In this document: piece by piece, positions 1 to 64,000 of the stretch | Numbering within the stretch: position 1 is the first letter of the stretch | Layout: every line of letters begins with the position of its first letter | NCBI GenBank assembly: GCA_002243285.1 | Contig: CP022585.1 | Location: 2,406,641 to 2,470,640 of the forward strand | From: Candidatus Fluviicola riflensis | GTDB lineage: Bacteria > Bacteroidota > Bacteroidia > Flavobacteriales_D > Crocinitomicaceae | Length of the DNA: 64,000 nucleotides | Direction: 5' to 3' | The notes under the pieces: model-generated | The model's database searches: none | What the model was told of the DNA's origin: nothing | Seen by the model: only the letters and a program-made list of their open reading frames with translations | Translations under genes and position numbers: made by a program

Positions 1-243
1 AGCGCTTTCCCGAATCCGGGAACGGAGGAAATCAATTTTATCATCTATTCCGCCACAGAAACCGCTTTTGAATTGACCGTAACCGACGCTACCGGAAGAA
101 TTGTGGAACACGGCATGCTTGTGTTGGAAGAAGGAAGTAACAACTTCGAGCTTCCGCTGGAAAAATATGCCAAAGGGCAGTATTTCTTAAGAGTCGGCAA
201 TGAGCAAACACAACACATTTCACAGGTATTTTATGTTCGTTAA
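1..243 (+). CDS. T9SS sorting-domain protein, C-terminal fragment
   Basis: The reading frame is open from the first base and ends in TAA at 241-243, so only the last 80 residues are present. It begins SAFPNPGTEEINF and continues with a beta-rich stretch containing LTVTDATGRIVEHG and ends GQYFLRVGNEQ...FYVR. The PNP motif, a 'D-x-x-G-R' turn and a closing short beta strand are the hallmarks of the type A C-terminal sorting domain, which directs cargo through the type IX secretion system to the cell surface. The catalytic or adhesive part lies outside the window, so the function of the whole protein is unknown. Confidence 0.85.
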   Translation, partial: SAFPNPGTEEINFIIYSATETAFELTVTDATGRIVEHGMLVLEEGSNNFELPLEKYAKGQYFLRVGNEQTQHISQVFYVR

Positions 244-261
244 TCCTCAACTATTACTTCT

Positions 262-1452
262 ATGCGTTATTTCTCTTCTCTTCTACTCGCTTTTTGCGCG
301 ATGACAACGACCACACTCCGGGCGCAGTTTATGCCCGAAGATCTGGACACTTTGGTATTCTTTGTGCAAAGTATCGACATTGATACCAACCTGCATGTAG
401 CCCATTGCGCCGACAGCTTTTGTTTCAACCACCCCGACACCGAACAAGCTCCGATAGACGAGCAATACTGTGATATCACCACTTGTCCGGATGGATGCGT
501 GCGTCGTTGGATCGATCGTTCGGACTTTGTTCCCACCAACGGTTTTAATCCGCCGGAATACACACACGGACGCAACTTCGGGCAAGACGACCACGAAAAA
601 CCGTGTTACGTTCCCGATTGTATCAACGGTCAGCCCTGTGTGAGAGGCGGCGCACCTTACGGCGTGTTTTACCAAGACAAAACCATCGAGAATCAGGTTT
701 CCGATATCATGACCCTCGACAATGCGTTTTCCATTTTCCTGCTGTGTAAACCGATCGACCAAACCGCTACCGGCAATTGGTACTATTTCGGACAGGCACA
801 TTCCAACCTACAGCACAAAGTATCGAACAACTCGTTGCAGTTTCACATGAACGGACCTTCGCCGGTAGTTCAGATTTCACCCGCCAATTCTATTGATTTG
901 AACGAATGGCAACTGATTGAAATTCACCGTTCTGTCGACGACACGGTAACGTGTGTGATTAACGGTGTGGATGTAACAAATGTGGTGCATGTAAACGGAA
1001 CCAACTTCCGCTTGGGATACCTGTTTTCCAATTTCAAAACCCAAGGCGATGTCGGAATGTACGGTGATGCCGCATCGATGATCGTATACGAAGGTGCGCT
1101 AACCGAAGACAACAAAGACAGTGTGCGCACGTATCTCAACAATATCTATAACTATTCGGGCATTGCCGGTTTGGAAACAGGTGTGCTGGAAGCCGGTACG
1201 GTTGGCATTTCGCCCAATCCGTTTAAAGATGTGGTGAATGTGCATGTTGCCTTGCAGAAAAATGCGCCGGTAAGCATTTCGGTAACCGATTTATCGGGCA
1301 GAGAATTGCTTGTACTGGAAGAACGTATGCTGAACGCAGGTTTCTATGAGTTGCCAGTGAACTTATCCGAAATTACGGTGGCAAACGGTGCTTATTTGAT
1401 CCATGTGAAAGTGGGGAATGACGTGTATACTGAACGGATTCTCAAGCTTTAA
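262..1452 (+). CDS. Secreted LamG-like protein with T9SS type A sorting domain
   Basis: The 396-residue protein starts with a signal peptide (MRYFSSLLLAFCAMTTTTLRAQ). The middle (about residues 100-300) reads like a concanavalin/LamG-type beta-sandwich: NAFSIFLLCKP, WYYFGQ, WQLIEIHRSVDDTVTCVING and GDAASMIVYEGAL are typical of LamG strands. The N-terminal part is Cys-rich, with several C-x(n)-C pairs (residues about 49-130). The last 80 residues are a T9SS sorting domain: SPNPFKDVVNVHV, VTDLSGRELL, GAYLIHVKVG, ERILKL. It follows the preceding T9SS cargo by 18 nt in the same direction, so the two may be co-transcribed. Likely a cell-surface or released carbohydrate-binding or adhesion protein; the ligand is unknown. 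Confidence 0.8.
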   Translation: MRYFSSLLLAFCAMTTTTLRAQFMPEDLDTLVFFVQSIDIDTNLHVAHCADSFCFNHPDTEQAPIDEQYCDITTCPDGCVRRWIDRSDFVPTNGFNPPEYTHGRNFGQDDHEKPCYVPDCINGQPCVRGGAPYGVFYQDKTIENQVSDIMTLDNAFSIFLLCKPIDQTATGNWYYFGQAHSNLQHKVSNNSLQFHMNGPSPVVQISPANSIDLNEWQLIEIHRSVDDTVTCVINGVDVTNVVHVNGTNFRLGYLFSNFKTQGDVGMYGDAASMIVYEGALTEDNKDSVRTYLNNIYNYSGIAGLETGVLEAGTVGISPNPFKDVVNVHVALQKNAPVSISVTDLSGRELLVLEERMLNAGFYELPVNLSEITVANGAYLIHVKVGNDVYTERILKL

Positions 1453-1679
1453 CTGGATTGTGCAGATGCAAAACAAAAATCTTCAATAGCGAAGTAAGTG
1501 GGAGCAATCCCATAACAGATTTCCGTGTTGTTTCGGTTCTTGTATTTTTAGCCGCAACTTAAATTTGAGTTTTCAACCCGAAATGGCATGGGAATCTGTT
1601 TTCATAAATTATTAAGTACAGAATTATCAATTATAAAGCGGCTTCCTTGATAGTTGATAAAAGGCAACTAAAAGGATTC

Positions 1680-2675
1680 TCACCTTGCAAAACTCATCCA
1701 GAAGTCATGTTCTATTTCGATCATGGAAATTTCAATCCGCTGGATTTCCTTTGCTCTCTCCTCATCTGAAGATGCGTAAGCAGAAATCGGCTTGTCGCTT
1801 ATATTACTTTCTTTGTAGATCTCGCCATAGAAATCGCGAAAAAAGAACAAATCGTCGAATGTCCGGATATCGTCAGAAGCATCAATAGATTGATAAGGAG
1901 TTATTTCGGCAGCCAAACAACTTCTCAAATGCGGGAAATAAATCCAGTATAAATCAACTGTGTCTTTGGTTTTCAGATCAATTGCCACCGGGCAAATGCC
2001 TAAAATGCGTGATTCGGAAAGCAAGCGTTCGTTGTCGAAAAAGTTGTCTTCTTTCAGTTTGTAGGAAATAACTTTGTAATTATCCGGATTATCGGATATG
2101 ATTAATTGTGATGCGAACAACTCATTTTCAGCGGAATAACATTTCAACTTTTCCGATTGAATATTTTTAGTAAGAATCTGGTAAAAGGCGTCTTCTTCAA
2201 ATAACTTCGGGTTTTCTTCCGGTGTGATCATGCGCCAAACGCGTTTTGACCACAAAACCATTCGTTCCTGAACAGTGAAATAATCAATGAATCCTTTTTC
2301 GTTGTAAGCCAATTCATAAATCGATTTATTGAGCAATTCAACAGGTGGATCTGTTGAAGCAACCGGAAAGGTTTGGTCAAACTCAAACAGGTTGGTATAA
2401 ACACGCGTAACCCGCATTCTGCCTGTCGAGTCCCAAACTGTCCAAACACCAGTTCTGCAATTGTGTACAAATTCACCCGACGCTTTCTTTTGACCGTTCC
2501 GATAATACGAAAGATACGTTCCATTCAGTCGTTTATTCTGCATTTCAGCTACACAACGAATGCCACCGTCTTCGTAGATCAGGGTGTCTTTTTGAGACAA
2601 AGCGCTCTGATCGCATGCCGCTGAAGCTTTAGCGATGGCGCAAATTGCGCAAAACAATACGGATAAAAATCTCAT
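1680..2675 (-). CDS. MORN-repeat (YwqK-like) exported protein
   Basis: I chose the start at 2675 because ATG there overlaps the upstream stop as ATGA (2672-2675) and directly begins a signal peptide MRFLSVLFCAICAIAKASA; the longer frame to 2717 would bury it. The 331-residue product has a run typical of YwqK/MORN_2 repeats near residues 40-95: GGIRCVAEMQNKRLNGTYLSYY, then NGQKKASGEFVHNCRTGVW. The rest has no recognisable domain. YwqK-type proteins are often labelled antitoxins, but this one is exported and has no toxin partner; a structural or envelope role fits better. It is translationally coupled to the FGE-like gene just upstream. Confidence 0.7.
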   Translation of the reverse strand: MRFLSVLFCAICAIAKASAACDQSALSQKDTLIYEDGGIRCVAEMQNKRLNGTYLSYYRNGQKKASGEFVHNCRTGVWTVWDSTGRMRVTRVYTNLFEFDQTFPVASTDPPVELLNKSIYELAYNEKGFIDYFTVQERMVLWSKRVWRMITPEENPKLFEEDAFYQILTKNIQSEKLKCYSAENELFASQLIISDNPDNYKVISYKLKEDNFFDNERLLSESRILGICPVAIDLKTKDTVDLYWIYFPHLRSCLAAEITPYQSIDASDDIRTFDDLFFFRDFYGEIYKESNISDKPISAYASSDEERAKEIQRIEISMIEIEHDFWMSFAR

Positions 2676-3532
2676 TCTAAAAATCCTTTGGGTTTGTAAT
2701 CGGTTATCAGTTTCCAATAGTACAACGTGTTAAGTGAAGCCCCGGAATATGAAAGGTTTCGTTCTTCCCGTGGCGGAACATTTTCTTTTACCATTCTGAA
2801 AGCTACCTGACGATAACCTTTGGTGGCGTAATAACTAAAAAAAGAATTGGCTTGATTTTCCAATCGATAGCGATAAGAATCACCGATCACTAATTTGCGC
2901 TTCATCACTGGCGGATCATTTGTTTTGTGGAAATAGGTGTAATCATACGGCCATTGTCGCCATGAGTTGTTTCCGATATCCCAAAATGATTCATCTTTGG
3001 TGCTGAGCAACCAGTCGGAATAGTTTTTACTGAAATCGCTTTCCAATTCGTTTGTTTCGAGGTAATATTTTGCTGCGAGCCATTCCGAACATTTGGGCAA
3101 GCGATAGATAAACAGGATTTCTTTATTGTTTTTGTTCTCTTTCAGTGTTTTCCACTTGCAATAATTCATCGCATTTTCCCAGGAAATTCCCAATACCGGA
3201 TAATCATCGTAGGTTTCATCTGAAATGTACTTTTCCCAATCGGGGCGTTTGGCAATGGATGAATCAGGTAATTGAGTGCGATAATAGCTTTCGGATGAAT
3301 CTTTCTTTACAGCAGCCAAATACTGTTTGTATTCCCGGAATGTTACTTGTTTGCTGATTTCAAATGCCGCTATATCTTGTTCTTTACCTGTCAACGTGTC
3401 ACCCACCAATTGTAACAGGTTGAGTGATTGAGCCGGGATTTTCAAGAGTGAATCGGGTGCTTTTTTTCGCATGGAATAACTCAGTAGCAAAAATATGCCG
3501 GCAAAAAATAGTGCAATTGTTGTTGGTTTCAT
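2672..3532 (-). CDS. FGE/SUMF1-like domain protein with N-terminal membrane anchor
   Basis: The 286-residue protein opens with one hydrophobic helix (MKPTTIALFFAGIFLLLSYS) without a lipobox Cys, so it is probably membrane-anchored. The remainder matches the pattern of the formylglycine-generating-enzyme-like (SUMF1) superfamily: PVLGISWENAMNYCKW, then YRLPKCSEWLAAKY and a C-terminal GYRQVAFRMV. GldJ and GldK of the gliding/T9SS machinery share this fold, but this sequence is short and divergent and I would not assign it to either. It is first in a two-gene minus-strand operon with the MORN protein (4-nt overlap). Structural rather than catalytic use of the fold is likely, since no conserved FGE catalytic Cys pair is visible. 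Confidence 0.65.
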   Translation of the reverse strand: MKPTTIALFFAGIFLLLSYSMRKKAPDSLLKIPAQSLNLLQLVGDTLTGKEQDIAAFEISKQVTFREYKQYLAAVKKDSSESYYRTQLPDSSIAKRPDWEKYISDETYDDYPVLGISWENAMNYCKWKTLKENKNNKEILFIYRLPKCSEWLAAKYYLETNELESDFSKNYSDWLLSTKDESFWDIGNNSWRQWPYDYTYFHKTNDPPVMKRKLVIGDSYRYRLENQANSFFSYYATKGYRQVAFRMVKENVPPREERNLSYSGASLNTLYYWKLITDYKPKGFLE

Positions 3533-3598
3533 TGGTAGGACAACGTCGTTTCAGCTAAAAGTAACACATTATTCAGCGGAATCTGGTGCTGATTTTGT

Positions 3599-4030
3599 TT
3601 AATCCTTTGGCCGGTAGATGGAAAACGTTATAGCCCAAACGATTAGCGTGACGCCGGTATAGGTCACAAAAAGCGGAAGTAAATAGATTAAATCGACATA
3701 CGTAACGCTGTTATTACCCAAAATCAGCCATAAAAAAGAACCGGCAACAAGGATCAGCTGCACAATTGTATGCAATACCTGGTATTTTCGTGGCGAAACG
3801 GGGCGTTTGTTGAGTCGCCAGTTTACCAGGATCAATACCACCAACGCAGGCAACGAATAAATTCCGCTAAAAACCGTTGCCGCTCCCGCAAACCGGACGA
3901 TTTGAAGAAAACTATCGCCGCTTTTGGTGAAATAAGCATCCAGCAGCGAATAGATAAAACTCCCGGCCAAAATGGTAATGATCCAATTAAAAAGTGTGAT
4001 CCGGATGGGGATGAAAAGTTGCTGCTTCAT
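3599..4030 (-). CDS. Small four-helix membrane protein (tandem paralogue 1)
   Basis: Unrecognised 143-residue membrane protein with about four transmembrane segments (residues roughly 10-32, 46-70, 86-106 and 112-135). It begins MKQQLFIPIRITLFNWIITI and ends in a short basic tail IYRPKD. The next gene upstream on the same strand is a clear paralogue: both have a short basic start, FNWII/LNWII followed by GSFI, a central VNWRLNK/ANWILNK loop and a final WAITF/WAVTFAIYR helix. The genes are 8 nt apart. They look like a recent tandem duplication; no function can be given. Confidence 0.6.
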   Translation of the reverse strand: MKQQLFIPIRITLFNWIITILAGSFIYSLLDAYFTKSGDSFLQIVRFAGAATVFSGIYSLPALVVLILVNWRLNKRPVSPRKYQVLHTIVQLILVAGSFLWLILGNNSVTYVDLIYLLPLFVTYTGVTLIVWAITFSIYRPKD

Positions 4031-4038
4031 TCTGCTTC

Positions 4039-4515
4039 TTAAATGGTTTCATCCAGAATATCATCCGAATATGGAGATGGAGCCTGTGCTTTCCGGCGAT
4101 AAATAGCAAAAGTTACTGCCCATGTACAAACTCCGGCCAGTGTATACGAAAATGCGATCAACAAAAACTGAAACGCCTCTGTTTTCGATAAATGGTCGGC
4201 AAAAACGTACAACACAAAGAACGTAAGCATTGCTAAAAACAAATGAATTGCAAAGTGAATCAGTTGATAGGCTTTGCGTTCGAGTTGCTGTTTATTGAGA
4301 ATCCAATTCGCGAGTGTCATCAGCAAAATGGTTGGAAATGAAGTCATACCGCTGATCGCAGCAGAAATAAGCATAAGTGCACCTGCTTCTTCCAAATCAT
4401 CAGGCCCGCCTGTAAACGGCAAAGCCAGCAATGGCCAGATAAAGCTTCCGATCAATACGGCAATAATCCAATTGAGGAATGTTCGCCAGACGGGAATTTT
4501 AGTTGGTTGCTTCAT
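4039..4515 (-). CDS. Small four-helix membrane protein (tandem paralogue 2)
   Basis: Unrecognised 158-residue membrane protein, paralogous to its downstream neighbour. It shares the start region (MKQPTKIPVWRTFLNWIIA), the GSFIWPLL helix 1 exit, the ANWILNKQ cytosolic loop and the WAVTFAIYRRK final helix, and adds a 15-residue polar tail. About four membrane segments are visible. It is transcribed away from the secreted swivel/ATP-grasp gene, with a 117-nt divergent intergenic region between them. Function unknown; the pair could be accessory subunits or simple envelope proteins. Confidence 0.6.
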   Translation of the reverse strand: MKQPTKIPVWRTFLNWIIAVLIGSFIWPLLALPFTGGPDDLEEAGALMLISAAISGMTSFPTILLMTLANWILNKQQLERKAYQLIHFAIHLFLAMLTFFVLYVFADHLSKTEAFQFLLIAFSYTLAGVCTWAVTFAIYRRKAQAPSPYSDDILDETI

Positions 4516-4632
4516 CTCACTTTTTTCATCGAATATAAACGATTCTTCTATTCAAGTCAGGGCTTTGACTATTTTTAACTTGAATTGTGAAATGTGATTA
4601 AACCAATTGTCAACCAAAGTGTAGTAGTACCT

Positions 4633-6519
4633 ATGAAATTGCGTTTGTTTTTGTCTTTCTGCTGTTGTATTATCGTGCTGATAAGCTGGTCACAACGTGC
4701 GGTGCATACACTTTCCGACAAAAAACAGTTCCTGGAACTCGCCGGCCAACCACTTTCCTCCAAATACGGCAACATTGCTTCGGTTAAACTGATCATCGAT
4801 ACAAAATCCAACAAACTGTACTTCATTAGTTCGAAAAACTTTAAGTATCACTACGATTTTGTGACCCGGCAATTGTATTATCCACACGATCTGTTTGTGT
4901 TCAACGAAGAGAATTACGGTGCTTCTTCCAAACGCGATTACCTGCTGGCCAATATTAATTGCAACGAAGCCAGCGGGTTGTATTACCTTGATATTTCGGT
5001 ATTCGATCAAATGCCTGTGAACCGGATCATTGAGTTGTTCGAAGCTGTAAAAGCGGGTTCGTATTTCAGCGACAAGCTTGTTTTTTTGATGAACACCGAA
5101 CGATTGATTGCGCTGCAGCCAGAACTCGATAAACGCATCAAAACCGCCACACCAAGCGATATTTACGCCGCTATCGATTACCAGGCAATCAGCGAAGGAA
5201 CAGTGAAAGGCCGTTTGCGTTTTGAACCGTATCTGGATTCACTGAAAACGCCTTTGCTGGCAACAGATATTGTATTCACACAGGCTACGCCGGAATATTT
5301 GCCGACTGTTCGCGGATTGATGCTCACTGCTTTTCAAACGCCGCTGAGCCATTTGGTGATCTTAGCTAAAAACCGCCATATTCCGATTGGTGTTTACACG
5401 CGGCTGTATAACGATTCGACCTTGCGTTCGCTTAACAATCAATGGATCGAACTGACTATTTTATCGGATACGTTTCACATCAAAAAGGTGGAAGTTTCAT
5501 TGTCAACGCCAACTGTGAAGAAAGTTCACCTGAAAAAAGACCTTGAAACGACATCATTGATTGCGGCGGCCGATTTAAACCCAAAACTGGCAGAGACGGT
5601 CGGAAATAAAGCAGCGAATTTCGGGTTGCTTTATACGGTCAGTCAATCGGGGAATTACAAAGTTCCGGAAGCCGGTTTTGCCATTCCGTTTTATTGGTAC
5701 AATGAGCATGCAAAACGCTCGGGAGCAGATGAATTGATCCGTAAACTGATCGAACATCCTTCACTCGACCCGGATTCTCTACAATTGCAGCTCAAAGCGA
5801 TTCGGAAGTGTTTTACAAAAACGAAGATCGATACGGCGCTGTTACATCAGCTCGAAAATCGGTTAGATGTTTCGGGTTTCAGAACGTTCCGTTTCCGTTC
5901 GTCTACCAACGCAGAAGATGCCGCCGGTTTTTCCGGAGCCGGCTTGTACGCTTCCAAAACAGTGGATTTAGACGATTGCAACAAAACCATTTCCGAAGGT
6001 TTACAAACGGTTTGGGCCAGCTTATGGTCATATGAAGCGTATATCGAACGGAATTATTTCGGGATCGCAGATGAAGATGTGGCCATGGGCGTTTTGGTGC
6101 ATCGTTCCTTCCCGGATGAAGCGGCAAACGGCGTGGCGATTACCAAAAACATTTACCGCGACAGTTATACCGGCTTTATTGTGAATGTTCAAAAAGGCGA
6201 TGTAAGCGTGGTGACGCCGCCGGCAGGAATCATTTGTGATCAGTTGGTCCTGTATCCGGCAAACGAATTATCGGCGTTCAAACGTACAACGGAAGTGATT
6301 ACGACATCTAATCTCAATGATGGAAAACTGGTGCTTTCTGACGGCGAACTGGAATTATTACAAACCGAATTGGAACGCATCAAACGTTACTACTGGAAAC
6401 ATGCACATACGCCGAAAATCAACGAACAATACGATACGTTTGGGTTGGATCTTGAGTTTAAGTTCAGCGCTGTTACACGAGAATTATATATTAAACAGGT
6501 GAGGATTTATAATGATTAA
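4633..6519 (+). CDS. Secreted PEP/pyruvate-binding ATP-grasp protein with upstream phosphohistidine swivel domain
   Basis: Start placed at 4633, where ATG begins a signal peptide (MKLRLFLSFCCCIIVLISWSQ); a frame extension to 4594 lacks signal character. The 628-residue product has, around residues 230-255, a swivel-domain motif PLSHLVILAKNRHIPIG with candidate phosphohistidine His240. About residues 300-628 are a PPDK N-terminal-type ATP-grasp domain, with RFRSSTNAEDAAGFSGAG at 420-437 (the Arg and Glu-Asp nucleotide-binding motif) and a C-terminal DLEFKFSA...LYIKQVR strand pair. The order His-domain before ATP-grasp is that of glucan/alpha-glucan water dikinases, not PPDK or PEP synthase. 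The export signal implies a periplasmic or surface place, where ATP is scarce, so the substrate is unclear. Confidence 0.75.
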   Translation: MKLRLFLSFCCCIIVLISWSQRAVHTLSDKKQFLELAGQPLSSKYGNIASVKLIIDTKSNKLYFISSKNFKYHYDFVTRQLYYPHDLFVFNEENYGASSKRDYLLANINCNEASGLYYLDISVFDQMPVNRIIELFEAVKAGSYFSDKLVFLMNTERLIALQPELDKRIKTATPSDIYAAIDYQAISEGTVKGRLRFEPYLDSLKTPLLATDIVFTQATPEYLPTVRGLMLTAFQTPLSHLVILAKNRHIPIGVYTRLYNDSTLRSLNNQWIELTILSDTFHIKKVEVSLSTPTVKKVHLKKDLETTSLIAAADLNPKLAETVGNKAANFGLLYTVSQSGNYKVPEAGFAIPFYWYNEHAKRSGADELIRKLIEHPSLDPDSLQLQLKAIRKCFTKTKIDTALLHQLENRLDVSGFRTFRFRSSTNAEDAAGFSGAGLYASKTVDLDDCNKTISEGLQTVWASLWSYEAYIERNYFGIADEDVAMGVLVHRSFPDEAANGVAITKNIYRDSYTGFIVNVQKGDVSVVTPPAGIICDQLVLYPANELSAFKRTTEVITTSNLNDGKLVLSDGELELLQTELERIKRYYWKHAHTPKINEQYDTFGLDLEFKFSAVTRELYIKQVRIYND

Positions 6520-6610
6520 TGCTTGATGTTGGATGCTTGATTTTTGATTAGGCTTTACCTAAAAAGTTCAACATTTGGAAACCTGTTATATTGACTCCTG
6601 AAAAGAATTT

Positions 6611-6715
6611 AAAATGTAAAATTGAAAAGAAAAAAGGACTTAATTAATTTAGTCAAAATTATTTTTTCGATTATTAATTCTTCCTGGCGAAGCCCCCTTT
6701 TCAATTTTACATTTT
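6611..6715. repeat. 19-bp perfect inverted repeat with 67-nt spacer
   Basis: Arms at 6611-6629 (AAAATGTAAAATTGAAAAG) and 6697-6715 are exact reverse complements, with 67 nt between. The element lies between the convergent ends of the swivel/ATP-grasp gene and the ABC-F gene. The arms are AT-rich and too far apart for a standard intrinsic terminator, although they could still act as a bidirectional one. It may be a degraded miniature element or a fossil of slipped AT-rich repeats; nothing else is visible in 6520-6729. Confidence 0.6.
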
Positions 6716-6729
6716 CAATTTTCAATTCC

Positions 6730-8607
6730 CTAAACAAATTCCGCCAGTTCCATCCACCTTTCAGTTGCCGTATCAATTTTCGCGACAATTTCACCCAATT
6801 TGATGCCAGCTTCCATAATATCCTGGTTGCTCGATTCCGGATTTGAAAGCACGTTTGTAAACGTTTCTTTTTGAGCTTCGAGGGTTTCCAGTTCTTTTTC
6901 CAGTTGTTCGAATTCCTGTTTTTCCTTGAAGGAAAGTTTTTTCTTTTCGGTGGCCGGAGCACTGTCGGACATTTGCGTCACTTTCACCGCTTCGATCTTT
7001 TCATCCGACGGTTTTTTGTCGCGTTTGTTGTCCTGAGCCAGTTGTTTACGGTATTCTGTATAATTTCCGATAATGTCTTTGATTGCGCCTTGTCCTTCGA
7101 ATACAAACACGTGGTCGACCATTTTATCCATGAAATAACGGTCGTGCGACACAACGATCAAACAACCTTCAAACGTGCGCAGGTAGTCTTCCAATACGCT
7201 CATTACAAAAATATCGAGGTCGTTGGTCGGCTCATCCAAAATCAGGAAATTGGGATTGGACATAAGCACCGTCATCAGCTTCAAACGACGTTTTTCGCCT
7301 CCACTGAGTTTGTACACGTAATTGTAGTGCATATCGCGGTTGAACAGAAAACGCTCTAAAAACTGCGCTGCCGAAAGCTGTCGCCCTTTTTCCAAAGGAA
7401 TAAACTCGGCAATATCGCGGATGACATCAATGACTTTTTTGCTTTCGTCGACCTGGATCAATTCCTGGCTGTAATAGCCGAATACCACTGTTTCACCTAC
7501 CACTACTTTTCCGGCATCGAGCGGTTCACGCTCCTGGATCATGTTCAGGAATGTCGATTTTCCGGTGCCGTTGTTTCCAACGATTCCCAAACGTTCGCGA
7601 CGGTTAAAATTATAGGAGAAATTATCGATGATCTTTTTATCGCCGTAGGATTTCCCGATTTTGTGAAGCTCGAGAATTTTGGTCCCCAAACGCTCCATTT
7701 TCACCGGAATTTCCATTTCGCTGTCGTCGATTCGCTGACTGGCCGCTTTTTTGACATCCTGGAACGAATCCAAACGCGCTTTTTGCTTCGTACTGCGGGC
7801 TTTCGGCTGGCGACGTACCCAATCTAACTCTTTGCGGAAAGTATTGCGTGCTTTTTCAATCGTCGATTCCAGTTGTTCCTGGCGTTCGGCTTTTTTCTCA
7901 AGGTAATACGAGAAATTTCCCTTGTAGCGGTAAATCGTTTTGTCGTCCATTTCAAGGATCGTATCACACACCACTTCAAGGAAATAACGGTCGTGTGTTA
8001 CCATCAAAATCGTTGATTTAGACTTGGAAAGGTATTCTTCCAGCCATTCGATCATGTCGAGGTCGAGGTGATTGGTAGGCTCATCGAGCAACAGGAAATC
8101 GGCTTCGGCTACCAACACTTTGGCAAGTGCCACACGTTTTTTCTGTCCACCGGAAAGACTCCCGATTTTCAGGTCGGTATTATCGAGTTTCAGTACGCTC
8201 AGAATCTGGTTCACGCGCACTTCCACATCCCATGCATTCAGGTCTGTGAGTTCTTGGAAACAGTCATTTACAGCATCTTCGTCGCCGCTTTTCAGCGCAA
8301 GGTTGTATTTCTTTACAATTTGAATTTCCGGCAAATCATGAGCAAAAACAGCTTCAAGGATCGTGTGATTGTCGTCGAGGTTTTCACTTTGTTCCATGAA
8401 CGCAATCCGGATGTCGTTTCGGTACACAATGCGGCCGGTATCGTAATGTTCCATGTCCATGAGACAACGCAGCAACGTCGTTTTTCCGCTTCCGTTTTTG
8501 GCAACAATGGCTACTTTTTGCCCAAGGTCGATTCCGAAATTAAGGTCTTGAAATAAGATGCGATCACCAAACGATTTGGTGAGATTTTCAACTGAAAGGT
8601 AATTCAT
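6730..8607 (-). CDS. ABC-F family ATPase, Uup-like
   Basis: This 625-residue protein has two ABC ATPase domains in tandem and no membrane domain. Domain 1 (about 1-240) shows Walker A AKNGSGKTTLL, signature LSGGQKKRVALAK and Walker B LLLDEPTNHLDL. Domain 2 (about 310-530) shows VGNNGTGKSTFL, LSGGEKRRLKL and LILDEPTNDLDI. Between them is the charged helical P-site-tRNA interaction motif linker, and the last 80 residues are a Glu/Lys coiled coil (EKKKLSFKEKQEFEQLEKEL), the DNA- or ribosome-associated tail of Uup. ABC-F proteins act on ribosomes to rescue stalled translation. The alternative is an antibiotic-resistance ABC-F, but the chromosomal context and tail favour Uup. Confidence 0.9.
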   Translation of the reverse strand: MNYLSVENLTKSFGDRILFQDLNFGIDLGQKVAIVAKNGSGKTTLLRCLMDMEHYDTGRIVYRNDIRIAFMEQSENLDDNHTILEAVFAHDLPEIQIVKKYNLALKSGDEDAVNDCFQELTDLNAWDVEVRVNQILSVLKLDNTDLKIGSLSGGQKKRVALAKVLVAEADFLLLDEPTNHLDLDMIEWLEEYLSKSKSTILMVTHDRYFLEVVCDTILEMDDKTIYRYKGNFSYYLEKKAERQEQLESTIEKARNTFRKELDWVRRQPKARSTKQKARLDSFQDVKKAASQRIDDSEMEIPVKMERLGTKILELHKIGKSYGDKKIIDNFSYNFNRRERLGIVGNNGTGKSTFLNMIQEREPLDAGKVVVGETVVFGYYSQELIQVDESKKVIDVIRDIAEFIPLEKGRQLSAAQFLERFLFNRDMHYNYVYKLSGGEKRRLKLMTVLMSNPNFLILDEPTNDLDIFVMSVLEDYLRTFEGCLIVVSHDRYFMDKMVDHVFVFEGQGAIKDIIGNYTEYRKQLAQDNKRDKKPSDEKIEAVKVTQMSDSAPATEKKKLSFKEKQEFEQLEKELETLEAQKETFTNVLSNPESSNQDIMEAGIKLGEIVAKIDTATERWMELAEFV

Positions 8608-8697
8608 ACTATAGTTAAACGTGAGCGGAATTTTGTGAGGAAAATCTCACAAAACGCCCGGTATGCTTGATATTTTAAAAATGAAATGACTGATCGC

Positions 8698-9177
8698 TTA
8701 ACGCAAACGGTCCATCGAATTCAATAATTTTCGGTCTTTGTTCACACCGCGATTCCCGAGCCACACGAATGGAATTCCGGCAATCATCAGGTAAAGTACT
8801 GAACCGATATTTACGTTAACATCTGTGATTTTCAGCAAGGTATAGTTGAAGTAAATGGCCACAAACAATCCGATGATAAAAACGAGGTAAAACATCAGTA
8901 CAAAACGCCCCAAACGCAGCTGTAAACGCAGGTTTTTGTAGAGAATGATGGTGAACAATAACAAAACGATCAGGATCACATTTCCCCAGAAAAGCGGTAA
9001 TTGGATCATATCCAGCACCAATGGGTTTGTGGCAAATAATTCACGTGTATTCCCGAATAAGGTAAAGTGGTACGTTACATCTTCATTGGAAAAGGAGAAG
9101 ATTTCCATTCCCAACAACGGAAGGGCAACTATCAAAAGAGCAACCAGGTAAAAAATGGTTTGAATGCGTTGGATCAT
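8698..9177 (-). CDS. DUF4293 family membrane protein
   Basis: The 159-residue protein begins MIQRIQTIFYLVALLIVALPLLG and has four hydrophobic helices (about 8-28, 60-80, 90-115 and 125-145), ending in a short polar tail with RLLNSMDRLR. The MIQRIQT(I/V)(F/Y)LL start and the four-helix plan are those of DUF4293, a Bacteroidota-specific family of unknown function. It stands alone, 90 nt upstream of the ABC-F gene on the same strand. Confidence 0.8.
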   Translation of the reverse strand: MIQRIQTIFYLVALLIVALPLLGMEIFSFSNEDVTYHFTLFGNTRELFATNPLVLDMIQLPLFWGNVILIVLLLFTIILYKNLRLQLRLGRFVLMFYLVFIIGLFVAIYFNYTLLKITDVNVNIGSVLYLMIAGIPFVWLGNRGVNKDRKLLNSMDRLR

Positions 9178-9296
9178 GTTTCAAATTTTCATCAAAAGTA
9201 CCGAAAATAGTGCATTGTTGGTGCTCTGAGGATAAGTTCTTTACAGATTAATCAGTGTACTTTCAAATCATTGGGCAGCTTCTAAATCAGGTCCAA

Positions 9297-9327
9297 TTGC
9301 TTCTCATGACACTTTCTCGTATATTTG
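9297..9327 (+). promoter_or_regulatory. Candidate Bacteroidota promoter for the Crp/Fnr gene
   Basis: TTG at 9297-9299 and TATATTTG at 9320-9327 match the Bacteroidota -33/-7 consensus (TTG, 20-nt spacer, TAnnTTTG). The start codon lies 95 nt downstream. The same arrangement with further shared flanking bases (ATTGC..., TATATTTGGATTCG) occurs at 11447-11478 ahead of the methyltransferase gene. Confidence 0.5.
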
Positions 9328-9421
9328 GATTCGGTTCTTTAAATCAAAATCAGTGCTAAAAATCCACTTGGATGCCGAGTTGTAAGCAGTTAAGTAACCC
9401 TATCGATTCTTATATTCTAAT

Positions 9422-9997
9422 ATGTTTAAACAAATCATTGATAGTATCGCCCGATACACTTCACTAGATAAAAGCGAACAGGAATATTTCGTGAATAAAC
9501 TGGAAGTAAGACACTACAATAAAAAAGAAGTGATTTTGCAAGAAGGAAAAGTATGTAACTATACTTATTTCATAAACAAAGGATGTTTACGTTATTACTA
9601 TATTATAGAGGGCAAAGAAAATACAGCACAGTTTTTCTTTGAAAATGCATGGTACACGGATTTTGAAAGTTTTTTATCCGGTAAGCCAACCAAACAAAAT
9701 ATAGAGGCCCTGGAAAAAACAGAGTTGCTTTTACTGTCTTCAAAAGATCTGAAAGAAGTGTACAATGAAATTCCTAAATTCGAAAGATTAGGGAGACAAA
9801 TGGCGGAAAACGCATTCCTGGGTGTTCGTCATCGTAATGAAATGCTGGAGAATCATTCGGCAGAAGAGCGGTATCTTATGCTAATCAAAGAAAGGCCCAA
9901 AGTCTTTGAACGAATACCACAGCATTACATTGCTTCATATCTTGGTATTCAACCCGAATCACTGAGCCGGATCAGAAAGAAAATTTCAGTGAAATAA
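9422..9997 (+). CDS. Crp/Fnr-family transcriptional regulator
   Basis: The 191-residue protein has an N-terminal cyclic-nucleotide-binding-type beta roll (about 25-115; KKEVILQEGKVCNYTYFINKGCLRYYY and a FFFENAWYTDFESFL strand pair) and a short C-terminal winged-helix HTH (about 150-191; HYIASYLGIQPESLSRIRKKI). It is a compact Bacteroidota subtype. I do not see the full Arg/Glu signature for cAMP, or the Cys cluster of FNR, so the effector is unknown. It sits alone upstream of two envelope-protein genes that it may regulate. Confidence 0.85.
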   Translation: MFKQIIDSIARYTSLDKSEQEYFVNKLEVRHYNKKEVILQEGKVCNYTYFINKGCLRYYYIIEGKENTAQFFFENAWYTDFESFLSGKPTKQNIEALEKTELLLLSSKDLKEVYNEIPKFERLGRQMAENAFLGVRHRNEMLENHSAEERYLMLIKERPKVFERIPQHYIASYLGIQPESLSRIRKKISVK

Positions 9998-10041
9998 TTT
10001 TCTTAACCTAGGTCAACGTTTTAAAGGGAGAGGACTTTCCA

Positions 10042-10074
10042 ATTTTGTACTTGAAAAACAAAACAGTACAAAAT
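10042..10074 (+). promoter_or_regulatory. Inverted repeat spanning the start codon of the next gene
   Basis: ATTTTGTAC (10042-10050) and GTACAAAAT (10066-10074) are perfect 9-bp inverted repeats separated by 15 nt. The right arm includes the first two bases of the ATG at 10073. This could be an operator or an mRNA hairpin that masks the start. The adjacent gene upstream encodes a Crp/Fnr regulator, a plausible but unproven ligand of the dyad. Confidence 0.4.
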
Positions 10075-10636
10075 GAAAAACATCTTTTTACTTCTCTTTG
10101 GCGGTTTCCTGCTATTTGGAACCAGTACCATTGCCCAAATCAATACTTCCGGTCCAAAAAAATGGGGTATCGAAACAGAACTCTTTCAGCCATTTTATCC
10201 AACGGTACACATCATTCGAATTCAAGCTACAATAACCATCACGCCAACTGATAGCAAATTGAAAGGCGATCTCATAATTGGGGCATATATTCGTCCGAAC
10301 GTAAAGCATGATGTGGTGGAAAAAATCAACGAATACATGCTCGCCGTTGGGTATAGACAATACTTTTGGAAAGGTTTGCATCTGGAAGCAAAGTCGAACA
10401 TGGGTTATGCCTGGGGAACAAAAAATCTCATCGATAATAAAGACTATGAAACTCCTACCTGGTTTTGGGAAGCTAATGTGGGCTATCGATTTAACGTAAT
10501 CACCAACAAAAAGAGCAGCATCTATTTAATCCCACAATTTGGCGGAATCGGAAATATCGTTGCTCACATAGGTCCGCGTGGTGGTAAACCCGACAACTTT
10601 TTACACGGAAATATAGTTCTAGGCATTTGTTTTTAA
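10073..10636 (+). CDS. Exported beta-rich protein, probable outer-membrane barrel
   Basis: The 187-residue product has a clear signal peptide (MKNIFLLLFGGFLLFGTSTIAQ). The remainder alternates hydrophobic and polar residues with aromatic ends (YMLAVGYRQYFWKGLHLEAKS, YAWGTKN, WFWEANVGYRFNV) and ends in HGNIVLGICF, a Phe-terminated strand typical of small outer-membrane beta barrels. I do not recognise the family. It lies 75 nt after the Crp/Fnr gene and 12 nt before a gene for a similar envelope protein, probably as one transcript. Confidence 0.65.
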   Translation: MKNIFLLLFGGFLLFGTSTIAQINTSGPKKWGIETELFQPFYPTVHIIRIQATITITPTDSKLKGDLIIGAYIRPNVKHDVVEKINEYMLAVGYRQYFWKGLHLEAKSNMGYAWGTKNLIDNKDYETPTWFWEANVGYRFNVITNKKSSIYLIPQFGGIGNIVAHIGPRGGKPDNFLHGNIVLGICF

Positions 10637-10648
10637 AATTAAGGAGAT

Positions 10649-11305
10649 ATGAAAAAGATCGTTTTAAGCACTCTTATAGTGATAATATCATTGAAAATAA
10701 GCGCTCAGGCAGAAGTTAAACCCGAATTACTATACAGCAATAAATTATCAATAGTTGCTGGCTTAATCCAACCCATTGCGTTAAACGGCTGGAATGTAGA
10801 ACTAAATTACACAACAAAAAGAATGATTTTTGATTATTCACATGGGTTTAATCTGCACCCACCATCAGGGGGCGAATATAAAATCCAAAATGTAGTTTTA
10901 TACTTACCCTACTCGACTGGTTTTGGCATTGGATATCGTATTAATTCTTTTCTGGATATTCGATTTGAGCCAAAGCTTCACAGCTGGGAAGTGTATTACA
11001 GAGATGATGAGCAAACACCTTCTGTTAGAATCGAAGACTACAAAACCTTTACACTAGGAATAGGTATCTACTACCGTTATTTTCCTTTCCGAAACAGCAA
11101 GTATAAAGGATTACAAGGGATTACAACAGCTACAAGTCTACGTTTCTGGCCCAACATCGGCTCTACTTTAAGCAAAGACAAATTTACCTATGACAACAAA
11201 TTAACAAGTAACAAGGAAACTCAAAAAGCGGCCAATATAGGAATGGGTAACACACCTTTTATTTTCAACATATCAATTGGCTATACCTTTGGTGGGAAAG
11301 ACTAA
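10649..11305 (+). CDS. Exported beta-rich protein, probable outer-membrane barrel
   Basis: The 218-residue protein has a signal peptide (MKKIVLSTLIVIISLKISAQ) and a beta-rich mature part with aromatic girdles (WNVELNYTTKRMIFDYSHGF, GFGIGYRINSFLDIRFEP, YYRYFPF) and a final FNISIGYTFGGK strand. The start is preceded by AAGGAG at 10641-10646, one of the few strong Shine-Dalgarno sequences in the window. It sits 12 nt downstream of a similar gene, so the pair is probably co-expressed. Family not recognised; an outer-membrane role is inferred from the pattern only. Confidence 0.65.
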   Translation: MKKIVLSTLIVIISLKISAQAEVKPELLYSNKLSIVAGLIQPIALNGWNVELNYTTKRMIFDYSHGFNLHPPSGGEYKIQNVVLYLPYSTGFGIGYRINSFLDIRFEPKLHSWEVYYRDDEQTPSVRIEDYKTFTLGIGIYYRYFPFRNSKYKGLQGITTATSLRFWPNIGSTLSKDKFTYDNKLTSNKETQKAANIGMGNTPFIFNISIGYTFGGKD

Positions 11306-11446
11306 ATAACGTGAGTTCAGCAGGAAAACAATATTTTCCCCTAATTCAACATCATTACTTTCGTGTTGGATTAGGGATTTTTTGTGTCCACGTTGAAAAG
11401 GATAGGATTAGCAACCTCCCTCAACAGTTCCTCCACACAAGGTGAA

Positions 11447-11478
11447 TTGCATCGTCTGAAGCTTTTTATGTATATTTG
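11447..11478 (+). promoter_or_regulatory. Candidate Bacteroidota promoter for the methyltransferase gene
   Basis: TTG at 11447-11449 and TATATTTG at 11471-11478, 21 nt apart, fit the Bacteroidota -33/-7 pattern and lie 77 nt before the ATG at 11555. The block from ATTGC to GATTCG resembles that ahead of the Crp/Fnr gene at 9296-9333, and both are followed by AAATCAAA. Confidence 0.5.
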
Positions 11479-11554
11479 GATTCGATTCTGAAATCAAAGA
11501 ATCGGTTACTGAAAAGACTTTCCATCACCGGATCGCAAACGGTTAGCAGCAACA

Positions 11555-12253
11555 ATGACAGATCAGGTAATGACAGAAAACCTAACGAAAGACATCATAC
11601 AATGGGACGTTAAAGCCTGGTCAAAAGCGCTTACCTACTGGAACAGCAATATTGATTGGGACAACATTCAGAATGGGCTTGAGTTGGGCGGACGACAAGG
11701 CGGACTTTCCTTATGGCTCGCGTTGAAAGGCAAGCAAACTGTTTGTTCTGACCTGAAAGATGTGAAAGATACAGCCGAACCACTTCACCTGAAATACAAT
11801 CTGTCTTCTCTTTTAACGTACCAGGATATTGACGCTACGGCTATTCCGTATGAAAATCAGTTTGACATCATTGTCTTTAAATCAATTATTGGTGGAATTG
11901 GCAAAAAAGATGACAACGAAATTAAACAACAGGTCTTCAAAGAAATTCATAAAGCATTGAAACCCGGCGGAAAATTGTTGTTTGCAGAAAATTTGGTGGC
12001 TTCTCCGTTTCATCAATTCCTCAGAAAACGTTTTGTGAACTGGGGTGAACATTGGAGGTATTTGTCGCTGAAAGAAATGAACGGGTTTCTGAAAGATTTT
12101 TCATCCGTTGAGATAAAAGCAACCGGCGTTCTCGGCACATTCGGAAGAACGGAACGGCAACGAAATTTCCTTTCGGCCATTGATCAACTGATTTTAAACA
12201 GAATTTGTCCGGCGAGCTGGAAATATATCTGTTACGGGGTTGCGGTGAAATAG
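11555..12253 (+). CDS. Class I SAM-dependent methyltransferase
   Basis: The 232-residue cytoplasmic protein carries the Rossmann methyltransferase signature: motif I as LELGGRQGG (residues 42-50), an acidic motif II region (CSDLKDV), motif IV FDIIVFKS, and the post-motif HKALKPGGKLLFAENL typical of methyltransferase type 11/12 domains. The C-terminal third (residues 150-232) is basic and aromatic. The substrate cannot be told from sequence. An in-frame ATG five codons downstream (11570) is an alternative start. The gene stands alone between envelope-protein and DUF genes. Confidence 0.8.
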   Translation: MTDQVMTENLTKDIIQWDVKAWSKALTYWNSNIDWDNIQNGLELGGRQGGLSLWLALKGKQTVCSDLKDVKDTAEPLHLKYNLSSLLTYQDIDATAIPYENQFDIIVFKSIIGGIGKKDDNEIKQQVFKEIHKALKPGGKLLFAENLVASPFHQFLRKRFVNWGEHWRYLSLKEMNGFLKDFSSVEIKATGVLGTFGRTERQRNFLSAIDQLILNRICPASWKYICYGVAVK

Positions 12254-12334
12254 AATTACGCTAACAAGGAATCGTCAAAAGAGGTAGTTGATTTCGGATG
12301 ACTTCACTGTTTGGGAAAACTAAATGACAATAAC

Positions 12335-13522
12335 ATGTTTGGATTATTTAAAAAGGGAGATCCCATTGATGATTTTTGGAAATGGTTCGCTGAAAATGAA
12401 AAAACGTTTCACAACTTTCAGAACAACCCAAACAAGTATTTAAACGAGCTTTTAGTTAAATCAAAGAAAATAGAAGACGGCCTTGTCATTGAGCTAGAAC
12501 CACTAAAAGAAGGCTATCTAACAATGACAGTTTCAGCAGACGGTATCATCGACCTGTTTCCCCTGGTGCAACAAATCGTTGACAAAGCTCCTCCAATCAA
12601 CGGTTGGAAGATTTGTGCTTTCAGACAACGCATGCCGGCTGAAAAAGTAAAACAACTGGTTTTAACGGTTCAAAACCTGGAATTAACCCTCTGCAACATG
12701 AGGTTTTCGCCAGTCGTGACAGACGGTAGCCTTGACATTGTTATATACGTAGCTGGCATTACCGAAGAAAATCAAAATCAAGTGGCGTATGGCGGACTCA
12801 TGCTGGTTGACAACATCCTTGGAGAATATGACTGCGCAACAAAAGTTCGTAATTATTACTTCTACAACATGCCTCCTGATGCTGATACGATACCGGAATT
12901 ATTGCCTTTACTTAAATTGGCGGAATACATTGACAACTCACAAAAAGCAGAGCCATCGAAAATAGCCATTTGTGCATTTAATTCGGCCGAAATGAACGAT
13001 GAAGAATTAATCAAAGACGATTTGCAATTGTTTGTAAAGTGGGAATTGAGCAACATGTTCTGCGATTTAATGTTGCGAAGAGATTTGGTGTTTGAAATGG
13101 CAGAACTGGATCAAATCGGTCAGATTACCGGGATAAACGTAGAACCGCTGTATGACATGACTTTTTATTGGGATAAGACCGCTGAAGCAGAACATTTGTC
13201 CTATTGCGCTACCGAATCTGATAAAGCAAAACAATTGGCCATTATTCAAACTTCGAACGAGAAACTGATTCATAATATCGACCGTGTTCATGAAACTGTT
13301 ATATCACTGGAAAACGCACTGAATGCCATTGAAAATCTGGAAGAACAAATCGTTGATTCAAACGACGGATTCTTTAATGACCTTCGCTATTTTGCCAAAA
13401 CCAATGATGGATATTCCGACACCATTTACAGCGACATTAAAAAAATGAGCGAATTTCTGGTTTTTGTGAAATCACTCGATGGTGATACGACTTACTTTAA
13501 ATTTAAACCGGGAGTTAGCTGA
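12335..13522 (+). CDS. Conserved hypothetical cytoplasmic protein
   Basis: I chose ATG at 12335 because the protein then begins MFGLFKKGDPIDDFWKWF, a start form common in this Bacteroidota family. The 395-residue product has no signal peptide or membrane helix. The N-terminal 140 residues alternate beta and alpha (LVIELEPLKEGYLTMTVSADG, WKICAFRQRMP), and the last 80 residues are helical and acidic. I do not recognise a named domain; a self-contained role such as a toxin-immunity or adaptor protein is possible, but there is no direct sign of either. It is a single-gene unit. Confidence 0.6.
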   Translation: MFGLFKKGDPIDDFWKWFAENEKTFHNFQNNPNKYLNELLVKSKKIEDGLVIELEPLKEGYLTMTVSADGIIDLFPLVQQIVDKAPPINGWKICAFRQRMPAEKVKQLVLTVQNLELTLCNMRFSPVVTDGSLDIVIYVAGITEENQNQVAYGGLMLVDNILGEYDCATKVRNYYFYNMPPDADTIPELLPLLKLAEYIDNSQKAEPSKIAICAFNSAEMNDEELIKDDLQLFVKWELSNMFCDLMLRRDLVFEMAELDQIGQITGINVEPLYDMTFYWDKTAEAEHLSYCATESDKAKQLAIIQTSNEKLIHNIDRVHETVISLENALNAIENLEEQIVDSNDGFFNDLRYFAKTNDGYSDTIYSDIKKMSEFLVFVKSLDGDTTYFKFKPGVS

Positions 13523-13735
13523 TAACCGTTTTGGAATTTGGTTAATCCCATATATCAGGCAAGCCGGCGTGTTTCGCTGGACAATTTTTTGCATCTTTAA
13601 AGTTCCATACTTCGTGTCGGGTTAAACCCCGGTAAACAGCTTTGTGCTTAGCGTCCATTTCTCCATCAAGCACCGAACCTTTACAAGCATTGGCGGTAGG
13701 TACAACTATTCAAAATAACGGCTAAAAAAACTCTG

Positions 13736-14932
13736 ATGGAAGACAAACAAGATGATCCGAAGACCCTCAAAAACAAGTACATACCAACTGCTGAGTTTTA
13801 TAGCCAGATAATCGACAGTTTACAGGATTATTCCATTTTCACATTGGATAAAGAATTTAATATTAATAGCTGGAGTTCAGGCTCAACTAAAATATTTGGG
13901 TACGAAACGGAAGAGGTTATTGGAGAACCGTTCGATATCATCTTTACTGAAGAAGATTTAAAAAGTGATGTGCCGAAAAAAGAAATCGAAACAGCCTTAA
14001 AAGAAGGTCGTGCAACAGATAACAGGTGGCACATTGCGAAAGACAAAAGTGTGTTTTATGCTTATGGATTGGTTTTTCCACTCGTGGGCCTGGATGGAGA
14101 AATGCTGGGGTATGTAAAAATCCTTCGGGATTTGACGGAGAGGAAACAATCGGAAGATGCCATAAAAAAGTATGTCCGGGAACTGGAAGACCTGAATACA
14201 CATAAAGAGAGTGTTTTGGCAATACTTTCGCACGATTTAAGAAGCCCGCTGTCGGCCATTATCGGAACGGCAAAATATTTGAAAGAACATTTTCAGAAAA
14301 TGAAGCCGGATGATGTTCAGGAAATGCTCGACTTACTGTACAAGTCATCAACCGATGAACTGGATATGTTAGACTATTTGGTAGAATGGGCCCGGATAAA
14401 ATATGCGTCAGATGTATTTTCGCCGACGCAACTAAAATTAACCGAATACATTGATAAAGTCTTTACAACCTTAAACGAAACGGCTTTACTAAACACGATC
14501 AATCTTCATCACGAAGTTGAAGAGAACACTTCTGTATTTGCAGATAGCAAAATGCTGATCTCCATCATTCAAAATATTGTTTCAAATGCGATTAAACACA
14601 CCGAAAAAGGAGGCGAAATAACTGTTTCTGCAAAAAGTAAAGACAACAAAATCATCGTTCAGGTAAGGGACACCGGGATTGGAATGTCAAAAGAAATAAT
14701 GGGAAAACTGTTTACCCCTCAAATGAAAACGCTTTCAGAAACAAGAAAAAAGGATAAAGGCGCCGGAATCGGATTATTACTGGTGAAAGGCTTTCTGGAA
14801 AAAAATGGCGGTGAAATATGGGTTGAAAGTGTTGAAGGTGTGGGTTCATCTTTCTATTTTACATTGCCCATTGAAGAACCTTTATATAAAATAGGCAGTT
14901 CAGACGAAATCATGTTTGATGAGAGTGCATAA
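13736..14932 (+). CDS. PAS-domain sensor histidine kinase
   Basis: The 398-residue soluble kinase has a PAS domain (about 20-130; IFTLDKEFNINSWSSGSTKIFGYETEE, ending GYVKILRDLTERKQSE), then a HisKA dimerisation helix with phospho-acceptor His166 in AILSHDLRSPL, then a HATPase domain with N box QNIVSNAIKHT, G1 VRDTGIGM and G2 GAGIGLLLVKGF. All catalytic boxes are intact. No transmembrane segment is visible, so it senses a cytoplasmic signal through PAS. No response regulator lies beside it, so it is an orphan kinase here. Confidence 0.92.
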   Translation: MEDKQDDPKTLKNKYIPTAEFYSQIIDSLQDYSIFTLDKEFNINSWSSGSTKIFGYETEEVIGEPFDIIFTEEDLKSDVPKKEIETALKEGRATDNRWHIAKDKSVFYAYGLVFPLVGLDGEMLGYVKILRDLTERKQSEDAIKKYVRELEDLNTHKESVLAILSHDLRSPLSAIIGTAKYLKEHFQKMKPDDVQEMLDLLYKSSTDELDMLDYLVEWARIKYASDVFSPTQLKLTEYIDKVFTTLNETALLNTINLHHEVEENTSVFADSKMLISIIQNIVSNAIKHTEKGGEITVSAKSKDNKIIVQVRDTGIGMSKEIMGKLFTPQMKTLSETRKKDKGAGIGLLLVKGFLEKNGGEIWVESVEGVGSSFYFTLPIEEPLYKIGSSDEIMFDESA

Positions 14933-14999
14933 CCGGAGTAATTTAATTGGCGGGAAAAGTCAAACTTGCATGACAAAAAATAAATACTTACTTTTAACG

Positions 15000-15022
15000 T
15001 TAGTATCGTAATCCAATACTAA
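15000..15022 (+). promoter_or_regulatory. Candidate HigA operator overlapping the higB start
   Basis: TTAGTAT (15000-15006) and ATACTAA (15016-15022) are a perfect 7-bp inverted repeat with a 9-nt spacer. The right arm overlaps the A of the higB start codon. Type II antitoxins such as HigA commonly bind a dyad overlapping the operon promoter or start, which suggests autorepression. Confidence 0.6.
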
Positions 15023-15303
15023 TGATAAAGACCTTTGACGATAAAGAATCTGAAAAAATTTGGATCGGAATTCGGTCAAAAAAATTGCCCAACGAAATTC
15101 AGGATGTTGCGCGTCGGAAACTGAGAATGATCAATAACGCTCAGGACATAAATGATCTCAGAATTCCACCCGCAAACAGACTGGAGAAATTGAGAGGAGA
15201 TCTTCAAGATTATTACAGCATTCGCGTTAACAATCAATGGAGAATCATTTTTAAATGGATCAATAATGATGCTTACGAAATTAATATAGTGGATTACCAT
15301 TAA
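15022..15303 (+). CDS. higB: HigB-type toxin of a HigBA module
   Basis: The 93-residue protein is a RelE/HigB-fold toxin. It has the characteristic series of motifs: SEKIWIGIRSKKLPNEIQDVARRKLRMINNA, then DLRIPPANRLEKLRGDLQDYYSIRVNNQWRIIFKW and a closing IVDYH. The loops around L-x-G...Y-x-I-R...W-R-I-x-F are the HigB/GraT-like active surface that cleaves ribosome-bound mRNA. It is followed 10 nt later by a HigA-type antitoxin, the toxin-first order typical of HigBA. Subfamily (HigB versus GraT) is not separable by eye. Confidence 0.9.
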   Translation: MIKTFDDKESEKIWIGIRSKKLPNEIQDVARRKLRMINNAQDINDLRIPPANRLEKLRGDLQDYYSIRVNNQWRIIFKWINNDAYEINIVDYH

Positions 15304-15313
15304 ATGTACAATC

Positions 15314-15613
15314 ATGGAAAAGCTCAAAAATATTCATCCGGGAGAAATACTCATAGAGGAATTCTTGATCCCATTGGAAATTTCGGCCTACCGTTTGGCC
15401 AAGGAAACCTTTCTTCCTCAAACACGTATTTCCGAAATAGTAAAAGGTAATCGCAGAATTACAGCTGATACTGCTTTACGATTTTCCAAATTTTTCGGAA
15501 CCACTGCCAAATTTTGGTTAGGACTTCAGGATGATTATGATCTGGAAGAAGAGAAAAATCAGAAAGGGAAAGAAATCAATAATATCAAGCCTCTGGAAGG
15601 AAACGCTGCGTAA
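15314..15613 (+). CDS. higA: HigA-type antitoxin
   Basis: The 99-residue protein has the HigA signature near the start: NIHPGEILIEEFLIPLEISAYRLAKET, then an XRE-type helix-turn-helix (PQTRISEIVKGNRRITADTALRFSKFFGTTAKFWLGLQDDYDL). The C-terminal 25 residues are charged and low in structure, which suits toxin binding. It neutralises HigB and represses the operon, likely through the dyad at 15000-15022. It is immediately downstream of higB in a two-gene operon. Confidence 0.92.
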   Translation: MEKLKNIHPGEILIEEFLIPLEISAYRLAKETFLPQTRISEIVKGNRRITADTALRFSKFFGTTAKFWLGLQDDYDLEEEKNQKGKEINNIKPLEGNAA

Positions 15614-15662
15614 CACGTGTTCCGTAAAAATAATTGTGTGAATATTGGTTATATTCGTTGGT

Positions 15663-16109
15663 ATGAATTCAAACTCTGATCGCGGAATTTTCAGTTCACG
15701 CATTTTAAACTTTCCGGTAGAAAGCGTCTACCAGGCGTTTGCAAATCCATTGCATTTGAAAGAATGGTGGGGACCTGAAGGTTTCACCAATACCATTCAT
15801 GAATTTGACCTGCAGCCCGGCGGAAAGTGGGTTTTGACCATGCACGGCCCTGAAATTGGCCATTATGAAAACTCATCTGTGTTTCAAATTGTGGAACCAT
15901 TAAAGCTGGTTGCCTGGAAAAGAGTTTCGAAACCATTGTTTGAGATGGAAATTGGGTTTACGAAGCTTGATGATGCAACAACGGAGATTTCGTTTCGGAT
16001 GATCTTCGATACCGAAGAAGAATGTGAAAAAATCAGGCGGTTTGCCGGACCAAAGAACGAAGAGAATTTTGACAGATTGGAAAAAGAGCTGCTGAAGATT
16101 GTGGCCTGA
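15663..16109 (+). CDS. SRPBCC/AHSA1-family protein
   Basis: The start is set at ATG 15663 (MNSNSDRGIFSSRIL); an extension to 15645 is poorly supported. The 148-residue product has the AHSA1/SRPBCC fold pattern: SSRILNFPVESVYQAFANPLHLKEWWGPEGFTNTI, GGKWVLTMHGP, and a long C-terminal helix FAGPKNEENFDRLEKELLKIV. WWGP after a helical segment is diagnostic for AHSA1-like proteins. These bind small hydrophobic ligands or act as co-chaperone-like modules; the ligand is unknown. It is a single-gene unit after higA. Confidence 0.85.
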   Translation: MNSNSDRGIFSSRILNFPVESVYQAFANPLHLKEWWGPEGFTNTIHEFDLQPGGKWVLTMHGPEIGHYENSSVFQIVEPLKLVAWKRVSKPLFEMEIGFTKLDDATTEISFRMIFDTEEECEKIRRFAGPKNEENFDRLEKELLKIVA

Positions 16110-16539
16110 TTCCAACAACACAAAAAACAAACCGGTTTTATGATCTCAACATTTAAATGGCGGAGAGTACCCCCCTTTTTTTTGCATGAAGTAGGAATGC
16201 AAAGCATTTAATCTTGTCCTGAATTTCATTTGATTTCATCCCGATCAGTCTAAAGCCGATAAACAATTTATTACGACAGATGCTCAGATTTTCGCACTCC
16301 TAACGGCAGCGCTGGTTGGTTCTTTATTTAACGTGAGTTCGGTATAGTCTATTCTATGATATAAATGCTGAGCGAGTGCGTTAGCCGAGCAAAATCTGTG
16401 CATCTGTGGGAGCTGAGAATAGCTTTTTTTATATAAGAATTTTGTAACCATTATTGAAAATCGTGTAACAATCTCCCCGCAAAAGAGCGCCATTTTTACA
16501 GGAGTAACAATTCCGTTGCAAATTTAAATTCATAATAAG
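16110..16539. other. 430-nt intergenic region without a gene
   Basis: No credible ORF or RNA gene is visible. Notable content: TAACGTGAGTTC at 16329-16340, a 12-mer also found at 11307-11318 after the second envelope gene; TAACCAT at 16445-16451 with GTGTAACA downstream, resembling the region before the 29766 gene; and a GGAGTAACAA block about 40 nt before the start of the NNP-repeat protein. The region is AT-rich and looks like an accessory-DNA junction. A short minus-strand frame at 16284-16493 has no domain support. Confidence 0.6.
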
Positions 16540-17133
16540 ATGGACAAAAATCAAAATGACAATCGCAATCCACAAACTGGAGGCACGTCAAAAGAAAACA
16601 ATCCGGGCAATACCGGTCAAACTGGTCAATCCGGCAATATGGGCCAATCTGGTGGCTCCGGTAACACTGGAAACACTGGCAGAAGCCAGGATCCCAACAA
16701 TCCGGACCGTAACAACCCTACTTCCAACAATCCGGGTAACCAAAATCAGGATGTAAACAATCCAAAACACAACAATCCTTCTACGACTAACAATCCTGGG
16801 TTTGAAGAGCGAGGCAATCAAAATCGTAACAACCCCACTCCCGGAGCCCACATGCCCAATACGCCCGAAAGAGAGCATGAAGTAGGCGAACCTGATAAAC
16901 GAGAAAACAAAAATCGTGAAATCACAGCCAATGACCCGACCGGAAATTGGGAAGATACAGATCAGGCCATCGACACCCAACGTAAAAGCGAAGGGCCGTA
17001 CAATAAAACTTCCGACAGTACAAATCAGCGTCGTGACACAGATACAGGCACAACAGGAACATCTCAAAAAAGCACTCGTGACGACGACAGCAGAACAACT
17101 GACAAACAAGATTCTAACAAAGGAAGATTGTAA
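16540..17133 (+). CDS. Disordered Asn/Gly/Gln/Pro-rich NNP-repeat protein
   Basis: The 197-residue protein is almost devoid of hydrophobic residues and has no signal peptide. Residues 1-45 are Gly/Gln/Asn/Thr runs (GNTGQTGQSGNMG, SGGSGNTGNTG), 45-100 contain repeated NNP (at least seven times), and 100-197 are charged Asp/Lys/Arg/Thr. Hydrophilin or LEA-like stress proteins in bacteria have this composition, but no family motif is diagnostic. The strong ATG context and the convincing terminator right after it support a real gene. Composition unlike neighbours suggests relaxed or special function such as desiccation or cold protection; that is inference. Confidence 0.7.
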   Translation: MDKNQNDNRNPQTGGTSKENNPGNTGQTGQSGNMGQSGGSGNTGNTGRSQDPNNPDRNNPTSNNPGNQNQDVNNPKHNNPSTTNNPGFEERGNQNRNNPTPGAHMPNTPEREHEVGEPDKRENKNREITANDPTGNWEDTDQAIDTQRKSEGPYNKTSDSTNQRRDTDTGTTGTSQKSTRDDDSRTTDKQDSNKGRL

Positions 17134-17141
17134 AAATCAAG

Positions 17142-17177
17142 CAAATAAATCCTCTGCGTTTACAGAGGATTTATTTG
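17142..17177 (+). terminator. Intrinsic terminator after the NNP-repeat protein
   Basis: A perfect 15-bp stem (CAAATAAATCCTCTG at 17142-17156; CAGAGGATTTATTTG at 17163-17177) with a 6-nt loop CGTTTA is followed by TTTCTTTT. The hairpin sits 9 nt after the stop codon. The AT-rich lower stem means it could act in both directions. Confidence 0.85.
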
Positions 17178-17206
17178 TTTCTTTTATTTCAACAATATCT
17201 ACCAAA

Positions 17207-17464
17207 ATGATACTCCAGTTAAACCCCTCAATTTTAGTCGAAACACCGCTTGGGACGGGACAGGCAATCTTTATCATTGATTACGGCATGCACCAGAACA
17301 CCTGCTGGGTGGTTGCCAATGTAAAAGACGGAAGCATCAAACACTTTGACTGCAACGATGTCATTCTTTCTACGAATTATACGTACGGCATGAACCTTAT
17401 GAAAAACAAGGAAGCTCATGCAAACACAACTCCTGAATCCAAAACACCGAAAGTGCAATCTTAA
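17207..17464 (+). CDS. Small conserved Bacteroidota protein
   Basis: I place the start at ATG 17207, after the upstream terminator; a longer frame back to 16916 runs through the NNP gene and is a shadow. The 85-residue protein is beta-rich: PSILVETPLGTGQAIFIIDYGMHQNTCWVVANVKDGSIKHFDCNDVILSTNYTYGM, with a polar tail. This is a known small Bacteroidota family without a named domain; the W-V-V and F-D-C-N-D motifs are its best-conserved parts. No function can be given. Confidence 0.7.
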   Translation: MILQLNPSILVETPLGTGQAIFIIDYGMHQNTCWVVANVKDGSIKHFDCNDVILSTNYTYGMNLMKNKEAHANTTPESKTPKVQS

Positions 17465-17565
17465 CTTTCCGTGTTAGTCTACTTCACTTTTGCGTTTAAT
17501 TAATCGGAATTTGCTGAATAGCCAAGCTATTTCTACATTTAACATCGATTAAAACAAAACACATC

Positions 17566-17925
17566 ATGCTCACCTCCGTTCATCCAAAGCTTCCGATGCG
17601 CAATAAAGCGATTACCCGCGATTATTACCTGAATCAATTGGGGTTTGAAGAATTTGGCAATACCGGTTTTGAAGATTACCTGATGGTCCAAAAAGACAAT
17701 ATCCAGCTTCATTTTTTTCTGTTTAAGGAACTGGACCCAAAAGAAAATTACGGACAGATATATATTCGCACTGAAGTGATCGACGAATTATATCAATCTA
17801 TGCTGGATAGAAAAGTCGCCATTCATCCGAACGGGGCGTTGCAGTTGAAACCCTGGGGACAAAAGGAGTTTTCGCTGCTCGATCCGGATTATAATTTGTT
17901 GACCTTCGGGCAAAGCATACAATGA
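17566..17925 (+). CDS. VOC-superfamily (bleomycin-resistance-like) protein
   Basis: The 119-residue protein has one vicinal oxygen chelate domain: PKLPMRNKAITRDYYLNQLGFEEF, DYLMVQKDNIQLHFFLFKEL, YIRTEVIDELYQSML and KPWGQKEFSLLDPDYNLLTFGQ, matching the beta-alpha-beta-beta-beta order of bleomycin-resistance proteins. They work as dimers that bind a ligand or metal; substrate unknown. Its stop overlaps the start of the GNAT gene as ATGA (17922-17925), so it heads a three-gene operon. Confidence 0.88.
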   Translation: MLTSVHPKLPMRNKAITRDYYLNQLGFEEFGNTGFEDYLMVQKDNIQLHFFLFKELDPKENYGQIYIRTEVIDELYQSMLDRKVAIHPNGALQLKPWGQKEFSLLDPDYNLLTFGQSIQ

Positions 17926-18341
17926 ACGGCCTCGAAATAAATACCGACAAGAACCGCCTGGATCTCCACTTCATTCACGGATTCATTTCAAACTCCTATT
18001 GGGGAAAGGATCGAACAATTGACGCCATGCAGATGTGTATTGACAACTCGTTGAATTTCGGTGTTTACCTTTCAGACAAACAAATCGGTTACGCGCGGGT
18101 GGTCACTGATTATGCGCAATTCGCCTACATCATGGATGTATTTATTGATGAAAACCACCGTGATAAAGGTTATTCTGTCGCGTTGATGAAATTCATCATG
18201 GAATGTGAAGCTTTGAAGAACATCAAGGTTTGGCGGCTTGCCACTGCCGATGCCCATGGCCTGTACAAGAAATTCGGGTTTGAAGCGTTAGAAAAACCGG
18301 AGAACCTGATGGAGTTGATCATTAAAAACCGGTTGAAATGA
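17922..18341 (+). CDS. GNAT-family N-acetyltransferase
   Basis: The 139-residue protein is a single GNAT domain: a beta start (FGVYLSDKQIGYARVVTDYAQFAYIMDVFIDENHRDKGYSVALMKFIM) that includes the acetyl-CoA-binding R/Q-x-x-G-x-G/A-like loop as RDKGYS, then the LATADAHGLYKKFGFEAL C-terminal motif. The substrate is unknown. It overlaps both neighbours by ATGA (with VOC at 17922-17925 and the next lipoprotein at 18338-18341), so the three are translationally coupled. Confidence 0.88.
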   Translation: MNGLEINTDKNRLDLHFIHGFISNSYWGKDRTIDAMQMCIDNSLNFGVYLSDKQIGYARVVTDYAQFAYIMDVFIDENHRDKGYSVALMKFIMECEALKNIKVWRLATADAHGLYKKFGFEALEKPENLMELIIKNRLK

Positions 18342-18874
18342 AAATAGTATATCTGATAATACTTCTGCAGGTTTTTTCCGGTTGTGATTTCATCAATGGT
18401 TTATCAGAGATTAAAGAAGATTTTGAGACCGAAAAGCTGGATTCTTATACCATGGAACCACTGAATCATTACATGAAAAAGTACGAAATCGATTACAAAA
18501 ATAAAGTCCCGAAACGCTTTGAAGTGATTGAATTCTCTTTTGAAGACGCGTATTTCGACACTGCCGATTTTTATTCGAGTAACCAACATGTAAGCAGGGT
18601 AATTGGCCTTCCGGGCGAGGAAGTCGAACTGAAGAAAGGCGTCGTTTACATCAATGGAAAAATACTGAAAGAACCGTTTTTAGCCGATTCCATCCGATCG
18701 AATGACGATTTTGAAAAGATGAAAATTGAAGAAGACAACTACTTTGTGATGGTCGACAAACGAAAAATGATTTTCCAGGATACAATAACCGGTGTTGAGT
18801 ATAAAGCCTATGATTCAAGGATCATTGGAACAATACCCGGGTACCGGATTGTTGGGACTACTGATTTAAAATAG
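18338..18874 (+). CDS. Lipoprotein of the S26 signal-peptidase fold lacking catalytic Ser and Lys
   Basis: The 178-residue product has a lipobox (LQVFSGC, Cys16) rather than a transmembrane anchor. It carries the type I signal peptidase signature boxes: box B as SYTMEPL (residues 36-42), box C as FEVIEFSF, box D as HVSRVIGLPGEEV (84-95) with INGKILKEPFL, and box E-like NYFVMVDKR...DSRIIGTI. In active enzymes, box B has Ser before M-x-P and box D has Lys before R-x-x-G-L-P-G. Here these are Thr38 and Ser86, so the Ser/Lys dyad is absent. It is probably a noncatalytic S26-like envelope lipoprotein, coupled to the GNAT gene. Confidence 0.75.
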   Translation: MKIVYLIILLQVFSGCDFINGLSEIKEDFETEKLDSYTMEPLNHYMKKYEIDYKNKVPKRFEVIEFSFEDAYFDTADFYSSNQHVSRVIGLPGEEVELKKGVVYINGKILKEPFLADSIRSNDDFEKMKIEEDNYFVMVDKRKMIFQDTITGVEYKAYDSRIIGTIPGYRIVGTTDLK

Positions 18875-18906
18875 AATCCAATGGAATTAATCAATATCTT
18901 CATCTT

Positions 18907-19413
18907 ATGAAATCAACATTGTTGTTCATTGGACTGGTGTTCATTGTACTGGCCTGTAACAATTCTGCTAAAGAGCCTGATATTAAAACACCCCCCGATT
19001 CAAATCAATCCGATAATAACACATTTGAAAATCCGCGCACGTATGTTCGTAAATATGCACTTTGGGAATATCAATACGACTCTATTAGCGGGCGTTCCAC
19101 CCCTGTTAAATTGCGATCAGTTAACAAAGATACCCTGAGTGCCAAAAAGATTGTGGCAATCGTTAATAAAACCTGGCCGAATGTACAGGTAACGCATCTG
19201 CGAACTTCAAAAGACACTATCTATCTTTCCATTCCAAAAAGCGATGTATTGACGCAGCAAATGGGAACTCTCGGCGCCGACGAATTTATGATTTCAACCA
19301 CTTATTCATTTACGGAATTAAATGGTATTCGCTATGTTTCATTTGATTTTCAGCCTGGCGATCATGCAAATCCGGGGGTTTACAGTAGAAATTACTGGAT
19401 TAAACACCGGTAA
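18907..19413 (+). CDS. Hypothetical lipoprotein
   Basis: The 168-residue protein begins with a lipoprotein signal (MKSTLLFIGLVFIVLACNN, Cys17) followed by a polar linker (KEPDIKTPPDSNQSDNN). The mature region (about 40-168) is mixed alpha/beta, with TWPNVQVTHLRTSKDTIYLSI and a closing GIRYVSFDFQPGDHANPG...YWIKH. No named domain is seen. It lies 32 nt after the S26-like gene and may be the last member of that operon. Confidence 0.65.
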   Translation: MKSTLLFIGLVFIVLACNNSAKEPDIKTPPDSNQSDNNTFENPRTYVRKYALWEYQYDSISGRSTPVKLRSVNKDTLSAKKIVAIVNKTWPNVQVTHLRTSKDTIYLSIPKSDVLTQQMGTLGADEFMISTTYSFTELNGIRYVSFDFQPGDHANPGVYSRNYWIKHR

Positions 19414-19453
19414 AATCAGTTCACGGAGGCCTGATAATTTACTGAGATCACAA

Positions 19454-20293
19454 TCACTCCGTCACCTTCGCTTCTTCCAGGACCGTTACAAAATCAAGCA
19501 GGTATTTGTTGAATTCTTCAGGTTGCTCCAGGTTGGAGACATGTCCTGCCTTATCGATCACACGAAGAACTGATCCTTTAATGGATGCATGCATGATTTC
19601 TGATTGCTCAAGTGGCGTCACTTTGTCTTCCCGGCCACAGATTATCAATGTCGGAATGGTTACTCCGCTCAGCATTGAACACGTTTCTTCACGTCCGGCA
19701 AGAGCTGTTAAACCGTTTGTAATGATTTTATCGGAATTGGAGAACACCACATTGCGCAGCGATTCAACCAACTCCGGTTTTGTATTCAGGGTATCTTCAT
19801 GAAACACACTTTTGATGAATTCTTCGTTGAATTCCCTGGAACCGTTTGCAGTGATTTCTTCAATCGTTTGGTAACGTTTCTCTTTTCCTTCTTTCGTATC
19901 GGCTATACATTGCGTATCACACAAAATCACTGCTTCAAACCGATGCGGAAATTTTTTGAGTACATCCAATGCGATATAACCACCCATTGACAATCCACAA
20001 ATAATGGCTTTTTCAATGGCTAATTTGTCCATAAACATGACCAGATCATCACCGAATAAATCAATGCTCAGGGTTGTTTCCTCGTTCTTTGATCGTCCGA
20101 ACCCACGGATATCAATCGCAATCACGCGATGTCTCGACTTTAAAAAATTGATCTGCCCCTGCCACATTGCCTTGCTGAAAGGAAAGCCGTGTAAAAAAAC
20201 AATCGGCGTATCTCCTTCTCCAAAATCATCGTAAAACAAATTGAAGTTGTCTATTTCAGCAATCAAATTGCTTCCTTTGGCTATTGTATCCAT
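19454..20293 (-). CDS. Alpha/beta hydrolase
   Basis: The 279-residue soluble protein shows the canonical alpha/beta-hydrolase layout: FLHGFPFSKAMW oxyanion region, HRVIAIDIRGFGRS, nucleophile elbow GLSMGG with Ser near residue 106, PTLIICGREDKVTPL as the acidic-residue strand, and DKAGHVSNLEQPEEF with the catalytic His. All three catalytic positions are present. Substrate unknown; similar proteins act as esterases, lactonases or haloperoxidase-like enzymes. It is convergent with the lipoprotein gene at 19413. Confidence 0.9.
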   Translation of the reverse strand: MDTIAKGSNLIAEIDNFNLFYDDFGEGDTPIVFLHGFPFSKAMWQGQINFLKSRHRVIAIDIRGFGRSKNEETTLSIDLFGDDLVMFMDKLAIEKAIICGLSMGGYIALDVLKKFPHRFEAVILCDTQCIADTKEGKEKRYQTIEEITANGSREFNEEFIKSVFHEDTLNTKPELVESLRNVVFSNSDKIITNGLTALAGREETCSMLSGVTIPTLIICGREDKVTPLEQSEIMHASIKGSVLRVIDKAGHVSNLEQPEEFNKYLLDFVTVLEEAKVTE

Positions 20294-20428
20294 GGTGTTT
20301 GTACATTAAGTTTGGCATGTTACCACTTGTAAACATAGCGGTTGAATCATTAGAATCAGTTACATAATTGAGGGGAAAAGTTATATGATTCACAGGTGAA
20401 ATACGCCATAAAAACACTCCGGAACAAC

Positions 20429-20521
20429 CACCGGAATAACCACCGGAATAAAACCAAAATAAAACAGCATAAAGCGCTGTAAATAAACAATATAGACACC
20501 GGAATAACCACCGGAATAAAA
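20429..20521. repeat. Two 25-bp direct repeats of a CACCGGAATAA motif
   Basis: Two exact 25-bp copies (20429-20453 and 20497-20521) each contain two CACCGGAATAA-type units, and are separated by 43 nt. Each copy is followed by AAAGCGCT within 8-17 nt. A further imperfect unit, CTCCGGAACAAC, occurs at 20417-20428. The repeat fills the 300-nt gap upstream of the YdeI-like gene and is not a gene or a terminator. Confidence 0.7.
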
Positions 20522-20593
20522 ATACTTAAAAGCGCTTATCTCAGCTGTTTTTCTTATCCTTGCGGATATGGTGGCAAATTATTAATATACAGC

Positions 20594-21091
20594 ATGAACA
20601 TCCCTGAAACAGCACACTTCTCAGCAACAATCAATATCATCGGGATCAATCCGTTTGTATTCCTGCCTGAAGATGTGTTAAAAGCAGTTTTTCTCCAAGC
20701 CGGCAAAGAGAAAGGAAAAATTCCTGTCAAAATGACCATCGACGGACATGAATTTCCACAAACATTGGTGAAATACAGCGGACACTGGCGGTTGTACCTG
20801 AACATGCCCATGCGAAAAGCGGCCGGCAAAGATGTGGGCGACACCGCTGAGTTTGGAGTTCGCTTTGATCCGGAGGAACGAATCGTACCTATGCATCCAA
20901 AATTCCGTAAAGCGCTTGACGAAAATAAAGACGCCCGCGAAATATTCGAAAATCTCCCTCTGTCTCGCAGACAGGAAATAGTGAAGTATTTATCGTTCCT
21001 GAAAACCGAAGAAAGCATCAACCGTAACATCGAAAAAGCAATCGGCTTTCTGTTGGGAAAAGAACGTTTTATCGGAAGGGACAAACCGTGA
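20594..21091 (+). CDS. DUF1905 / YdeI-OmpD-associated domain protein
   Basis: The 165-residue protein begins with a DUF1905-type beta domain (about 1-95: HFSATINIIGINPFVFLPEDVL, KIPVKMTIDGHEFPQTLVKY, GDTAEFGVRFDPEERIV) and ends with a helical YdeI/OmpD-associated domain (PMHPKFRKALDENKDAREIFENLPLSRRQEIVKYL...INRNIEKAI). That order is the usual one. Family members are poorly understood and linked to bacteriocin or stress protection in a few species. It heads a short run of plus-strand small genes. Confidence 0.85.
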   Translation: MNIPETAHFSATINIIGINPFVFLPEDVLKAVFLQAGKEKGKIPVKMTIDGHEFPQTLVKYSGHWRLYLNMPMRKAAGKDVGDTAEFGVRFDPEERIVPMHPKFRKALDENKDAREIFENLPLSRRQEIVKYLSFLKTEESINRNIEKAIGFLLGKERFIGRDKP

Positions 21092-21149
21092 TTTTTTTAG
21101 TATATTAGTCTGCTTTAGCAACTAATAAAGCTCTGCAATTCAACAAAAT

Positions 21150-21584
21150 ATGACACGACCGATACATCCTGATTTTCAATTTGCACTCGATTTAAAATCG
21201 CAGGAAGTGACCGATCTGTTTTGCGATGCGCGAAACTATCTGTTGGAATTGGCACCCGAGTGCAACGAACTCGTGTATCATACGCATGCGCTCACTTCGG
21301 TTTTTTGTATTTCCGATAAACTCTCGGATGCTTTTTGCATGTTGCCCATTTATACCAATCATGTGAACCTGGGTTTCAACAAAGGCGCTTTATTGCAAGA
21401 TCCGCATGGTTTATTGACCGGAACGGGTAATTTGATCCGTCACATTGACATCAAATCACCTGGTGATTACCGGAATCCGGAAGTAACAGCGTTGATCAGG
21501 GAAGCCATTGCTTTTGCCATCAAAGACATGGACAAACCTACGAAAGCAATCGGCCAAACCATTTCAAAAATCAAAGCGAAGTGA
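21150..21584 (+). CDS. DUF1801-family protein
   Basis: The 144-residue protein matches the DUF1801 pattern: DLKSQEVTDLFCDARNYLLELAPECNELVYH, CISDKLSDAFCMLPIYTNHVNLGFNKGALLQDPHGLLTGTGNLIRHI and IREAIAFAIKDM near the end. The FDUF1801 fold resembles iron-sulfur frataxin-like or SCP2-like scaffolds, but its biochemical role is unknown. It stands 58 nt after the YdeI gene in the same direction. Confidence 0.85.
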   Translation: MTRPIHPDFQFALDLKSQEVTDLFCDARNYLLELAPECNELVYHTHALTSVFCISDKLSDAFCMLPIYTNHVNLGFNKGALLQDPHGLLTGTGNLIRHIDIKSPGDYRNPEVTALIREAIAFAIKDMDKPTKAIGQTISKIKAK

Positions 21585-21632
21585 CTTTTTAAACCATATT
21601 ATTGATAATTTAACCCCGAAAAATGACCTATT

Positions 21633-22199
21633 ATGAACAGAATTGAAATCCCGCTCAACAAAACCCGAATGAAACTCGCAATTATAACCAGTGCGATACT
21701 CATTCTCTATGGTATTTATCTCATGGCATTTGTGGCCTACAGCCAACAGGTGATGCATCCACTGTTAATGATTGGAATTACGGCTGCAGTAATGTCGATT
21801 TTCGTTTTCTCTATCTTTTATAACGTCAAAAAAATCATGATCCCGGTCGGGTTCATTATTACCGACGAGGGAATCATCGATAACACCGCTTCTACCGAAC
21901 TTGGGTTGATCAGATGGGATGAAATGACAACCGTCAAAGTAGAATCATTTGCATTGAATACCAAGGTCCTGCTCGTATACGTTAGAGATCCAAGAGCAAT
22001 TCTGGACCGTGTAAAAGGAAAAAAAGGACGCTATGTTCGCAACAACATGAAAGTGCAGGGAACAATGGTTGCCATAACAGCCAAAACACTGGTCTACAAT
22101 TTTGATGATTTGGTGAAAACCGTAAAAGACCGATTCAAGGAAGAAGAAGCGAAAAAAGAACAACAGAAACAACCTGAATCCCAAGACGCCCCAATGTAG
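21633..22199 (+). CDS. Two-helix membrane protein with a C-terminal PH-like domain
   Basis: The 188-residue protein has two adjacent hydrophobic helices (about 14-34 and 44-65), then a cytosolic domain beginning GFIITDEGIIDNTASTELGLIRWDEMTTVKVESF, a beta-rich pattern as in STM3941-type proteins of unknown function, and a Lys/Glu/Gln-rich tail. The membrane topology and the ITDEGIIDN...W-D-E motif are the basis for the call. Function unknown. Confidence 0.65.
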   Translation: MNRIEIPLNKTRMKLAIITSAILILYGIYLMAFVAYSQQVMHPLLMIGITAAVMSIFVFSIFYNVKKIMIPVGFIITDEGIIDNTASTELGLIRWDEMTTVKVESFALNTKVLLVYVRDPRAILDRVKGKKGRYVRNNMKVQGTMVAITAKTLVYNFDDLVKTVKDRFKEEEAKKEQQKQPESQDAPM

Positions 22200-22278
22200 G
22201 CATGAAGGTTTGCTTGATAAATTCACTCAAAAGCTTTCAATAAATTAAACCTTTGGTGACATCTCCAATCAAACGGAC

Positions 22279-23178
22279 ATGAAACTGCGTTTTTTATCAG
22301 CACTCACGGTATTGGGCATTCTGGCTTTTTTGGAGAGCGCAACATTCGAAAATCATCAAAAAACACCGGGTTATGATCTCAATTCACCTGATTTTTCGTT
22401 GGTTCTTCCCGATACCTTGCGTGAAGTTTCAGGCGTCGTCTGCATTGACTCTGCTACTTTTGCCTGTGTGCAGGACGAGAATGGAATAGTTTTCATCTAT
22501 GACTTTCTGAAGAACCAAATCAAAAAACAGTATTCGTTTAACATCGACGGAGATTATGAAGGAATTACCCGCATTGATAAAACGCTTTATGTGCTGCGAA
22601 GCGACGGAATGCTGTATGAGATTTCTGATTACGAATCGCCCGATTTCAAATTGACGTCTTACGCAACAGGAGTTCCCGCTCGCAACAATGAAGGGCTATG
22701 CTACGATGCTGATCATCACCGCTTGTTGATCGCTTCCAAAGGAAAAATTGGAAAAGGCCCCGAATACAAAGATAAACGGATGATTTATGGCTTCGATCTC
22801 AACACCAAAACACTGATTTCTGAACCGGTATTTGACTTTAATTTACAGGAAATCAAACAATTCGCTCAAAAGAACAACATCAAGCTACCAACACGAACAA
22901 AAAAACATGGTGAAGAAGCAGTTGCTGAACCCGTGCTTAAATTCGCGACTTCTGCCATTTGCATTCACCCGATAACAAAAAAGCTGTACCTGCTTTCGGC
23001 TGCCGATCATTTGTTATTCATTTTCGATGTGGGAGGTAACATCGAACACCTGGAAGTACTAAATCCTGTAAAGTTCAATAAAACCGAGGGAATCACGTTT
23101 CTTGAAAACGGCGACATGCTGGTGACCAATGAAGCACAGGACAAAAAACCGACAGTATTGCGGTTCAATTACAAATGA
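22279..23178 (+). CDS. SdiA-regulated (YjiK-like) exported protein
   Basis: The 299-residue protein has an N-terminal signal sequence (MKLRFLSALTVLGILAFLESA) and a beta-propeller-like body: LREVSGVVCIDSATFACVQDENGIVFIYDF, DYEGITRIDKTLYVLRSDG, NNEGLCYDADHHRLLIASKGK, SAICIHPITKKLYLLSA and GITFLENGDMLVTNE. Such repeated 'x-x-L-Y-V/L' blades match SdiA-regulated/YjiK proteins, predicted to be periplasmic or surface propellers. The ligand is unknown. It precedes the AraC gene by 31 nt. Confidence 0.8.
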   Translation: MKLRFLSALTVLGILAFLESATFENHQKTPGYDLNSPDFSLVLPDTLREVSGVVCIDSATFACVQDENGIVFIYDFLKNQIKKQYSFNIDGDYEGITRIDKTLYVLRSDGMLYEISDYESPDFKLTSYATGVPARNNEGLCYDADHHRLLIASKGKIGKGPEYKDKRMIYGFDLNTKTLISEPVFDFNLQEIKQFAQKNNIKLPTRTKKHGEEAVAEPVLKFATSAICIHPITKKLYLLSAADHLLFIFDVGGNIEHLEVLNPVKFNKTEGITFLENGDMLVTNEAQDKKPTVLRFNYK

Positions 23179-23209
23179 ATTGTACTTTCGCTTGTGAGAG
23201 CATAATTCC

Positions 23210-24070
23210 ATGAAAAACATTCAGGTAAGGCAGATCAATTCACTAAAAGAACCCGGTTTATCCGGAAGTTTCAGTATCCGGAATGTGGAAGAATTGCTTG
23301 CCGGAAAAAACATGGTGCAGGAACTTCATCGCCATGATTTCTTCTATATTCTGGCGCTGACAAAAGGAACCGGCAATCATGAAATCGATTTTACGACTTA
23401 CGAAATTTGCGATAACTCAGTGTTTTTCATGCGTCCCGGACACGTTCATCAACTCACGCTGAAAGCTGGAAGCAACGGTTATTTGTTGCAGTTTAAACCC
23501 GATTTTTATTATCCCGGTGATGCTCCGTCAAGAGAACTTCTGCGCAAAGCCAGCAACAAAAACCTGTGTCAGCTCGATGAAGCACGGTTTCAAAAACTGA
23601 TTTCCACCTTAAGCGCCATTTTCAGAGAATATTCAGACAAAGAAGAAGGTTACCAGGATGTGATCAAAGCGAATCTAGGTATTTTCCTTATTGAACTGGT
23701 CCGGCACCACCAGCAGCGCAACAATGCTATTACCCCCGTAAATGCTTATGCAGAAGAGCGTCTGGAAGAATTTTTGGAACTTCTTGATCACCACATTACC
23801 ACTCACAAACAGGTCTCTCATTATGCCGGGATGATGCATCTTTCCATGTATCAGCTCAATGCCATCACGAAATCGACGCTGGATAAAACCTGCTCTGAAT
23901 TGATCAATGAACGGATTATCCTGGAGGCAAAAAGAACCCTGCTGGCAACGTCTGACCAAGTCAATCATGTCGCGTATCATCTTGGATATGAAGATGTTTC
24001 CTATTTTATCCGGTTCTTTAAAAAACATACTGGCTATTCGCCCGAAGCATTTCGGAGCAACTTCAAATAA
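23210..24070 (+). CDS. AraC-family transcriptional regulator
   Basis: The 286-residue protein has a cupin-like N-terminal sensing half (QELHRHDFFYILALTKGTGNHEIDFTTYEICDNSVFFMRPGHVHQLTLKAG) and a C-terminal AraC DNA-binding half with two HTHs (KQVSHYAGMMHLSMYQLNAITKS and NHVAYHLGYEDVSYFIRFFKKHTGYSPEAFR). The ligand of the cupin is unknown. It lies 91 nt upstream of a small membrane-protein gene and a flavoprotein gene, likely targets of regulation. Confidence 0.92.
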   Translation: MKNIQVRQINSLKEPGLSGSFSIRNVEELLAGKNMVQELHRHDFFYILALTKGTGNHEIDFTTYEICDNSVFFMRPGHVHQLTLKAGSNGYLLQFKPDFYYPGDAPSRELLRKASNKNLCQLDEARFQKLISTLSAIFREYSDKEEGYQDVIKANLGIFLIELVRHHQQRNNAITPVNAYAEERLEEFLELLDHHITTHKQVSHYAGMMHLSMYQLNAITKSTLDKTCSELINERIILEAKRTLLATSDQVNHVAYHLGYEDVSYFIRFFKKHTGYSPEAFRSNFK

Positions 24071-24119
24071 GTCCTGTTTAATTTCATTTTTGTCCTATCA
24101 CGTTCCCACGGTTCGAAAG

Positions 24120-24127
24120 TACTTTTG
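24120..24127 (+). promoter_or_regulatory. Candidate -7 box before the small membrane-protein gene
   Basis: TACTTTTG at 24120-24127 fits the Bacteroidota -7 consensus TAnnTTTG and lies 35 nt before the ATG at 24162. A good -33 TTG at the usual 19-21-nt spacing is not seen, which would suit an activator-dependent promoter; the AraC gene ends 50 nt upstream. Confidence 0.4.
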
Positions 24128-24161
24128 TGCTTGTAAAAACTCATACCAAATAGTAATCTTT

Positions 24162-24386
24162 ATGAAAACAAAAATGAAATTAATCGCCGCTCTGAAAATC
24201 TGGATTGTCATCTACCCTTCCATCACCTTATTCCTATATTTCTTCGGAGAACAGCTATCTGCGCTTCCTTTAGCCGTTCGGACACTCATTTTAACACTTT
24301 GCCTGGTTCCATGGATCATCTTTGCCGGAGTTCCTTTTGTGAATTTCATCCTCGGGTTGTTTTCTCCGAAAACCGATAAGTTGTGA
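24162..24386 (+). CDS. Small two-helix membrane protein
   Basis: I place the start at ATG 24162; a frame open from 23907 overlaps the AraC gene and is not used. The 74-residue protein (MKTKMKLIAALKIWIVIYPS...) has two hydrophobic helices, about 10-30 and 38-63, joined by a short FGEQLSALPLAVR loop and ending in a PKTDKL tail. The family is not recognised. Its place between an AraC regulator and an exported flavoprotein suggests an envelope stress or redox unit. Confidence 0.65.
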   Translation: MKTKMKLIAALKIWIVIYPSITLFLYFFGEQLSALPLAVRTLILTLCLVPWIIFAGVPFVNFILGLFSPKTDKL

Positions 24387-24463
24387 TTCACTGAAAAGTA
24401 TGAATTGGTCTTCATATGAAGATATTTTTCTACTAAAGTCACATCAAACTTTCATAACTTAGC

Positions 24464-25489
24464 ATGAAATCCAATCCCAACTCATTCAACTCCTCAAGAC
24501 GTACATTTGTTCAACAAAGCAGTATTTTACTGGCAGCTGCGATCCTGCCATTTCCATTTACCGCATCAACATCAATTCACATGACAAACAATCCTCATTT
24601 CGACGTAATCATTATCGGTGGAAGTTATTCAGGACTTGCAGCCGGAATGTCCCTGGGAAGAGCTCTCAGAAAAGTACTCATCATTGACGGTGGAAATCCG
24701 TGCAACAAACAAACCCCGCATTCGCACAATTTCCTTACACAAGACGGACAAACACCGGCGGCAATCGCGTCGCTGGCAAAAGAACAGGTTGAGAAATATA
24801 AAACCGTCACCTTTCGCAACGATCTTGCCGTGAGTGGTTTACAAACAACAAATGGCTTTGAAATCGCGACTCAATCGGGCAGCACTTTCTCGGCTAAAAA
24901 ATTGATCTTCGCTACAGGAATCAAAGATGTGATGCCTGAAATAGAAGGTTTTTCAGACTGCTGGGGAGTTTCAGTGATCCATTGTCCCTATTGCCACGGT
25001 TATGAATACAGCAACGAAAAAACCGGAATTCTTACCAACGGAGACGTTGCTTATGAAGTGAGCAGACTGATCAGTAACTGGACCAAAGACCTGACGGTTT
25101 TTACCAATGGAATAGCAGAATTCGCACCAAACCAAACCCAAAAACTGTCAGAACATGGAATTATGATCAATGAATCAGTGATTGATCATTTTGAACACAA
25201 CAACGGATACCTGAGAAACATTGTTTTCAAAGACGGTTCCAAAACGCCCATTACGGCAATTTATGCACGTCCGGAATTCGAACAGCATTGCGCCATTCCT
25301 GAACAATTGGGCTGTGAACTCACAGAGCAAGGCCACATTTCCGTTGATCCATTCCAAAAAACAACTATTCGTGGAGTCTTTGCATGTGGCGACAATACCA
25401 CGTTTATGCGATCAGTAGCCAATTCTGTAGCCATGGGAACGTTGGCAGGAGTGATGACCAATAAAGAAATCATTGAAGATGAGTTTTGA
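24464..25489 (+). CDS. Thioredoxin-reductase-like FAD/NAD(P) oxidoreductase with Tat signal
   Basis: The 341-residue protein starts with a twin-arginine signal: NSSRRTFVQQSSILLAAAILPF (SRRxFVQ plus hydrophobic core). The enzyme proper begins at about residue 40: NPHFDVIIIGGSYSGLAAG (FAD Rossmann motif), then CPYCHGYE as a C-x2-C redox pair, and ends GVFACGDNTTFMRSVANSVAMGTLAG (FAD-binding closing motif). Homologues normally start at the position of the internal ATG 24581, so the N-terminal segment looks like an added export signal. The reaction is likely NAD(P)H-dependent disulfide reduction, but the partner is unknown. Confidence 0.82.
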   Translation: MKSNPNSFNSSRRTFVQQSSILLAAAILPFPFTASTSIHMTNNPHFDVIIIGGSYSGLAAGMSLGRALRKVLIIDGGNPCNKQTPHSHNFLTQDGQTPAAIASLAKEQVEKYKTVTFRNDLAVSGLQTTNGFEIATQSGSTFSAKKLIFATGIKDVMPEIEGFSDCWGVSVIHCPYCHGYEYSNEKTGILTNGDVAYEVSRLISNWTKDLTVFTNGIAEFAPNQTQKLSEHGIMINESVIDHFEHNNGYLRNIVFKDGSKTPITAIYARPEFEQHCAIPEQLGCELTEQGHISVDPFQKTTIRGVFACGDNTTFMRSVANSVAMGTLAGVMTNKEIIEDEF

Positions 25490-25599
25490 TCCGGTTACGT
25501 TGAACGAGCTGATAAAGCAAATCTGACAACCTGATTTAAAGGGAACTTGTCTATTTTTGGTGATAGAATCTCAAATTCAACTCATTCCAAATCAATCGT

Positions 25600-26409
25600 A
25601 TGGCAACTTGTAAAAACATAATTTCGTGCAGCTTATTTACCATCTTTCTGACAGGAACGGCAAACGCACAAAGCGATTCTATGGCCACTGAATACGTTCG
25701 ATTGGCGGATGATTTCAGGAAAAATGCCATTCCCGATAGCGCAATTGTCTATTATGAAAAAGCAGGTGCTGAGTTTCAACAACTCAATTATGTAGAGCAA
25801 TTCGTGAGTTCTTATAATCAAATCGGAGCGCTTCTTACGCGACAGGATAATTACGAAAAAGCCAAAGTTTATCTGAACGAAGCACTTTCAGCCGGGCTTT
25901 CCTCGCTGGATACCAACAATCCTGTGATCGCCGCAACTTATCTGGGTTTGGGTGTCATTTACAGCGCTGAAGAAAACTATCCTTTATCGTTGAAGTATCA
26001 TGACAAAGCCCTCGCTATCAGATTATTGAAATTCGGTAAGAACCATTCCGATGTGGCAACCAGTTACGGAAACATCGGGAACGTTTATTTCAACAGTAAA
26101 AACTACGAAAAAGCGGTCGAAAATCACTCAAAAGCGCTGAAGATCCGTGAGAAACTGTTTGGTAAAACGGGCGTTGAAGTGATTCAGTCGTATGCAAATC
26201 TAGGGAATGCTTACCGGGAAATCAAGGATTATAAAAAAGCACTCGTTTACTTTGAAAAAGCGCTGACAAACAAGATCAAACAAGTCGGTGAAAAACACAA
26301 AGACCTGGCGAAGTTTTACAAAAACATCAGTGATGTCTATTACCTGAAAGGCGAAAACGCAAAAGGCGATTTGTATAAAATGAAGGCCGGGGAAATGTCA
26401 AAAAGCTGA
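25600..26409 (+). CDS. Exported TPR-repeat protein
   Basis: The 269-residue protein has a signal peptide (MATCKNIISCSLFTIFLTGTANAQ) and at least five tetratricopeptide repeats of the kinesin-light-chain type: NYEKAKVYLNEALSAGLSSLD, NYPLSLKYHDKALAIRLLKFG, NYEKAVENHSKALKIREKLFG, DYKKALVYFEKALTNKIKQVG. Such TPRs mediate protein-protein contacts. There is no His kinase or LuxR domain at the C-terminus, which Bacteroidota TPR sensors often have. Function as a periplasmic scaffold is inferred. Confidence 0.8.
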   Translation: MATCKNIISCSLFTIFLTGTANAQSDSMATEYVRLADDFRKNAIPDSAIVYYEKAGAEFQQLNYVEQFVSSYNQIGALLTRQDNYEKAKVYLNEALSAGLSSLDTNNPVIAATYLGLGVIYSAEENYPLSLKYHDKALAIRLLKFGKNHSDVATSYGNIGNVYFNSKNYEKAVENHSKALKIREKLFGKTGVEVIQSYANLGNAYREIKDYKKALVYFEKALTNKIKQVGEKHKDLAKFYKNISDVYYLKGENAKGDLYKMKAGEMSKS

Positions 26410-26446
26410 ATTTCGTATTATTAGAGACTGTTAAGGCTAAATTATC

Positions 26447-26824
26447 ATGAATACTGTAGGCTATTTTGAAATCCATTCTGCTCAACCCGAACGGGAAATC
26501 GCGTTTTATTCGGCTGTTTTCGGCTGGAAATTTATCAAAGAAGAATTCGTTCCGATCGAGTATTACCGTATCGAAACAAACGGTATTAATGGCGGATTGT
26601 TAAAACGACAAGGGCAATCACCCGTATTGGGAAGCGCCGTAAACGCTTTTACGTGTTCTATCCAGGTTGAGGATTTTGATGCAACGAGCAACCTGATCCT
26701 TGAAAACGGCGGCAAAGTTGCTTTACCTAAATTCGCCATTCCGGGACGTTGCTGGCAGGGCTATTTTATGGACGCGGATCACAACATTTTCGGAATTTTT
26801 GAAGTCAATGAGCATGCAATTTGA
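26447..26824 (+). CDS. VOC-family (glyoxalase-like) protein
   Basis: The 125-residue protein is a single VOC domain: GYFEIHSAQPEREIAFYSAVFGWKF (first half), then LGSAVNAFTCSIQVEDFDATSNLILENGGKV and WQGYFMDADHNIFGIFEV. These are the standard motifs of glyoxalase/bleomycin-resistance-like proteins. The metal ligands cannot be assigned with confidence. It overlaps the next gene by 11 nt. Confidence 0.85.
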   Translation: MNTVGYFEIHSAQPEREIAFYSAVFGWKFIKEEFVPIEYYRIETNGINGGLLKRQGQSPVLGSAVNAFTCSIQVEDFDATSNLILENGGKVALPKFAIPGRCWQGYFMDADHNIFGIFEVNEHAI

Positions 26825-27236
26825 TCCGGAAAACAACATCGTAAAATTGTGCGCCAAAGGAATGGAACTGGAAGGTGAAGGCAAACCAATGGAAGCTTTT
26901 GAATTGTTTCAACGAGCGTGGAATGAAGCATCAAACGATTTTGAAAAATTCACCTCGGCACATTACGTGGCCCGACACCAGGAAAACGTTTCCGGTAAAT
27001 TAGCCTGGGATCAAATCGCTTTGGATGTCGCATTAAATCTAACTGACGATTCCATGAAAGGTGTTTATCCCTCACTTTTCCTCAACGTGGGGAAATGCCA
27101 CGAAGATCTTGGTGATTTTGGAGAAGCACATGAAAATTACCGGCAGGGACTTTCATTTATTTCATTTCTGCCTGACGATGGATATGGAAAACTGATCCAT
27201 AACGGGCTTTTGAATGGTATTGAACGGGTGAAATAA
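26814..27236 (+). CDS. Small TPR-like protein
   Basis: Start chosen at ATG 26814 (MQFDPENNIVKLCAKGMELEGEG), the usual start form of this family; ATG 26808 gives two extra residues. The 140-residue protein has two helical repeats in TPR phasing: GKPMEAFELFQRAWNEASNDFEKFTSAHYVARHQ and SLFLNVGKCHEDLGDFGEAHENYRQGL. Related Bacteroidota proteins are sometimes mislabelled rRNA adenine methyltransferases; no methyltransferase motif is visible. It overlaps the VOC gene and is probably co-translated with it. Confidence 0.7.
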   Translation: MQFDPENNIVKLCAKGMELEGEGKPMEAFELFQRAWNEASNDFEKFTSAHYVARHQENVSGKLAWDQIALDVALNLTDDSMKGVYPSLFLNVGKCHEDLGDFGEAHENYRQGLSFISFLPDDGYGKLIHNGLLNGIERVK

Positions 27237-27246
27237 TAACTTGTTT

Positions 27247-28467
27247 TCAATCCTTAAACGGGTTTCGTTGTGTCCATTCCGATGTTTTAATATAATAAAA
27301 AGCCGGTTTGATCAGCTTGTTGGTCATTACTTCCGCATGACGCACGTAGCAATACATATCCACCGGAACTGCCCCAAGATTGCTTTTCATTTCCATCGCC
27401 GTACGGCCAAAAATCACGTTCTTCTTTTGCAGTTCAATCGCCAGTTTCACAGTGTCCGCCAATAATTGCTGATAAACGTTGTACTCTGTGTTAAACTCAT
27501 AATCCACTCCAACAGCATGCGCTTCGCAGTTTTCTCCCCACAAAAGATTGGTCCTGAATCCTACCATTTTCCCGTTCAGAAAATAGCCGGCAAGCACAAA
27601 ATCATCCTTCATCTGGCGTTTCAATTCCACAAAATAGCTGGTGTTATAGTGATTGAGTTTCATTTTGGCTTTGTTTGCCACATTGGAATACAGTTGTTGA
27701 ATTTCATCAAAACTAGCTTCGATTTCTTCCGTTGATAAAATTCGTCGTTCCAGCGCTTCTCCCTGTTTGTACATGTTTCGCATGCGGGTGCGATACTTCG
27801 ATTTCAATGCATTCTGATAATCTTCAAACGTTTTCCATTCCAGGCGAATGGGCAGGAACATATTCGGGTCCAACTTGAATTTCCGGTAATTAAACACCTT
27901 CAAATGTTCCGAAGCAATAGACTGGTCTTCGTAAAAATCCTTGATGAGTTGCAAATGAACGGAACCTTTCAATTTTTCCGAATTCCGGATTTGATAGGTC
28001 ACGTCAGCCAGCGCGTGATACGCATCCTCCGGTGTAATTTCCTGCGAATAAATAAATCCGTGGTCACCACTGATATGTGTATGTCCGCAAATCAGCATTT
28101 TTAGTTTTGTCTTTTCTTTAAGTGTTCCTTTGATCTTACTGAATTTTGACCGGGCCTCTTCCCTGCTCCCGTAATCTTTTCCGGATGCGATCACAATTGT
28201 AAAAACGGCAGCTGCCACCACTTTCTGACCGTCATAAATCAACGCATACTTAAATCGTTCATCTTCGTTCGACGAGTTTTCCATAGCTGTTAAATACGGA
28301 AAACGCATCAGTCCTTTACTTTCAGGTACAATCGCGTTCCACTCGTTTTCAGCAACATAATGAATAGAATCAAACAGTGCAAAACCAAAACGGCAAGGTG
28401 TTCTCCGGATTTCAAATTGGTCTTTTTCGTCTTTTAATTTAGAGAGGAAGTCGGATAGTTTTTTCAT
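27247..28467 (-). CDS. GNAT-type acyltransferase-like protein (FemAB/BioF2-like)
   Basis: Start at ATG 28467 (MKKLSDFLSKLKDEK); a GTG 21 nt upstream is less likely. The 406-residue protein has a divergent pair of GNAT-like halves: N-terminal FRYALIYDGQKVVAAAVFTIVI and C-terminal VLAGYFLNGKMVGFRTNLLWGENCEAHAVGVDYEFNTEYNVYQQLLAD, with RTRMRNMYKQGEALERR and AEVMTNKLIKPAF. This matches the COG3146/FemAB-like acyltransferase group. Possible roles are peptidoglycan or lipid acylation; the donor and acceptor are unknown. No membrane segment is seen, so it is likely peripheral at the inner membrane. Confidence 0.6.
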   Translation of the reverse strand: MKKLSDFLSKLKDEKDQFEIRRTPCRFGFALFDSIHYVAENEWNAIVPESKGLMRFPYLTAMENSSNEDERFKYALIYDGQKVVAAAVFTIVIASGKDYGSREEARSKFSKIKGTLKEKTKLKMLICGHTHISGDHGFIYSQEITPEDAYHALADVTYQIRNSEKLKGSVHLQLIKDFYEDQSIASEHLKVFNYRKFKLDPNMFLPIRLEWKTFEDYQNALKSKYRTRMRNMYKQGEALERRILSTEEIEASFDEIQQLYSNVANKAKMKLNHYNTSYFVELKRQMKDDFVLAGYFLNGKMVGFRTNLLWGENCEAHAVGVDYEFNTEYNVYQQLLADTVKLAIELQKKNVIFGRTAMEMKSNLGAVPVDMYCYVRHAEVMTNKLIKPAFYYIKTSEWTQRNPFKD

Positions 28468-28631
28468 GAAAGCACTAAAAATGTTCACTAAAAATAAACA
28501 ATTCGATAAGAAAACCGAGTTGGGTGTAAATCAAACTTTTTATCATGCTTCATTTTTTTTTACTTTTAAATCTGGGCCGGTAAAAATGCCAGTTAATTCA
28601 AAAACTTCTTGGCAGCGATAAGACAATCATC

Positions 28632-28997
28632 ATGACAGCAAAAAAATTCACCGTTATATATTCATTCATTCTCCATGAAGGAAAATCCACAGAATTCATT
28701 CATGCGTGGACTGAATTGACCAAACTCATTTACCAATACGAAGGTAGTTACGGATCATGTTTGCACCGGGCTTCCGACATCCTGTTTATTGGATACGCAC
28801 AATGGCCAAGCCTTGAGCAATGGGAACAATCAGGGAGTCGTTTGCCCGCCAACGCAGATAAATTGCGCACGACTATGCGGTCCTGCTGTGTTAAAATCAA
28901 AACCGAATACGAACTGGCTGTAGTAAGCGATTTATTGCACGATTCTCTTTTTTCGGAGTTGGATGCAAAAACAACACAGAATGACAACACAAACTGA
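28632..28997 (+). CDS. ABM-domain (antibiotic-biosynthesis-monooxygenase-like) protein
   Basis: The 121-residue protein has an ABM/ferredoxin-like domain: KFTVIYSFILHEGKSTEFIHAWTELTKLIYQYEGSYGSCLHRASDILFIGYAQWPSLEQWEQSG, then a helical end. Family members bind aromatic or reactive small molecules or act as cofactor-free monooxygenases; no catalytic residue can be assigned. It overlaps the downstream FGE-like gene by 17 nt and is probably co-translated with it. Confidence 0.7.
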   Translation: MTAKKFTVIYSFILHEGKSTEFIHAWTELTKLIYQYEGSYGSCLHRASDILFIGYAQWPSLEQWEQSGSRLPANADKLRTTMRSCCVKIKTEYELAVVSDLLHDSLFSELDAKTTQNDNTN

Positions 28998-29655
28998 TCT
29001 ATCTAAGTTGATGGTCGCAATTCCTGCCGGAAGTATAGGTCTGAGAGACGATCGCACCAAACAGCAATGGACAGTTGATCTGAATGCTTTTTTACTGGCT
29101 AAATTCCCTGTAACACAAGCGTTCTATTTCGAAATCATGAACGAAACACCTGGCGCTTTTACCGGTAAAAATCTGCCTGTGGAAACCGTAAGTTGGAAAG
29201 AAGCTGTTACTTTTTGTAATGCGCTTTCGGCCAAAGAAGGGTTGGAATTGTGTTATTCATTCAGCGATGAAGACGTTACTTTCGATGCTGAAGCCAACGG
29301 ATACAGGCTTCCTACCGAAGCCGAATGGGAATATGCGTGCAAAGCGGGAACTACTGGAATTCGCTACGGTGAACTGGATGCCATTGCGTGGTACAAAGGC
29401 AATTCCGAAAAAACGACACATGAGGTAGGAACAAAAGAGCCCAATGCATGGGGATTGTACGATATGCTGGGTAATGTTTGGGAATGGTGTTCGGATATTT
29501 ACGACGAAACCGTTTACGGTTCTTACCGCATCTTGAGAGGCGGCGGCTGGTACGACGAAGAACGCGGTTGTTTGGCTACTAATCGCCGGCGCAGTCACCC
29601 GACTTCGTTTAAAATCGATGATCTGGGTTTTCGTATTGCCCGGAATAATCCCTGA
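28981..29655 (+). CDS. FGE/SUMF1-like (formylglycine-generating-enzyme fold) protein
   Basis: Start chosen at ATG 28981 (MTTQTDLSKLMVAIPAGSIGL); ATG 28963 would extend the overlap with the upstream ABM gene to 35 nt. The 224-residue protein has the whole FGE-sulfatase domain: LMVAIPAGSIGL, FPVTQAFYFEIM, VSWKEAVTFCNALS, YRLPTEAEWEYACKAGT, WGLYDMLGNVWEWCSDIYD, YRILRGGGWYDE and a closing DLGFRIAR. In oxidative FGEs two active-site Cys sit near this C-terminus; only one (CLATNRRR) is seen, so a noncatalytic use of the fold is likely. It is soluble. Confidence 0.85.
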   Translation: MTTQTDLSKLMVAIPAGSIGLRDDRTKQQWTVDLNAFLLAKFPVTQAFYFEIMNETPGAFTGKNLPVETVSWKEAVTFCNALSAKEGLELCYSFSDEDVTFDAEANGYRLPTEAEWEYACKAGTTGIRYGELDAIAWYKGNSEKTTHEVGTKEPNAWGLYDMLGNVWEWCSDIYDETVYGSYRILRGGGWYDEERGCLATNRRRSHPTSFKIDDLGFRIARNNP

Positions 29656-29765
29656 TTCTCCTCTAATCTTTCAAAGAAGGAATTATGTAAAGTTTTTTAA
29701 CCATAATGTAACACGTTAGGCTGATTCAAAACTCATCTTTATCCTTCATAATTAAACCAAAAAAG

Positions 29766-30146
29766 ATGGACACAGCAAAAAGTGTAGGTATTTGGATGGA
29801 TTATTCAAAGGCACATGTCATGGAATTTACAACAGCCATCAAAACCGTTTACATAGAATCGGAATTCACTAGCCAGGAAAAAGAAAAAAGCTTGGCAAAA
29901 GGCGAAAAATTAATGCACAACAAAGAGCAGCATTTACAGGCAGAATACTATAAAAAACTGGAAGATATCATCAAAAATCATGAGGAGGTTTTATTGTTTG
30001 GTCCGTCAAACGCCAAATCTGAATTGGCCAACCTGCTTCGCGCAAACCATCTTTATTCCAACATCAAAATTGATGTGGTTCAAGCAGACAAAATGACTAC
30101 GAATCAGGAACACGCATTTGTAAGACACCATTTTTCAAGACATTGA
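29766..30146 (+). CDS. Small eRF1/Dom34-domain-3-like protein
   Basis: The 126-residue hydrophilic protein begins KSVGIWMDYSKAHVMEF and contains EEVLLFGPSNAKSELANLLRANHL and IKIDVVQADKMTTNQEHAFVRHHF. In Bacteroidota such proteins are annotated as 'translational machinery protein' because of resemblance to the C-terminal domain of eukaryotic release factors. A ribosome role is unproven. It resembles stress proteins in composition, and shares a TAACCAT upstream motif with the NNP-repeat gene. Confidence 0.65.
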   Translation: MDTAKSVGIWMDYSKAHVMEFTTAIKTVYIESEFTSQEKEKSLAKGEKLMHNKEQHLQAEYYKKLEDIIKNHEEVLLFGPSNAKSELANLLRANHLYSNIKIDVVQADKMTTNQEHAFVRHHFSRH

Positions 30147-30236
30147 TGCGCAGGAAAACATTTATTCGATCAATTAATTTAGATCTGCATTGTCTCGAAT
30201 GGAGACGATATAGGCTATCTTCGTCAGGTAAAACGA

Positions 30237-30761
30237 ATGTCTATGAACCTGGAAGAACTGCTGAAAGACAAACTCACCAAATCGAAAGAGAAAACAGAAA
30301 CGCTCAGTACATGGTTACTCAACGCTGCACTGAAAACCAATGATCTGATCGAATTTGCCAAAAACCGGAAAGATCCTGATAAGGCCACGTGCATTGAGGC
30401 GTTGGAATTTGCAACGAAACAACAACCAACGCTTATGACGACTGATGCTTTTGTGTTTGTCACCACTACGCTCACCGCGAAAGCCCCCCGGGTGAAATGG
30501 GAAAGTGCGAAAGTAATTGGCAACACAGCAGCTTTATTTCCCGACCAACTGGATGAATCCATCAGAAACCTGTTGGACAATTCTGAACACGAAGGAACGG
30601 TTGTGCGCTGGAGCGCTGCTTATGCTTTGGGTGAAATCATCAAACTTAAAACACCACACAACCACGAACTTATTCCTGCAGTGGAAGCAATTTGTAACCG
30701 CGAAGAAAAAAACAGTATTCGTAAAATCTACCTCGACGCGCTTAAAAAAGCAGCAAAGTGA
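30237..30761 (+). CDS. HEAT-repeat protein
   Basis: The 174-residue protein is all-helical, with HEAT-type repeats: IEFAKNRKDPDKATCIEALEFATKQQP, VFVTTTLTAKAPRVKWESAKVIGNTAALFP, DNSEHEGTVVRWSAAYALGEIIKLK. It has no signal peptide. HEAT proteins bind other proteins or nucleic acids. It sits 53 nt upstream of an AlkD-type protein, also built from HEAT-like helices, and could be a functional partner, but that is speculation. ATG at 30243 is an alternative start two residues later. Confidence 0.75.
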   Translation: MSMNLEELLKDKLTKSKEKTETLSTWLLNAALKTNDLIEFAKNRKDPDKATCIEALEFATKQQPTLMTTDAFVFVTTTLTAKAPRVKWESAKVIGNTAALFPDQLDESIRNLLDNSEHEGTVVRWSAAYALGEIIKLKTPHNHELIPAVEAICNREEKNSIRKIYLDALKKAAK

Positions 30762-30814
30762 CCTTTGGGATTCGAAAGAAATCCACATCTTAGCTCTATC
30801 AAAACCTATTGCAC

Positions 30815-31522
30815 ATGACTGTAGATGAAGTAATGACAGAGCTGGCTGCTTACGGCAGTCAATCCATCAAAAATATTTTGCTGAAACACGGTGTGAAAGA
30901 ACCGTTTTTTGGGGTGAAGATCCAGGACCTGAAAGTGATTGAAAAAAGAGTCAAGAAGAATCACGAACTCGCCCTTGGGTTATTTAATACCGGAAATGCG
31001 GATGCTATGTATCTCGCAGGATTGATCGCCGATGATAGTCGTATGACCAAAGCTGATTTGCAAACCTGGATCGAAAGAGCCGTTTCCTCCAATATAAGTG
31101 AATACACAGTCCCATGGGTATGTGCAGCGAGCAATTTTGGTTTCGAACTGGGCATGGAATGGATCAATGCTGACCAGGAACACATTGCGACAGCCGGTTG
31201 GAATACGTTGGGTGGCTTAACCGCATTAAAGCCGGATGATGAATTGGACCTGGAGGCTTACCGTGCGCTGATTGCCCGGATTGAAAAAACAATTCACACT
31301 GCAAGAAATCGTGAACGATACGCCATGAACAGTTTTCTGATCGCGGTCGGATCGTATGTTCCGGCATTGACCAACGAGGCCAAAGCTGCCGGCGAAAGAA
31401 TCGGTGTTGTAACTGTTGATATGAACGGGACTTCGTGCAAAGTTCCGGGGGTCGTGGATTATATCGGTAAAGTGGAAAGCAAAGGAAAACTCGGAAAAAA
31501 GAAGAAAACGTTGAAATGCTGA
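30815..31522 (+). CDS. AlkD-like DNA alkylation repair protein
   Basis: Start at ATG 30815 (MTVDEVMTELAAYGSQSIKNILLKHGVKEPFFGVKI); the region before it gives only a TTG start. The 235-residue protein has the DNA_alkylation (AlkD) HEAT-like pattern: a helical stretch with LALGLFNTGNADAMYLAGLIADDSRM, then WVCAASNFGFELGMEWINADQEHIATAGWNTLGGL and the final basic KVESKGKLGKKKKTLK tail. AlkD-type enzymes excise bulky or cationic alkyl adducts without base flipping. The characteristic AlkD catalytic Asp/Trp pair is not confirmed here by eye. Confidence 0.82.
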   Translation: MTVDEVMTELAAYGSQSIKNILLKHGVKEPFFGVKIQDLKVIEKRVKKNHELALGLFNTGNADAMYLAGLIADDSRMTKADLQTWIERAVSSNISEYTVPWVCAASNFGFELGMEWINADQEHIATAGWNTLGGLTALKPDDELDLEAYRALIARIEKTIHTARNRERYAMNSFLIAVGSYVPALTNEAKAAGERIGVVTVDMNGTSCKVPGVVDYIGKVESKGKLGKKKKTLKC

Positions 31523-31606
31523 TAAACCCAGCTTATAAACTCAGTTCACTAAGTTGTTGAGTTACTAAGTTTTTTAAGTTTCTGACTGCATTTGAAAAAC
31601 TAAACT

Positions 31607-32326
31607 ATGGAAGTCATCACGCTTGGTTCAGCTTACGTCAATTGGTACCTTTTACGAAGTTCGGAAGGTGTTGTGGTCATCGACACCGGATTTCCGGGAT
31701 ACCTTTCGCAATTGGAACAGGCATTGGAGAATTACCAAATCGATCCGAAAGAACTGAAAGCCATATTACTCACCCATTCTCACAATGATCATATCGGTTG
31801 TGCAGAAGCGATACGGCAGCGGTTTCAAGTTCCGGTTTATCTTCATGAAGCGGACTTATCATCGGCGAAGAAAATAAATCACTTTCCACCCTTATGGTTC
31901 GTGAAAAACTGTTGGCGCTTGCCCGTGCTGAAATCCATGTTTCATGCGCTTTTCCGTGGAAAAACGGTTGCCACAATAGCATTAAAAGAGGTGATCAGTT
32001 TTACTGACGACGAAGAATTACCCGTTCCAGGAAAACCGATTGTTATTCATACACCGGGCCACACATTGGGCGAAAGTTGTTTCTATTTCACCGAAGCCGG
32101 ATTGTTGTTTAGCGGTGATGCGCTCGTTACCAAAAATGTATTTACAGGTAGTGAAGGCGAACCACAATTATTGCACAACAGCATCAATCCAGATCCGCTC
32201 CTGGCAAAACAATCTTTAGAAAAACTAAGGGAAATTGGTGAAATAACGCTTTATCCCGGACATGGGAAATTATGGAAAGGGAATTTGCATGAAGCACTTT
32301 TTCAAGAGAAAATTCTAAAATTGTAA
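31607..32326 (+). CDS. MBL-fold metallo-hydrolase
   Basis: The 239-residue protein has the metallo-beta-lactamase fold: a first strand SAYVNWYLLRSSEGVVVIDTGF, the metal-binding LLTHSHNDHIG motif (HxHxDH), VIHTPGHTLGESCFYFTEAGLLFSGDAL with the second His and Asp ligands, and TLYPGHGK with the last His. All five metal ligands of the family are present. The substrate is unknown; glyoxalase II-like or similar hydrolases share this pattern. It is a single gene. Confidence 0.92.
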   Translation: MEVITLGSAYVNWYLLRSSEGVVVIDTGFPGYLSQLEQALENYQIDPKELKAILLTHSHNDHIGCAEAIRQRFQVPVYLHEADLSSAKKINHFPPLWFVKNCWRLPVLKSMFHALFRGKTVATIALKEVISFTDDEELPVPGKPIVIHTPGHTLGESCFYFTEAGLLFSGDALVTKNVFTGSEGEPQLLHNSINPDPLLAKQSLEKLREIGEITLYPGHGKLWKGNLHEALFQEKILKL

Positions 32327-32409
32327 GTGTTTAAAACGTTAGAACTCTAAAACAAGTACCGGAAACACTGGCTTACAGAAGCTAAAACAACAATTACAAC
32401 ACATTAACA

Positions 32410-32883
32410 ATGGAAAAACAGCACACCTATCATACGGCCATTCGATGGACCGGCAATAAAGGACACGGAACTACCGGATACCGCAATTACGAACGTGATT
32501 ACACTATTTCGGCTGAAGGAAAACCGGATATTTCGGGTTCGTCCGATCCTGCATTTCGCGGTGACAAAGCCAAATACAATCCCGAAGATTTATTGCTTGC
32601 ATCCATAGCGTCCTGCCACATGTTGGGGTACCTGCATTTATGTTCGGAAGCCGGCGTGATCGTTGTTGATTATTCTGATCGCGCTACAGGATTGATGGAA
32701 GAAACACCGGATGGCGGTGGCCGGTTCTTGTTCGTAACGCTCTTCCCTGCTGTCACCGTTACCGAATCTTCGATGGTAGAGAAAGCAAATGAACTTCATC
32801 ACGAAGCAAATAAGTTGTGTTTTATTGCCAATTCGTTGAATTTCAAGGTCGATCATCAACCAACTTGCGTTGTAAAACAGTAG
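32410..32883 (+). CDS. OsmC-family peroxidase-like protein
   Basis: The 157-residue protein has the OsmC/Ohr pattern: IRWTGNKGHGTTGYRNYERDYTISAEGKP, PEDLLLASIASCHMLGYLHLC with the first catalytic Cys, and CFIANSLNFKV with the second Cys (in HEANKLCFIANSL). The usual charged Arg/Glu partners lie near. Such enzymes reduce organic hydroperoxides with dithiols. The gene stands alone. Confidence 0.92.
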   Translation: MEKQHTYHTAIRWTGNKGHGTTGYRNYERDYTISAEGKPDISGSSDPAFRGDKAKYNPEDLLLASIASCHMLGYLHLCSEAGVIVVDYSDRATGLMEETPDGGGRFLFVTLFPAVTVTESSMVEKANELHHEANKLCFIANSLNFKVDHQPTCVVKQ

Positions 32884-32916
32884 CTTTGTTTTCCGTTTAA
32901 ACAAAATCGCAATTCC

Positions 32917-33609
32917 ATGAGACCGCAATACATTATTTTGATTTTTCTTACAGCGGTGATTGTGAGCAGTTGCGGCAATGAGCAACCTAAATCATCTCAG
33001 GAAACAACCATGAATCCAGGGAAGCCTCAAACGGAAATTCACCAGCAAAACAGTGCAAATCCTGTTAAAAACCCGGATAAGAAAGCTGTTGTGGTGGTAA
33101 AAAACGAAGCTGATTATTCCAAAGCATTTTTGGAAGGCTTGCGAAAAAGTACCGGGTTTCGGAAATTCAACCTGCGCGATTCCTTGTTTATCATCAATGA
33201 TCAAGACACCGTACTTTTTCCTGAAAGTGTGAAAATCGGTGACGAAATTCAGTTTACCGGGCGAAAAGATGAACTGGCTATTGCACTTCGGGTCAAACGA
33301 ATCAACTACACCACTGTGAGTTACGTGCTCGAAATGGTCGAATTCGGCAATACCAGTCATAACCAGAAAGGAACAGCTGATTTGTCATCCGGGTTCTTTT
33401 TGGGTTCGGAATCCATTCAGGATGATGAAGGAGAACTGTATTTTGTGGATGAATACAGCGATGAAAAAAGTGAAGCCTGTAATTTTCAAATCAGAATAGG
33501 TAGAGATGAAAAAAGAGGGAATGCACTGTTTGTGAAAATTGCCAAAAGTTGTAACGGAAAAATCAGGAACATCAACATGGATAATTTTCCGATGTTGCTG
33601 GAAAAGTAA
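32917..33609 (+). CDS. Hypothetical lipoprotein
   Basis: The 230-residue protein begins with a lipobox (MRPQYIILIFLTAVIVSSCGN, Cys19), then a disordered linker rich in Gln/Asn/Lys (QETTMNPGKPQTEIHQQN). The C-terminal 160 residues alternate beta strands (KIGDEIQFTGRKDELAIALRVKRINYTTVSYVLEMVEFG) and include an acidic loop (DEGELYFVDEYSDEKSEA). No domain is recognised. It ends 5 nt before the convergent NDH-2 gene. Confidence 0.65.
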   Translation: MRPQYIILIFLTAVIVSSCGNEQPKSSQETTMNPGKPQTEIHQQNSANPVKNPDKKAVVVVKNEADYSKAFLEGLRKSTGFRKFNLRDSLFIINDQDTVLFPESVKIGDEIQFTGRKDELAIALRVKRINYTTVSYVLEMVEFGNTSHNQKGTADLSSGFFLGSESIQDDEGELYFVDEYSDEKSEACNFQIRIGRDEKRGNALFVKIAKSCNGKIRNINMDNFPMLLEK

Positions 33610-33614
33610 GCTTG

Positions 33615-34886
33615 TCAATCATTCCGCCTTCTCACTTCCCGGTCACGCTCATCACGTAAGATCAATCTAAGCGAGCTGTCGCCGGTGATATAATGCCACG
33701 CCCAGTTGTAAAACACTACAATTTTATTGCGCACGCTCAAAATGAGCATCAGGTGAAGTACCATCCAAATTAACCATGCAAAATAGCCCTGGAAGTGAAA
33801 ACGCGGCAATTCGACTACAGCTTTGTGTTTCCCGATGGTCGCCATGGAGCCTTTGTCTTTGTATTCAAAAAGTACTTGCTGTCTGCTTGCCCATTTTCGC
33901 TTGAGATTCCTTGCCAGATTTTTCCCCTGGTTGATGGCAACATTGGCCAGCTGTGGATGTCCCTGGGGATATTTCGGAGTTTCCATGTAGGCAATATCAC
34001 CAATGGCGTAAATGTTCGGATGATGCTCGATCTCCGAAAAACGATTCACTTTATAGCGTGCTTTAAACACAACCTTTTCGTCAATTCCCGGAATGATATT
34101 TCCGGTAACACCTGCCGCCCAGATCACTGTTTGGGTCGGAATAACTTCTCCGTTTACCAACGTCAGGTCATGGCCATCATAGTTTTTAACCACCGTTGAT
34201 GTACGGACATCCACTCCCATTCGCTCCAGGTAAATTCTCGACCATTTTCTGGCTGCTTCTCCCATTGAGTTGAGCGTGTTAGGACTTCCTTCCAACAAAA
34301 TGATCTTCAGCTTCGAAAAATCAAACTGCGGGTAATCCCGCGGTAATACGTTCCGTTGCATTTCAGCGAAAGCACCCGATAATTCCACGCCGGTTGGTCC
34401 AGCTCCAACAATCACTAGATTCATCAACTCTTCCTTCTCTTCATCATCCACAAAAATGATTTTCTCGAATTTGGAAAGAATCGTGTTACGGATATGAATT
34501 GTTTGCTGGGTTGATTTCATGGCCATCGTATGCTGCTCAATACTTTCATTTCCGAAAAAATTGGTGCGACATCCGGTAGCGATTATCAGTACGTCATAGG
34601 GAATCGTTCCCATCGAGGTTTCGATTTCATTGTGCTCCGGCCTAACAGCGGTCATGGTCGCGTACCTGAAACCGATGTTTTTTGATCTACGGAACAACGC
34701 CCGAAATGGAAATGAAATACTCGAAGGTTCCAGCCGCGCACTAGCCACCTGGTAAAAAAGTGGTTGAAACATGTGGTGATTCTGTTTGTCCACCAACAGA
34801 ATGTCACAATTGGCTTTTGCCAGTTTACGGGCGACATTCAATCCCGCAAAACCTCCACCGATGATGACTATTTTCTTGCGCTCCAT
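33615..34886 (-). CDS. ndh: NDH-2 type NADH:quinone oxidoreductase
   Basis: The 423-residue protein has two Rossmann folds: IVIIGGGFAGLNVARKL (FAD, about 5-17) and NLVIVGAGPTGVELSGAF (NADH, about 160-177). Other landmarks are YAIGDIAY, which closes the FAD site, and the C-terminal helix GYFAWLIWMVLHLMLILSVRNK that anchors the protein to the membrane face. NDH-2 passes electrons from NADH to quinone without pumping. Its promoter region is 34887-35035 and contains a 25-bp sequence shared with the parE upstream region. Confidence 0.93.
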   Translation of the reverse strand: MERKKIVIIGGGFAGLNVARKLAKANCDILLVDKQNHHMFQPLFYQVASARLEPSSISFPFRALFRRSKNIGFRYATMTAVRPEHNEIETSMGTIPYDVLIIATGCRTNFFGNESIEQHTMAMKSTQQTIHIRNTILSKFEKIIFVDDEEKEELMNLVIVGAGPTGVELSGAFAEMQRNVLPRDYPQFDFSKLKIILLEGSPNTLNSMGEAARKWSRIYLERMGVDVRTSTVVKNYDGHDLTLVNGEVIPTQTVIWAAGVTGNIIPGIDEKVVFKARYKVNRFSEIEHHPNIYAIGDIAYMETPKYPQGHPQLANVAINQGKNLARNLKRKWASRQQVLFEYKDKGSMATIGKHKAVVELPRFHFQGYFAWLIWMVLHLMLILSVRNKIVVFYNWAWHYITGDSSLRLILRDERDREVRRRND

Positions 34887-34985
34887 GCTTTAAAGGTAGT
34901 GACGGCAATTGAGGGAACAGCCGTTTTTCTCAACGAATATGAGTGATTTTAACGATTATTCGCATTTGGATTTTGGGAATAAAAC

Positions 34986-35010
34986 TTCCGTAATATTGCG
35001 GGATTACTGA
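34986..35010. repeat. 25-bp exact repeat, copy 1 (ndh upstream / GT-C downstream)
   Basis: TTCCGTAATATTGCGGGATT followed by ACTGA at 34986-35010 is identical over 25 bp to 51109-51133. Within it, GTAAT and ATTAC form a short dyad around ATTGCGGG. It sits between the 3' end of a GT-C-like gene and the start of ndh (100 nt upstream of that start). Two copies in the same relative position (after a GT-C gene, before the next minus-strand gene) make chance an unlikely explanation. Confidence 0.75.
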
Positions 35011-35032
35011 TTTTAATAACTTGAAAATCAGT
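35006..35032 (-). terminator. Hairpin at the end of the GT-C operon
   Basis: ACTGATTTT (35006-35014) and AAAATCAGT (35024-35032) form a perfect 9-bp stem with a 9-nt loop, directly 3' of the GT-C-like gene (minus strand, stop near 35036). The left arm overlaps the end of the 25-bp repeat by 5 bp. No strong U-tract follows on the minus strand, so termination efficiency is uncertain. Confidence 0.5.
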
Positions 35033-35035
35033 AAA

Positions 35036-36838
35036 TTATCTAAAAATCAATTCCTTAATCTTCAACGACTTCACTCCCGTAAACGTATTCCCTTCAAAAA
35101 ACTGAATTCTCACCGAATCGAACTCAGCGTAAGTCAGACCGGGATAAATCTGTATTTCAACCGGAGAAAGCTCTTCTGTTTCGGGTATGAACTGCCCGAT
35201 GAAAAACTGGCCTTTCCGGAACATGACACCGTCTTTGAAATATTCCGCTTCAATCGTAGGATTTGTTTCACCGGAATACAAATACACTTCCCCGGTAACA
35301 CTCGCGCCAAAATGATTGGATTTATAGGTAGAATCGCTGTAAATCATCAATTGCGGATTGTCGTTGTAATCATCACCCGACAGCTTAAAATAACGATCCT
35401 GCGGCATTGGTTTGTTAAACATCAAAAACGTTTGTTGTTTTAAAGTGATAAACCCTTCCTTGGGCAACGTTTCATATGGCAAATGCAAACACCAGCCGTA
35501 GCGCAAATCTTCTTTCATAAACACGCGGGCAAACTGCTCGTAATTCATGTCGTCATAATGAAGAATATTGTTTTTCATCTGGTATTCATACACCTGGTAC
35601 ATCCATGTTGTAAGAAGAATAAATGCCAATGTAAACGAGTTTATATACCACTTGGATTGCTGCAATAAAAACGCCAGCGGAATCGCCAGAACGGGCAATA
35701 CATCAATGTATGGACGCATGCCCAAACCGCCGCCATACCACCAGCACCACCACGACGCGGTTACATAGGTGAAAATGGCAAAAAACACAATACTTCCCCA
35801 GAACAAATTTCGTTGGTGGCGATACAATATGTACCATCCTGGAAGCAACAGCAACAATACCGGGGCGAAAATAAAAAACCCTTTACGCCAGCTGAATAGC
35901 ACATCCCAGATCTTCGGATTACTCCAAAATTCAAAGGTTTCCTTGGTGTACGTATTCAGTGCTAATTTCCCGACTTGATCGTAAGTATTCCACAATTGAA
36001 AACCAAGAAAGAGCATAAAAACCACTACTCCGGGTAACAGATGTTTCCAATGTTTGGTAAAAAGTAGCTTTAACCGCCCGAAAAATAGCTGCGTACTTGT
36101 AAACATGAACGGTACAAACGCCAGTACCAGCACATTGGTCGGACGAATCATGACTGCCCAGCCCAGGAACAGACAAAACAAAATAAAGTGCTTCGCTGTG
36201 TGTTCATCTGCCCATTTCTTGGCGAATAAGAGCATCCAGGCTACAATGGCAAACGAAAACACGTGCGAAAACGGTGTGAGTACGTACGTGAAATAACTGG
36301 CGTCGGTTCCGAAAACCAGCATAGACAATACCACTATTATAAAGAACCGATCTATGTGAAAACGTCTCAGCAGAAAATAAATGCCCAAACAGCCGAACAG
36401 CAGGTAAAAAACGGACGCGAAATTGGCCATAAACTGGTATGGCTTGCTGTAACCATCGGCAGGATAATCGGTGCTTTTCGCATAAATATGTGCTACCGTA
36501 AAAAACGGGATCATCGAGAAAGCCGTTCCTGTGTAATATTTATTGGTAGCCTTTCCCTTGGTAAAGTAAAGGTTATTGGCAAACCGGGAATTTTGATAGG
36601 TTTTCTCGATTTTCGGTAAAAACTCAAAGTTGGAAGTTTTGTAAATGAACCATTGAGGCAGGTAACAATAATAGCCGGAACCATCAGACAGAATCGGTTC
36701 GCCTTTTTTGGCTTCCTCATTTGTCCAGCCGAAATATCGGTCGGATTTGGTACCGAACGTAACCGCTACGGTGATCATAAAAACAATGAAAAACCATTTT
36801 GTATTTAGCAGTTTTCGAATGATTCCCAATACATGCAT
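35036..36838 (-). CDS. Polytopic GT-C-like membrane glycosyltransferase (paralogue 1)
   Basis: I place the start at 36838 ([20 protein letters not shown]), where ATG overlaps the aroC stop as TAATG; a Gly/Ser-rich extension to 36928 is rejected. The 600-residue protein has around ten membrane helices after residue 20 and a soluble C-terminal 150-residue domain. It carries SDGSGYYCYLPQW near the start and an MIRPTNVLVLAFVPFMF segment, both shared with the protein at 51185-52927. A lipid-linked sugar transferase (GT-39-like) is the best guess; the acceptor is unknown. It is last of a four-gene operon. Confidence 0.68.
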   Translation of the reverse strand: MHVLGIIRKLLNTKWFFIVFMITVAVTFGTKSDRYFGWTNEEAKKGEPILSDGSGYYCYLPQWFIYKTSNFEFLPKIEKTYQNSRFANNLYFTKGKATNKYYTGTAFSMIPFFTVAHIYAKSTDYPADGYSKPYQFMANFASVFYLLFGCLGIYFLLRRFHIDRFFIIVVLSMLVFGTDASYFTYVLTPFSHVFSFAIVAWMLLFAKKWADEHTAKHFILFCLFLGWAVMIRPTNVLVLAFVPFMFTSTQLFFGRLKLLFTKHWKHLLPGVVVFMLFLGFQLWNTYDQVGKLALNTYTKETFEFWSNPKIWDVLFSWRKGFFIFAPVLLLLLPGWYILYRHQRNLFWGSIVFFAIFTYVTASWWCWWYGGGLGMRPYIDVLPVLAIPLAFLLQQSKWYINSFTLAFILLTTWMYQVYEYQMKNNILHYDDMNYEQFARVFMKEDLRYGWCLHLPYETLPKEGFITLKQQTFLMFNKPMPQDRYFKLSGDDYNDNPQLMIYSDSTYKSNHFGASVTGEVYLYSGETNPTIEAEYFKDGVMFRKGQFFIGQFIPETEELSPVEIQIYPGLTYAEFDSVRIQFFEGNTFTGVKSLKIKELIFR

Positions 36839-37902
36839 TACAAAGTAGCTTTTTGTCGTAAGTAAAAATCCAGGATCACCATAGCCGCCATCGCTTCCAC
36901 AATCGGAACGGCTCTTGGAACCACACACGGATCGTGTCTTCCTTTGCCGGTTAAAGTTGTTTCTTCAAGGTTGGTATCAATGGTTTGCTGTTCGGTCATA
37001 ATGGTCGCAACCGGTTTAAATGCCACCCTGAAATCAATGGGCATTCCGTTTGAAATACCGCCTTGAATTCCCCCCGAATGGTTGGTCAATGTTGATCCGC
37101 CGGCGGTAAACGCATCATTGTGTTGCGAGCCCCGCATTTCAATGCCGTCAAATCCTGAACCGATGGTAAAACCTTTTACCGCGTTGATCGAAAGCATTGC
37201 TTTACCTAATTCGGCGTGTAATTTATCGAAAACCGGTTCGCCCAAACCTGCTGGTGTTCCGGTAATGACGCAACGTACACAACCGCCAATGGTATCACCG
37301 TCTTTGCGTACTTCGCGAATCAGGTTTTCCATTTGTTCAGCTGTTTCCAGGTCGGGAACCCGAACTGCATTGCTTTCACGTACTTTCGCCAAATCGGCCG
37401 ACCACGTTCCTTCCCAACGGATGGAACCAACCTGGTCAACAAAAGCATCGATACGAATATTAATTATTGCAAGGAGTTGTTTGGCAATCGCTCCGGCAAC
37501 CACACGTGCAATGGTTTCACGTGCGCTGGAACGTCCACCACCTCTAGGATCACGGATTCCATATTTTTGCTGGTAAGTAAAATCGGCATGTGACGGACGA
37601 AAAGCGGTATTCAACTCATCGTAATCCTGCGGTTTTTGATTTGTATTGCGCACCAAAAACCCGATAGGAGTTCCGGTTGTTTTTCCTTCAAAAATGCCTG
37701 AGAAAAATTCGACTTCGTCGGCTTCCTTGCGTTGAGTCACAATGGCCGATTGTCCGGGTTTACGGCGGTCCAATTCATGTTGAATGGCTTCCAAATCGAG
37801 TGTAAATCCGGCGGGAACGCCATCAATAACGCCACCTATCCCCGCTCCGTGCGATTCACCGAACGAAGACAACCGAAATATATGGCCGTAAACTGAGCCC
37901 AT
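36838..37902 (-). CDS. aroC: Chorismate synthase
   Basis: The 354-residue protein has all the family landmarks: SSFGESHG near residue 13, [19 protein letters not shown] (120-140 region), GDTIGG and [16 protein letters not shown]. It converts EPSP to chorismate, the last common step of aromatic biosynthesis, using reduced FMN. Its start is adjacent (1 nt) to the DAACS stop, and it overlaps the downstream GT-C gene, so it is inside a compact operon (PGM-DAACS-aroC-GT-C). The conserved FMN-binding His/Arg residues are in these motifs. Confidence 0.96.
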
Positions 37903-39354
37903 TTAATCGGTTTTAAGCTGGTTTTCCCATTTCGACACAACGGCGGTGGCCACACTGTTTCCAATGACATTTGTCGCGCTGCGTCCCATATCTAATAACG
38001 GATCAATTCCCAAAAGCAAAGCCAAACCTGCTTCCGGAATACCGAATGAAGCCAATGTACCGGCAATCACCACCAATGAAGCACGTGGCACACCCGCAAT
38101 TCCTTTACTGGTAAGCATCAACACCAACAACATAGTCATCTGTGTCCCCATACTCAAATCCATGCCATAACTCTGGGCTATGAACAACGAAGCAAACGTC
38201 ATATACATCATACTTCCGTCGAGGTTAAACGAATAACCCAGTGGCAATACAAAACTCACAATCTTTTTATCGCAGCCGAAATCTTCCAACTCTTGCATAG
38301 TCCTTGGGAAAGCGGCTTCTGAACTCGATGTACTGAAGGCAATTAATACCGGATCTTTGATACGTCTGAATAATCCGAAAATGCGTTTTTTAATAACGAT
38401 GAACCCGGCAAGGAATAAAATTCCCCACAGCAATAACAAACCACCGTAAAATTCAGCGATGAAAATCACGTAGGTATTTAATACTTCTAATCCTTGTTTC
38501 GCAATAATGGCTGCCATCGCACCAAATACAGCAAACGGAGCGAAATTCATGACATATCCGGTGATTTTCAAAATGATGTCTGCCAGCATTTCAAGTGCAT
38601 TCACCAACGGTTCTACCTTTTTTCCGATTGCAGCACAAGCTACCCCAAAGAACAATGAGAAAACCACAATTTGTAAAATCTCGTTGTGTGCCATGGCCTC
38701 AATCGGGCTTTTCGGAAACACGTGATTTAAAAATTCCTTGAACGAAAGTGCAACTTTCTCCACCCCGGTCGATGTTCCTGCATCGGGAAGCGGTAAATCC
38801 ATCATCAAACCTGGTTTGAACAGGTTCACCAAAATCATTCCCAACAATAAACTCACAAACGAAGCACTGAGGAACCACAATAAGGTCTTTCCTCCAATTC
38901 GACCGACAGCTTTGATATCACCCAAACGCGCTACGCCAACTACCAATGTTGAAAACACAAGCAGCGCCACGATCATTTTAATTAATCGCAGGAAAATATT
39001 TTCGCTTAACGCCGTGAAATACTGTAGCTTGGTGTCCCTTGATTCGTTGAGTTTTACCTTTTTATCAGCAAGTTTGGTGTTTTCGGCAACAAGTCTATTG
39101 GTGTCAATAGCTGATTTTGCAGATAATTCTGCCTGGATCGGAGGTTCTCTATCTGCCTCTTTTTTCTGCAATTTCACATGACTGATCAAAACAGTATTGG
39201 CCTGAATCTTGTCATCGATCTTCTGCAACTCCTTATTTTCGTAGTTAACGTAGTTTTTATTCAACAATACGCCAACTCCTATCCCAAGAAATAAGCCGAT
39301 GAAAATATAGAGCGTTAACCGGCTCTTTTTGCCTCCTGTCTGAACGTGCGCCAT
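37903..39354 (-). CDS. DAACS dicarboxylate/amino acid:cation symporter with coiled-coil insertion
   Basis: The 483-residue protein has the fingerprints of the GltP/DctA family: LIKMIVALLVFSTLVVGVARLGD, the GMILVN helix, STSSSEAAFPRTMQELEDFG (the serine-rich re-entrant loop) and FNLDGSMMYMTFASLFIAQ. Between the first membrane helix (about 13-31) and the usual second helix (about 115) it has an 80-residue hydrophilic, Lys/Glu-rich segment predicted to be coiled coil, which E. coli GltP lacks. Position in the operon before aroC may be coincidence. The substrate is probably glutamate, aspartate or C4-dicarboxylate. Confidence 0.88.
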   Translation of the reverse strand: MAHVQTGGKKSRLTLYIFIGLFLGIGVGVLLNKNYVNYENKELQKIDDKIQANTVLISHVKLQKKEADREPPIQAELSAKSAIDTNRLVAENTKLADKKVKLNESRDTKLQYFTALSENIFLRLIKMIVALLVFSTLVVGVARLGDIKAVGRIGGKTLLWFLSASFVSLLLGMILVNLFKPGLMMDLPLPDAGTSTGVEKVALSFKEFLNHVFPKSPIEAMAHNEILQIVVFSLFFGVACAAIGKKVEPLVNALEMLADIILKITGYVMNFAPFAVFGAMAAIIAKQGLEVLNTYVIFIAEFYGGLLLLWGILFLAGFIVIKKRIFGLFRRIKDPVLIAFSTSSSEAAFPRTMQELEDFGCDKKIVSFVLPLGYSFNLDGSMMYMTFASLFIAQSYGMDLSMGTQMTMLLVLMLTSKGIAGVPRASLVVIAGTLASFGIPEAGLALLLGIDPLLDMGRSATNVIGNSVATAVVSKWENQLKTD

Positions 39355-39361
39355 AAGTAGT

Positions 39362-40771
39362 TTAATTACGAATCATGTCTTCGGTGATCTTCAAAATCTC
39401 GCGTACTTCTTCCAAAGTCGGAGCTTCGGCATACGTTCTGAGCACTGGTTCGGTTCCTGAAGCGCGGATCATCAACCAGCGATTATCGTCGAAGATAAAT
39501 TTCCAGCCGTCGATTGTTCCTACTTCACGAACGTTATATTTTCCGAAGGCAGTGTATTTATTAGCGTTGCAATTGGCAACCACTTCGTTTTTCAGGGTTT
39601 CGGTCAAATGTAAATCGTTGCGCTCAAACTTAAAAGCGCCGACAATTTCATAAACTTCTGCAATCAATTCGTCCAGCGTCCTGCCTGATTTAGCCATAAA
39701 TTCCCAGACGATCAAACCCATCCAGATACCATCGCGCTCGGGAATATGTCCTTTTACTGCGATTCCGCCCGATTCTTCACCACCAATCAATACATCTTCT
39801 TCCACCATGATTCCGGCAATGTATTTAAAACCGATTTTCACGACTTCCGATTCCAGGTTGTAATGTTTTGCCATCTGGCCAACGCGCGGTGTCGTACTAA
39901 ATGCCGTAACCACTTTACCTGTTTGGTTTTTATACTTCACCAGGTAATGCATCAGCAACAAAATAATGTGGTGCGAGTCGATGAATTCACCTTTTCCGTT
40001 ATACAAACCGATTCGGTCGGCATCGCCATCAGTCGCCAGGGCACAATGAATATTTCCTTGTTGCTTGATGTATGTTTCAAGCGGTTGCAGGTTTTTCTGG
40101 ATTGGTTCGGGAGCTTGTCCGTAAAATGACGGATTGTGCTCGCAATGCAATAATTGCACGTTCGGCAAAATACGACGAATCACATTTTGGCCTGCTCCGT
40201 ACATGGCATCGTATACCAAATTTAAATCAGACTTGCGAATGGCCTCGAGGTCGAAATGCTGTTCAACGTGCTTTACATAACGCGTTTCAAAATCCACAAT
40301 TTCCAATTGTCCTTTCGCGAGAAACGGATCCAATTCCACCGAAGCGTAATCAAACGGCACAGCTTCAGGAATAATATCTTCGATTTCCTGTACTTTTTCC
40401 GGAGTCAGCGGTCCGCCATAATGTGCTTTTAACTTAAATCCGTTGTATGACGGCGGATTGTGACTGGCTGTAAGAATAATTCCTAAGCCACATGAAAGGT
40501 GATTCGCAGCTAACGAAATCATTGGTGTAGAGACAAAACCGCGAGACAATTTCACTTCAATTCCTTCGTGAAGAAGCACTTTTGTTACGGTATCAGCAAA
40601 TAATTCACCTGCAAACCGGCAATCGTGCCCAACGGCAATTCGCTGATTCAATCCCGATTCTTTGAGCCATTTTGCGGTTGCATAAGCTACGCGAGCTACA
40701 TTTTCTACTGTAAACTCTTCCGCGATGATAGCTCTCCAGCCATCCGTGCCAAATTTGATTTTTGTTGCCAA
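39362..40771 (-). CDS. Phosphoglucomutase/phosphomannomutase
   Basis: I choose TTG at 40771 so that the protein begins MATKIKFGTDGWRAI, the usual start; no ATG lies nearby and the longer TTG at 40795 adds eight unlikely residues. The 469-residue protein has IILTASHNPPSYNG with catalytic Ser103, the metal-binding DGDADRIG loop (about residue 240), GGEESGG (sugar binding) and RASGTEPVLRTYAEA (phosphate binding). It interconverts hexose-6- and hexose-1-phosphates for exopolysaccharide or peptidoglycan precursors. It heads the operon with DAACS, 7 nt apart. Confidence 0.92.
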   Translation of the reverse strand: MATKIKFGTDGWRAIIAEEFTVENVARVAYATAKWLKESGLNQRIAVGHDCRFAGELFADTVTKVLLHEGIEVKLSRGFVSTPMISLAANHLSCGLGIILTASHNPPSYNGFKLKAHYGGPLTPEKVQEIEDIIPEAVPFDYASVELDPFLAKGQLEIVDFETRYVKHVEQHFDLEAIRKSDLNLVYDAMYGAGQNVIRRILPNVQLLHCEHNPSFYGQAPEPIQKNLQPLETYIKQQGNIHCALATDGDADRIGLYNGKGEFIDSHHIILLLMHYLVKYKNQTGKVVTAFSTTPRVGQMAKHYNLESEVVKIGFKYIAGIMVEEDVLIGGEESGGIAVKGHIPERDGIWMGLIVWEFMAKSGRTLDELIAEVYEIVGAFKFERNDLHLTETLKNEVVANCNANKYTAFGKYNVREVGTIDGWKFIFDDNRWLMIRASGTEPVLRTYAEAPTLEEVREILKITEDMIRN

Positions 40772-40825
40772 TACTCGTTTTTTTAAGAGTGTCAAAGATA
40801 TAAAAACAGCTGTTGATTCAGTCGT

Positions 40826-42274
40826 TTAGGATTTTTTATCGGGTGTTTTTTTGGTGGTAATTAAATAGGACGAATAGCCGTCGTCATTACCGATTGTCAG
40901 TTTCGAATCTGCTTGTTGACACAGGAGGTCGATTAATGACAAAGCAAACGCATTTTCAGGTGAGTCCCAGTTGTTGTTTTTCACCAAACCAACAACAGAT
41001 AATTGATAGAATTCTTCGTCTTCCGTAAGTGTCAATTTGAAAGTCCCCTTGGTTTGCTCCAGTTTTTCAAATGAATTTCCAATGATTTCATTCAGAATCA
41101 ATCCAATCGAAATAGCCACATCTGGCGAAAGCTGTGCTTCATATGCCTCAATGGAAATTTCTATTGCGATAGGTAAAAACTCGATATTATGCGCCTGAAC
41201 CAAAGACAGAAAGAGATGTCTGAAGAAGTAATCAACCTGTAGCATCGACAGATTGACATCGCTATAAATCATTTCCTGAATGCGCGCCATGGTGTTGATC
41301 CGCATGATTCCTGAACGGATTTCCTTTTTAATCGACTTGTCGGAAATGCTATCCAACTGCAAATTCAATAAACTTGAAACGATTTGCAGGTTGTTTTTCA
41401 CCCGGTGATGCACTTCCTGCAAAAGCGTTTCCTTCTGTTCGAGAGAAGCTCTTAGCCGATCTTCAGCGTATTTTTTTTCGAAGAAAACCGGGACATCAAA
41501 TTGTTCGGTTGTTTTTCCTTTCTGATTAGCCGTAAGGTATTCCTTGATTTTTTCAGGCGATGCCATAATAAATGTACAATGCTCAGCTCCGGCAGCTTCG
41601 CATTCAAGCTCAACGGTTGTTAATGGAAGACCGAAACTTTCTTCACACCAACCCGAAGAATAGCCACAACTCATGGTACAAACCGGAATATCGGATTTAC
41701 GCCCGGCTTTTTTCCACGATTGCGCCTCGAAGGAATTATGATGATAAAACTTTAGGAAATAATTTTCATCAGGCGATGGATTACACTCAGGCAAAAGTTC
41801 CACATTTGCCCAGCCAGTATAAGCAAAATGCACGGGGCCGGCTGCTAGCTTTTCAACCGGATCAACCAGTTTCATGCGCTCGTGAAACGACAAAGCATCT
41901 TTCTTTCCCAGTACATGTGCGATATCGAACAGGAAGTTATTACCGATCCTGATTGCTTCATCTTCCGGACGGTTGCTATACAATTCTTTGATAATATCGA
42001 AAAATTCATACGACAACGACGAGCTTTTAAACAAGACATATCGTTCGTTATTAATAATGATTTCGCCTTGCTCCGGTTCTATGGAAATGGACTCAAAATA
42101 AGCGCTCACGTTCTTTTCCGCCGTTTCAAAAATAGCTTCAAATACATCCGGAACCTGCACTGTTTTACGCACTTTCCCGGCACTTACTTTTTCTCGTAAA
42201 CGTTCATTTTCCAATTGGAGCCGTTGAATCTCTTCCTTCAGCAAATGAATTTGTGCGTTGTCCTGATTTTCCAA
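40826..42274 (-). CDS. V4R-domain histidine kinase with unusual catalytic domain
   Basis: Start is TTG at 42274 (MENQDNAQIHLLKEEIQRL); no ATG lies near. The 482-residue protein has an N-terminal coiled coil (6-35), then a domain ending in a V4R (4-vinyl reductase) segment with CGYSSGWCEESFGLPLTTVE and CEAAGAEHC, the Cys-rich signature of V4R sensors. The kinase part has HisKA_2 motif EVHHRVKNNLQIVSSLL (His289/His290). The ATPase part retains LNEIIGNS as an N box, but I find no DxGxG G1 box; the corresponding segment reads SVVGLVKNNNWD. Whether it binds ATP is doubtful. No response regulator is adjacent. Confidence 0.78.
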   Translation of the reverse strand: MENQDNAQIHLLKEEIQRLQLENERLREKVSAGKVRKTVQVPDVFEAIFETAEKNVSAYFESISIEPEQGEIIINNERYVLFKSSSLSYEFFDIIKELYSNRPEDEAIRIGNNFLFDIAHVLGKKDALSFHERMKLVDPVEKLAAGPVHFAYTGWANVELLPECNPSPDENYFLKFYHHNSFEAQSWKKAGRKSDIPVCTMSCGYSSGWCEESFGLPLTTVELECEAAGAEHCTFIMASPEKIKEYLTANQKGKTTEQFDVPVFFEKKYAEDRLRASLEQKETLLQEVHHRVKNNLQIVSSLLNLQLDSISDKSIKKEIRSGIMRINTMARIQEMIYSDVNLSMLQVDYFFRHLFLSLVQAHNIEFLPIAIEISIEAYEAQLSPDVAISIGLILNEIIGNSFEKLEQTKGTFKLTLTEDEEFYQLSVVGLVKNNNWDSPENAFALSLIDLLCQQADSKLTIGNDDGYSSYLITTKKTPDKKS

Positions 42275-42404
42275 ATAGTCGTGTTTTAAAAAAACTATCT
42301 CATTTCAGCTGTTCCTGATTGAGATAAGGAAGATAGCTGAATTATTTAACAAAATACCAGTTTTCAAAAAGAAAAACAACAATATTTTCGCCGGTATAAA
42401 TTAA

Positions 42405-42441
42405 AAATCCCGTTATCAGCTTTAGACTGGAAACGGGATTT
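42405..42441 (-). terminator. Intrinsic terminator after the ornithine aminotransferase
   Basis: AAATCCCGTT (42405-42414) and AACGGGATTT (42432-42441) form a perfect 10-bp stem with a 17-nt loop. Read on the minus strand, the hairpin comes 27 nt after the rocD stop and is followed by TTTTTAATTT-like sequence. It could also function in the opposite direction because both flanks are T/A-rich. Confidence 0.78.
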
Positions 42442-42467
42442 GATTTTATATCAATTTTATAAACTGA

Positions 42468-43709
42468 TTAAGCTGTGTACTCGTGAATTGTTTTTTCGAT
42501 AATTGCTACACATTCCATTAATTGCTCTTCCGTCATCACTAATGGCGGCGCAAAACGAATGATGTTGCCATGTGTCGGTTTTGCCAGCAAGCCATTGTCT
42601 TTCATCTGTACACACAGGTTCCAGGCAGTTTTACTTTCCGGCGTATCATTGATAATAATGGCATTCAACAATCCTTTTCCACGCACACTCACTACAAGAT
42701 CGGTTGATGCGATAATGCGGTTCATTTCGGCACGGAAAATAACACCCAAACGCTCGGCATTGTCTGCTAATTCTTCGTCGCGTACTACTTCCAGTGCGGC
42801 AATCGCCACTTTCGCAGCAAGCGGATTTCCACCGAAAGTAGATCCGTGCTGCCCCGGCTTGATCACCATCATGATGTCATCGTTTGCCAATACGGCAGAA
42901 ACCGGATAAACTCCGCCTGAAACCGCTTTACCGAGAATCAAAATATCAGGTTTCACGTTTTCGTGGTCCACTGCTAATAATTTACCTGTTCTGGCAATTC
43001 CGGTTTGAACCTCATCAGCAATGAACAAAACGTTTGCTGCTTCACACATTGTTTTGGAAGTTGACAAATAACCGGCATCAGGAACAAAAACACCTGCTTC
43101 GCCCTGAATCGGTTCTACCAAGAATCCAACTACATTCGGTTGTTTTAATGCCGCTTCGAGTGCGTTGGTATCGTTGTATGGAATGCGGATAAATCCAGGT
43201 GTAAACGGACCAAAATTTTTATTCGCATCCGGATCGTTTGAAAACGAAATAATGGTGGTCGTTCTTCCGTGGAAGTTCCCATCACACACTACAATCTGTG
43301 CCTGATTCTCTGCAATTCCGCGTTTTTCGTACCCCCATTTACGAGCGAGTTTGATTGCAGTTTCAACCGCTTCGGCTCCTGTATTCATCGGAAGCACTTT
43401 ATCAAAACCGAAATATTCTGTGATAAACTGTTCATAAACACCCAGTGTATCATTGTAAAAAGCACGTGATGTTAACGTAAGCGTTTGCGCCTGTCCGATT
43501 AATGCATCCACAATTTTCGGATGACAATGCCCTTGATTTACAGCCGAATAAGCCGATAAAAAGTCATAATATCGTTTTCCTTCCACGTCCCAGACGTGAA
43601 CTCCTTTTCCGCGTGAAAGTACTACCGGTAGCGGATGATAGTTGTGCGCTCCAAAACGATCCTCTAGTTGTATCAATTCCTGCGACGACAATTTTTCCAT
43701 TGTTTCCAT
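42468..43709 (-). CDS. rocD: Ornithine--oxo-acid transaminase
   Basis: I place the start at ATG 43709 ([20 protein letters not shown]); an in-frame extension to 43808 is not supported. The 413-residue class III aminotransferase has [79 protein letters not shown], and [17 protein letters not shown], where Lys binds PLP. It converts ornithine plus 2-oxoglutarate to glutamate semialdehyde. Other class III enzymes share much of this; the N-terminal [13 protein letters not shown] is characteristic of ornithine aminotransferase. Confidence 0.9.
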
Positions 43710-43896
43710 AATTAAAAACGTTTTTTTGAATCTTTTTGCTCGTCGCGGAGAGCAACCATCCTTTCCTCGTTCAGGTGTCGGAGAGAAATCATCCGATAGA
43801 TAATGCAAAGATAAAGAAAGAAATTAAAAAACGAAAGTCTTCCTGAGGGTCGATTTCCGTTTCAATTCCTTAACTTTGTTAATCAAAACAAAGCCT

Positions 43897-44988
43897 GTGG
43901 CAACTATACATTTTTCCCGTCCTAACAGCGATTTTTTTGCGACCCTGCGCAAGTCTGTTGAGCAGTATTTTAGCGACAATAAATTGGATTCTTCCGGTAA
44001 CGCACATTTGTATTGGAAAGCAACTATTCTTATCACCACTTATATTGCCTGTTACCTGACAATCATGTTATTGCCAATTCCTATGTGGTTGGGTGCCGTT
44101 CTGGCATTATTCCTCGGATTTATCCAGGCGCTTGTTGGTTTTAATATCATGCACGATGCCTGTCACGAAGCTTTCAGTGATGACAAACGCATCAATTACT
44201 TTTTCGGACTTTCGATGAACGCCCTGGGCAGCGATGCTTTCATGTGGCGCCAGAAACACAATGTAATTCACCATACTTATACCAATATCGACGGTGTGGA
44301 TGATGATATTGCCAAATCACCGCTTTTGCGCATGAGCGAAACACAGCCTCGTTTCAAAGCGCACCGCTTTCAGCACATTTATCTTACTTTCTTATATGCG
44401 ATCAGCACCATTTTCTGGGTCTTGTTAAAAGATTTCCAGCATTATTTTATGGGACACGGCTACGCTGTTGAGGTCGGAAAAATGAAACTGATCGATCACT
44501 TGATGTTCTGGACCACAAAAGTGATTTACATGGGCCTTTACATTGTCCTTCCGATTATGGTTTGGGGCGTTTGGCCAGCCATTGTAGGTTTTATTTTGAT
44601 GCACGCAATGCTCGGATCCGTTATGTCATTCGTGTTCCAATTGGCACATGTTGTAGAAAACGTTGAATTTGAGCATCATCATGGTGAATCTACTGTGATT
44701 GATTCAGAATGGGCGGTACATCAAATTGCAACAACCAGTGATTTTGCTCCGCGCAATAAAGTGGTAAGCTGGTTCCTAGGTGGCTTGAACTTCCAGGTTG
44801 AACACCATTTATTTCCACGTATTTCACATGTTCATTATCCGGCCATTCAGCAAATTGTAGCCAAAATATGTGCTGATTATGGTGTGGAATATCGCTATTA
44901 CCCAACGATGAATGCTGCGTTAGCATCACATTTCCGTCACATGAAACACCTGGGACAAACTGATCATCCGGCTCCGGTGGTTTCGTGA
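43897..44988 (+). CDS. Membrane fatty-acid desaturase
   Basis: I choose GTG at 43897 (MATIHFSRPNSDFF), as the TTG at 43876 gives an uncharacteristic extension and no ATG is near. The 363-residue protein has the three histidine boxes of the acyl-lipid desaturase family: HDACHEAF, KHNVIHHTY, FQVEHHLF, plus a fourth pair HHHGES and four to six hydrophobic segments. It likely introduces a double bond in membrane-lipid acyl chains using a di-iron centre. It is convergent with the AAA ATPase gene, 13 nt apart. Confidence 0.9.
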   Translation: MATIHFSRPNSDFFATLRKSVEQYFSDNKLDSSGNAHLYWKATILITTYIACYLTIMLLPIPMWLGAVLALFLGFIQALVGFNIMHDACHEAFSDDKRINYFFGLSMNALGSDAFMWRQKHNVIHHTYTNIDGVDDDIAKSPLLRMSETQPRFKAHRFQHIYLTFLYAISTIFWVLLKDFQHYFMGHGYAVEVGKMKLIDHLMFWTTKVIYMGLYIVLPIMVWGVWPAIVGFILMHAMLGSVMSFVFQLAHVVENVEFEHHHGESTVIDSEWAVHQIATTSDFAPRNKVVSWFLGGLNFQVEHHLFPRISHVHYPAIQQIVAKICADYGVEYRYYPTMNAALASHFRHMKHLGQTDHPAPVVS

Positions 44989-45001
44989 AATCACTTTTTG
45001 A

Positions 45002-46225
45002 TTACGATTTTAGCTTTTCGATAACACTGTGATCGTAATCTTTGAGCGTTTCTTCGCTGATAATCCACGGTATTTTGAAGTATTGTTTTCTGAACCATAA
45101 TTCAAAAGCCGGATCTAAAAACTCGTAAATACCGTCTTCACCTTTGTGAATCATGTCGTTTCCGGCGAGAATTTCCTTGTTTTTGGATACATTTCTTGGC
45201 GTACCAATGTTGTAACGCTGCATCACCCGCGTGGAAGTCAATTGTTTTTCCTGCATGGTAACCGCTTTTAGCAGGTTGACCTGGGTATTGCTTAATCCTT
45301 CTATTTCGCGTTGGTACAGCGGTTGATTGGCATAAATAAGTTCATCGAGCGCATGAGCAAATTGGTCAAAGCGGGCTATTTTGTCGGTTGTGTTCCACAC
45401 ATAGTGCGACAATTGCTGTACATACCATGAGTGGTTGCGCATGATCATCGGAATAATGCGGGCAATTACAGGTTCTATCTTTTTACCGGTTTCGCGAAAA
45501 CTTTGCTGGATAAACGAAACCCACTTTTCTTCTTTGATCTTTGGAAGCAGGAACAAGTCACCAAACCGGTAAAATGGTTTGGATTTGTTGTTAAAAATAT
45601 CAGAAAGCATGTGTCGTTTACTGCCATACAAACAATAAGTAACTTGCTTTTGCCGCTGCCAAATCGCGCGCATTTTCTTTTCGAAACGCTCAAATTCAGG
45701 AAAAGAAGTTAGATTTTGAAATTCATCCAAACAAATGATCAGGTTAATTCCTTTGGCTTTGGCAATTCGTTCCGGTAAATCTAAAAGCTCATCCGTGTGC
45801 TGCACGATTTTTTCCCAGTCGTACTTGATGGTCAAATCAATATTAGGCTTCACGCCTATTTGCACAGACGGCACCAAATGATGTAAAAATTGCTTTACAT
45901 CGTCCATCCAATCCTGCCATTTAGTAGAAGTAGCTTTGATGATTTCGCGGGTAAATACTTCGAAAAATTCGGTCTCGTTACTGATGGTGAATAAGTCGAT
46001 CACCACCGTTTTGTGGAGTTTTTCGGTCTTTTGGATGTCTAGTACTACTTTTTCGACCAGTGAAGATTTGCCCCAGCGGCGAGGAGAAATAATAATCGTA
46101 TTGATGCCTCCCAACAAGTTGCGACTAAGCTTCAACGCTTCTTCTTCTCTGTTGGTAAACGATTTGGTGCTTACTGTATTACCGAATATAAATGGTGAAA
46201 ACACATCCTGATTCATAACATTCAT
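45002..46225 (-). CDS. AAA-type ATPase with C-terminal winged-helix region
   Basis: Start at ATG 46225 (MNVMNQDVFSPFIFG); 46216 is an alternative, and a GTG at 46231 extends two residues. The 407-residue protein belongs to the archaeal-type ATPase_2 group: SPRRWGKSSLV (Walker A, about 48-56), LIICLDEFQNL (Walker B), and a C-terminal QLTSTRVMQRYNIGTPRNVSKNKEIL winged-helix-like region. These ATPases are of uncertain function and are amplified in several Bacteroidota. Three 15-bp direct repeats lie directly upstream of its start. Confidence 0.75.
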   Translation of the reverse strand: MNVMNQDVFSPFIFGNTVSTKSFTNREEEALKLSRNLLGGINTIIISPRRWGKSSLVEKVVLDIQKTEKLHKTVVIDLFTISNETEFFEVFTREIIKATSTKWQDWMDDVKQFLHHLVPSVQIGVKPNIDLTIKYDWEKIVQHTDELLDLPERIAKAKGINLIICLDEFQNLTSFPEFERFEKKMRAIWQRQKQVTYCLYGSKRHMLSDIFNNKSKPFYRFGDLFLLPKIKEEKWVSFIQQSFRETGKKIEPVIARIIPMIMRNHSWYVQQLSHYVWNTTDKIARFDQFAHALDELIYANQPLYQREIEGLSNTQVNLLKAVTMQEKQLTSTRVMQRYNIGTPRNVSKNKEILAGNDMIHKGEDGIYEFLDPAFELWFRKQYFKIPWIISEETLKDYDHSVIEKLKS

Positions 46226-46254
46226 TTCCACAAATGTACGAATCCAATATCGTT

Positions 46255-46299
46255 ATACCAAATAGTATTATACCAAAAGGTATAATACCAAAAAGTATA
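46255..46299 (-). repeat. Three tandem 15-bp palindromic iterons upstream of the AAA ATPase
   Basis: The 45-bp stretch consists of three consecutive 15-bp units (46255-46269, 46270-46284, 46285-46299), starting ATACCAAATAGTATT, ATACCAAAAGGTATA and ATACCAAAAAGTATA. The last two contain an inverted TATACC/GGTATA dyad. The array fills the gap between the ATPase start (46225) and the parC stop (46302), so it can act as promoter/operator of the ATPase gene. No terminator is seen here for parC. Confidence 0.75.
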
Positions 46300-46301
46300 A
46301 A

Positions 46302-49028
46302 CTAAAATAATGTTGGCTGAACATCTTCGTCATCCTCATCCGGCTTGGACAAATCCCACTCAATTGTAGGTGCTTCACCATCAGTTGCATCCACATCATC
46401 AGAATCCGTATCCAACTCCAAATCAAGCGTTTCATCTTCCGGCCATGGAATATCACCTTCGATCGGATGTGTCAGTAGGACCTCCTTTATTCTCAATTTG
46501 GTGAGTTGATTTCCTTGCGCTTTCATCCCTTTTACTTCGATGAAATCCGCGACTTCAACTTCGTTATCGGGCAAATTTTTGGTTTCTTTCAGCAACTTAT
46601 TGTACACGATTTTGATCTTCGGGCGGAATGCCGTAGACACCACATCGAGGTAAGAACCTTCCGATTCGGAAATGTAGCTCACACGTTTATCTGAAGTGAT
46701 TTCGCAACAGAAACGTTTCACAAAATGCAATTCTCGCTCGGCATCAAAATACACTGCCGAAATTGGCCTATCGGGCACCCATTTTTCGATGTGCACCATG
46801 TCTTCGTCAAAATGATTCGATAAATCAAAGGTCGACAAGCGGTATTCACCGTTTTTATAAAGCGTCAACAAACGATCTTCGCCTTTAAACGATCCGAGGA
46901 ATTTTCCGCGGCCTTCGTCATTCAAACGCCCGACTACTGTGTCGAACCAAATCTTACGGGCGGCAAGTGTAGAACCACCGACTTCTTTCTGGGTGATTTT
47001 CTGCACAATTTCTTTGGTAACGCGATTCCCGGCAGCGCTTCTGGCTTTGATCAGTAAATCACCTAAATCAATATCAAAACGCAAGCGTTTCAGGTGCGGA
47101 CGTGGCCGTAAGTGAATTGTAACAACCTCGCGTTCGCCATTCGGGTGAACAGAGAAATACAACAGTTTCGAGCCTTTCACGCCACGTGTAAGATCGTATT
47201 CCGTATCACGGGTCACCGAATTCACGAAGAAACGTTTCATCATAGTTGCACCGCCAACTCCATCCTGGTACATAACATGATAAATAGTGCGTTTATCACC
47301 TTTTTTCCAAACATCAGCGTGCACGATTCCTTTTCCGACAAATTTTTTCTCAGACACCTTGGTAATCATAAATTTACCGGTATTGAAAAACACAATAATG
47401 TCGTCTATTTCGGAGCAATCATTCACAGCTTCGGTCTTTTTCAAGCCCCAGCCAATAAATCCTTCTTCGGTGTCCACGTACAATTTGCGATTGGCGATTA
47501 TTACTTTACTCGCCGCGATTGTGTCGAAAATTTTGATTTCGGTTTTTCGCTCTTTTCCGGCACCGAAACGTTTTTTCAAATCCTTGAAGTATTCAATCGC
47601 GTATTCTACCAGATTGGCAAGATTAGCGCGAACTTCTTCCATTTCAGCTTCCAGCTTCGCGATCAATTCGTCGGCTTTATCGGAGTCAAAACGCGTGATG
47701 CGAATCATTGGAATTTGCGTCAGTTTCGCTAAATCTTCGTCTACGATCTCGCGAATGAAACTCTTTTTAAACGGCTCAAAACGTTTGTATAAGTAGCCGT
47801 AAAGCGTTTCTCTGTCTGAGTAATGCTTAAAGTCGATGTACATCTCCTCGCGGATGAAAATCTTTTCAAGCGTCGCGAAATGCCATTGTTGTTGCAATTC
47901 GGTGAGTCGGATTTCCAACTCGCGTTTGAGCAATTGCAGCGTATTATCGGTGTTGGTTCTGAGAATTTCAGTAACACCCATAAATCGCGGTGTATCTCCA
48001 TCAATTACCGAAGCATTGGGCGAGATCGAAACCTCGCAATCGGTAAAGGCATAGAGTGCATCTATGGTTTTATCCGGCGACACTCCAGGCGCCAAGTGAA
48101 TAACGATTTCCGCTTCAGCTGCGGTATTATCCTCAATTTTACGAATCTTGATCTTACCCTTCTCGTTGGCTTTCAATACCGATTCGATCAACGATGTAGT
48201 CGTACAGCCAAACGGAATCTCGTTGATCATCAAGGTCTTGTTATCGAACTTTTTGATCTTGGCACGAACGCGTACTTTTCCACCGCGCAATCCGTCGTTA
48301 TAATTGGAGAAATCAGCCATTCCACCATTCATGAAATCGGGATAGATCTCTACCTTCTTTCCACGTAAATGATTGATCGACTGATCGATAAGTTCAATAA
48401 AATTGTGAGGCAAAATTTTACAAGCCATCCCCACGGCAATTCCTTCTGCACCTTGCGCTAAAAGAATTGGGAATTTAACCGGCAAATTATCCGGTTCCTT
48501 GTTTCGGCCATCATAACTCAATAACCAATTGGTGGTTTTCGGGTTAAAAACTACATGGCTGGCAAATTTTGATAAACGTGCTTCGATGTAACGTGGGGCT
48601 GCAGCGCCGTCGCCGGTAAGTGTATTTCCCCAGTTTCCCTGGCAATCGATCAATAAGTCTTTCTGGCCCAGCGCTACCAACGCATCACCGATAGATGCAT
48701 CACCGTGCGGGTGATATTTCATGGTATTTCCGATGACGTTGGCAACTTTGTTGTAGCGTCCGTCATCGAGTTCCTTCATGGAGTGCATGATGCGTCGCTG
48801 CACGGGTTTGAAACCGTCATACAACGAAGGAACCGCACGTTCCAGGATTACATAAGAAGCATAATCGAGGAACCAGTTTTCGTATAATCCGCTGAGCGGA
48901 ATGATATTATCGTCGACGTTTTTCTTTTCAAACGGATGTTTTTCATCGTATCCGTTTTCGTCATTTCCATTGTCATCGTACTGGTCTTCGCTATCGTTAT
49001 CCAGCGGAATATTTTCGTCTTCTGCCAT
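46302..49028 (-). CDS. parC: DNA topoisomerase IV subunit A
   Basis: The 908-residue protein has the type IIA topoisomerase breakage-reunion core: LYDGFKPVQRRIMHSM, IGNTMKYHPHGDASIGDALV, and the catalytic Tyr147 in GDGAAAPRYIEARLSKF. The C-terminal half lacks a GyrA-box of the QxxGG type, so this is ParC rather than GyrA. Both tails are acidic: 40 residues at the N-terminus (DNDSEDQYDDNGNDENGYDE) and about 30 at the C-terminus (ETLDLELDTDSDDVDATDG). It is transcribed 3 nt after parE and decatenates daughter chromosomes. Confidence 0.93.
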   Translation of the reverse strand: MAEDENIPLDNDSEDQYDDNGNDENGYDEKHPFEKKNVDDNIIPLSGLYENWFLDYASYVILERAVPSLYDGFKPVQRRIMHSMKELDDGRYNKVANVIGNTMKYHPHGDASIGDALVALGQKDLLIDCQGNWGNTLTGDGAAAPRYIEARLSKFASHVVFNPKTTNWLLSYDGRNKEPDNLPVKFPILLAQGAEGIAVGMACKILPHNFIELIDQSINHLRGKKVEIYPDFMNGGMADFSNYNDGLRGGKVRVRAKIKKFDNKTLMINEIPFGCTTTSLIESVLKANEKGKIKIRKIEDNTAAEAEIVIHLAPGVSPDKTIDALYAFTDCEVSISPNASVIDGDTPRFMGVTEILRTNTDNTLQLLKRELEIRLTELQQQWHFATLEKIFIREEMYIDFKHYSDRETLYGYLYKRFEPFKKSFIREIVDEDLAKLTQIPMIRITRFDSDKADELIAKLEAEMEEVRANLANLVEYAIEYFKDLKKRFGAGKERKTEIKIFDTIAASKVIIANRKLYVDTEEGFIGWGLKKTEAVNDCSEIDDIIVFFNTGKFMITKVSEKKFVGKGIVHADVWKKGDKRTIYHVMYQDGVGGATMMKRFFVNSVTRDTEYDLTRGVKGSKLLYFSVHPNGEREVVTIHLRPRPHLKRLRFDIDLGDLLIKARSAAGNRVTKEIVQKITQKEVGGSTLAARKIWFDTVVGRLNDEGRGKFLGSFKGEDRLLTLYKNGEYRLSTFDLSNHFDEDMVHIEKWVPDRPISAVYFDAERELHFVKRFCCEITSDKRVSYISESEGSYLDVVSTAFRPKIKIVYNKLLKETKNLPDNEVEVADFIEVKGMKAQGNQLTKLRIKEVLLTHPIEGDIPWPEDETLDLELDTDSDDVDATDGEAPTIEWDLSKPDEDDEDVQPTLF

Positions 49029-49031
49029 AGT

Positions 49032-50915
49032 TTAAGAAGCTTTTTCAATAGGTTCTTCTTCGTCCGGAATGGTCATATCGTCCGGATCTTTTTCTACCCG
49101 TAAATTATCAATGATGAAATCCTGTCGCTCGGGAGTGTTTTTCCCCATGAAATACGACAGAATGGTTTCGATAGAAGCATCTTTGGTCAGCAACACCGGC
49201 TCCAAACGAATGTCTTCACCGATGAAATGCTGAAATTCATCCGGAGAAATTTCACCCAATCCTTTAAATCGTGTAATCTCCGGATTCTTACCTAATTCGG
49301 CAATCGCATCCCTGCGTTCCTGTTCCGAATAACAGTAGATGGTTTTCTTTTTATTTCGCACCCGGAATAGGGGTGTTTGCAATACATACACGTGATTGCG
49401 TTTCACCAGATCGGGGAAAAACTGCAAAAAGAAAGTCAGCAACAGCAAACGAATGTGCATTCCATCGACATCGGCATCGGTAGCGATCACAATGTTGTTG
49501 TAACGCAGGTTGTCCATGTCTTCCTCGATATCGAGCGCAGCCTGGATGAGGTTGAATTCCTCGTTTTCATACACTACTTTTTTGGTGAGTCCGTAGCAGT
49601 TGAGCGGCTTACCTCGCAGGGAAAATACAGCCTGTGTATTCACGTCGCGCGATTTTGTAATGGAACCACTCGCTGAATCTCCCTCGGTAATGAACAACGT
49701 GGTCATTTCGCGTTTTTCGTCTTTCAAGTCGGTCAGATGCGTACGGCAATCGCGCAATTTCTTATTGTGAAGACTCGCTTTTTTAGAGCGGTCACGTGCC
49801 AGCTTACGAATTCCGGAGAGCTCCTTCCGTTCGCGTTCCGACTGCTTAATTTTCTTCTCAAGCGTTTCGGCTACATCCGGATTGCGGTGCAGGTAATTAT
49901 CTAAACTTTCTTTCAGGAAATCATTGATAAACGAGCGCATCGATTTCCCCCCCGGCTCGATTTCCTGCGATCCTAATTTCGTTTTGGTTTGCGATTCAAA
50001 AACCGGCTCCATCACTTTTACAGCAATGGCGGCCACGATCGACTGACGAATATCGGCAGCATCGTAATTTTTGTTGTAGAAATCGCGAATGACTTTGGCA
50101 ATCGATTCCCGAAAAGCACTTTGATGCGTTCCGCCTTGTGTTGTATGCTGTCCGTTGACGAAGGAATAATAATCTTCGCCGTACGTTTTTCCGTGGGTAA
50201 ACGCCACTTCAATATCTTCACCTTCGAGGTGAATGATCGGATATAGCGGATCACCGTCCATGTTGTCTTCGAGCAAATCTTTCAAACCGTCTTTCGACTG
50301 GAATTTTTCGCCGTTGAAATAAATGCTTAACCCGCGGTTGAGGTAGCAGTAATTCCAGAACATTTTAATGAGGTATGGCGTTCTGTAACTGTATTTTTTA
50401 AAGATCGATTCGTCGGGAGTGAATTCAACATATGTTCCGTTGATTTCATCGGTTTTCTCAATCGGTAAATCGTCAACCAGGTTACCTTTTGAGAAAGAAG
50501 CTTGTTTTTTTTCGCCCTCGCGTACCGAATAAACCATAAAGTAATCACTCAACGCGTTCACCGCTTTGGTTCCTACTCCATTCAATCCGACTGATTTCTT
50601 AAATGCTTTGGAATCGTACTTACCGCCGGTGTTCATTTTCGACACCACTTCCACTACTTTCCCCAACGGAATGCCACGGCCGTAATCACGTACCATGACT
50701 TTTCCGTCTTTCACTTTCACATCTATCTTGCGGCCGTTCCCCATGACAAATTCGTCGATACAATTATCCATCACCTCTTTTACCAGGATATAAATCCCAT
50801 CGTCGGCCGCCGAGCCATCGCCTAATTTACCGATGTACATTCCCGGACGCAAGCGAATATGTTCTTTCCAGTCAAGCGACCGGATGTTCTCTTCCGTATA
50901 TTGATTTTCCGCCAT
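49032..50915 (-). CDS. parE: DNA topoisomerase IV subunit B
   Basis: The 627-residue protein carries the GHKL ATPase ([71 protein letters not shown]) and TOPRIM ([40 protein letters not shown]) with its metal-binding DxDxDG motif. The length fits ParE; GyrB would normally be longer. It forms the topoisomerase IV operon with parC downstream. The 269-nt upstream gap contains a 25-bp sequence shared with the ndh upstream region. Confidence 0.94.
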
Positions 50916-51108
50916 AATTCCACTGATAGTGCAAGTAGCAAATATAACACTGATTCGGCCCTGAAAGTTGAAGGTGCAGAACGAGTTATGAACGATGTGA
51001 GGTTAATTGATCGGGTGATGAAATTCGGGAATTCGGATGTTCGGAATATCCCGAATTCCAACAGATTAAAACAAAATAAACCATTGATTTTAAACGAAAT
51101 AAATACAT

Positions 51109-51133
51109 TTCCGTAATATTGCGGGATTACTGA
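51109..51133. repeat. 25-bp exact repeat, copy 2 (parE upstream / GT-C downstream)
   Basis: This copy, identical to 34986-35010, lies 194 nt upstream of the parE start and 51 nt after the second GT-C-like gene. Its flanks differ from copy 1 (TACAT before, AATTA after), so identity is confined to the 25 bp. Each copy is next to a distinct hairpin on the GT-C side. Confidence 0.75.
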
Positions 51134-51146
51134 AATTATTAAAACA

Positions 51147-51166
51147 GTTCGCGATTTATCGCGAAC
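51147..51166 (-). terminator. GTTCGCGAT hairpin after the second GT-C gene
   Basis: GTTCGCGAT (51147-51155) and ATCGCGAAC (51158-51166) form a perfect 9-bp stem with a 2-nt loop, 18 nt after the GT-C-like stop (minus strand). The sequence after it on the minus strand reads TGTTTTAATAATTT, a plausible weak U-tract. The hairpin is GC-rich compared with its surroundings. Confidence 0.65.
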
Positions 51167-51184
51167 CTACAAATAACCATATTG

Positions 51185-52927
51185 TTATTTGTATTCCTCT
51201 AACACCATTTTCACATTCCGCAGTCGAAATTGTTGTTTCCCCTGGTTCCAGATATAAACCCGAACGGTCTCGTATTCCTGTAAATAATCATGGATTTGTG
51301 ATTCGAAATCCAACTTCACCCAACCATGGCGGCCTTCTTCACGGTCATTGAACAAATCGATGCTTTTGTAGTAGCGCTTTTTCGTTTTGGAAGAACTGGC
51401 GTCAATCACCAGGTAAACGCCTTCAAATCGTTTTTCACCGATCTGTTTATCCAGTTGCACCCGCAGGTAATAACGCTCGTTGGTACGATCAGCAGGAAGT
51501 GAATGATCTACCGTAAACAAAAATTCATCGGTTGCAAGTACGTTTCTTTCGGAAGATTCATCCAACAACACTATTTCGGCGCTCTTGTCTCCGAATGGAA
51601 CACATGATCCGGTGAAATTCCAGCGGCCGATATTGTCTGATTTCCAAAACTGCAAACTGGCGAAGTAATTTTCTCTGGTAAACCGCTGATTCACCATGAA
51701 ACCGGTTGACATTTCCCAAAAACGAATTCCACCGATGAATGCACAGATTCCTACAAAAATGAAAGTCAGCAGTTTTTTCCGTTCAACCACCAGAAAAAGT
51801 GGCAGAAGTAAAAAGAAAAGATGCTCTGTAAACGGGCGGTTCCCAAATGGCGATTCATAATCCCAGCACCACCACGAAAAAATCAGCCAGCAATTAACAA
51901 TCCAATAAACACTGAGCCATGTTGCCTGAAACCGGTTTTTGCGGAACCACAGAACTATTCCCACAACGGAAAGCAATAAAACCGGCACATGCACAAATAA
52001 TCCGGTTCGGAAACTCAATAAACACGTGAGTATTGGCGGATGAAAAAAGTTGAATCCTTCACCGCTGTAGGACCACACAATCCAATTGCCAGTTTGCCAT
52101 TTCCAGGAGAATAGCAGCAATGAAACAATCGCCAAACAAGAAACAATTGATCCAAAAAGCATCAATCGGTGATTTGTAAAGAGCTTTTTGAGCCATGCCA
52201 GCAATTCGACTTTCGTTCCCAGCAAAAACGGGATGAGTAAAACAACGGTGATATTGGTCGGCCTCACCAATAAAATCAAACCCAAAGTGAGCCCCAAAAA
52301 GATCATTCGTTTCAGGGTAATTGCTTCTTTTAGCCGGATCATCACGTACGCAAATAATCCAAACAGGAAAAATGAATAATGATGTGTAAACGAAGGAGTT
52401 GAAAATGAATAATACATCAATGGCGTTGCAACGTACAGGAGTGGAATCAACCAATCAATCCGGCGGTTTTCATTCGGAAAAAAGTACAGAACACATTTCC
52501 GGAACAGGTAAATTCCTAACCAGGTATAGACTAAACTTCCCAGAAAATAACACCAGTGAAAGATCTCGGAATAGCCATCAACAGGGCCGCCGCTGATCCA
52601 CGAAAGGAAGCAAGCCAATAAAAAGAACGGCAATTGCAGCAACGCGGTTCCCGGAAAATATTTATCGTAAACATGTCCGTTTTTGTCTTTGAACAAATAA
52701 AGCTGATCTATATCGTTAGCATGATAACGTTGTTCGGCTTTTTTCGGTTCATCAAATGTAGGATCGTTGTAAATCAGCAACGCCGGTAAATAGGCATAAT
52801 ATCCGCGACCGTCTGATCGGATCACTTCCATCACCTTGTCGTCTTTCACCAGTTTATAAGCTGAGTAGCCTGTCAGCAAAACAATGAACCAAATTAAAGG
52901 CGACCGCACGATTTTTAATAAACTCAT
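51185..52927 (-). CDS. Polytopic GT-C-like membrane glycosyltransferase (paralogue 2)
   Basis: The 580-residue protein starts MSLLKIVRSPLIWFIVLLTG and has about ten hydrophobic helices followed by a C-terminal beta-rich domain with LRVQLDKQIGEKRFEGVYLVID. It shares with the 35036-36838 protein the IRSDGRGYYAYLP start region, ATPLMYYSFSTPSFTHHYSF, and VRPTNITVVLLIPFLLG. A lipid-linked sugar transfer role (GT-39-like) is inferred from topology and these motifs. Its start lies 2 nt after the corA stop, so the two are one operon. Confidence 0.68.
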   Translation of the reverse strand: MSLLKIVRSPLIWFIVLLTGYSAYKLVKDDKVMEVIRSDGRGYYAYLPALLIYNDPTFDEPKKAEQRYHANDIDQLYLFKDKNGHVYDKYFPGTALLQLPFFLLACFLSWISGGPVDGYSEIFHWCYFLGSLVYTWLGIYLFRKCVLYFFPNENRRIDWLIPLLYVATPLMYYSFSTPSFTHHYSFFLFGLFAYVMIRLKEAITLKRMIFLGLTLGLILLVRPTNITVVLLIPFLLGTKVELLAWLKKLFTNHRLMLFGSIVSCLAIVSLLLFSWKWQTGNWIVWSYSGEGFNFFHPPILTCLLSFRTGLFVHVPVLLLSVVGIVLWFRKNRFQATWLSVYWIVNCWLIFSWWCWDYESPFGNRPFTEHLFFLLLPLFLVVERKKLLTFIFVGICAFIGGIRFWEMSTGFMVNQRFTRENYFASLQFWKSDNIGRWNFTGSCVPFGDKSAEIVLLDESSERNVLATDEFLFTVDHSLPADRTNERYYLRVQLDKQIGEKRFEGVYLVIDASSSKTKKRYYKSIDLFNDREEGRHGWVKLDFESQIHDYLQEYETVRVYIWNQGKQQFRLRNVKMVLEEYK

Positions 52928-52929
52928 TT

Positions 52930-53940
52930 TTACTTATTCCGGCGAAGCCAGCCGCGTTTGTAGAACACGAAAATGAGCGAAGAAGCCAAAATGAACATAA
53001 ATCCTATCGCATAAAAGTAACCGTAGCGCCAGTTCAGTTCGGGCATGTACTTGAAATTCATTCCGTAAACCCCCACAATAAATGTGAGTGGAATAAAAAC
53101 GGCGCTGATTACGGTAAGCACCTTCATGATTTCGTTCATTTTCTGACCTTGTGTAGCATAATACAGGTTGGTGAGTCCGTCAAGAATTTGTTTTTGCTCT
53201 TCGATTTCTTCAATCAATACAATGCAATTGTCTTTCAGATCGAGAAAATAATGGTCGTTTTCTTCTGAAAAAAAATGATTTTCGGCCCGGTCAATTTGCC
53301 CTACCAGTTCACGAATGGGGTGAATAATTTTCCGCAATTCACCGAGTTTTCGTTTCTGCCATTCGATGCGGCGTAAGACTTCACTTCTCGGCAACCGTAT
53401 GACCAGGGATTCAAGTGTAACAATAATTGAGGAGATCTCTTCAACCACCTCGGTGTAGTTATCGGTAATCGCTTCCAGCATTCGAAACAACAAAAAATCA
53501 GGGCCTTGTACACGAATCTTACCTCTTTTCATTTCCAAACGCTCACGCACTTCCGGAAAATGATCAGAAACCCGTTCCTGGAACGAAACCAGGTAATTTT
53601 TACCGAGAATAAAACTAATCCGCTCTTTTCTGAGTTCGAAATCATTCTCCCTGGAAGGCAAGGCAGAAGTGATAGAAAAGAAAATATAACCTTCGTACTC
53701 TTCCAATCGCGGGCGCTTGGTGCCTTTGAACAGATCTTCCTGAATCAGCTTGTCTATGGACAACTTTTCGCAGAATCGTGTAATGGCTTCTTTGTCTTCC
53801 ATCGAATGAAAGTTGAGCCAATGCATTAATCCGGGTTCGTTTTCCGGCTGAAAATGCGTCAGAAAATAACCGACATCTTCCTTTGTAACAGTTAATACAT
53901 CGGCATTGTAACGATAATGTTGGACCGGTTTTTGTTGCAT
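52930..53940 (-). CDS. corA: CorA-type magnesium/cobalt transporter
   Basis: I prefer ATG 53940 (MQQKPVQHYRYNADVLTV); ATG 53979 would leave only 9 nt to the divergent start. The 336-residue protein has the long N-terminal alpha/beta domain, a helical stalk (RLPRSEVLRRIEWQKRKLGELRK), and two C-terminal membrane helices with the signature YGMNF pore loop (VGVYGMNFKYMPELN). The GMN is intact. It is followed 2 nt later by a GT-C-like gene. Confidence 0.93.
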   Translation of the reverse strand: MQQKPVQHYRYNADVLTVTKEDVGYFLTHFQPENEPGLMHWLNFHSMEDKEAITRFCEKLSIDKLIQEDLFKGTKRPRLEEYEGYIFFSITSALPSRENDFELRKERISFILGKNYLVSFQERVSDHFPEVRERLEMKRGKIRVQGPDFLLFRMLEAITDNYTEVVEEISSIIVTLESLVIRLPRSEVLRRIEWQKRKLGELRKIIHPIRELVGQIDRAENHFFSEENDHYFLDLKDNCIVLIEEIEEQKQILDGLTNLYYATQGQKMNEIMKVLTVISAVFIPLTFIVGVYGMNFKYMPELNWRYGYFYAIGFMFILASSLIFVFYKRGWLRRNK

Positions 53941-53988
53941 TTCGCTCAGAATTTTTAAATTCAATGCTAATTTAAACATCCTGATCGA

Positions 53989-54588
53989 ATGAAGCGCCTG
54001 ATTCCTTTTCTCTTCGTTGTCTTTAACTGTTATTGGGTCGTCGCACAGGATTCATTGTTTGCAACCGTCCATGTGATCTACGGCTCGAAACCGATTGCCA
54101 AAACTGAAGGAAAATGGTTTGGCGGAAAACTAGGCGGACATGTCGGCCTGGAAGTTTCACCGGGTAAAGTGGTGCATTTTAATCCTGGCGGAGCGGTTGG
54201 TGCCTGGCAAAAAAACTCGGATACCGGAAGTTATGTTGTTTCGACGATTCAGGGTTTTTACAACACGTTTGGAAGTGATTCCGTGAAACAAATGGCGGTG
54301 AAAATCCCGATTACTGCAGCTGAATTCAAGGTTCTGGACAGCATCGCCGATTATTTCGTTGAGAAGCCACCATATCCTTATGCGTTCTTCGGAATGCGCT
54401 GCGCAGCGGCTTGTTACCATTTATTATCATTTACGGAAACGTATCCCAAAATTAGTAAACGAAAAATGGTGCGACGCTTTTTCTACCCGCGGAAATTGCG
54501 TAAACGGCTCATCCGATCTGCAAAGAAACAAGGTTGGAAAGTAACCATTACCAAAGGCAGATCAACCCGGAAATGGGATCATGATTAA
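53989..54588 (+). CDS. Exported protein, possible permuted NlpC/P60-like hydrolase
   Basis: The 199-residue protein has a signal peptide (MKRLIPFLFVVFNCYWVVAQ). Two elements suggest a circularly permuted papain-like (YaeF/YiiX-type) fold: a GGHVGLEV...VVHF segment with candidate catalytic His51 near the start, and GMRCAAACYHLLSF with candidate nucleophile Cys138 (or Cys142) after it. In permuted NlpC/P60 proteins the Cys helix moves to the C-terminal side, matching this order. The tail is very basic (RKLRKRLIRSAKKQGWKVTITKGRSTRKW). It is convergent with the patatin gene, overlapping it by 4 nt. Confidence 0.55.
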   Translation: MKRLIPFLFVVFNCYWVVAQDSLFATVHVIYGSKPIAKTEGKWFGGKLGGHVGLEVSPGKVVHFNPGGAVGAWQKNSDTGSYVVSTIQGFYNTFGSDSVKQMAVKIPITAAEFKVLDSIADYFVEKPPYPYAFFGMRCAAACYHLLSFTETYPKISKRKMVRRFFYPRKLRKRLIRSAKKQGWKVTITKGRSTRKWDHD

Positions 54589-56891
54589 CGACGCCGATAA
54601 TCAAGTATCTGAGTGACACTCCGCTGATCCTGCGTTTCTTTGCTTTCTCTTAATTTTTCATGGATTACCGCAATATTCCGCTGGTTTTCTTTGCTCAGCA
54701 CGGCTTTTTTGATCTTGAATTTTTCCTTACTCGTTAAATGCCAAGAAAGTGAAATGCGATCTTTAAATCCTTCACGCAGGTTGATCGAAACAATACGCAT
54801 GGGAAATGAACGGTCAAACGCTGACATTTTCAAAAGTTCTTCCTGGTCAAAATCCTGTGTTCGCGGGAAATTACCATACACGTTTGAAAACGGAAGGGAA
54901 AATTTATCCAAAAAGGCAATCTGACGAATTTCGTCGCCGGCAAGCAATTTCCTAGTGTCCCGAATCTGAATCACGACCACTCCCGAAGTATTTTGCCGGA
55001 TCCATTCATCCATCGCATCGATCCATTGCATCATCGTTTTTACACCGAAATTATCACGCGTTCCTGCATCCATGATCTGAACGGTTGGCGTGGTTGGAAG
55101 TGTGACCATTGGTAATACAAATGGAAACGTTGCATTCATACGCAACACGCTGGTAAAACGCATTTGATCGACATTATTTCTTTTCAATAACTGGTGAATA
55201 TCAACGTTTTCGTAGGAGCGAATCGTGCCTTGTGGATTACTTTTATTCGTAGTCATGAAACTCAACTTCTGCGAAGAAATCAGCAATCGGCGGCCATCGT
55301 TCACAATTGTTGGCGAGAAAATCATTACCGGAATAATCCCTTTTTGTTCCGGTTTACGGAAATAGCCTAGCGATTCATCCATCACCGAGCCGGTATTTTC
55401 GTTCAAATCTTCCTCGAACGCCATACCTCGGTCGTAGTTATAAGCGTGGCCGGTTTTTAACCGCGACTGGTAACGAAAGAAAATATCATTAGTAGAAGCC
55501 GCAAACGACAGTTTATTGAGCAAATCTTCTGAAATGGCATTAAAATGCGCCGGATTGTTCATATCCATCTTATCACCATTCTTTTCCTTTAGCTTTAATG
55601 CGCGGTAATAAGCAGCGCCGACCATTCCACCGGAAGCCCCGGTAATCAATGCCGTGTGGCGTGTAAAACTTCCACCTGAAAGAGAATCGCAGTAACGCAT
55701 TACTTCAAACATCCAGGATGCACTGCGCGATCCGCCCCCGGAAGTATTCAAAATAAACAGTACCGGTTTTTCTTCGCCGGTCTGCGCTTTCCAATTGTTG
55801 AGCAAACGGATGTAACTTAACGAATCTTGACGCGCTGTCACATCATCTTCGCAAAAACTCCTGATCGTAGACGTATTGTAATTTGTTCGGCCTTCTTCGG
55901 TGTAATTCAAGCCATAAGCCTGGTTTTCAAACTGGAACACCCCCCAATGATGCGAAAGGAAATTCATGGAAAGTAATAAGCCGATCAGCAGAACGTAAGT
56001 CCAGTTCCTGAGCCAGGAAACCAGCGCACTGAACAACATCAGGATAATTGTGAGCAACATTACAATACTCATGGCTGCCGGCACGTCAAAAACAGAAGAA
56101 CCGCCGATTAATCCCAGCACCACAAACGTCAACACGGTGGTTACTTCAAAAATGGTGGTTGAAATACGATTCTGGGCAAAAACCTGTTGTAGCAACACAG
56201 GACTGTAATGACGGGTTGAACGGCATTGCTGGATGCGGAAACCTTTCCCCACGTACCAATATAACGGATGTTTTCCTTCGGCAGCATAACGCAACGTTTT
56301 TCCCTGGCTCAAACGCGACCAGCGGGTCGGCTTCACAGTTCCCGTTCGGTTGCGTCCCAGTAAATCGAAGAAATTTTTGTTTGCCGGAAAAAAATAAGCC
56401 AACGCGATTCCCACAAAGAACATAAAGCCAAGCAAGTAGGCAAAAACGTAGCCGGTAATTGTTTCGGTGCTTGCAAATTCTTCCACTCCCTGGAATTCGA
56501 TCATTCGCAGGATGTAGGTCACATTAAAAATGATCGGAAGGACAGCATTGTTGAGACAAAACTTCAAAAATGGCTTGTGTACCGTTGCCAGAAAAGGAAA
56601 GTGCGGCCCCAATCGTATATAACTGTATGAATTGAATGCCATTGTGAATCCACCAAATGAAAACCCGAGTAAGACAAATGACCAGAAATTCACATCCCCT
56701 TGGTATTCGGGCGATAGAAACAAGAACGGAATTCCGAATGCGCGACCTAAATTATCGGTAACGATTGCAAAAAAGAAAACCCAATACAGTAAACCGATCA
56801 GATTGTGCTTCAAATGGCGAAACAACAACACTAACGGAAAGAAATATCTTATTCCGTAGATGATTGGTTTTACTGAAGCGCGTGATAACAT
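54585..56891 (-). CDS. Membrane-anchored patatin-like phospholipase
   Basis: The 768-residue protein has six to eight hydrophobic helices in its first 310 residues. The remainder is a patatin domain: NTSGGGSRSASW (oxyanion GGGxR), ITGASGGMVGAAYY (nucleophile G-x-S-x-G at about 55621-55643), and IMDAGTRDNFGVKTM (catalytic Asp-Ala-Gly). The dyad is intact. Patatin-like enzymes hydrolyse phospholipid acyl chains. Large N-terminal membrane domains are unusual for the family; the function of that domain is unknown. The start is at ATG 56891. Confidence 0.82.
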   Translation of the reverse strand: MLSRASVKPIIYGIRYFFPLVLLFRHLKHNLIGLLYWVFFFAIVTDNLGRAFGIPFLFLSPEYQGDVNFWSFVLLGFSFGGFTMAFNSYSYIRLGPHFPFLATVHKPFLKFCLNNAVLPIIFNVTYILRMIEFQGVEEFASTETITGYVFAYLLGFMFFVGIALAYFFPANKNFFDLLGRNRTGTVKPTRWSRLSQGKTLRYAAEGKHPLYWYVGKGFRIQQCRSTRHYSPVLLQQVFAQNRISTTIFEVTTVLTFVVLGLIGGSSVFDVPAAMSIVMLLTIILMLFSALVSWLRNWTYVLLIGLLLSMNFLSHHWGVFQFENQAYGLNYTEEGRTNYNTSTIRSFCEDDVTARQDSLSYIRLLNNWKAQTGEEKPVLFILNTSGGGSRSASWMFEVMRYCDSLSGGSFTRHTALITGASGGMVGAAYYRALKLKEKNGDKMDMNNPAHFNAISEDLLNKLSFAASTNDIFFRYQSRLKTGHAYNYDRGMAFEEDLNENTGSVMDESLGYFRKPEQKGIIPVMIFSPTIVNDGRRLLISSQKLSFMTTNKSNPQGTIRSYENVDIHQLLKRNNVDQMRFTSVLRMNATFPFVLPMVTLPTTPTVQIMDAGTRDNFGVKTMMQWIDAMDEWIRQNTSGVVVIQIRDTRKLLAGDEIRQIAFLDKFSLPFSNVYGNFPRTQDFDQEELLKMSAFDRSFPMRIVSINLREGFKDRISLSWHLTSKEKFKIKKAVLSKENQRNIAVIHEKLRESKETQDQRSVTQILDYRRR

Positions 56892-56905
56892 CGTTAGTAA
56901 GATAG

Positions 56906-57898
56906 TTATTTTTCCCGAACCGAGTTATGACATTTAATAAAGTCTGTCACCAGATAACTCAATGATTTGCCCACTAACTGCTCATCGCGCTCAGAAACGG
57001 GTGCTGCTTCCGGAAAATGAATGTAAGCAACCCGATCAACCCGCGCCATGGAACGCACATAATAACGTGCCTGTTCCAGTGTAACACCGCTTGGTGTAAA
57101 TGCGCTCGATGGCATTCCGGCAATACTATCCATATCAAGTTCGATACCGGTAAACCAATCTTTGTGCTGTCGGAACAATGCTGGAATATCTGTATAAAAA
57201 CGTTCCGGATCATCGATCCAATCTTCAAAGAAACTTATGGTGGCTTTCATTAGTTCAAGGCGTTTGAGCACACTTTCGTTGTTATACGATTGATGTAATC
57301 CCATAACAGAGTAACTGGTGAGCAACCCTTCGCCCCACGCATAGCTAAACGGATTTCCCGAATGACGGCCTTCCAGGTCACGTGTATCGGCATGCGGATC
57401 GAGATTCACGACAGAAAGTTGTTCTCCGCTTCCTTCATGTACACCTTTAATCAGTCCGAACGCATTGTTGTGTCCGCCGCCGATTACAATTGGAATTCCA
57501 CCCGCGCGGGCAACTTCTTTCGACCAGCGAATGACCAGTTCGTCCAATTCGGACACCAGTTCTTTCAATGAAAGTTCATGTTCAACTGCCAATGGTTCAA
57601 TCACTCCATGCACCACCAATTCTTCTCCGGTAAGAAACCGATTGCTCTGTACCGCCAGAAAACGTCCTATAAACACATCGAATGCTTTCTCCGAGCCACC
57701 AAATCCGCCATTTGCACGCGGACCGATATCTTCCTTAATTCCCAGGATATGATACTTGCGCTGCTTCCATAATTCGGGATCTTCGGTGCGGAAGAGTGTT
57801 TGCTGCCCGATCCTGAATTCACCTTCCCGACGCGTCACCCAACGCTCTCTTTCCTCAAGTGCGGGAACACGCAACCCAAAAAAATCATTCTCCATCAT
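56906..57898 (-). CDS. Arginase-family hydrolase, formimidoylglutamase-like
   Basis: The 330-residue protein has the ureohydrolase Mn-binding motifs: PIVIGGGHNNAFG, VVNLDPHADTRDLEGRHSGNPF (D-x-H-x-D) and TGIELDMDSIAG (x-D-x-D). The divergent N-terminal 60 residues and the H-S-G-N-P-F loop resemble the formimidoylglutamase (HutG) subgroup more than arginase or agmatinase. No other hut genes are nearby, so the substrate remains uncertain. It overlaps the thioesterase gene by 14 nt and is co-translated with it. Confidence 0.8.
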   Translation of the reverse strand: MMENDFFGLRVPALEERERWVTRREGEFRIGQQTLFRTEDPELWKQRKYHILGIKEDIGPRANGGFGGSEKAFDVFIGRFLAVQSNRFLTGEELVVHGVIEPLAVEHELSLKELVSELDELVIRWSKEVARAGGIPIVIGGGHNNAFGLIKGVHEGSGEQLSVVNLDPHADTRDLEGRHSGNPFSYAWGEGLLTSYSVMGLHQSYNNESVLKRLELMKATISFFEDWIDDPERFYTDIPALFRQHKDWFTGIELDMDSIAGMPSSAFTPSGVTLEQARYYVRSMARVDRVAYIHFPEAAPVSERDEQLVGKSLSYLVTDFIKCHNSVREK

Positions 57899-58307
57899 GA
57901 TAGTTACTTATTAAATCAATAAACTCTTTTGGCGGAGTGATTGGCTTCATGTTGGTTTTGGAAACAAACACTAACGTTGTTTTTGCGGTTGCTACCAGCT
58001 TTTCAGCTTCATTGTGAATGGTATATTCGAAAAACAAACGCGCTCCTTTTAATAAAACAATCGACGTTTTTACCGTTAATTCATCGTCGTACAACGCAGG
58101 ACTGAGATAATCAACTTCAAAATGACTAACGGGCAACATAATACCGTTTTCTTCCAGCGACCGGTAACTCATTCCGAGTGATCGGAGCGCTTCTACCCTT
58201 CCCACTTCAAAATAGGAGGCATAATTGCCATAATAGCAATATCCCATCTGATCGGTTTCGCCATATCTAACCCTCAATCGTATGGTATGATTAAAAGAAC
58301 TTTTCAT
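57885..58307 (-). CDS. 4HBT (YbgC-like) acyl-CoA thioesterase
   Basis: The 140-residue protein is a hotdog-fold thioesterase: TIRLRVRYGETDQMGYCYYGNYASYFEVGRVEALRSLGM contains the YbgC signature (R-Y-x-E-T-D-Q-M-G...Y/F-x-x-Y-F-E), with Asp as the catalytic residue. It hydrolyses acyl-CoA or acyl-ACP. It heads the minus-strand pair with the arginase-like gene and faces dnaA across a 349-nt divergent region. Confidence 0.88.
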   Translation of the reverse strand: MKSSFNHTIRLRVRYGETDQMGYCYYGNYASYFEVGRVEALRSLGMSYRSLEENGIMLPVSHFEVDYLSPALYDDELTVKTSIVLLKGARLFFEYTIHNEAEKLVATAKTTLVFVSKTNMKPITPPKEFIDLISNYHDGE

Positions 58308-58656
58308 GCAATTTCAAACTTCATTCACGGAGAGCGAATTTCGGAACAATTTTCCGATAAATCAGGTAAAAACTGACAAGCATTTTGTTATGTTTACCTA
58401 GCAATTCAGTCAATTTGTCTTTTTTTTTCGTATTTTAGTCGAAGAAACTTGAATAATGAACATTTCATTAAATTTCAATTAAAGCTTTGGTTAAAGACAA
58501 AGCAAAACTTTTCAAATAATCAACCCCTAATGGACTTTTTTTTTCACTTTTTTATGTAAATATTTGCTCCTGTCTAAGTTCAACGTTTTTAACACGTGAA
58601 TTTCGAGCCTATTATACTGATTAAATAGTTATTAACAATAATATATAAGTTTGCTA
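58308..58656. other. 349-nt AT-rich gap between the thioesterase gene and dnaA
   Basis: No gene is visible. The region is very AT-rich with two long T tracts (TTTTTTTTT near 58421-58429 and 58538-58546). TTATTAACA at 58629-58637 differs by one base from TTATNCACA, but no cluster of DnaA boxes is seen, so I do not call it oriC. TAAGTTTG at 58646-58653 resembles a -7 box yet lies 4 nt before the ATG and would put transcription inside the gene. The dnaA promoter must lie within this gap. Confidence 0.6.
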
Positions 58657-60087
58657 ATGAGTGCCAACCATGACGCTATATGGAGTTCCTGTCTTAAAGT
58701 CATCAAAGACAACATCCCGTTGCAAGCCTACAAAACTTGGTTTGAACCGATTGTTCCAGTACGAATAGAAAATGATGTCTTGACAATTCAGGTTCCTTCA
58801 CACTTTTTTTACGAGTGGTTAGAAGAACACTACATTACTTTATTGAAAAAGGTAATTAAGAAGGAATTGGGAACCGAAGGTCATTTGGAATACAGCATTG
58901 TTATGGAAAACAGCGCCGGTAACTCGAACCCTTACACCGTAAAACTTCCGGCCTCTAACAAAAAGGCATTGAAGAATGCTCCGGTGAACATGCCGATCAA
59001 CATCAGCGACAATCCGATCAAGAATCCGTTTATCATTCCGGGCTTGAAGAAAGTGAACGTTGATTCGAATCTGAATCCTGCTTATTCTTTCGAGAATTTC
59101 GTGGAAGGTGACTGCAATCGTTTGGCTCGTTCTGCCGGATACGCTGTAGCTAACAAGCCGGGCGGAACTGCTTTTAATCCGTTGTTGATCTATGGTGGCG
59201 TTGGTTTGGGTAAAACCCACTTAGCGCACTCAATCGGAATCGGCATTAAAAATCAGTCACCGAACAAAACCGTATTGTATGTAGGTTCTGAAAAATTCGC
59301 GCACCAGTTCATCGATGCATTGAAGAACCAAACAACCAATGATTTTATTCACTTCTATCAAATGATAGATGTGTTGATTATAGATGATGTCCAGTTTTTC
59401 TCCGGAAAAGAAAAAACACAGGACGTATTCTTCCACATTTTCAATCACCTGCACCAAAACGGTAAACAGATCATTTTGACATCTGATAAACCGCCGGTAG
59501 AAATGCAGGGAATGGAACAACGCTTGTTATCGCGCTTCAAATGGGGATTGTCAGCTGATTTGAGTACGCCAGACCTGGAAACGCGCATCGCGATCATGGA
59601 AAAGAAAATGTACGGAAACGGCATTGAACTTCCGCGCGAAGTGGTTGAATACCTTGCTTACAGCATCAATACCAACATCCGTGAAATGGAAGGCGCTTTG
59701 ACTTCTTTGTTAGCTCAGGCTTCTTTGAACAAAAAAGCGATTACACTGGATTTGGCCAAACAAATGATTGACAAGTTCGTGAAAAACACGGCGCGCGAAG
59801 TGTCCATCGATTACATCCAGAAAGTAGTGTGCGATTACTTCGATCTACCGATTGAAATGTTGAAATCGAAAACCCGTAAACGCGAAGTGGTTCAGGCCCG
59901 TCAGATTTCCATGTACTTCTCCAAGAAAATGACCAAGTCGTCATTGGCAAGCATCGGAGCACACTGCGGCGGAAAAGACCATGCAACAGTATTGCACGCT
60001 TGCAGAACGGTGATGAACTTATCTGAAACAGACAAACAATTTAGAGTTTACCTCGAAGACCTCGAGAAAAAACTAACGATCCAATAA
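58657..60087 (+). CDS. dnaA: Chromosomal replication initiator DnaA
   Basis: Start set at ATG 58657 (MSANHDAIWSSCLKVIKDNI); the TTG six bases before adds two residues. The 476-residue protein has domain I (PLQAYKTWFEPIVPV), the AAA+ core (IYGGVGLGKTHLAHSIG Walker A; VLIIDDVQFFSGKEKTQ Walker B; RLLSRFKWGL sensor), and C-terminal DNA-binding domain IV (TRKREVVQARQISMYF, GGKDHATVLHA). All functional motifs are intact. It binds oriC to begin replication; no clear oriC is visible beside it. Confidence 0.97.
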   Translation: MSANHDAIWSSCLKVIKDNIPLQAYKTWFEPIVPVRIENDVLTIQVPSHFFYEWLEEHYITLLKKVIKKELGTEGHLEYSIVMENSAGNSNPYTVKLPASNKKALKNAPVNMPINISDNPIKNPFIIPGLKKVNVDSNLNPAYSFENFVEGDCNRLARSAGYAVANKPGGTAFNPLLIYGGVGLGKTHLAHSIGIGIKNQSPNKTVLYVGSEKFAHQFIDALKNQTTNDFIHFYQMIDVLIIDDVQFFSGKEKTQDVFFHIFNHLHQNGKQIILTSDKPPVEMQGMEQRLLSRFKWGLSADLSTPDLETRIAIMEKKMYGNGIELPREVVEYLAYSINTNIREMEGALTSLLAQASLNKKAITLDLAKQMIDKFVKNTAREVSIDYIQKVVCDYFDLPIEMLKSKTRKREVVQARQISMYFSKKMTKSSLASIGAHCGGKDHATVLHACRTVMNLSETDKQFRVYLEDLEKKLTIQ

Positions 60088-60091
60088 TTAA

Positions 60092-60120
60092 AAAATCCCC
60101 GTTCAATGAGCGGGGATTTT
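60092..60120 (+). terminator. Intrinsic terminator after dnaA
   Basis: AAAATCCCCG (60092-60101) and CGGGGATTTT (60111-60120) form a perfect 10-bp stem with a 9-nt loop, 4 nt after the dnaA stop, followed by ATTTTAG. The GC core plus T-rich end makes this a strong terminator. Confidence 0.85.
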
Positions 60121-60143
60121 ATTTTAGTCGAGTTTCGAAGCCT

Positions 60144-60306
60144 AGTCCCGTAGGGACGAAATATCTTATAAAATAACATCCAAAAACATCCATCACCCCG
60201 TAGGGGTGAGACTGCACAAAAAAACATAGTGGAAACCATCTTACCCCTACAGGGTAAAAGTTCTTAAGGGATAGTTGGTGTTACCATATTACGTCCCTAC
60301 GGGACT
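60144..60306. repeat. Four-palindrome GTAGGG inverted-repeat block
   Basis: The region contains four small palindromes: GTCCCGTAGGGAC (60145-60157), TCACCCCGTAGGGGTGA (60193-60209), TTACCCCTACAGGGTAA (60241-60257) and GTCCCTACGGGAC (60293-60305). The outermost two are exact 15-nt inverted repeats of each other (60144-60158 and 60292-60306). The block could be a nested cruciform or an RNA hairpin cluster; such GTAGGG motifs are scattered in Bacteroidota intergenic DNA. It lies between the dnaA terminator and a lipoprotein gene on the other strand. Confidence 0.75.
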
Positions 60307-60326
60307 TTATCCTGATTCAAAATAAA

Positions 60327-60839
60327 TCAATACGGCAAATATTCAAAAAAGCCATTCGTGATATACAACGTATCGCCCGCTACCCGAACAAATTTCCCCT
60401 GGAAAAAACCGCTGAGTTTCTGTGTAGCCGGGTTGTGGCCGCTGATAGAATATACACCATCAACCAAAGTTGGATAATTCAGACCGTTATAAGAGGCAAA
60501 AGAACCGGAAGCACTCATGGTGTAAGTTCCGACACTTCCGTCATTTCCCAGGTTCAGCTGCATGGAAACTGTATCACCTGAAATAGCCAGATTCCAGCCA
60601 TTGTTATAGGTTAATTGTTTGGTCGAAGCAGTCGTTGCCATGCCGTTATAAGAAAACCCAGCATACGGAAATTCTGCATCCGGACAATCGCCGCAGGTTC
60701 CGCCGCAATCAATCGCCGTTTCTCCCGGATCCAACTGACCATTCATACACGGATTGATCACAGGATCTTCTTCTTTGTTACAAGCTACTGTCAACAGCAG
60801 ACCTGTGATAACTATTGCCGCAAAACGATTCCAATGCAT
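60327..60839 (-). CDS. Lipoprotein with a Cys/Asp-rich short motif
   Basis: Start at ATG 60839 (MHWNRFAAIVITGLLLTVAC); the TTG at 60845 is rejected. The 170-residue protein has a lipobox Cys at position 20, then CNGQ...NPCMNGQLDPGETAIDCGGTCGDCP, a Cys/Asp/Gly motif that recurs in surface proteins of Flavobacteria. The mature part is beta-rich (YAGFSYNG, GTYTMSASGSFASY, GVYSISGHNP) and ends FVRVAGDTLYITNGFFEYL. No known enzyme domain is seen. Disulfide-stabilised surface exposure is plausible. Confidence 0.7.
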   Translation of the reverse strand: MHWNRFAAIVITGLLLTVACNKEEDPVINPCMNGQLDPGETAIDCGGTCGDCPDAEFPYAGFSYNGMATTASTKQLTYNNGWNLAISGDTVSMQLNLGNDGSVGTYTMSASGSFASYNGLNYPTLVDGVYSISGHNPATQKLSGFFQGKFVRVAGDTLYITNGFFEYLPY

Positions 60840-60876
60840 AATCAATCTTTAGTTTTGCTAAAGTAGAGAAAACAGA

Positions 60877-61491
60877 TTGGAAAAAAAAGGAACATACCGC
60901 ACCATTCTCACAGCAAGTGAAGGCTTTTACAAAGAAAAGGGATCTAAATTCCTGGCTTACGCCGTTCCGTGTAAAACAGAGGAGGAAGTTAAAAAACACC
61001 TTGCAGCCTGGCGAAAAGAACATTTTCAGGCGGTTCACGTGTGTTACGCCTTTCGGTTGGGAAGCGATAAAAAGCTCTTTCGCGCCAGTGACGACGGTGA
61101 ACCTTCTAATTCTGCAGGGCCGCCGATACTCGGACAAATTCAGTCATTTGATCTGACAAACCTGTTGATCGGCGTGGTTCGGTATTATGGTGGAACAAAC
61201 CTTGGAGTCGGTGGATTGATCACAGCGTACCGAACGGCGGCAAAAGAAGCATTAGAACAAGCTATTATTATTGAAGAAGAAGACCATTGCATTGTGGAAT
61301 TATTGTTTGAATACGATCAGATGCCAGCTGTGATGGCAGTTGTGAAAGCCATTCCTCTGCAAGTTACGGAGCAACAATTCGAACTTAGTTGCCGGTTGAA
61401 AGGCTCCTACCCGATCTCGAATGAACACGCTTTGGCACAGTTACAGGATTTAAAAAACGTAGAGCTCATTGAACATGGAATTAGAACATAA
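60877..61491 (+). CDS. IMPACT/YigZ-family protein
   Basis: The start is TTG 60877 (MEKKGTYRTILTASEGFYKEKGSKFLAYA); no ATG is near. The 204-residue protein has the UPF0029 (IMPACT N-terminal-type) domain: HVCYAFRLGSDKKLFRASDDGEPSNSAGPPILGQIQ, LTNLLIGVVRYYGGTNLGVGGLITAYRTAAKEAL, and a smaller C-terminal domain. The R-A-S-D-D-G-E-P and Y-Y-G-G-x-x-L-G-x-G-G motifs are diagnostic. Its role is unclear, possibly RNA-related. It overlaps the downstream peptidase by 17 nt, so the two are co-translated. Confidence 0.9.
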   Translation: MEKKGTYRTILTASEGFYKEKGSKFLAYAVPCKTEEEVKKHLAAWRKEHFQAVHVCYAFRLGSDKKLFRASDDGEPSNSAGPPILGQIQSFDLTNLLIGVVRYYGGTNLGVGGLITAYRTAAKEALEQAIIIEEEDHCIVELLFEYDQMPAVMAVVKAIPLQVTEQQFELSCRLKGSYPISNEHALAQLQDLKNVELIEHGIRT

Positions 61492-62413
61492 AGCATTATT
61501 GGAAGAATTAGTGGCCATCCAAGGCTGCGCGAGTGACGAAGCAGGAATGCGGGATTTTATTCTCGATTACGTTCATAGAAACTGCGCCAACTGGAAAGTT
61601 CAGCCGTCAGTTGTTTGCGGCGATGGTTTCCAGGATACAATTACGCTTGTATTTGGTAAACCGCGAACGGCAGTTTATGCTCACATGGATACAATCGGTT
61701 ACAGCGTTGGTTATTCCAACAACCTGATTCGTGTTGGCGGGCCGAGACATATTGACGGAACGTTGCTCGTTGGCAGCGATTCAAAAGGTGATTGCGAAGT
61801 AGAATTGATGCTGATTGAAGAAGAATCAGGCGAGAATCAGGTAACATTTGTTTCCGACCGGGAAATTGATCGGGGTACGTTGCTTTCATTCAAACCTAAT
61901 TTTCGTGAAACGGAAGAATACATTCAATCGCCGTATATGGATAACCGATTGGGAGTTTGGGTAGCTCTGCGTTTATGCGAAACACTTGAAAATGGGGCCA
62001 TTGTATTTTCCACTTATGAAGAACATGGTGGAAATTCAGTTGGAAATTGCGCACGTTATTTATACGAAACGTACGATTTGAAACAAGCACTGATCAGCGA
62101 TATTACCTGGGTAACACATGGTGTTGTTCACGGTGGCGGAGTGGCAATTTCTATGCGGGACAGTATGTTACCACGCAGAAGTTACCTCAACAGGATTATT
62201 GATTTGGCCCGGGAATCGGGTGTTATGTTTCAACTGGAAGTAGAATCAGCAGGTGGAAGTGACGGTTCGGTGCTTCAAAAATCAGATTTGCCGATCGATT
62301 GGTGCTTTATCGGCGCTGCAGAAGACAATGTGCACACGCCCGATGAAAAGGTATTCAAATCGGATATCGTTTCGATGCTGGAGTTGTACAACTATTTAAT
62401 GATTCACCTTTAA
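61475..62413 (+). CDS. M42-like zinc aminopeptidase
   Basis: Start at ATG 61475 (MELEHKALLEELVAIQGCASDEAGMRDF); an upstream TTG adds two residues. The 312-residue protein has the M42 metal-site motifs: TAVYAHMDTIGYSV (His and Asp), YMDNRLGVW (bridging Asp), VFSTYEEHGGNSVG (catalytic Glu and metal Glu), and a final DNVHTPDEKV His. Such enzymes are tetrahedral aminopeptidases in the cytoplasm. The lengths of linkers are typical. It is convergent with a lipoprotein gene, overlapping by 4 nt. Confidence 0.86.
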   Translation: MELEHKALLEELVAIQGCASDEAGMRDFILDYVHRNCANWKVQPSVVCGDGFQDTITLVFGKPRTAVYAHMDTIGYSVGYSNNLIRVGGPRHIDGTLLVGSDSKGDCEVELMLIEEESGENQVTFVSDREIDRGTLLSFKPNFRETEEYIQSPYMDNRLGVWVALRLCETLENGAIVFSTYEEHGGNSVGNCARYLYETYDLKQALISDITWVTHGVVHGGGVAISMRDSMLPRRSYLNRIIDLARESGVMFQLEVESAGGSDGSVLQKSDLPIDWCFIGAAEDNVHTPDEKVFKSDIVSMLELYNYLMIHL

Positions 62414-62760
62414 CGAAGCGGAGTCACGTCAGAAACATTGATCGGTTGAAAATTCGGGCAGTTTTCAGGTACTTTTGCTTTCGTGTCTTCGTAAGCAAAC
62501 TTTAAACGCATGCCGTCAACCTGGAATTTTGCATCAAGGTTGATCGGATAAAGGCTTCGCGCCACATCTCCCTGGATGTATTCGATGTAAAATCCGCAAT
62601 CATCCGTTGCCCGAACGGTTCCCACAATACGTTCAGATTCCGACGGAGCAGACCCGTTATCAACCACTTCCGGTTTTTCCTTGTGCAGGTTGCAGGCGTT
62701 GATCATTCCCAGTAATGTAATCGCTAGTACCACGAATATTGATTTATTTAGTGTATTCAT
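62410..62760 (-). CDS. Small lipoprotein
   Basis: The 116-residue protein has a lipoprotein signal (MNTLNKSIFVVLAITLLGMINACN, lipobox Cys23) and a compact mature part with two Cys (DDCGFYIEYIQ and ENCPNFQPI) that may form a disulfide. The family is not recognised. Its ATG overlaps the flavoprotein stop by 4 nt (62757-62760), so it is downstream in the same operon. Confidence 0.65.
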   Translation of the reverse strand: MNTLNKSIFVVLAITLLGMINACNLHKEKPEVVDNGSAPSESERIVGTVRATDDCGFYIEYIQGDVARSLYPINLDAKFQVDGMRLKFAYEDTKAKVPENCPNFQPINVSDVTPLR

Positions 62761-63992
62761 TTCTCTTCCGTTTGGTTCAATAATACGGATTTTCCGGCTA
62801 TTGCAGCGGTTGTCCAGGCAGCCTGAAAATTAAATCCACCGGTAACACCATCGATATCCATCACTTCTCCGGCAAAAAACAAGCCACGATACCGTTTGGA
62901 TTGCATGGTTTTCACCTCAATTTCGGCCAGATCAATTCCACCAGCTGTTACAAACTCTTCTTTAAAGGTTGTTTTCCCTTCCATTTGGTACAAATCGTTG
63001 ATCAATACCTCGATGAGTTTATTTTCCTGCCGGCTTCCCAGTTCCGACCAGCGCAGGTCTTCATTTAATTCGCATTTGCTCAGTAAATAAGTCCACAAGC
63101 GGCTTTTGATCTGAAACAAAGGTGTGTTGAGCATTTTTTTGTTCGATAATTTCCATTCAACCAGCGCTGCACGCACCTCATCTTGTTTCAAAAAACCTGT
63201 CCAATTTACCGAAATTGCTGTGCGGTAACCTTTTTCTTCCAAAATACGAGCCCCGAAAGCAGAACATTTCAATACCGCCGGACCACTCATTCCCCAGTGC
63301 GTAATTAATAACGGCCCGGAAGTCGACCATTTTTCGCCCAGAATGCGAACCGATGCATTCTCGGTAACAACCCCCATTAATTCGCGAATGGATTCGTTGG
63401 GCATATTGAAGGTAAACAAGGACGGAATGGGCGGTATAATTTTCAGATCGAGTTGACTTAACAACTGAAAGCCACTGATTTTTGGTTGTCCGCCAACAGT
63501 CAATATCACCGATTTACAGGCAATTGTTCCGGCTGGAGTTGTTACTTCCCAACCAGAATCAGTTTGTTGAACGGCATCAACTCGCGATTCTAACCGAAGC
63601 GGAATTTTTAGTTTTTTCAGTTCGTTCAGGAAACAATTGATGATGGTTTGCGAATCATTGGTAACAGGAAACAAGCAACCATCCGGATATTCTTTCAATT
63701 CAATTCCCTGTTCATTGAGCCAGGCGATCATGTGCGAAGAGGAAAATGAATAGAATGCTTTTCGCAGAAATCGTTCTCCCCGCGGGTAATTGGTTGAAAG
63801 TTCGGTGGGGTCAGAAACAATATTGGTAACATTGCAACGGCCACCGCCGGAAATTTTCACCTTGGCAAGTGGTTTTATTCCGCGTTCCAATACCACAATT
63901 CGCGCTTCCGGAAAATGGGTTCCTGCCTGAATGGCTGCAAAACAACCTGCTGCGCCACCGCCAATCACTACCACATCAACCGTTTCTTTCAT
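62757..63992 (-). CDS. YhiN/HI0933-like FAD-dependent oxidoreductase
   Basis: The 411-residue protein starts with an FAD Rossmann motif (VVVIGGGAAGCFAAIQAG) and has the HI0933-family signatures: KVKISGGGRCNVTN, SGPLLITHWGMSGPAVL, FVTAGGIDLAEIE and LFFAGEVMDIDGVTGGFNFQAAWTTA. The active-site layout is that of YhiN-like proteins, whose natural substrate is unknown. The gene starts 8 nt before the window end and is translationally coupled (4-nt overlap) to the lipoprotein gene downstream. Confidence 0.92.
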   Translation of the reverse strand: MKETVDVVVIGGGAAGCFAAIQAGTHFPEARIVVLERGIKPLAKVKISGGGRCNVTNIVSDPTELSTNYPRGERFLRKAFYSFSSSHMIAWLNEQGIELKEYPDGCLFPVTNDSQTIINCFLNELKKLKIPLRLESRVDAVQQTDSGWEVTTPAGTIACKSVILTVGGQPKISGFQLLSQLDLKIIPPIPSLFTFNMPNESIRELMGVVTENASVRILGEKWSTSGPLLITHWGMSGPAVLKCSAFGARILEEKGYRTAISVNWTGFLKQDEVRAALVEWKLSNKKMLNTPLFQIKSRLWTYLLSKCELNEDLRWSELGSRQENKLIEVLINDLYQMEGKTTFKEEFVTAGGIDLAEIEVKTMQSKRYRGLFFAGEVMDIDGVTGGFNFQAAWTTAAIAGKSVLLNQTEEK

Positions 63993-64000
63993 GTGGTAAA

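What the first reader, a model, noticed from the sequence alone, without database searches (positions are those of the whole stretch)
18338..18874. S26 signal-peptidase-fold lipoprotein without the Ser/Lys dyad
The sequence shows all S26 boxes (TMEPL, FEVIEFSF, RVIGLPGEEV, INGK...EPF, VDKR, DSRIIGTI), but the nucleophile Ser is Thr38 and the general-base Lys is Ser86. It has a lipobox instead of the transmembrane anchor, and is translationally coupled (ATGA twice) to a VOC protein and a GNAT. From signal peptidase biochemistry, both positions are needed for cleavage. I infer a noncatalytic envelope protein derived from a signal peptidase: it could bind signal-like peptides or be a dedicated regulator of LepB.
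Basis: partly seen in the sequence, partly recalled or inferred. Interest (0 to 1): 0.65.

Follow-up and report, generated by a model that had tools for sequence, protein, structure and literature searches.

The report
Lipid-anchored signal peptidase without active site
A Bacteroidota bacterium carries a lipid-anchored protein built like the enzyme that trims export signals off proteins but with its cutting machinery replaced, so it probably binds peptides instead of cutting them; similar cutter-less proteins turn up in several Bacteroidota lineages.

Summary
Window 18338-18874 (+) encodes a 178-aa protein with significant similarity to type I signal peptidase (Pfam PF10502 67 bits, above cut-off; TIGR02227 54.7 bits, above cut-off), and the predicted fold matches only signal peptidases, including the non-catalytic SipA. 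Alignments with E. coli LepB, SpsB and about 50 other S26 proteins put Thr38 at the nucleophile and Ser86 at the general base. Two further active-site positions are also altered: Gly272 is Val139 and Ser278 is Ala157. The only ortholog found (Fluviicola sp. XM-24bin1, 53% identical) has the same four replacements and a lipobox, and the segment around the lost Lys is the best conserved part (16/16 residues). It is therefore a maintained, probably non-catalytic lipoprotein. Other Bacteroidota families encode similar S26 lipoproteins with base positions His, Asn, Gln, Cys or Phe, never Lys, and always Ala at 278. The VOC-GNAT linkage is not conserved, and the gene is rare (2 of 240 genomes of its family), which argues against a dedicated LepB regulator. 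Best model: a lipid-anchored peptide-binding adaptor or chaperone, as proposed for SipA. New variant of a known kind; the function is inferred, not shown.

The parts
18338..18874 (+). S26-fold (type I signal peptidase-like) lipoprotein lacking the Ser/Lys dyad, 178 aa
   Evidence: PF10502 67.2 bits and TIGR02227 54.7 bits, both above cut-off; fold match to SPase I and SipA; alignments
18338..18385 (+). Signal peptide with lipobox VFSGC, Cys16 as lipidation site (codon 18383-18385)
   Evidence: Sequence inspection; Cys16 conserved in ortholog L007; no signal-peptide predictor was available
18449..18451 (+). Thr38, at the position of the nucleophile Ser90 of E. coli LepB
   Evidence: Thr also in the ortholog
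18566..18613 (+). Residues 77-92 (DFYSSNQHVSRVIGLP): box D strand, 16/16 identical in the ortholog; best conserved segment
   Evidence: longest identical run; 0.3% of permutations reach it
18587..18589 (+). His84, two residues before the lost base (aligned with E. coli Tyr143)
18593..18595 (+). Ser86, at the position of the general base Lys145
18752..18754 (+). Val139, at the position of invariant Gly272
18806..18808 (+). Ala157, at the position of Ser278 (supports Lys145 in LepB)
17922..18341 (+). GNAT acetyltransferase, overlaps the S26 start by ATGA; linkage not conserved
   Evidence: Pfam Acetyltransf_7 46 bits; of 14 genus genomes 11 carry it, and the 10 other than the window's have no S26 or VOC beside it
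17566..17925 (+). VOC/glyoxalase-fold protein, overlaps GNAT by ATGA; likely first gene of the transcription unit
   Evidence: Glyoxalase_2 E=1.8e-4, below cut-off

Best explanation
A lipid-anchored, non-catalytic homologue of type I signal peptidase. The catalytic core fold and the substrate-binding edge strand (box D) are kept. The nucleophile (Ser to Thr), the general base (Lys to Ser), the Gly that makes room for the Lys (Gly to Val) and the Ser that supports it (Ser to Ala) are replaced. It is exported as a prolipoprotein, lipidated on Cys16, and held at an envelope membrane. There it most likely uses the old substrate groove to bind an extended peptide segment of a client envelope protein, as an adaptor or chaperone, without cutting it. 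Shown: similarity and predicted fold, the replacements, and their conservation in the ortholog. Inferred from motif only: lipidation. Inferred by analogy with SipA: peptide binding and the adaptor role. Confidence is about 0.85 that it is non-catalytic and about 0.45 that it is a peptide-binding adaptor.
For: S26 family scores are above curated cut-offs. AlphaFold models (pLDDT 67, then 79 with a deeper alignment) match only SPase I structures, ranks 1-26, with SipA 4n31 at ranks 6-7 at TM 0.67-0.68 on its own length. All four changed positions are identical in the ortholog at 53% overall identity, and the longest identical run (77-92) surrounds the lost base. In the 57-protein set all 48 proteins with Lys have Ser278, while 7 of 9 without Lys have Ala there (Fisher p=1.4e-7, relatedness not corrected). 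That is the pattern expected when the Lys-supporting network is dismantled. SipA precedent (PMC4049620): dyad replaced by Asp/Gly, Gly272 to Asn, Ser278 to Arg, cleft kept, no peptidase activity, essential for pilus assembly. Six other S26 lipoproteins from two other Bacteroidota families never have Lys.
Against: No client, partner or conserved neighbour gene was found. Only two members of this exact family are known, in different neighbourhoods. The region holding Thr38 (residues 31-50) is modelled at pLDDT about 65 only. A cleft-occluding mutation in SipA had no effect on pilus assembly (PMC4049620), so even there the groove is not proven to be the working surface. In the six relatives from the other two families the nucleophile Ser is mostly kept (5 of 6), which non-catalytic drift would not require.
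Confidence: 0.55

Rival explanations
1. It is still a protease, using Thr38 with His84 (two residues before the lost Lys) or Ser86 as a new catalytic pair, comparable to the Ser/His dyad of ER-type signal peptidases.
For: Thr38 and His84 are both conserved in the ortholog. Related lipoproteins in G587 have Ser with His exactly at the Lys position, an ER-like arrangement that could be active.
Against: His84 is not at the base position. SipA has a Lys at the same offset (Lys83), described as solvent exposed, and a double mutant with Asp48 kept function (PMC4049620). Other lipoprotein S26s have Phe, Cys, Asn or Gln as base. Gly272 is Val and Ser278 is Ala here.
Confidence: 0.1
2. It is a regulator of, or decoy for, the housekeeping LepB: it competes for signal peptides or dimerises with LepB.
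For: The same genome encodes a LepB (281 aa frame) and a 649-aa S26 protein. The fold is that of LepB.
Against: 238 of 240 family genomes, and all 13 congeners searched, lack it. No linkage to lepB in either genome.
Confidence: 0.1
3. It is a decaying accessory gene with no present role.
For: Very patchy presence; active site lost; GC of 37% against 42% for the window.
Against: Intact ORF in both genomes; third codon positions differ twice as often as first and second (65% against 33% and 30%); a 16-residue identical block around the former active site; lipobox kept in both.
Confidence: 0.12
4. It is a decoy that soaks up signal-peptidase inhibitors (arylomycin-type lipopeptides), giving resistance.
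For: The groove strand is kept without catalysis; the neighbouring VOC and GNAT folds resemble drug-binding and drug-modifying families, weakly and below cut-offs.
Against: The GNAT is found across the genus without S26, and the VOC/GNAT pair is absent beside the ortholog. Known arylomycin contacts include the catalytic Ser and Lys (own knowledge).
Confidence: 0.04

Closest known systems
Type I signal peptidase, LepB/SPase I (MEROPS S26A; Pfam PF10502, TIGR02227)
   Same: Fold, boxes B, D and E in order, RVIGLPGE and DSR motifs; family scores above cut-offs
   Different: No Ser/Lys dyad, no Gly272, no Ser278; lipobox instead of transmembrane anchor; 12-column insert between box E VDKR and DSR
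SipA/LepA of Streptococcus pyogenes pilus islands (PDB 4n31, 4k8w)
   Same: SPase fold with both catalytic residues and the same two supporting positions replaced; Foldseek ranks 6-7
   Different: Different replacements (Asp/Gly); Gram-positive, sits in a pilus cluster with sortase; no pilin or sortase near the window gene
SpsA of Staphylococcus aureus
   Same: SPase I homologue that lacks two conserved catalytic residues and is dispensable (PMC12445088)
   Different: Gram-positive homologue; no lipobox reported in what was read
S26 lipoproteins of other Bacteroidota families (G587 a/b, G814, G824, G829, G843; found here)
   Same: Short S26 domain after a lipobox-type N-terminus, no Lys, Ala at 278
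   Different: 27-32% identical for the four aligned; nucleophile Ser (Ala in G824); GDNT kept; the tree does not decide whether they share one origin with the window protein

Membership tests
Type I signal peptidase (S26A), as a catalytic enzyme | S26 fold/profile | tested here: met
   Profiles above cut-off; Foldseek top 26 hits are SPase I or SipA
Type I signal peptidase (S26A), as a catalytic enzyme | Nucleophile Ser in box B (SxMxP) | tested here: not met
   Thr38; same in the ortholog
Type I signal peptidase (S26A), as a catalytic enzyme | General base Lys (or His in ER-type) in box D | tested here: not met
   Ser86
Type I signal peptidase (S26A), as a catalytic enzyme | Gly272 and Ser278 that accommodate and support the Lys | tested here: not met
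   Val139 and Ala157
Type I signal peptidase (S26A), as a catalytic enzyme | N-terminal transmembrane anchor | tested here: not met
   Single short N-terminal signal helix ending at lipobox Cys16; judged by inspection, no TM predictor available
Type I signal peptidase (S26A), as a catalytic enzyme | Cleavage of signal peptides | not testable with these tools
   Needs biochemistry
Non-catalytic SPase I homologues (SipA, SpsA kind) | SPase fold without a Ser/Lys dyad, conserved in orthologs | tested here: met
Non-catalytic SPase I homologues (SipA, SpsA kind) | Peptide-binding groove kept | tested here: inconclusive
   The box D edge strand is the most conserved segment; coordinates of the model were not available for a pocket analysis
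SipA proper | Gene in a pilus/sortase cluster | tested here: not met
   Neighbours are VOC, GNAT and a second lipoprotein; citrate synthase and FHA protein in the ortholog's genome
Bacterial lipoprotein | Lipobox and Cys | tested here: met
   VFSGC by inspection; LVSC in the ortholog; lipidation itself not tested

The most novel reading that the evidence does not exclude
Bacteroidota contain a so far undescribed class of lipid-anchored S26 proteins in which the signal-peptidase site has been converted, perhaps more than once, into a non-cleaving peptide receptor. The general-base position is free to vary (Ser, His, Asn, Gln, Cys, Phe; never Lys) while the groove is kept. The window protein is the member with the most thoroughly dismantled site.
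Probability: 0.35. Interest if true: 0.55.

Novelty: new variant of a known kind. Interest (0 to 1): 0.42.

Why it matters
The dead signal peptidases that I know of or found in the papers read are from Gram-positive bacteria (SipA, SpsA); SipA is essential for building pili although it cuts nothing. A lipid-anchored Gram-negative version with a conserved former active site would show that the signal-peptidase fold has been reused as a peptide-binding module in another envelope type. It gives a small soluble domain on which groove binding without cleavage can be tested directly. It is also a warning for annotation: both curated models (PF10502, TIGR02227 'signal peptidase I' equivalog) score it above cut-off, so automatic pipelines would call it an active LepB.

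Tried and rejected
(1) Conserved operon with VOC and GNAT: rejected; the other 10 congeners that have the GNAT have no VOC or S26 beside it, and the ortholog's neighbours differ. (2) Phage or plasmid origin: tblastn hits in phages and plasmids are ordinary SPases at 28-38% identity; no close relative in viral contigs. (3) One clade of all S26 lipoproteins: neither shown nor rejected (AU p=0.45 with six members; 16% of bootstrap trees with eight; long branches). (4) dN/dS: synonymous sites saturated, no estimate. (5) First fold model (pLDDT 67) was replaced by one from a deeper alignment (pLDDT 79). (6) Literature searches for S26 lipoproteins or dyad-less signal peptidases in Bacteroidetes returned nothing on point.

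Full report
WHAT IS THERE. Window 18338-18874 (+) is an intact 178-codon ORF starting with ATG. It scores 67.2 bits against Pfam Peptidase_S26 (cut-off 22.9) and 54.7 bits against NCBIfam TIGR02227 signal peptidase I (cut-off 47). Its only PDB sequence hits are type I signal peptidases. In its own genome the family search finds three S26 genes: a LepB-sized one (281-aa frame), a 649-aa one, and this one.

ACTIVE SITE. The local HMM matches do not reach the nucleophile, so I checked it by global alignment. In every alignment, Thr38 falls in the column of the nucleophile and Ser86 in the column of the general base. A profile built from an 11-sequence alignment places E. coli LepB SGSMMPT (Ser90) and DYIKRAVGLPGD (Lys145) on the same columns. 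Two further positions are also changed: the invariant Gly272 is Val139 and Ser278 is Ala157. According to the SipA paper, a side chain at 272 would clash with Lys145, and Ser278 is involved in stabilising Lys145 (PMC4049620). So the whole Lys-supporting network is gone. Conserved box D and DSR motifs remain.

FOLD. With 11 sequences AlphaFold gave pLDDT 67; with 19 sequences pLDDT 79, pTM 0.72. Foldseek hits 1-26 are all SPase I structures or SipA, with nothing else credible; SipA 4n31 ranks 6-7 with TM 0.67-0.68 on its own length.

ANCHOR. The N-terminus MKIVYLIILLQVFSGC is a lipoprotein-type signal with Cys16; the ortholog has LPLIAVIILVSC. No signal-peptide predictor was available; this is by inspection. 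Asp (Glu in the ortholog) follows the Cys. Which membrane it ends in is unknown.

RELATIVES. The genus of G052 (34 genomes) has it only there. Fluviicola belongs to Crocinitomicaceae, so the window genome is presumably of that family. The two proteins are 53% identical and share Thr38, Ser86, Val139, Ala157, His84 and the lipobox Cys. The longest identical run, residues 77-92 around the lost base, is reached in 0.3% of permutations. Codon positions differ by 33, 30 and 65%, as for a protein under selection; synonymous sites are saturated.

A WIDER PATTERN. Short S26 lipoproteins also occur elsewhere in Bacteroidota: two in G587 (Ser/His), G814 (Ser/Gln), G824 (Ala/Asn), G843 (Ser/Cys) and G829 (Ser/Phe). 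None has Lys, and all have Ala at 278. In the first 57-protein set, 48 of 48 with Lys have Ser278 and 7 of 9 without Lys have Ala (p=1.4e-7, relatedness not corrected); in the second set one viral-contig protein has Lys with Ala. Lipoboxes of G824 (AEGC) and G843 (FNAC) are weaker by the usual pattern. Membrane-anchored dyad-poor S26s also occur: G441 (Asn/Gly) and G407 (Asn/Gln) with multi-TM N-termini, G466 (Ser/Asp), and in the window's own family G031 (Asn before the Met, Ser at base). The six f48/f67 lipoproteins form a supported clade (97/100); whether the window pair joins them is undecided (AU p=0.45 in the six-member test, long branches).

CONTEXT. ATGA overlaps link VOC, GNAT and S26, as stated, and a second small lipoprotein follows 32 bases later with no terminator found between them. 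A Bacteroidetes-like promoter (TTTG, 20 nt, TACATTTA at 17510-17541) lies before the VOC gene; this is by eye only. The linkage is not conserved: of 14 genus genomes 11 have the GNAT, and the 10 other than the window's have no VOC or S26 beside it; in G052 the gene lies beside a membrane protein, an FHA protein and citrate synthase. The context therefore carries no functional information.

HOW IT PROBABLY WORKS. The best analogue is SipA: dyad Asp/Gly, Gly272 to Asn, Ser278 to Arg, cleft kept, no peptidase activity, essential for pilus polymerisation, proposed to act by binding a component at the cell surface (PMC4049620). By analogy I infer a lipid-anchored adaptor that binds a peptide in the old substrate groove. 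Limits of the analogy: a cleft-occluding mutation in SipA had no effect on assembly, and no client is known here. Residual catalysis by Thr38/His84 is unlikely: SipA has a Lys at the same offset whose mutation, together with that of the Asp at the nucleophile position, was silent. A LepB regulator is unlikely given the distribution. A relic is disfavoured by conservation.

VERDICT. Observation confirmed and strengthened (four positions, conserved in the ortholog). New variant of a known kind.

Noticed in passing
L056:5670-6152 and L056:7318-7803 (G587): Two nearby S26 lipoproteins with a Ser/His arrangement (GSMEP ... WCHRVVGLP), like ER and archaeal signal peptidases, in a bacterium; could be active enzymes on a lipid anchor.
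   Followed up: partly
L119:1444-2253 (G441) and L075 (G407): Multi-TM N-terminal domain (GLGQIYNGK-type) fused to an S26 domain with Asn/Gly or Asn/Gln at the dyad: a second dyad-less S26 architecture in Bacteroidota.
   Followed up: partly
L143:1438-2130 (G060) and L146:1132-1842 (G031): Membrane-anchored S26 proteins of the window's own family with Asn before the box B Met; one keeps Lys and the other has Ser at the base position.
   Followed up: no
window 18907-19413: Second small lipoprotein directly downstream, no family above cut-off (weak Germane-domain similarity, E=0.025); may be co-transcribed.
   Followed up: no
window 15022-15613: Adjacent small ORFs that look like a HigB/HigA-type toxin-antitoxin pair (by eye).
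   Followed up: no
window 17139-17180: Strong stem (18 pairs) with T-rich tails on both strands: likely bidirectional terminator upstream of the VOC-GNAT-S26 unit.
   Followed up: no
L079 (G522) and L067 (G727): Short canonical Ser/Lys SPases next to genes for a probable beta-propeller protein and a small thioredoxin-like or membrane protein, a possible conserved cassette.
   Followed up: no
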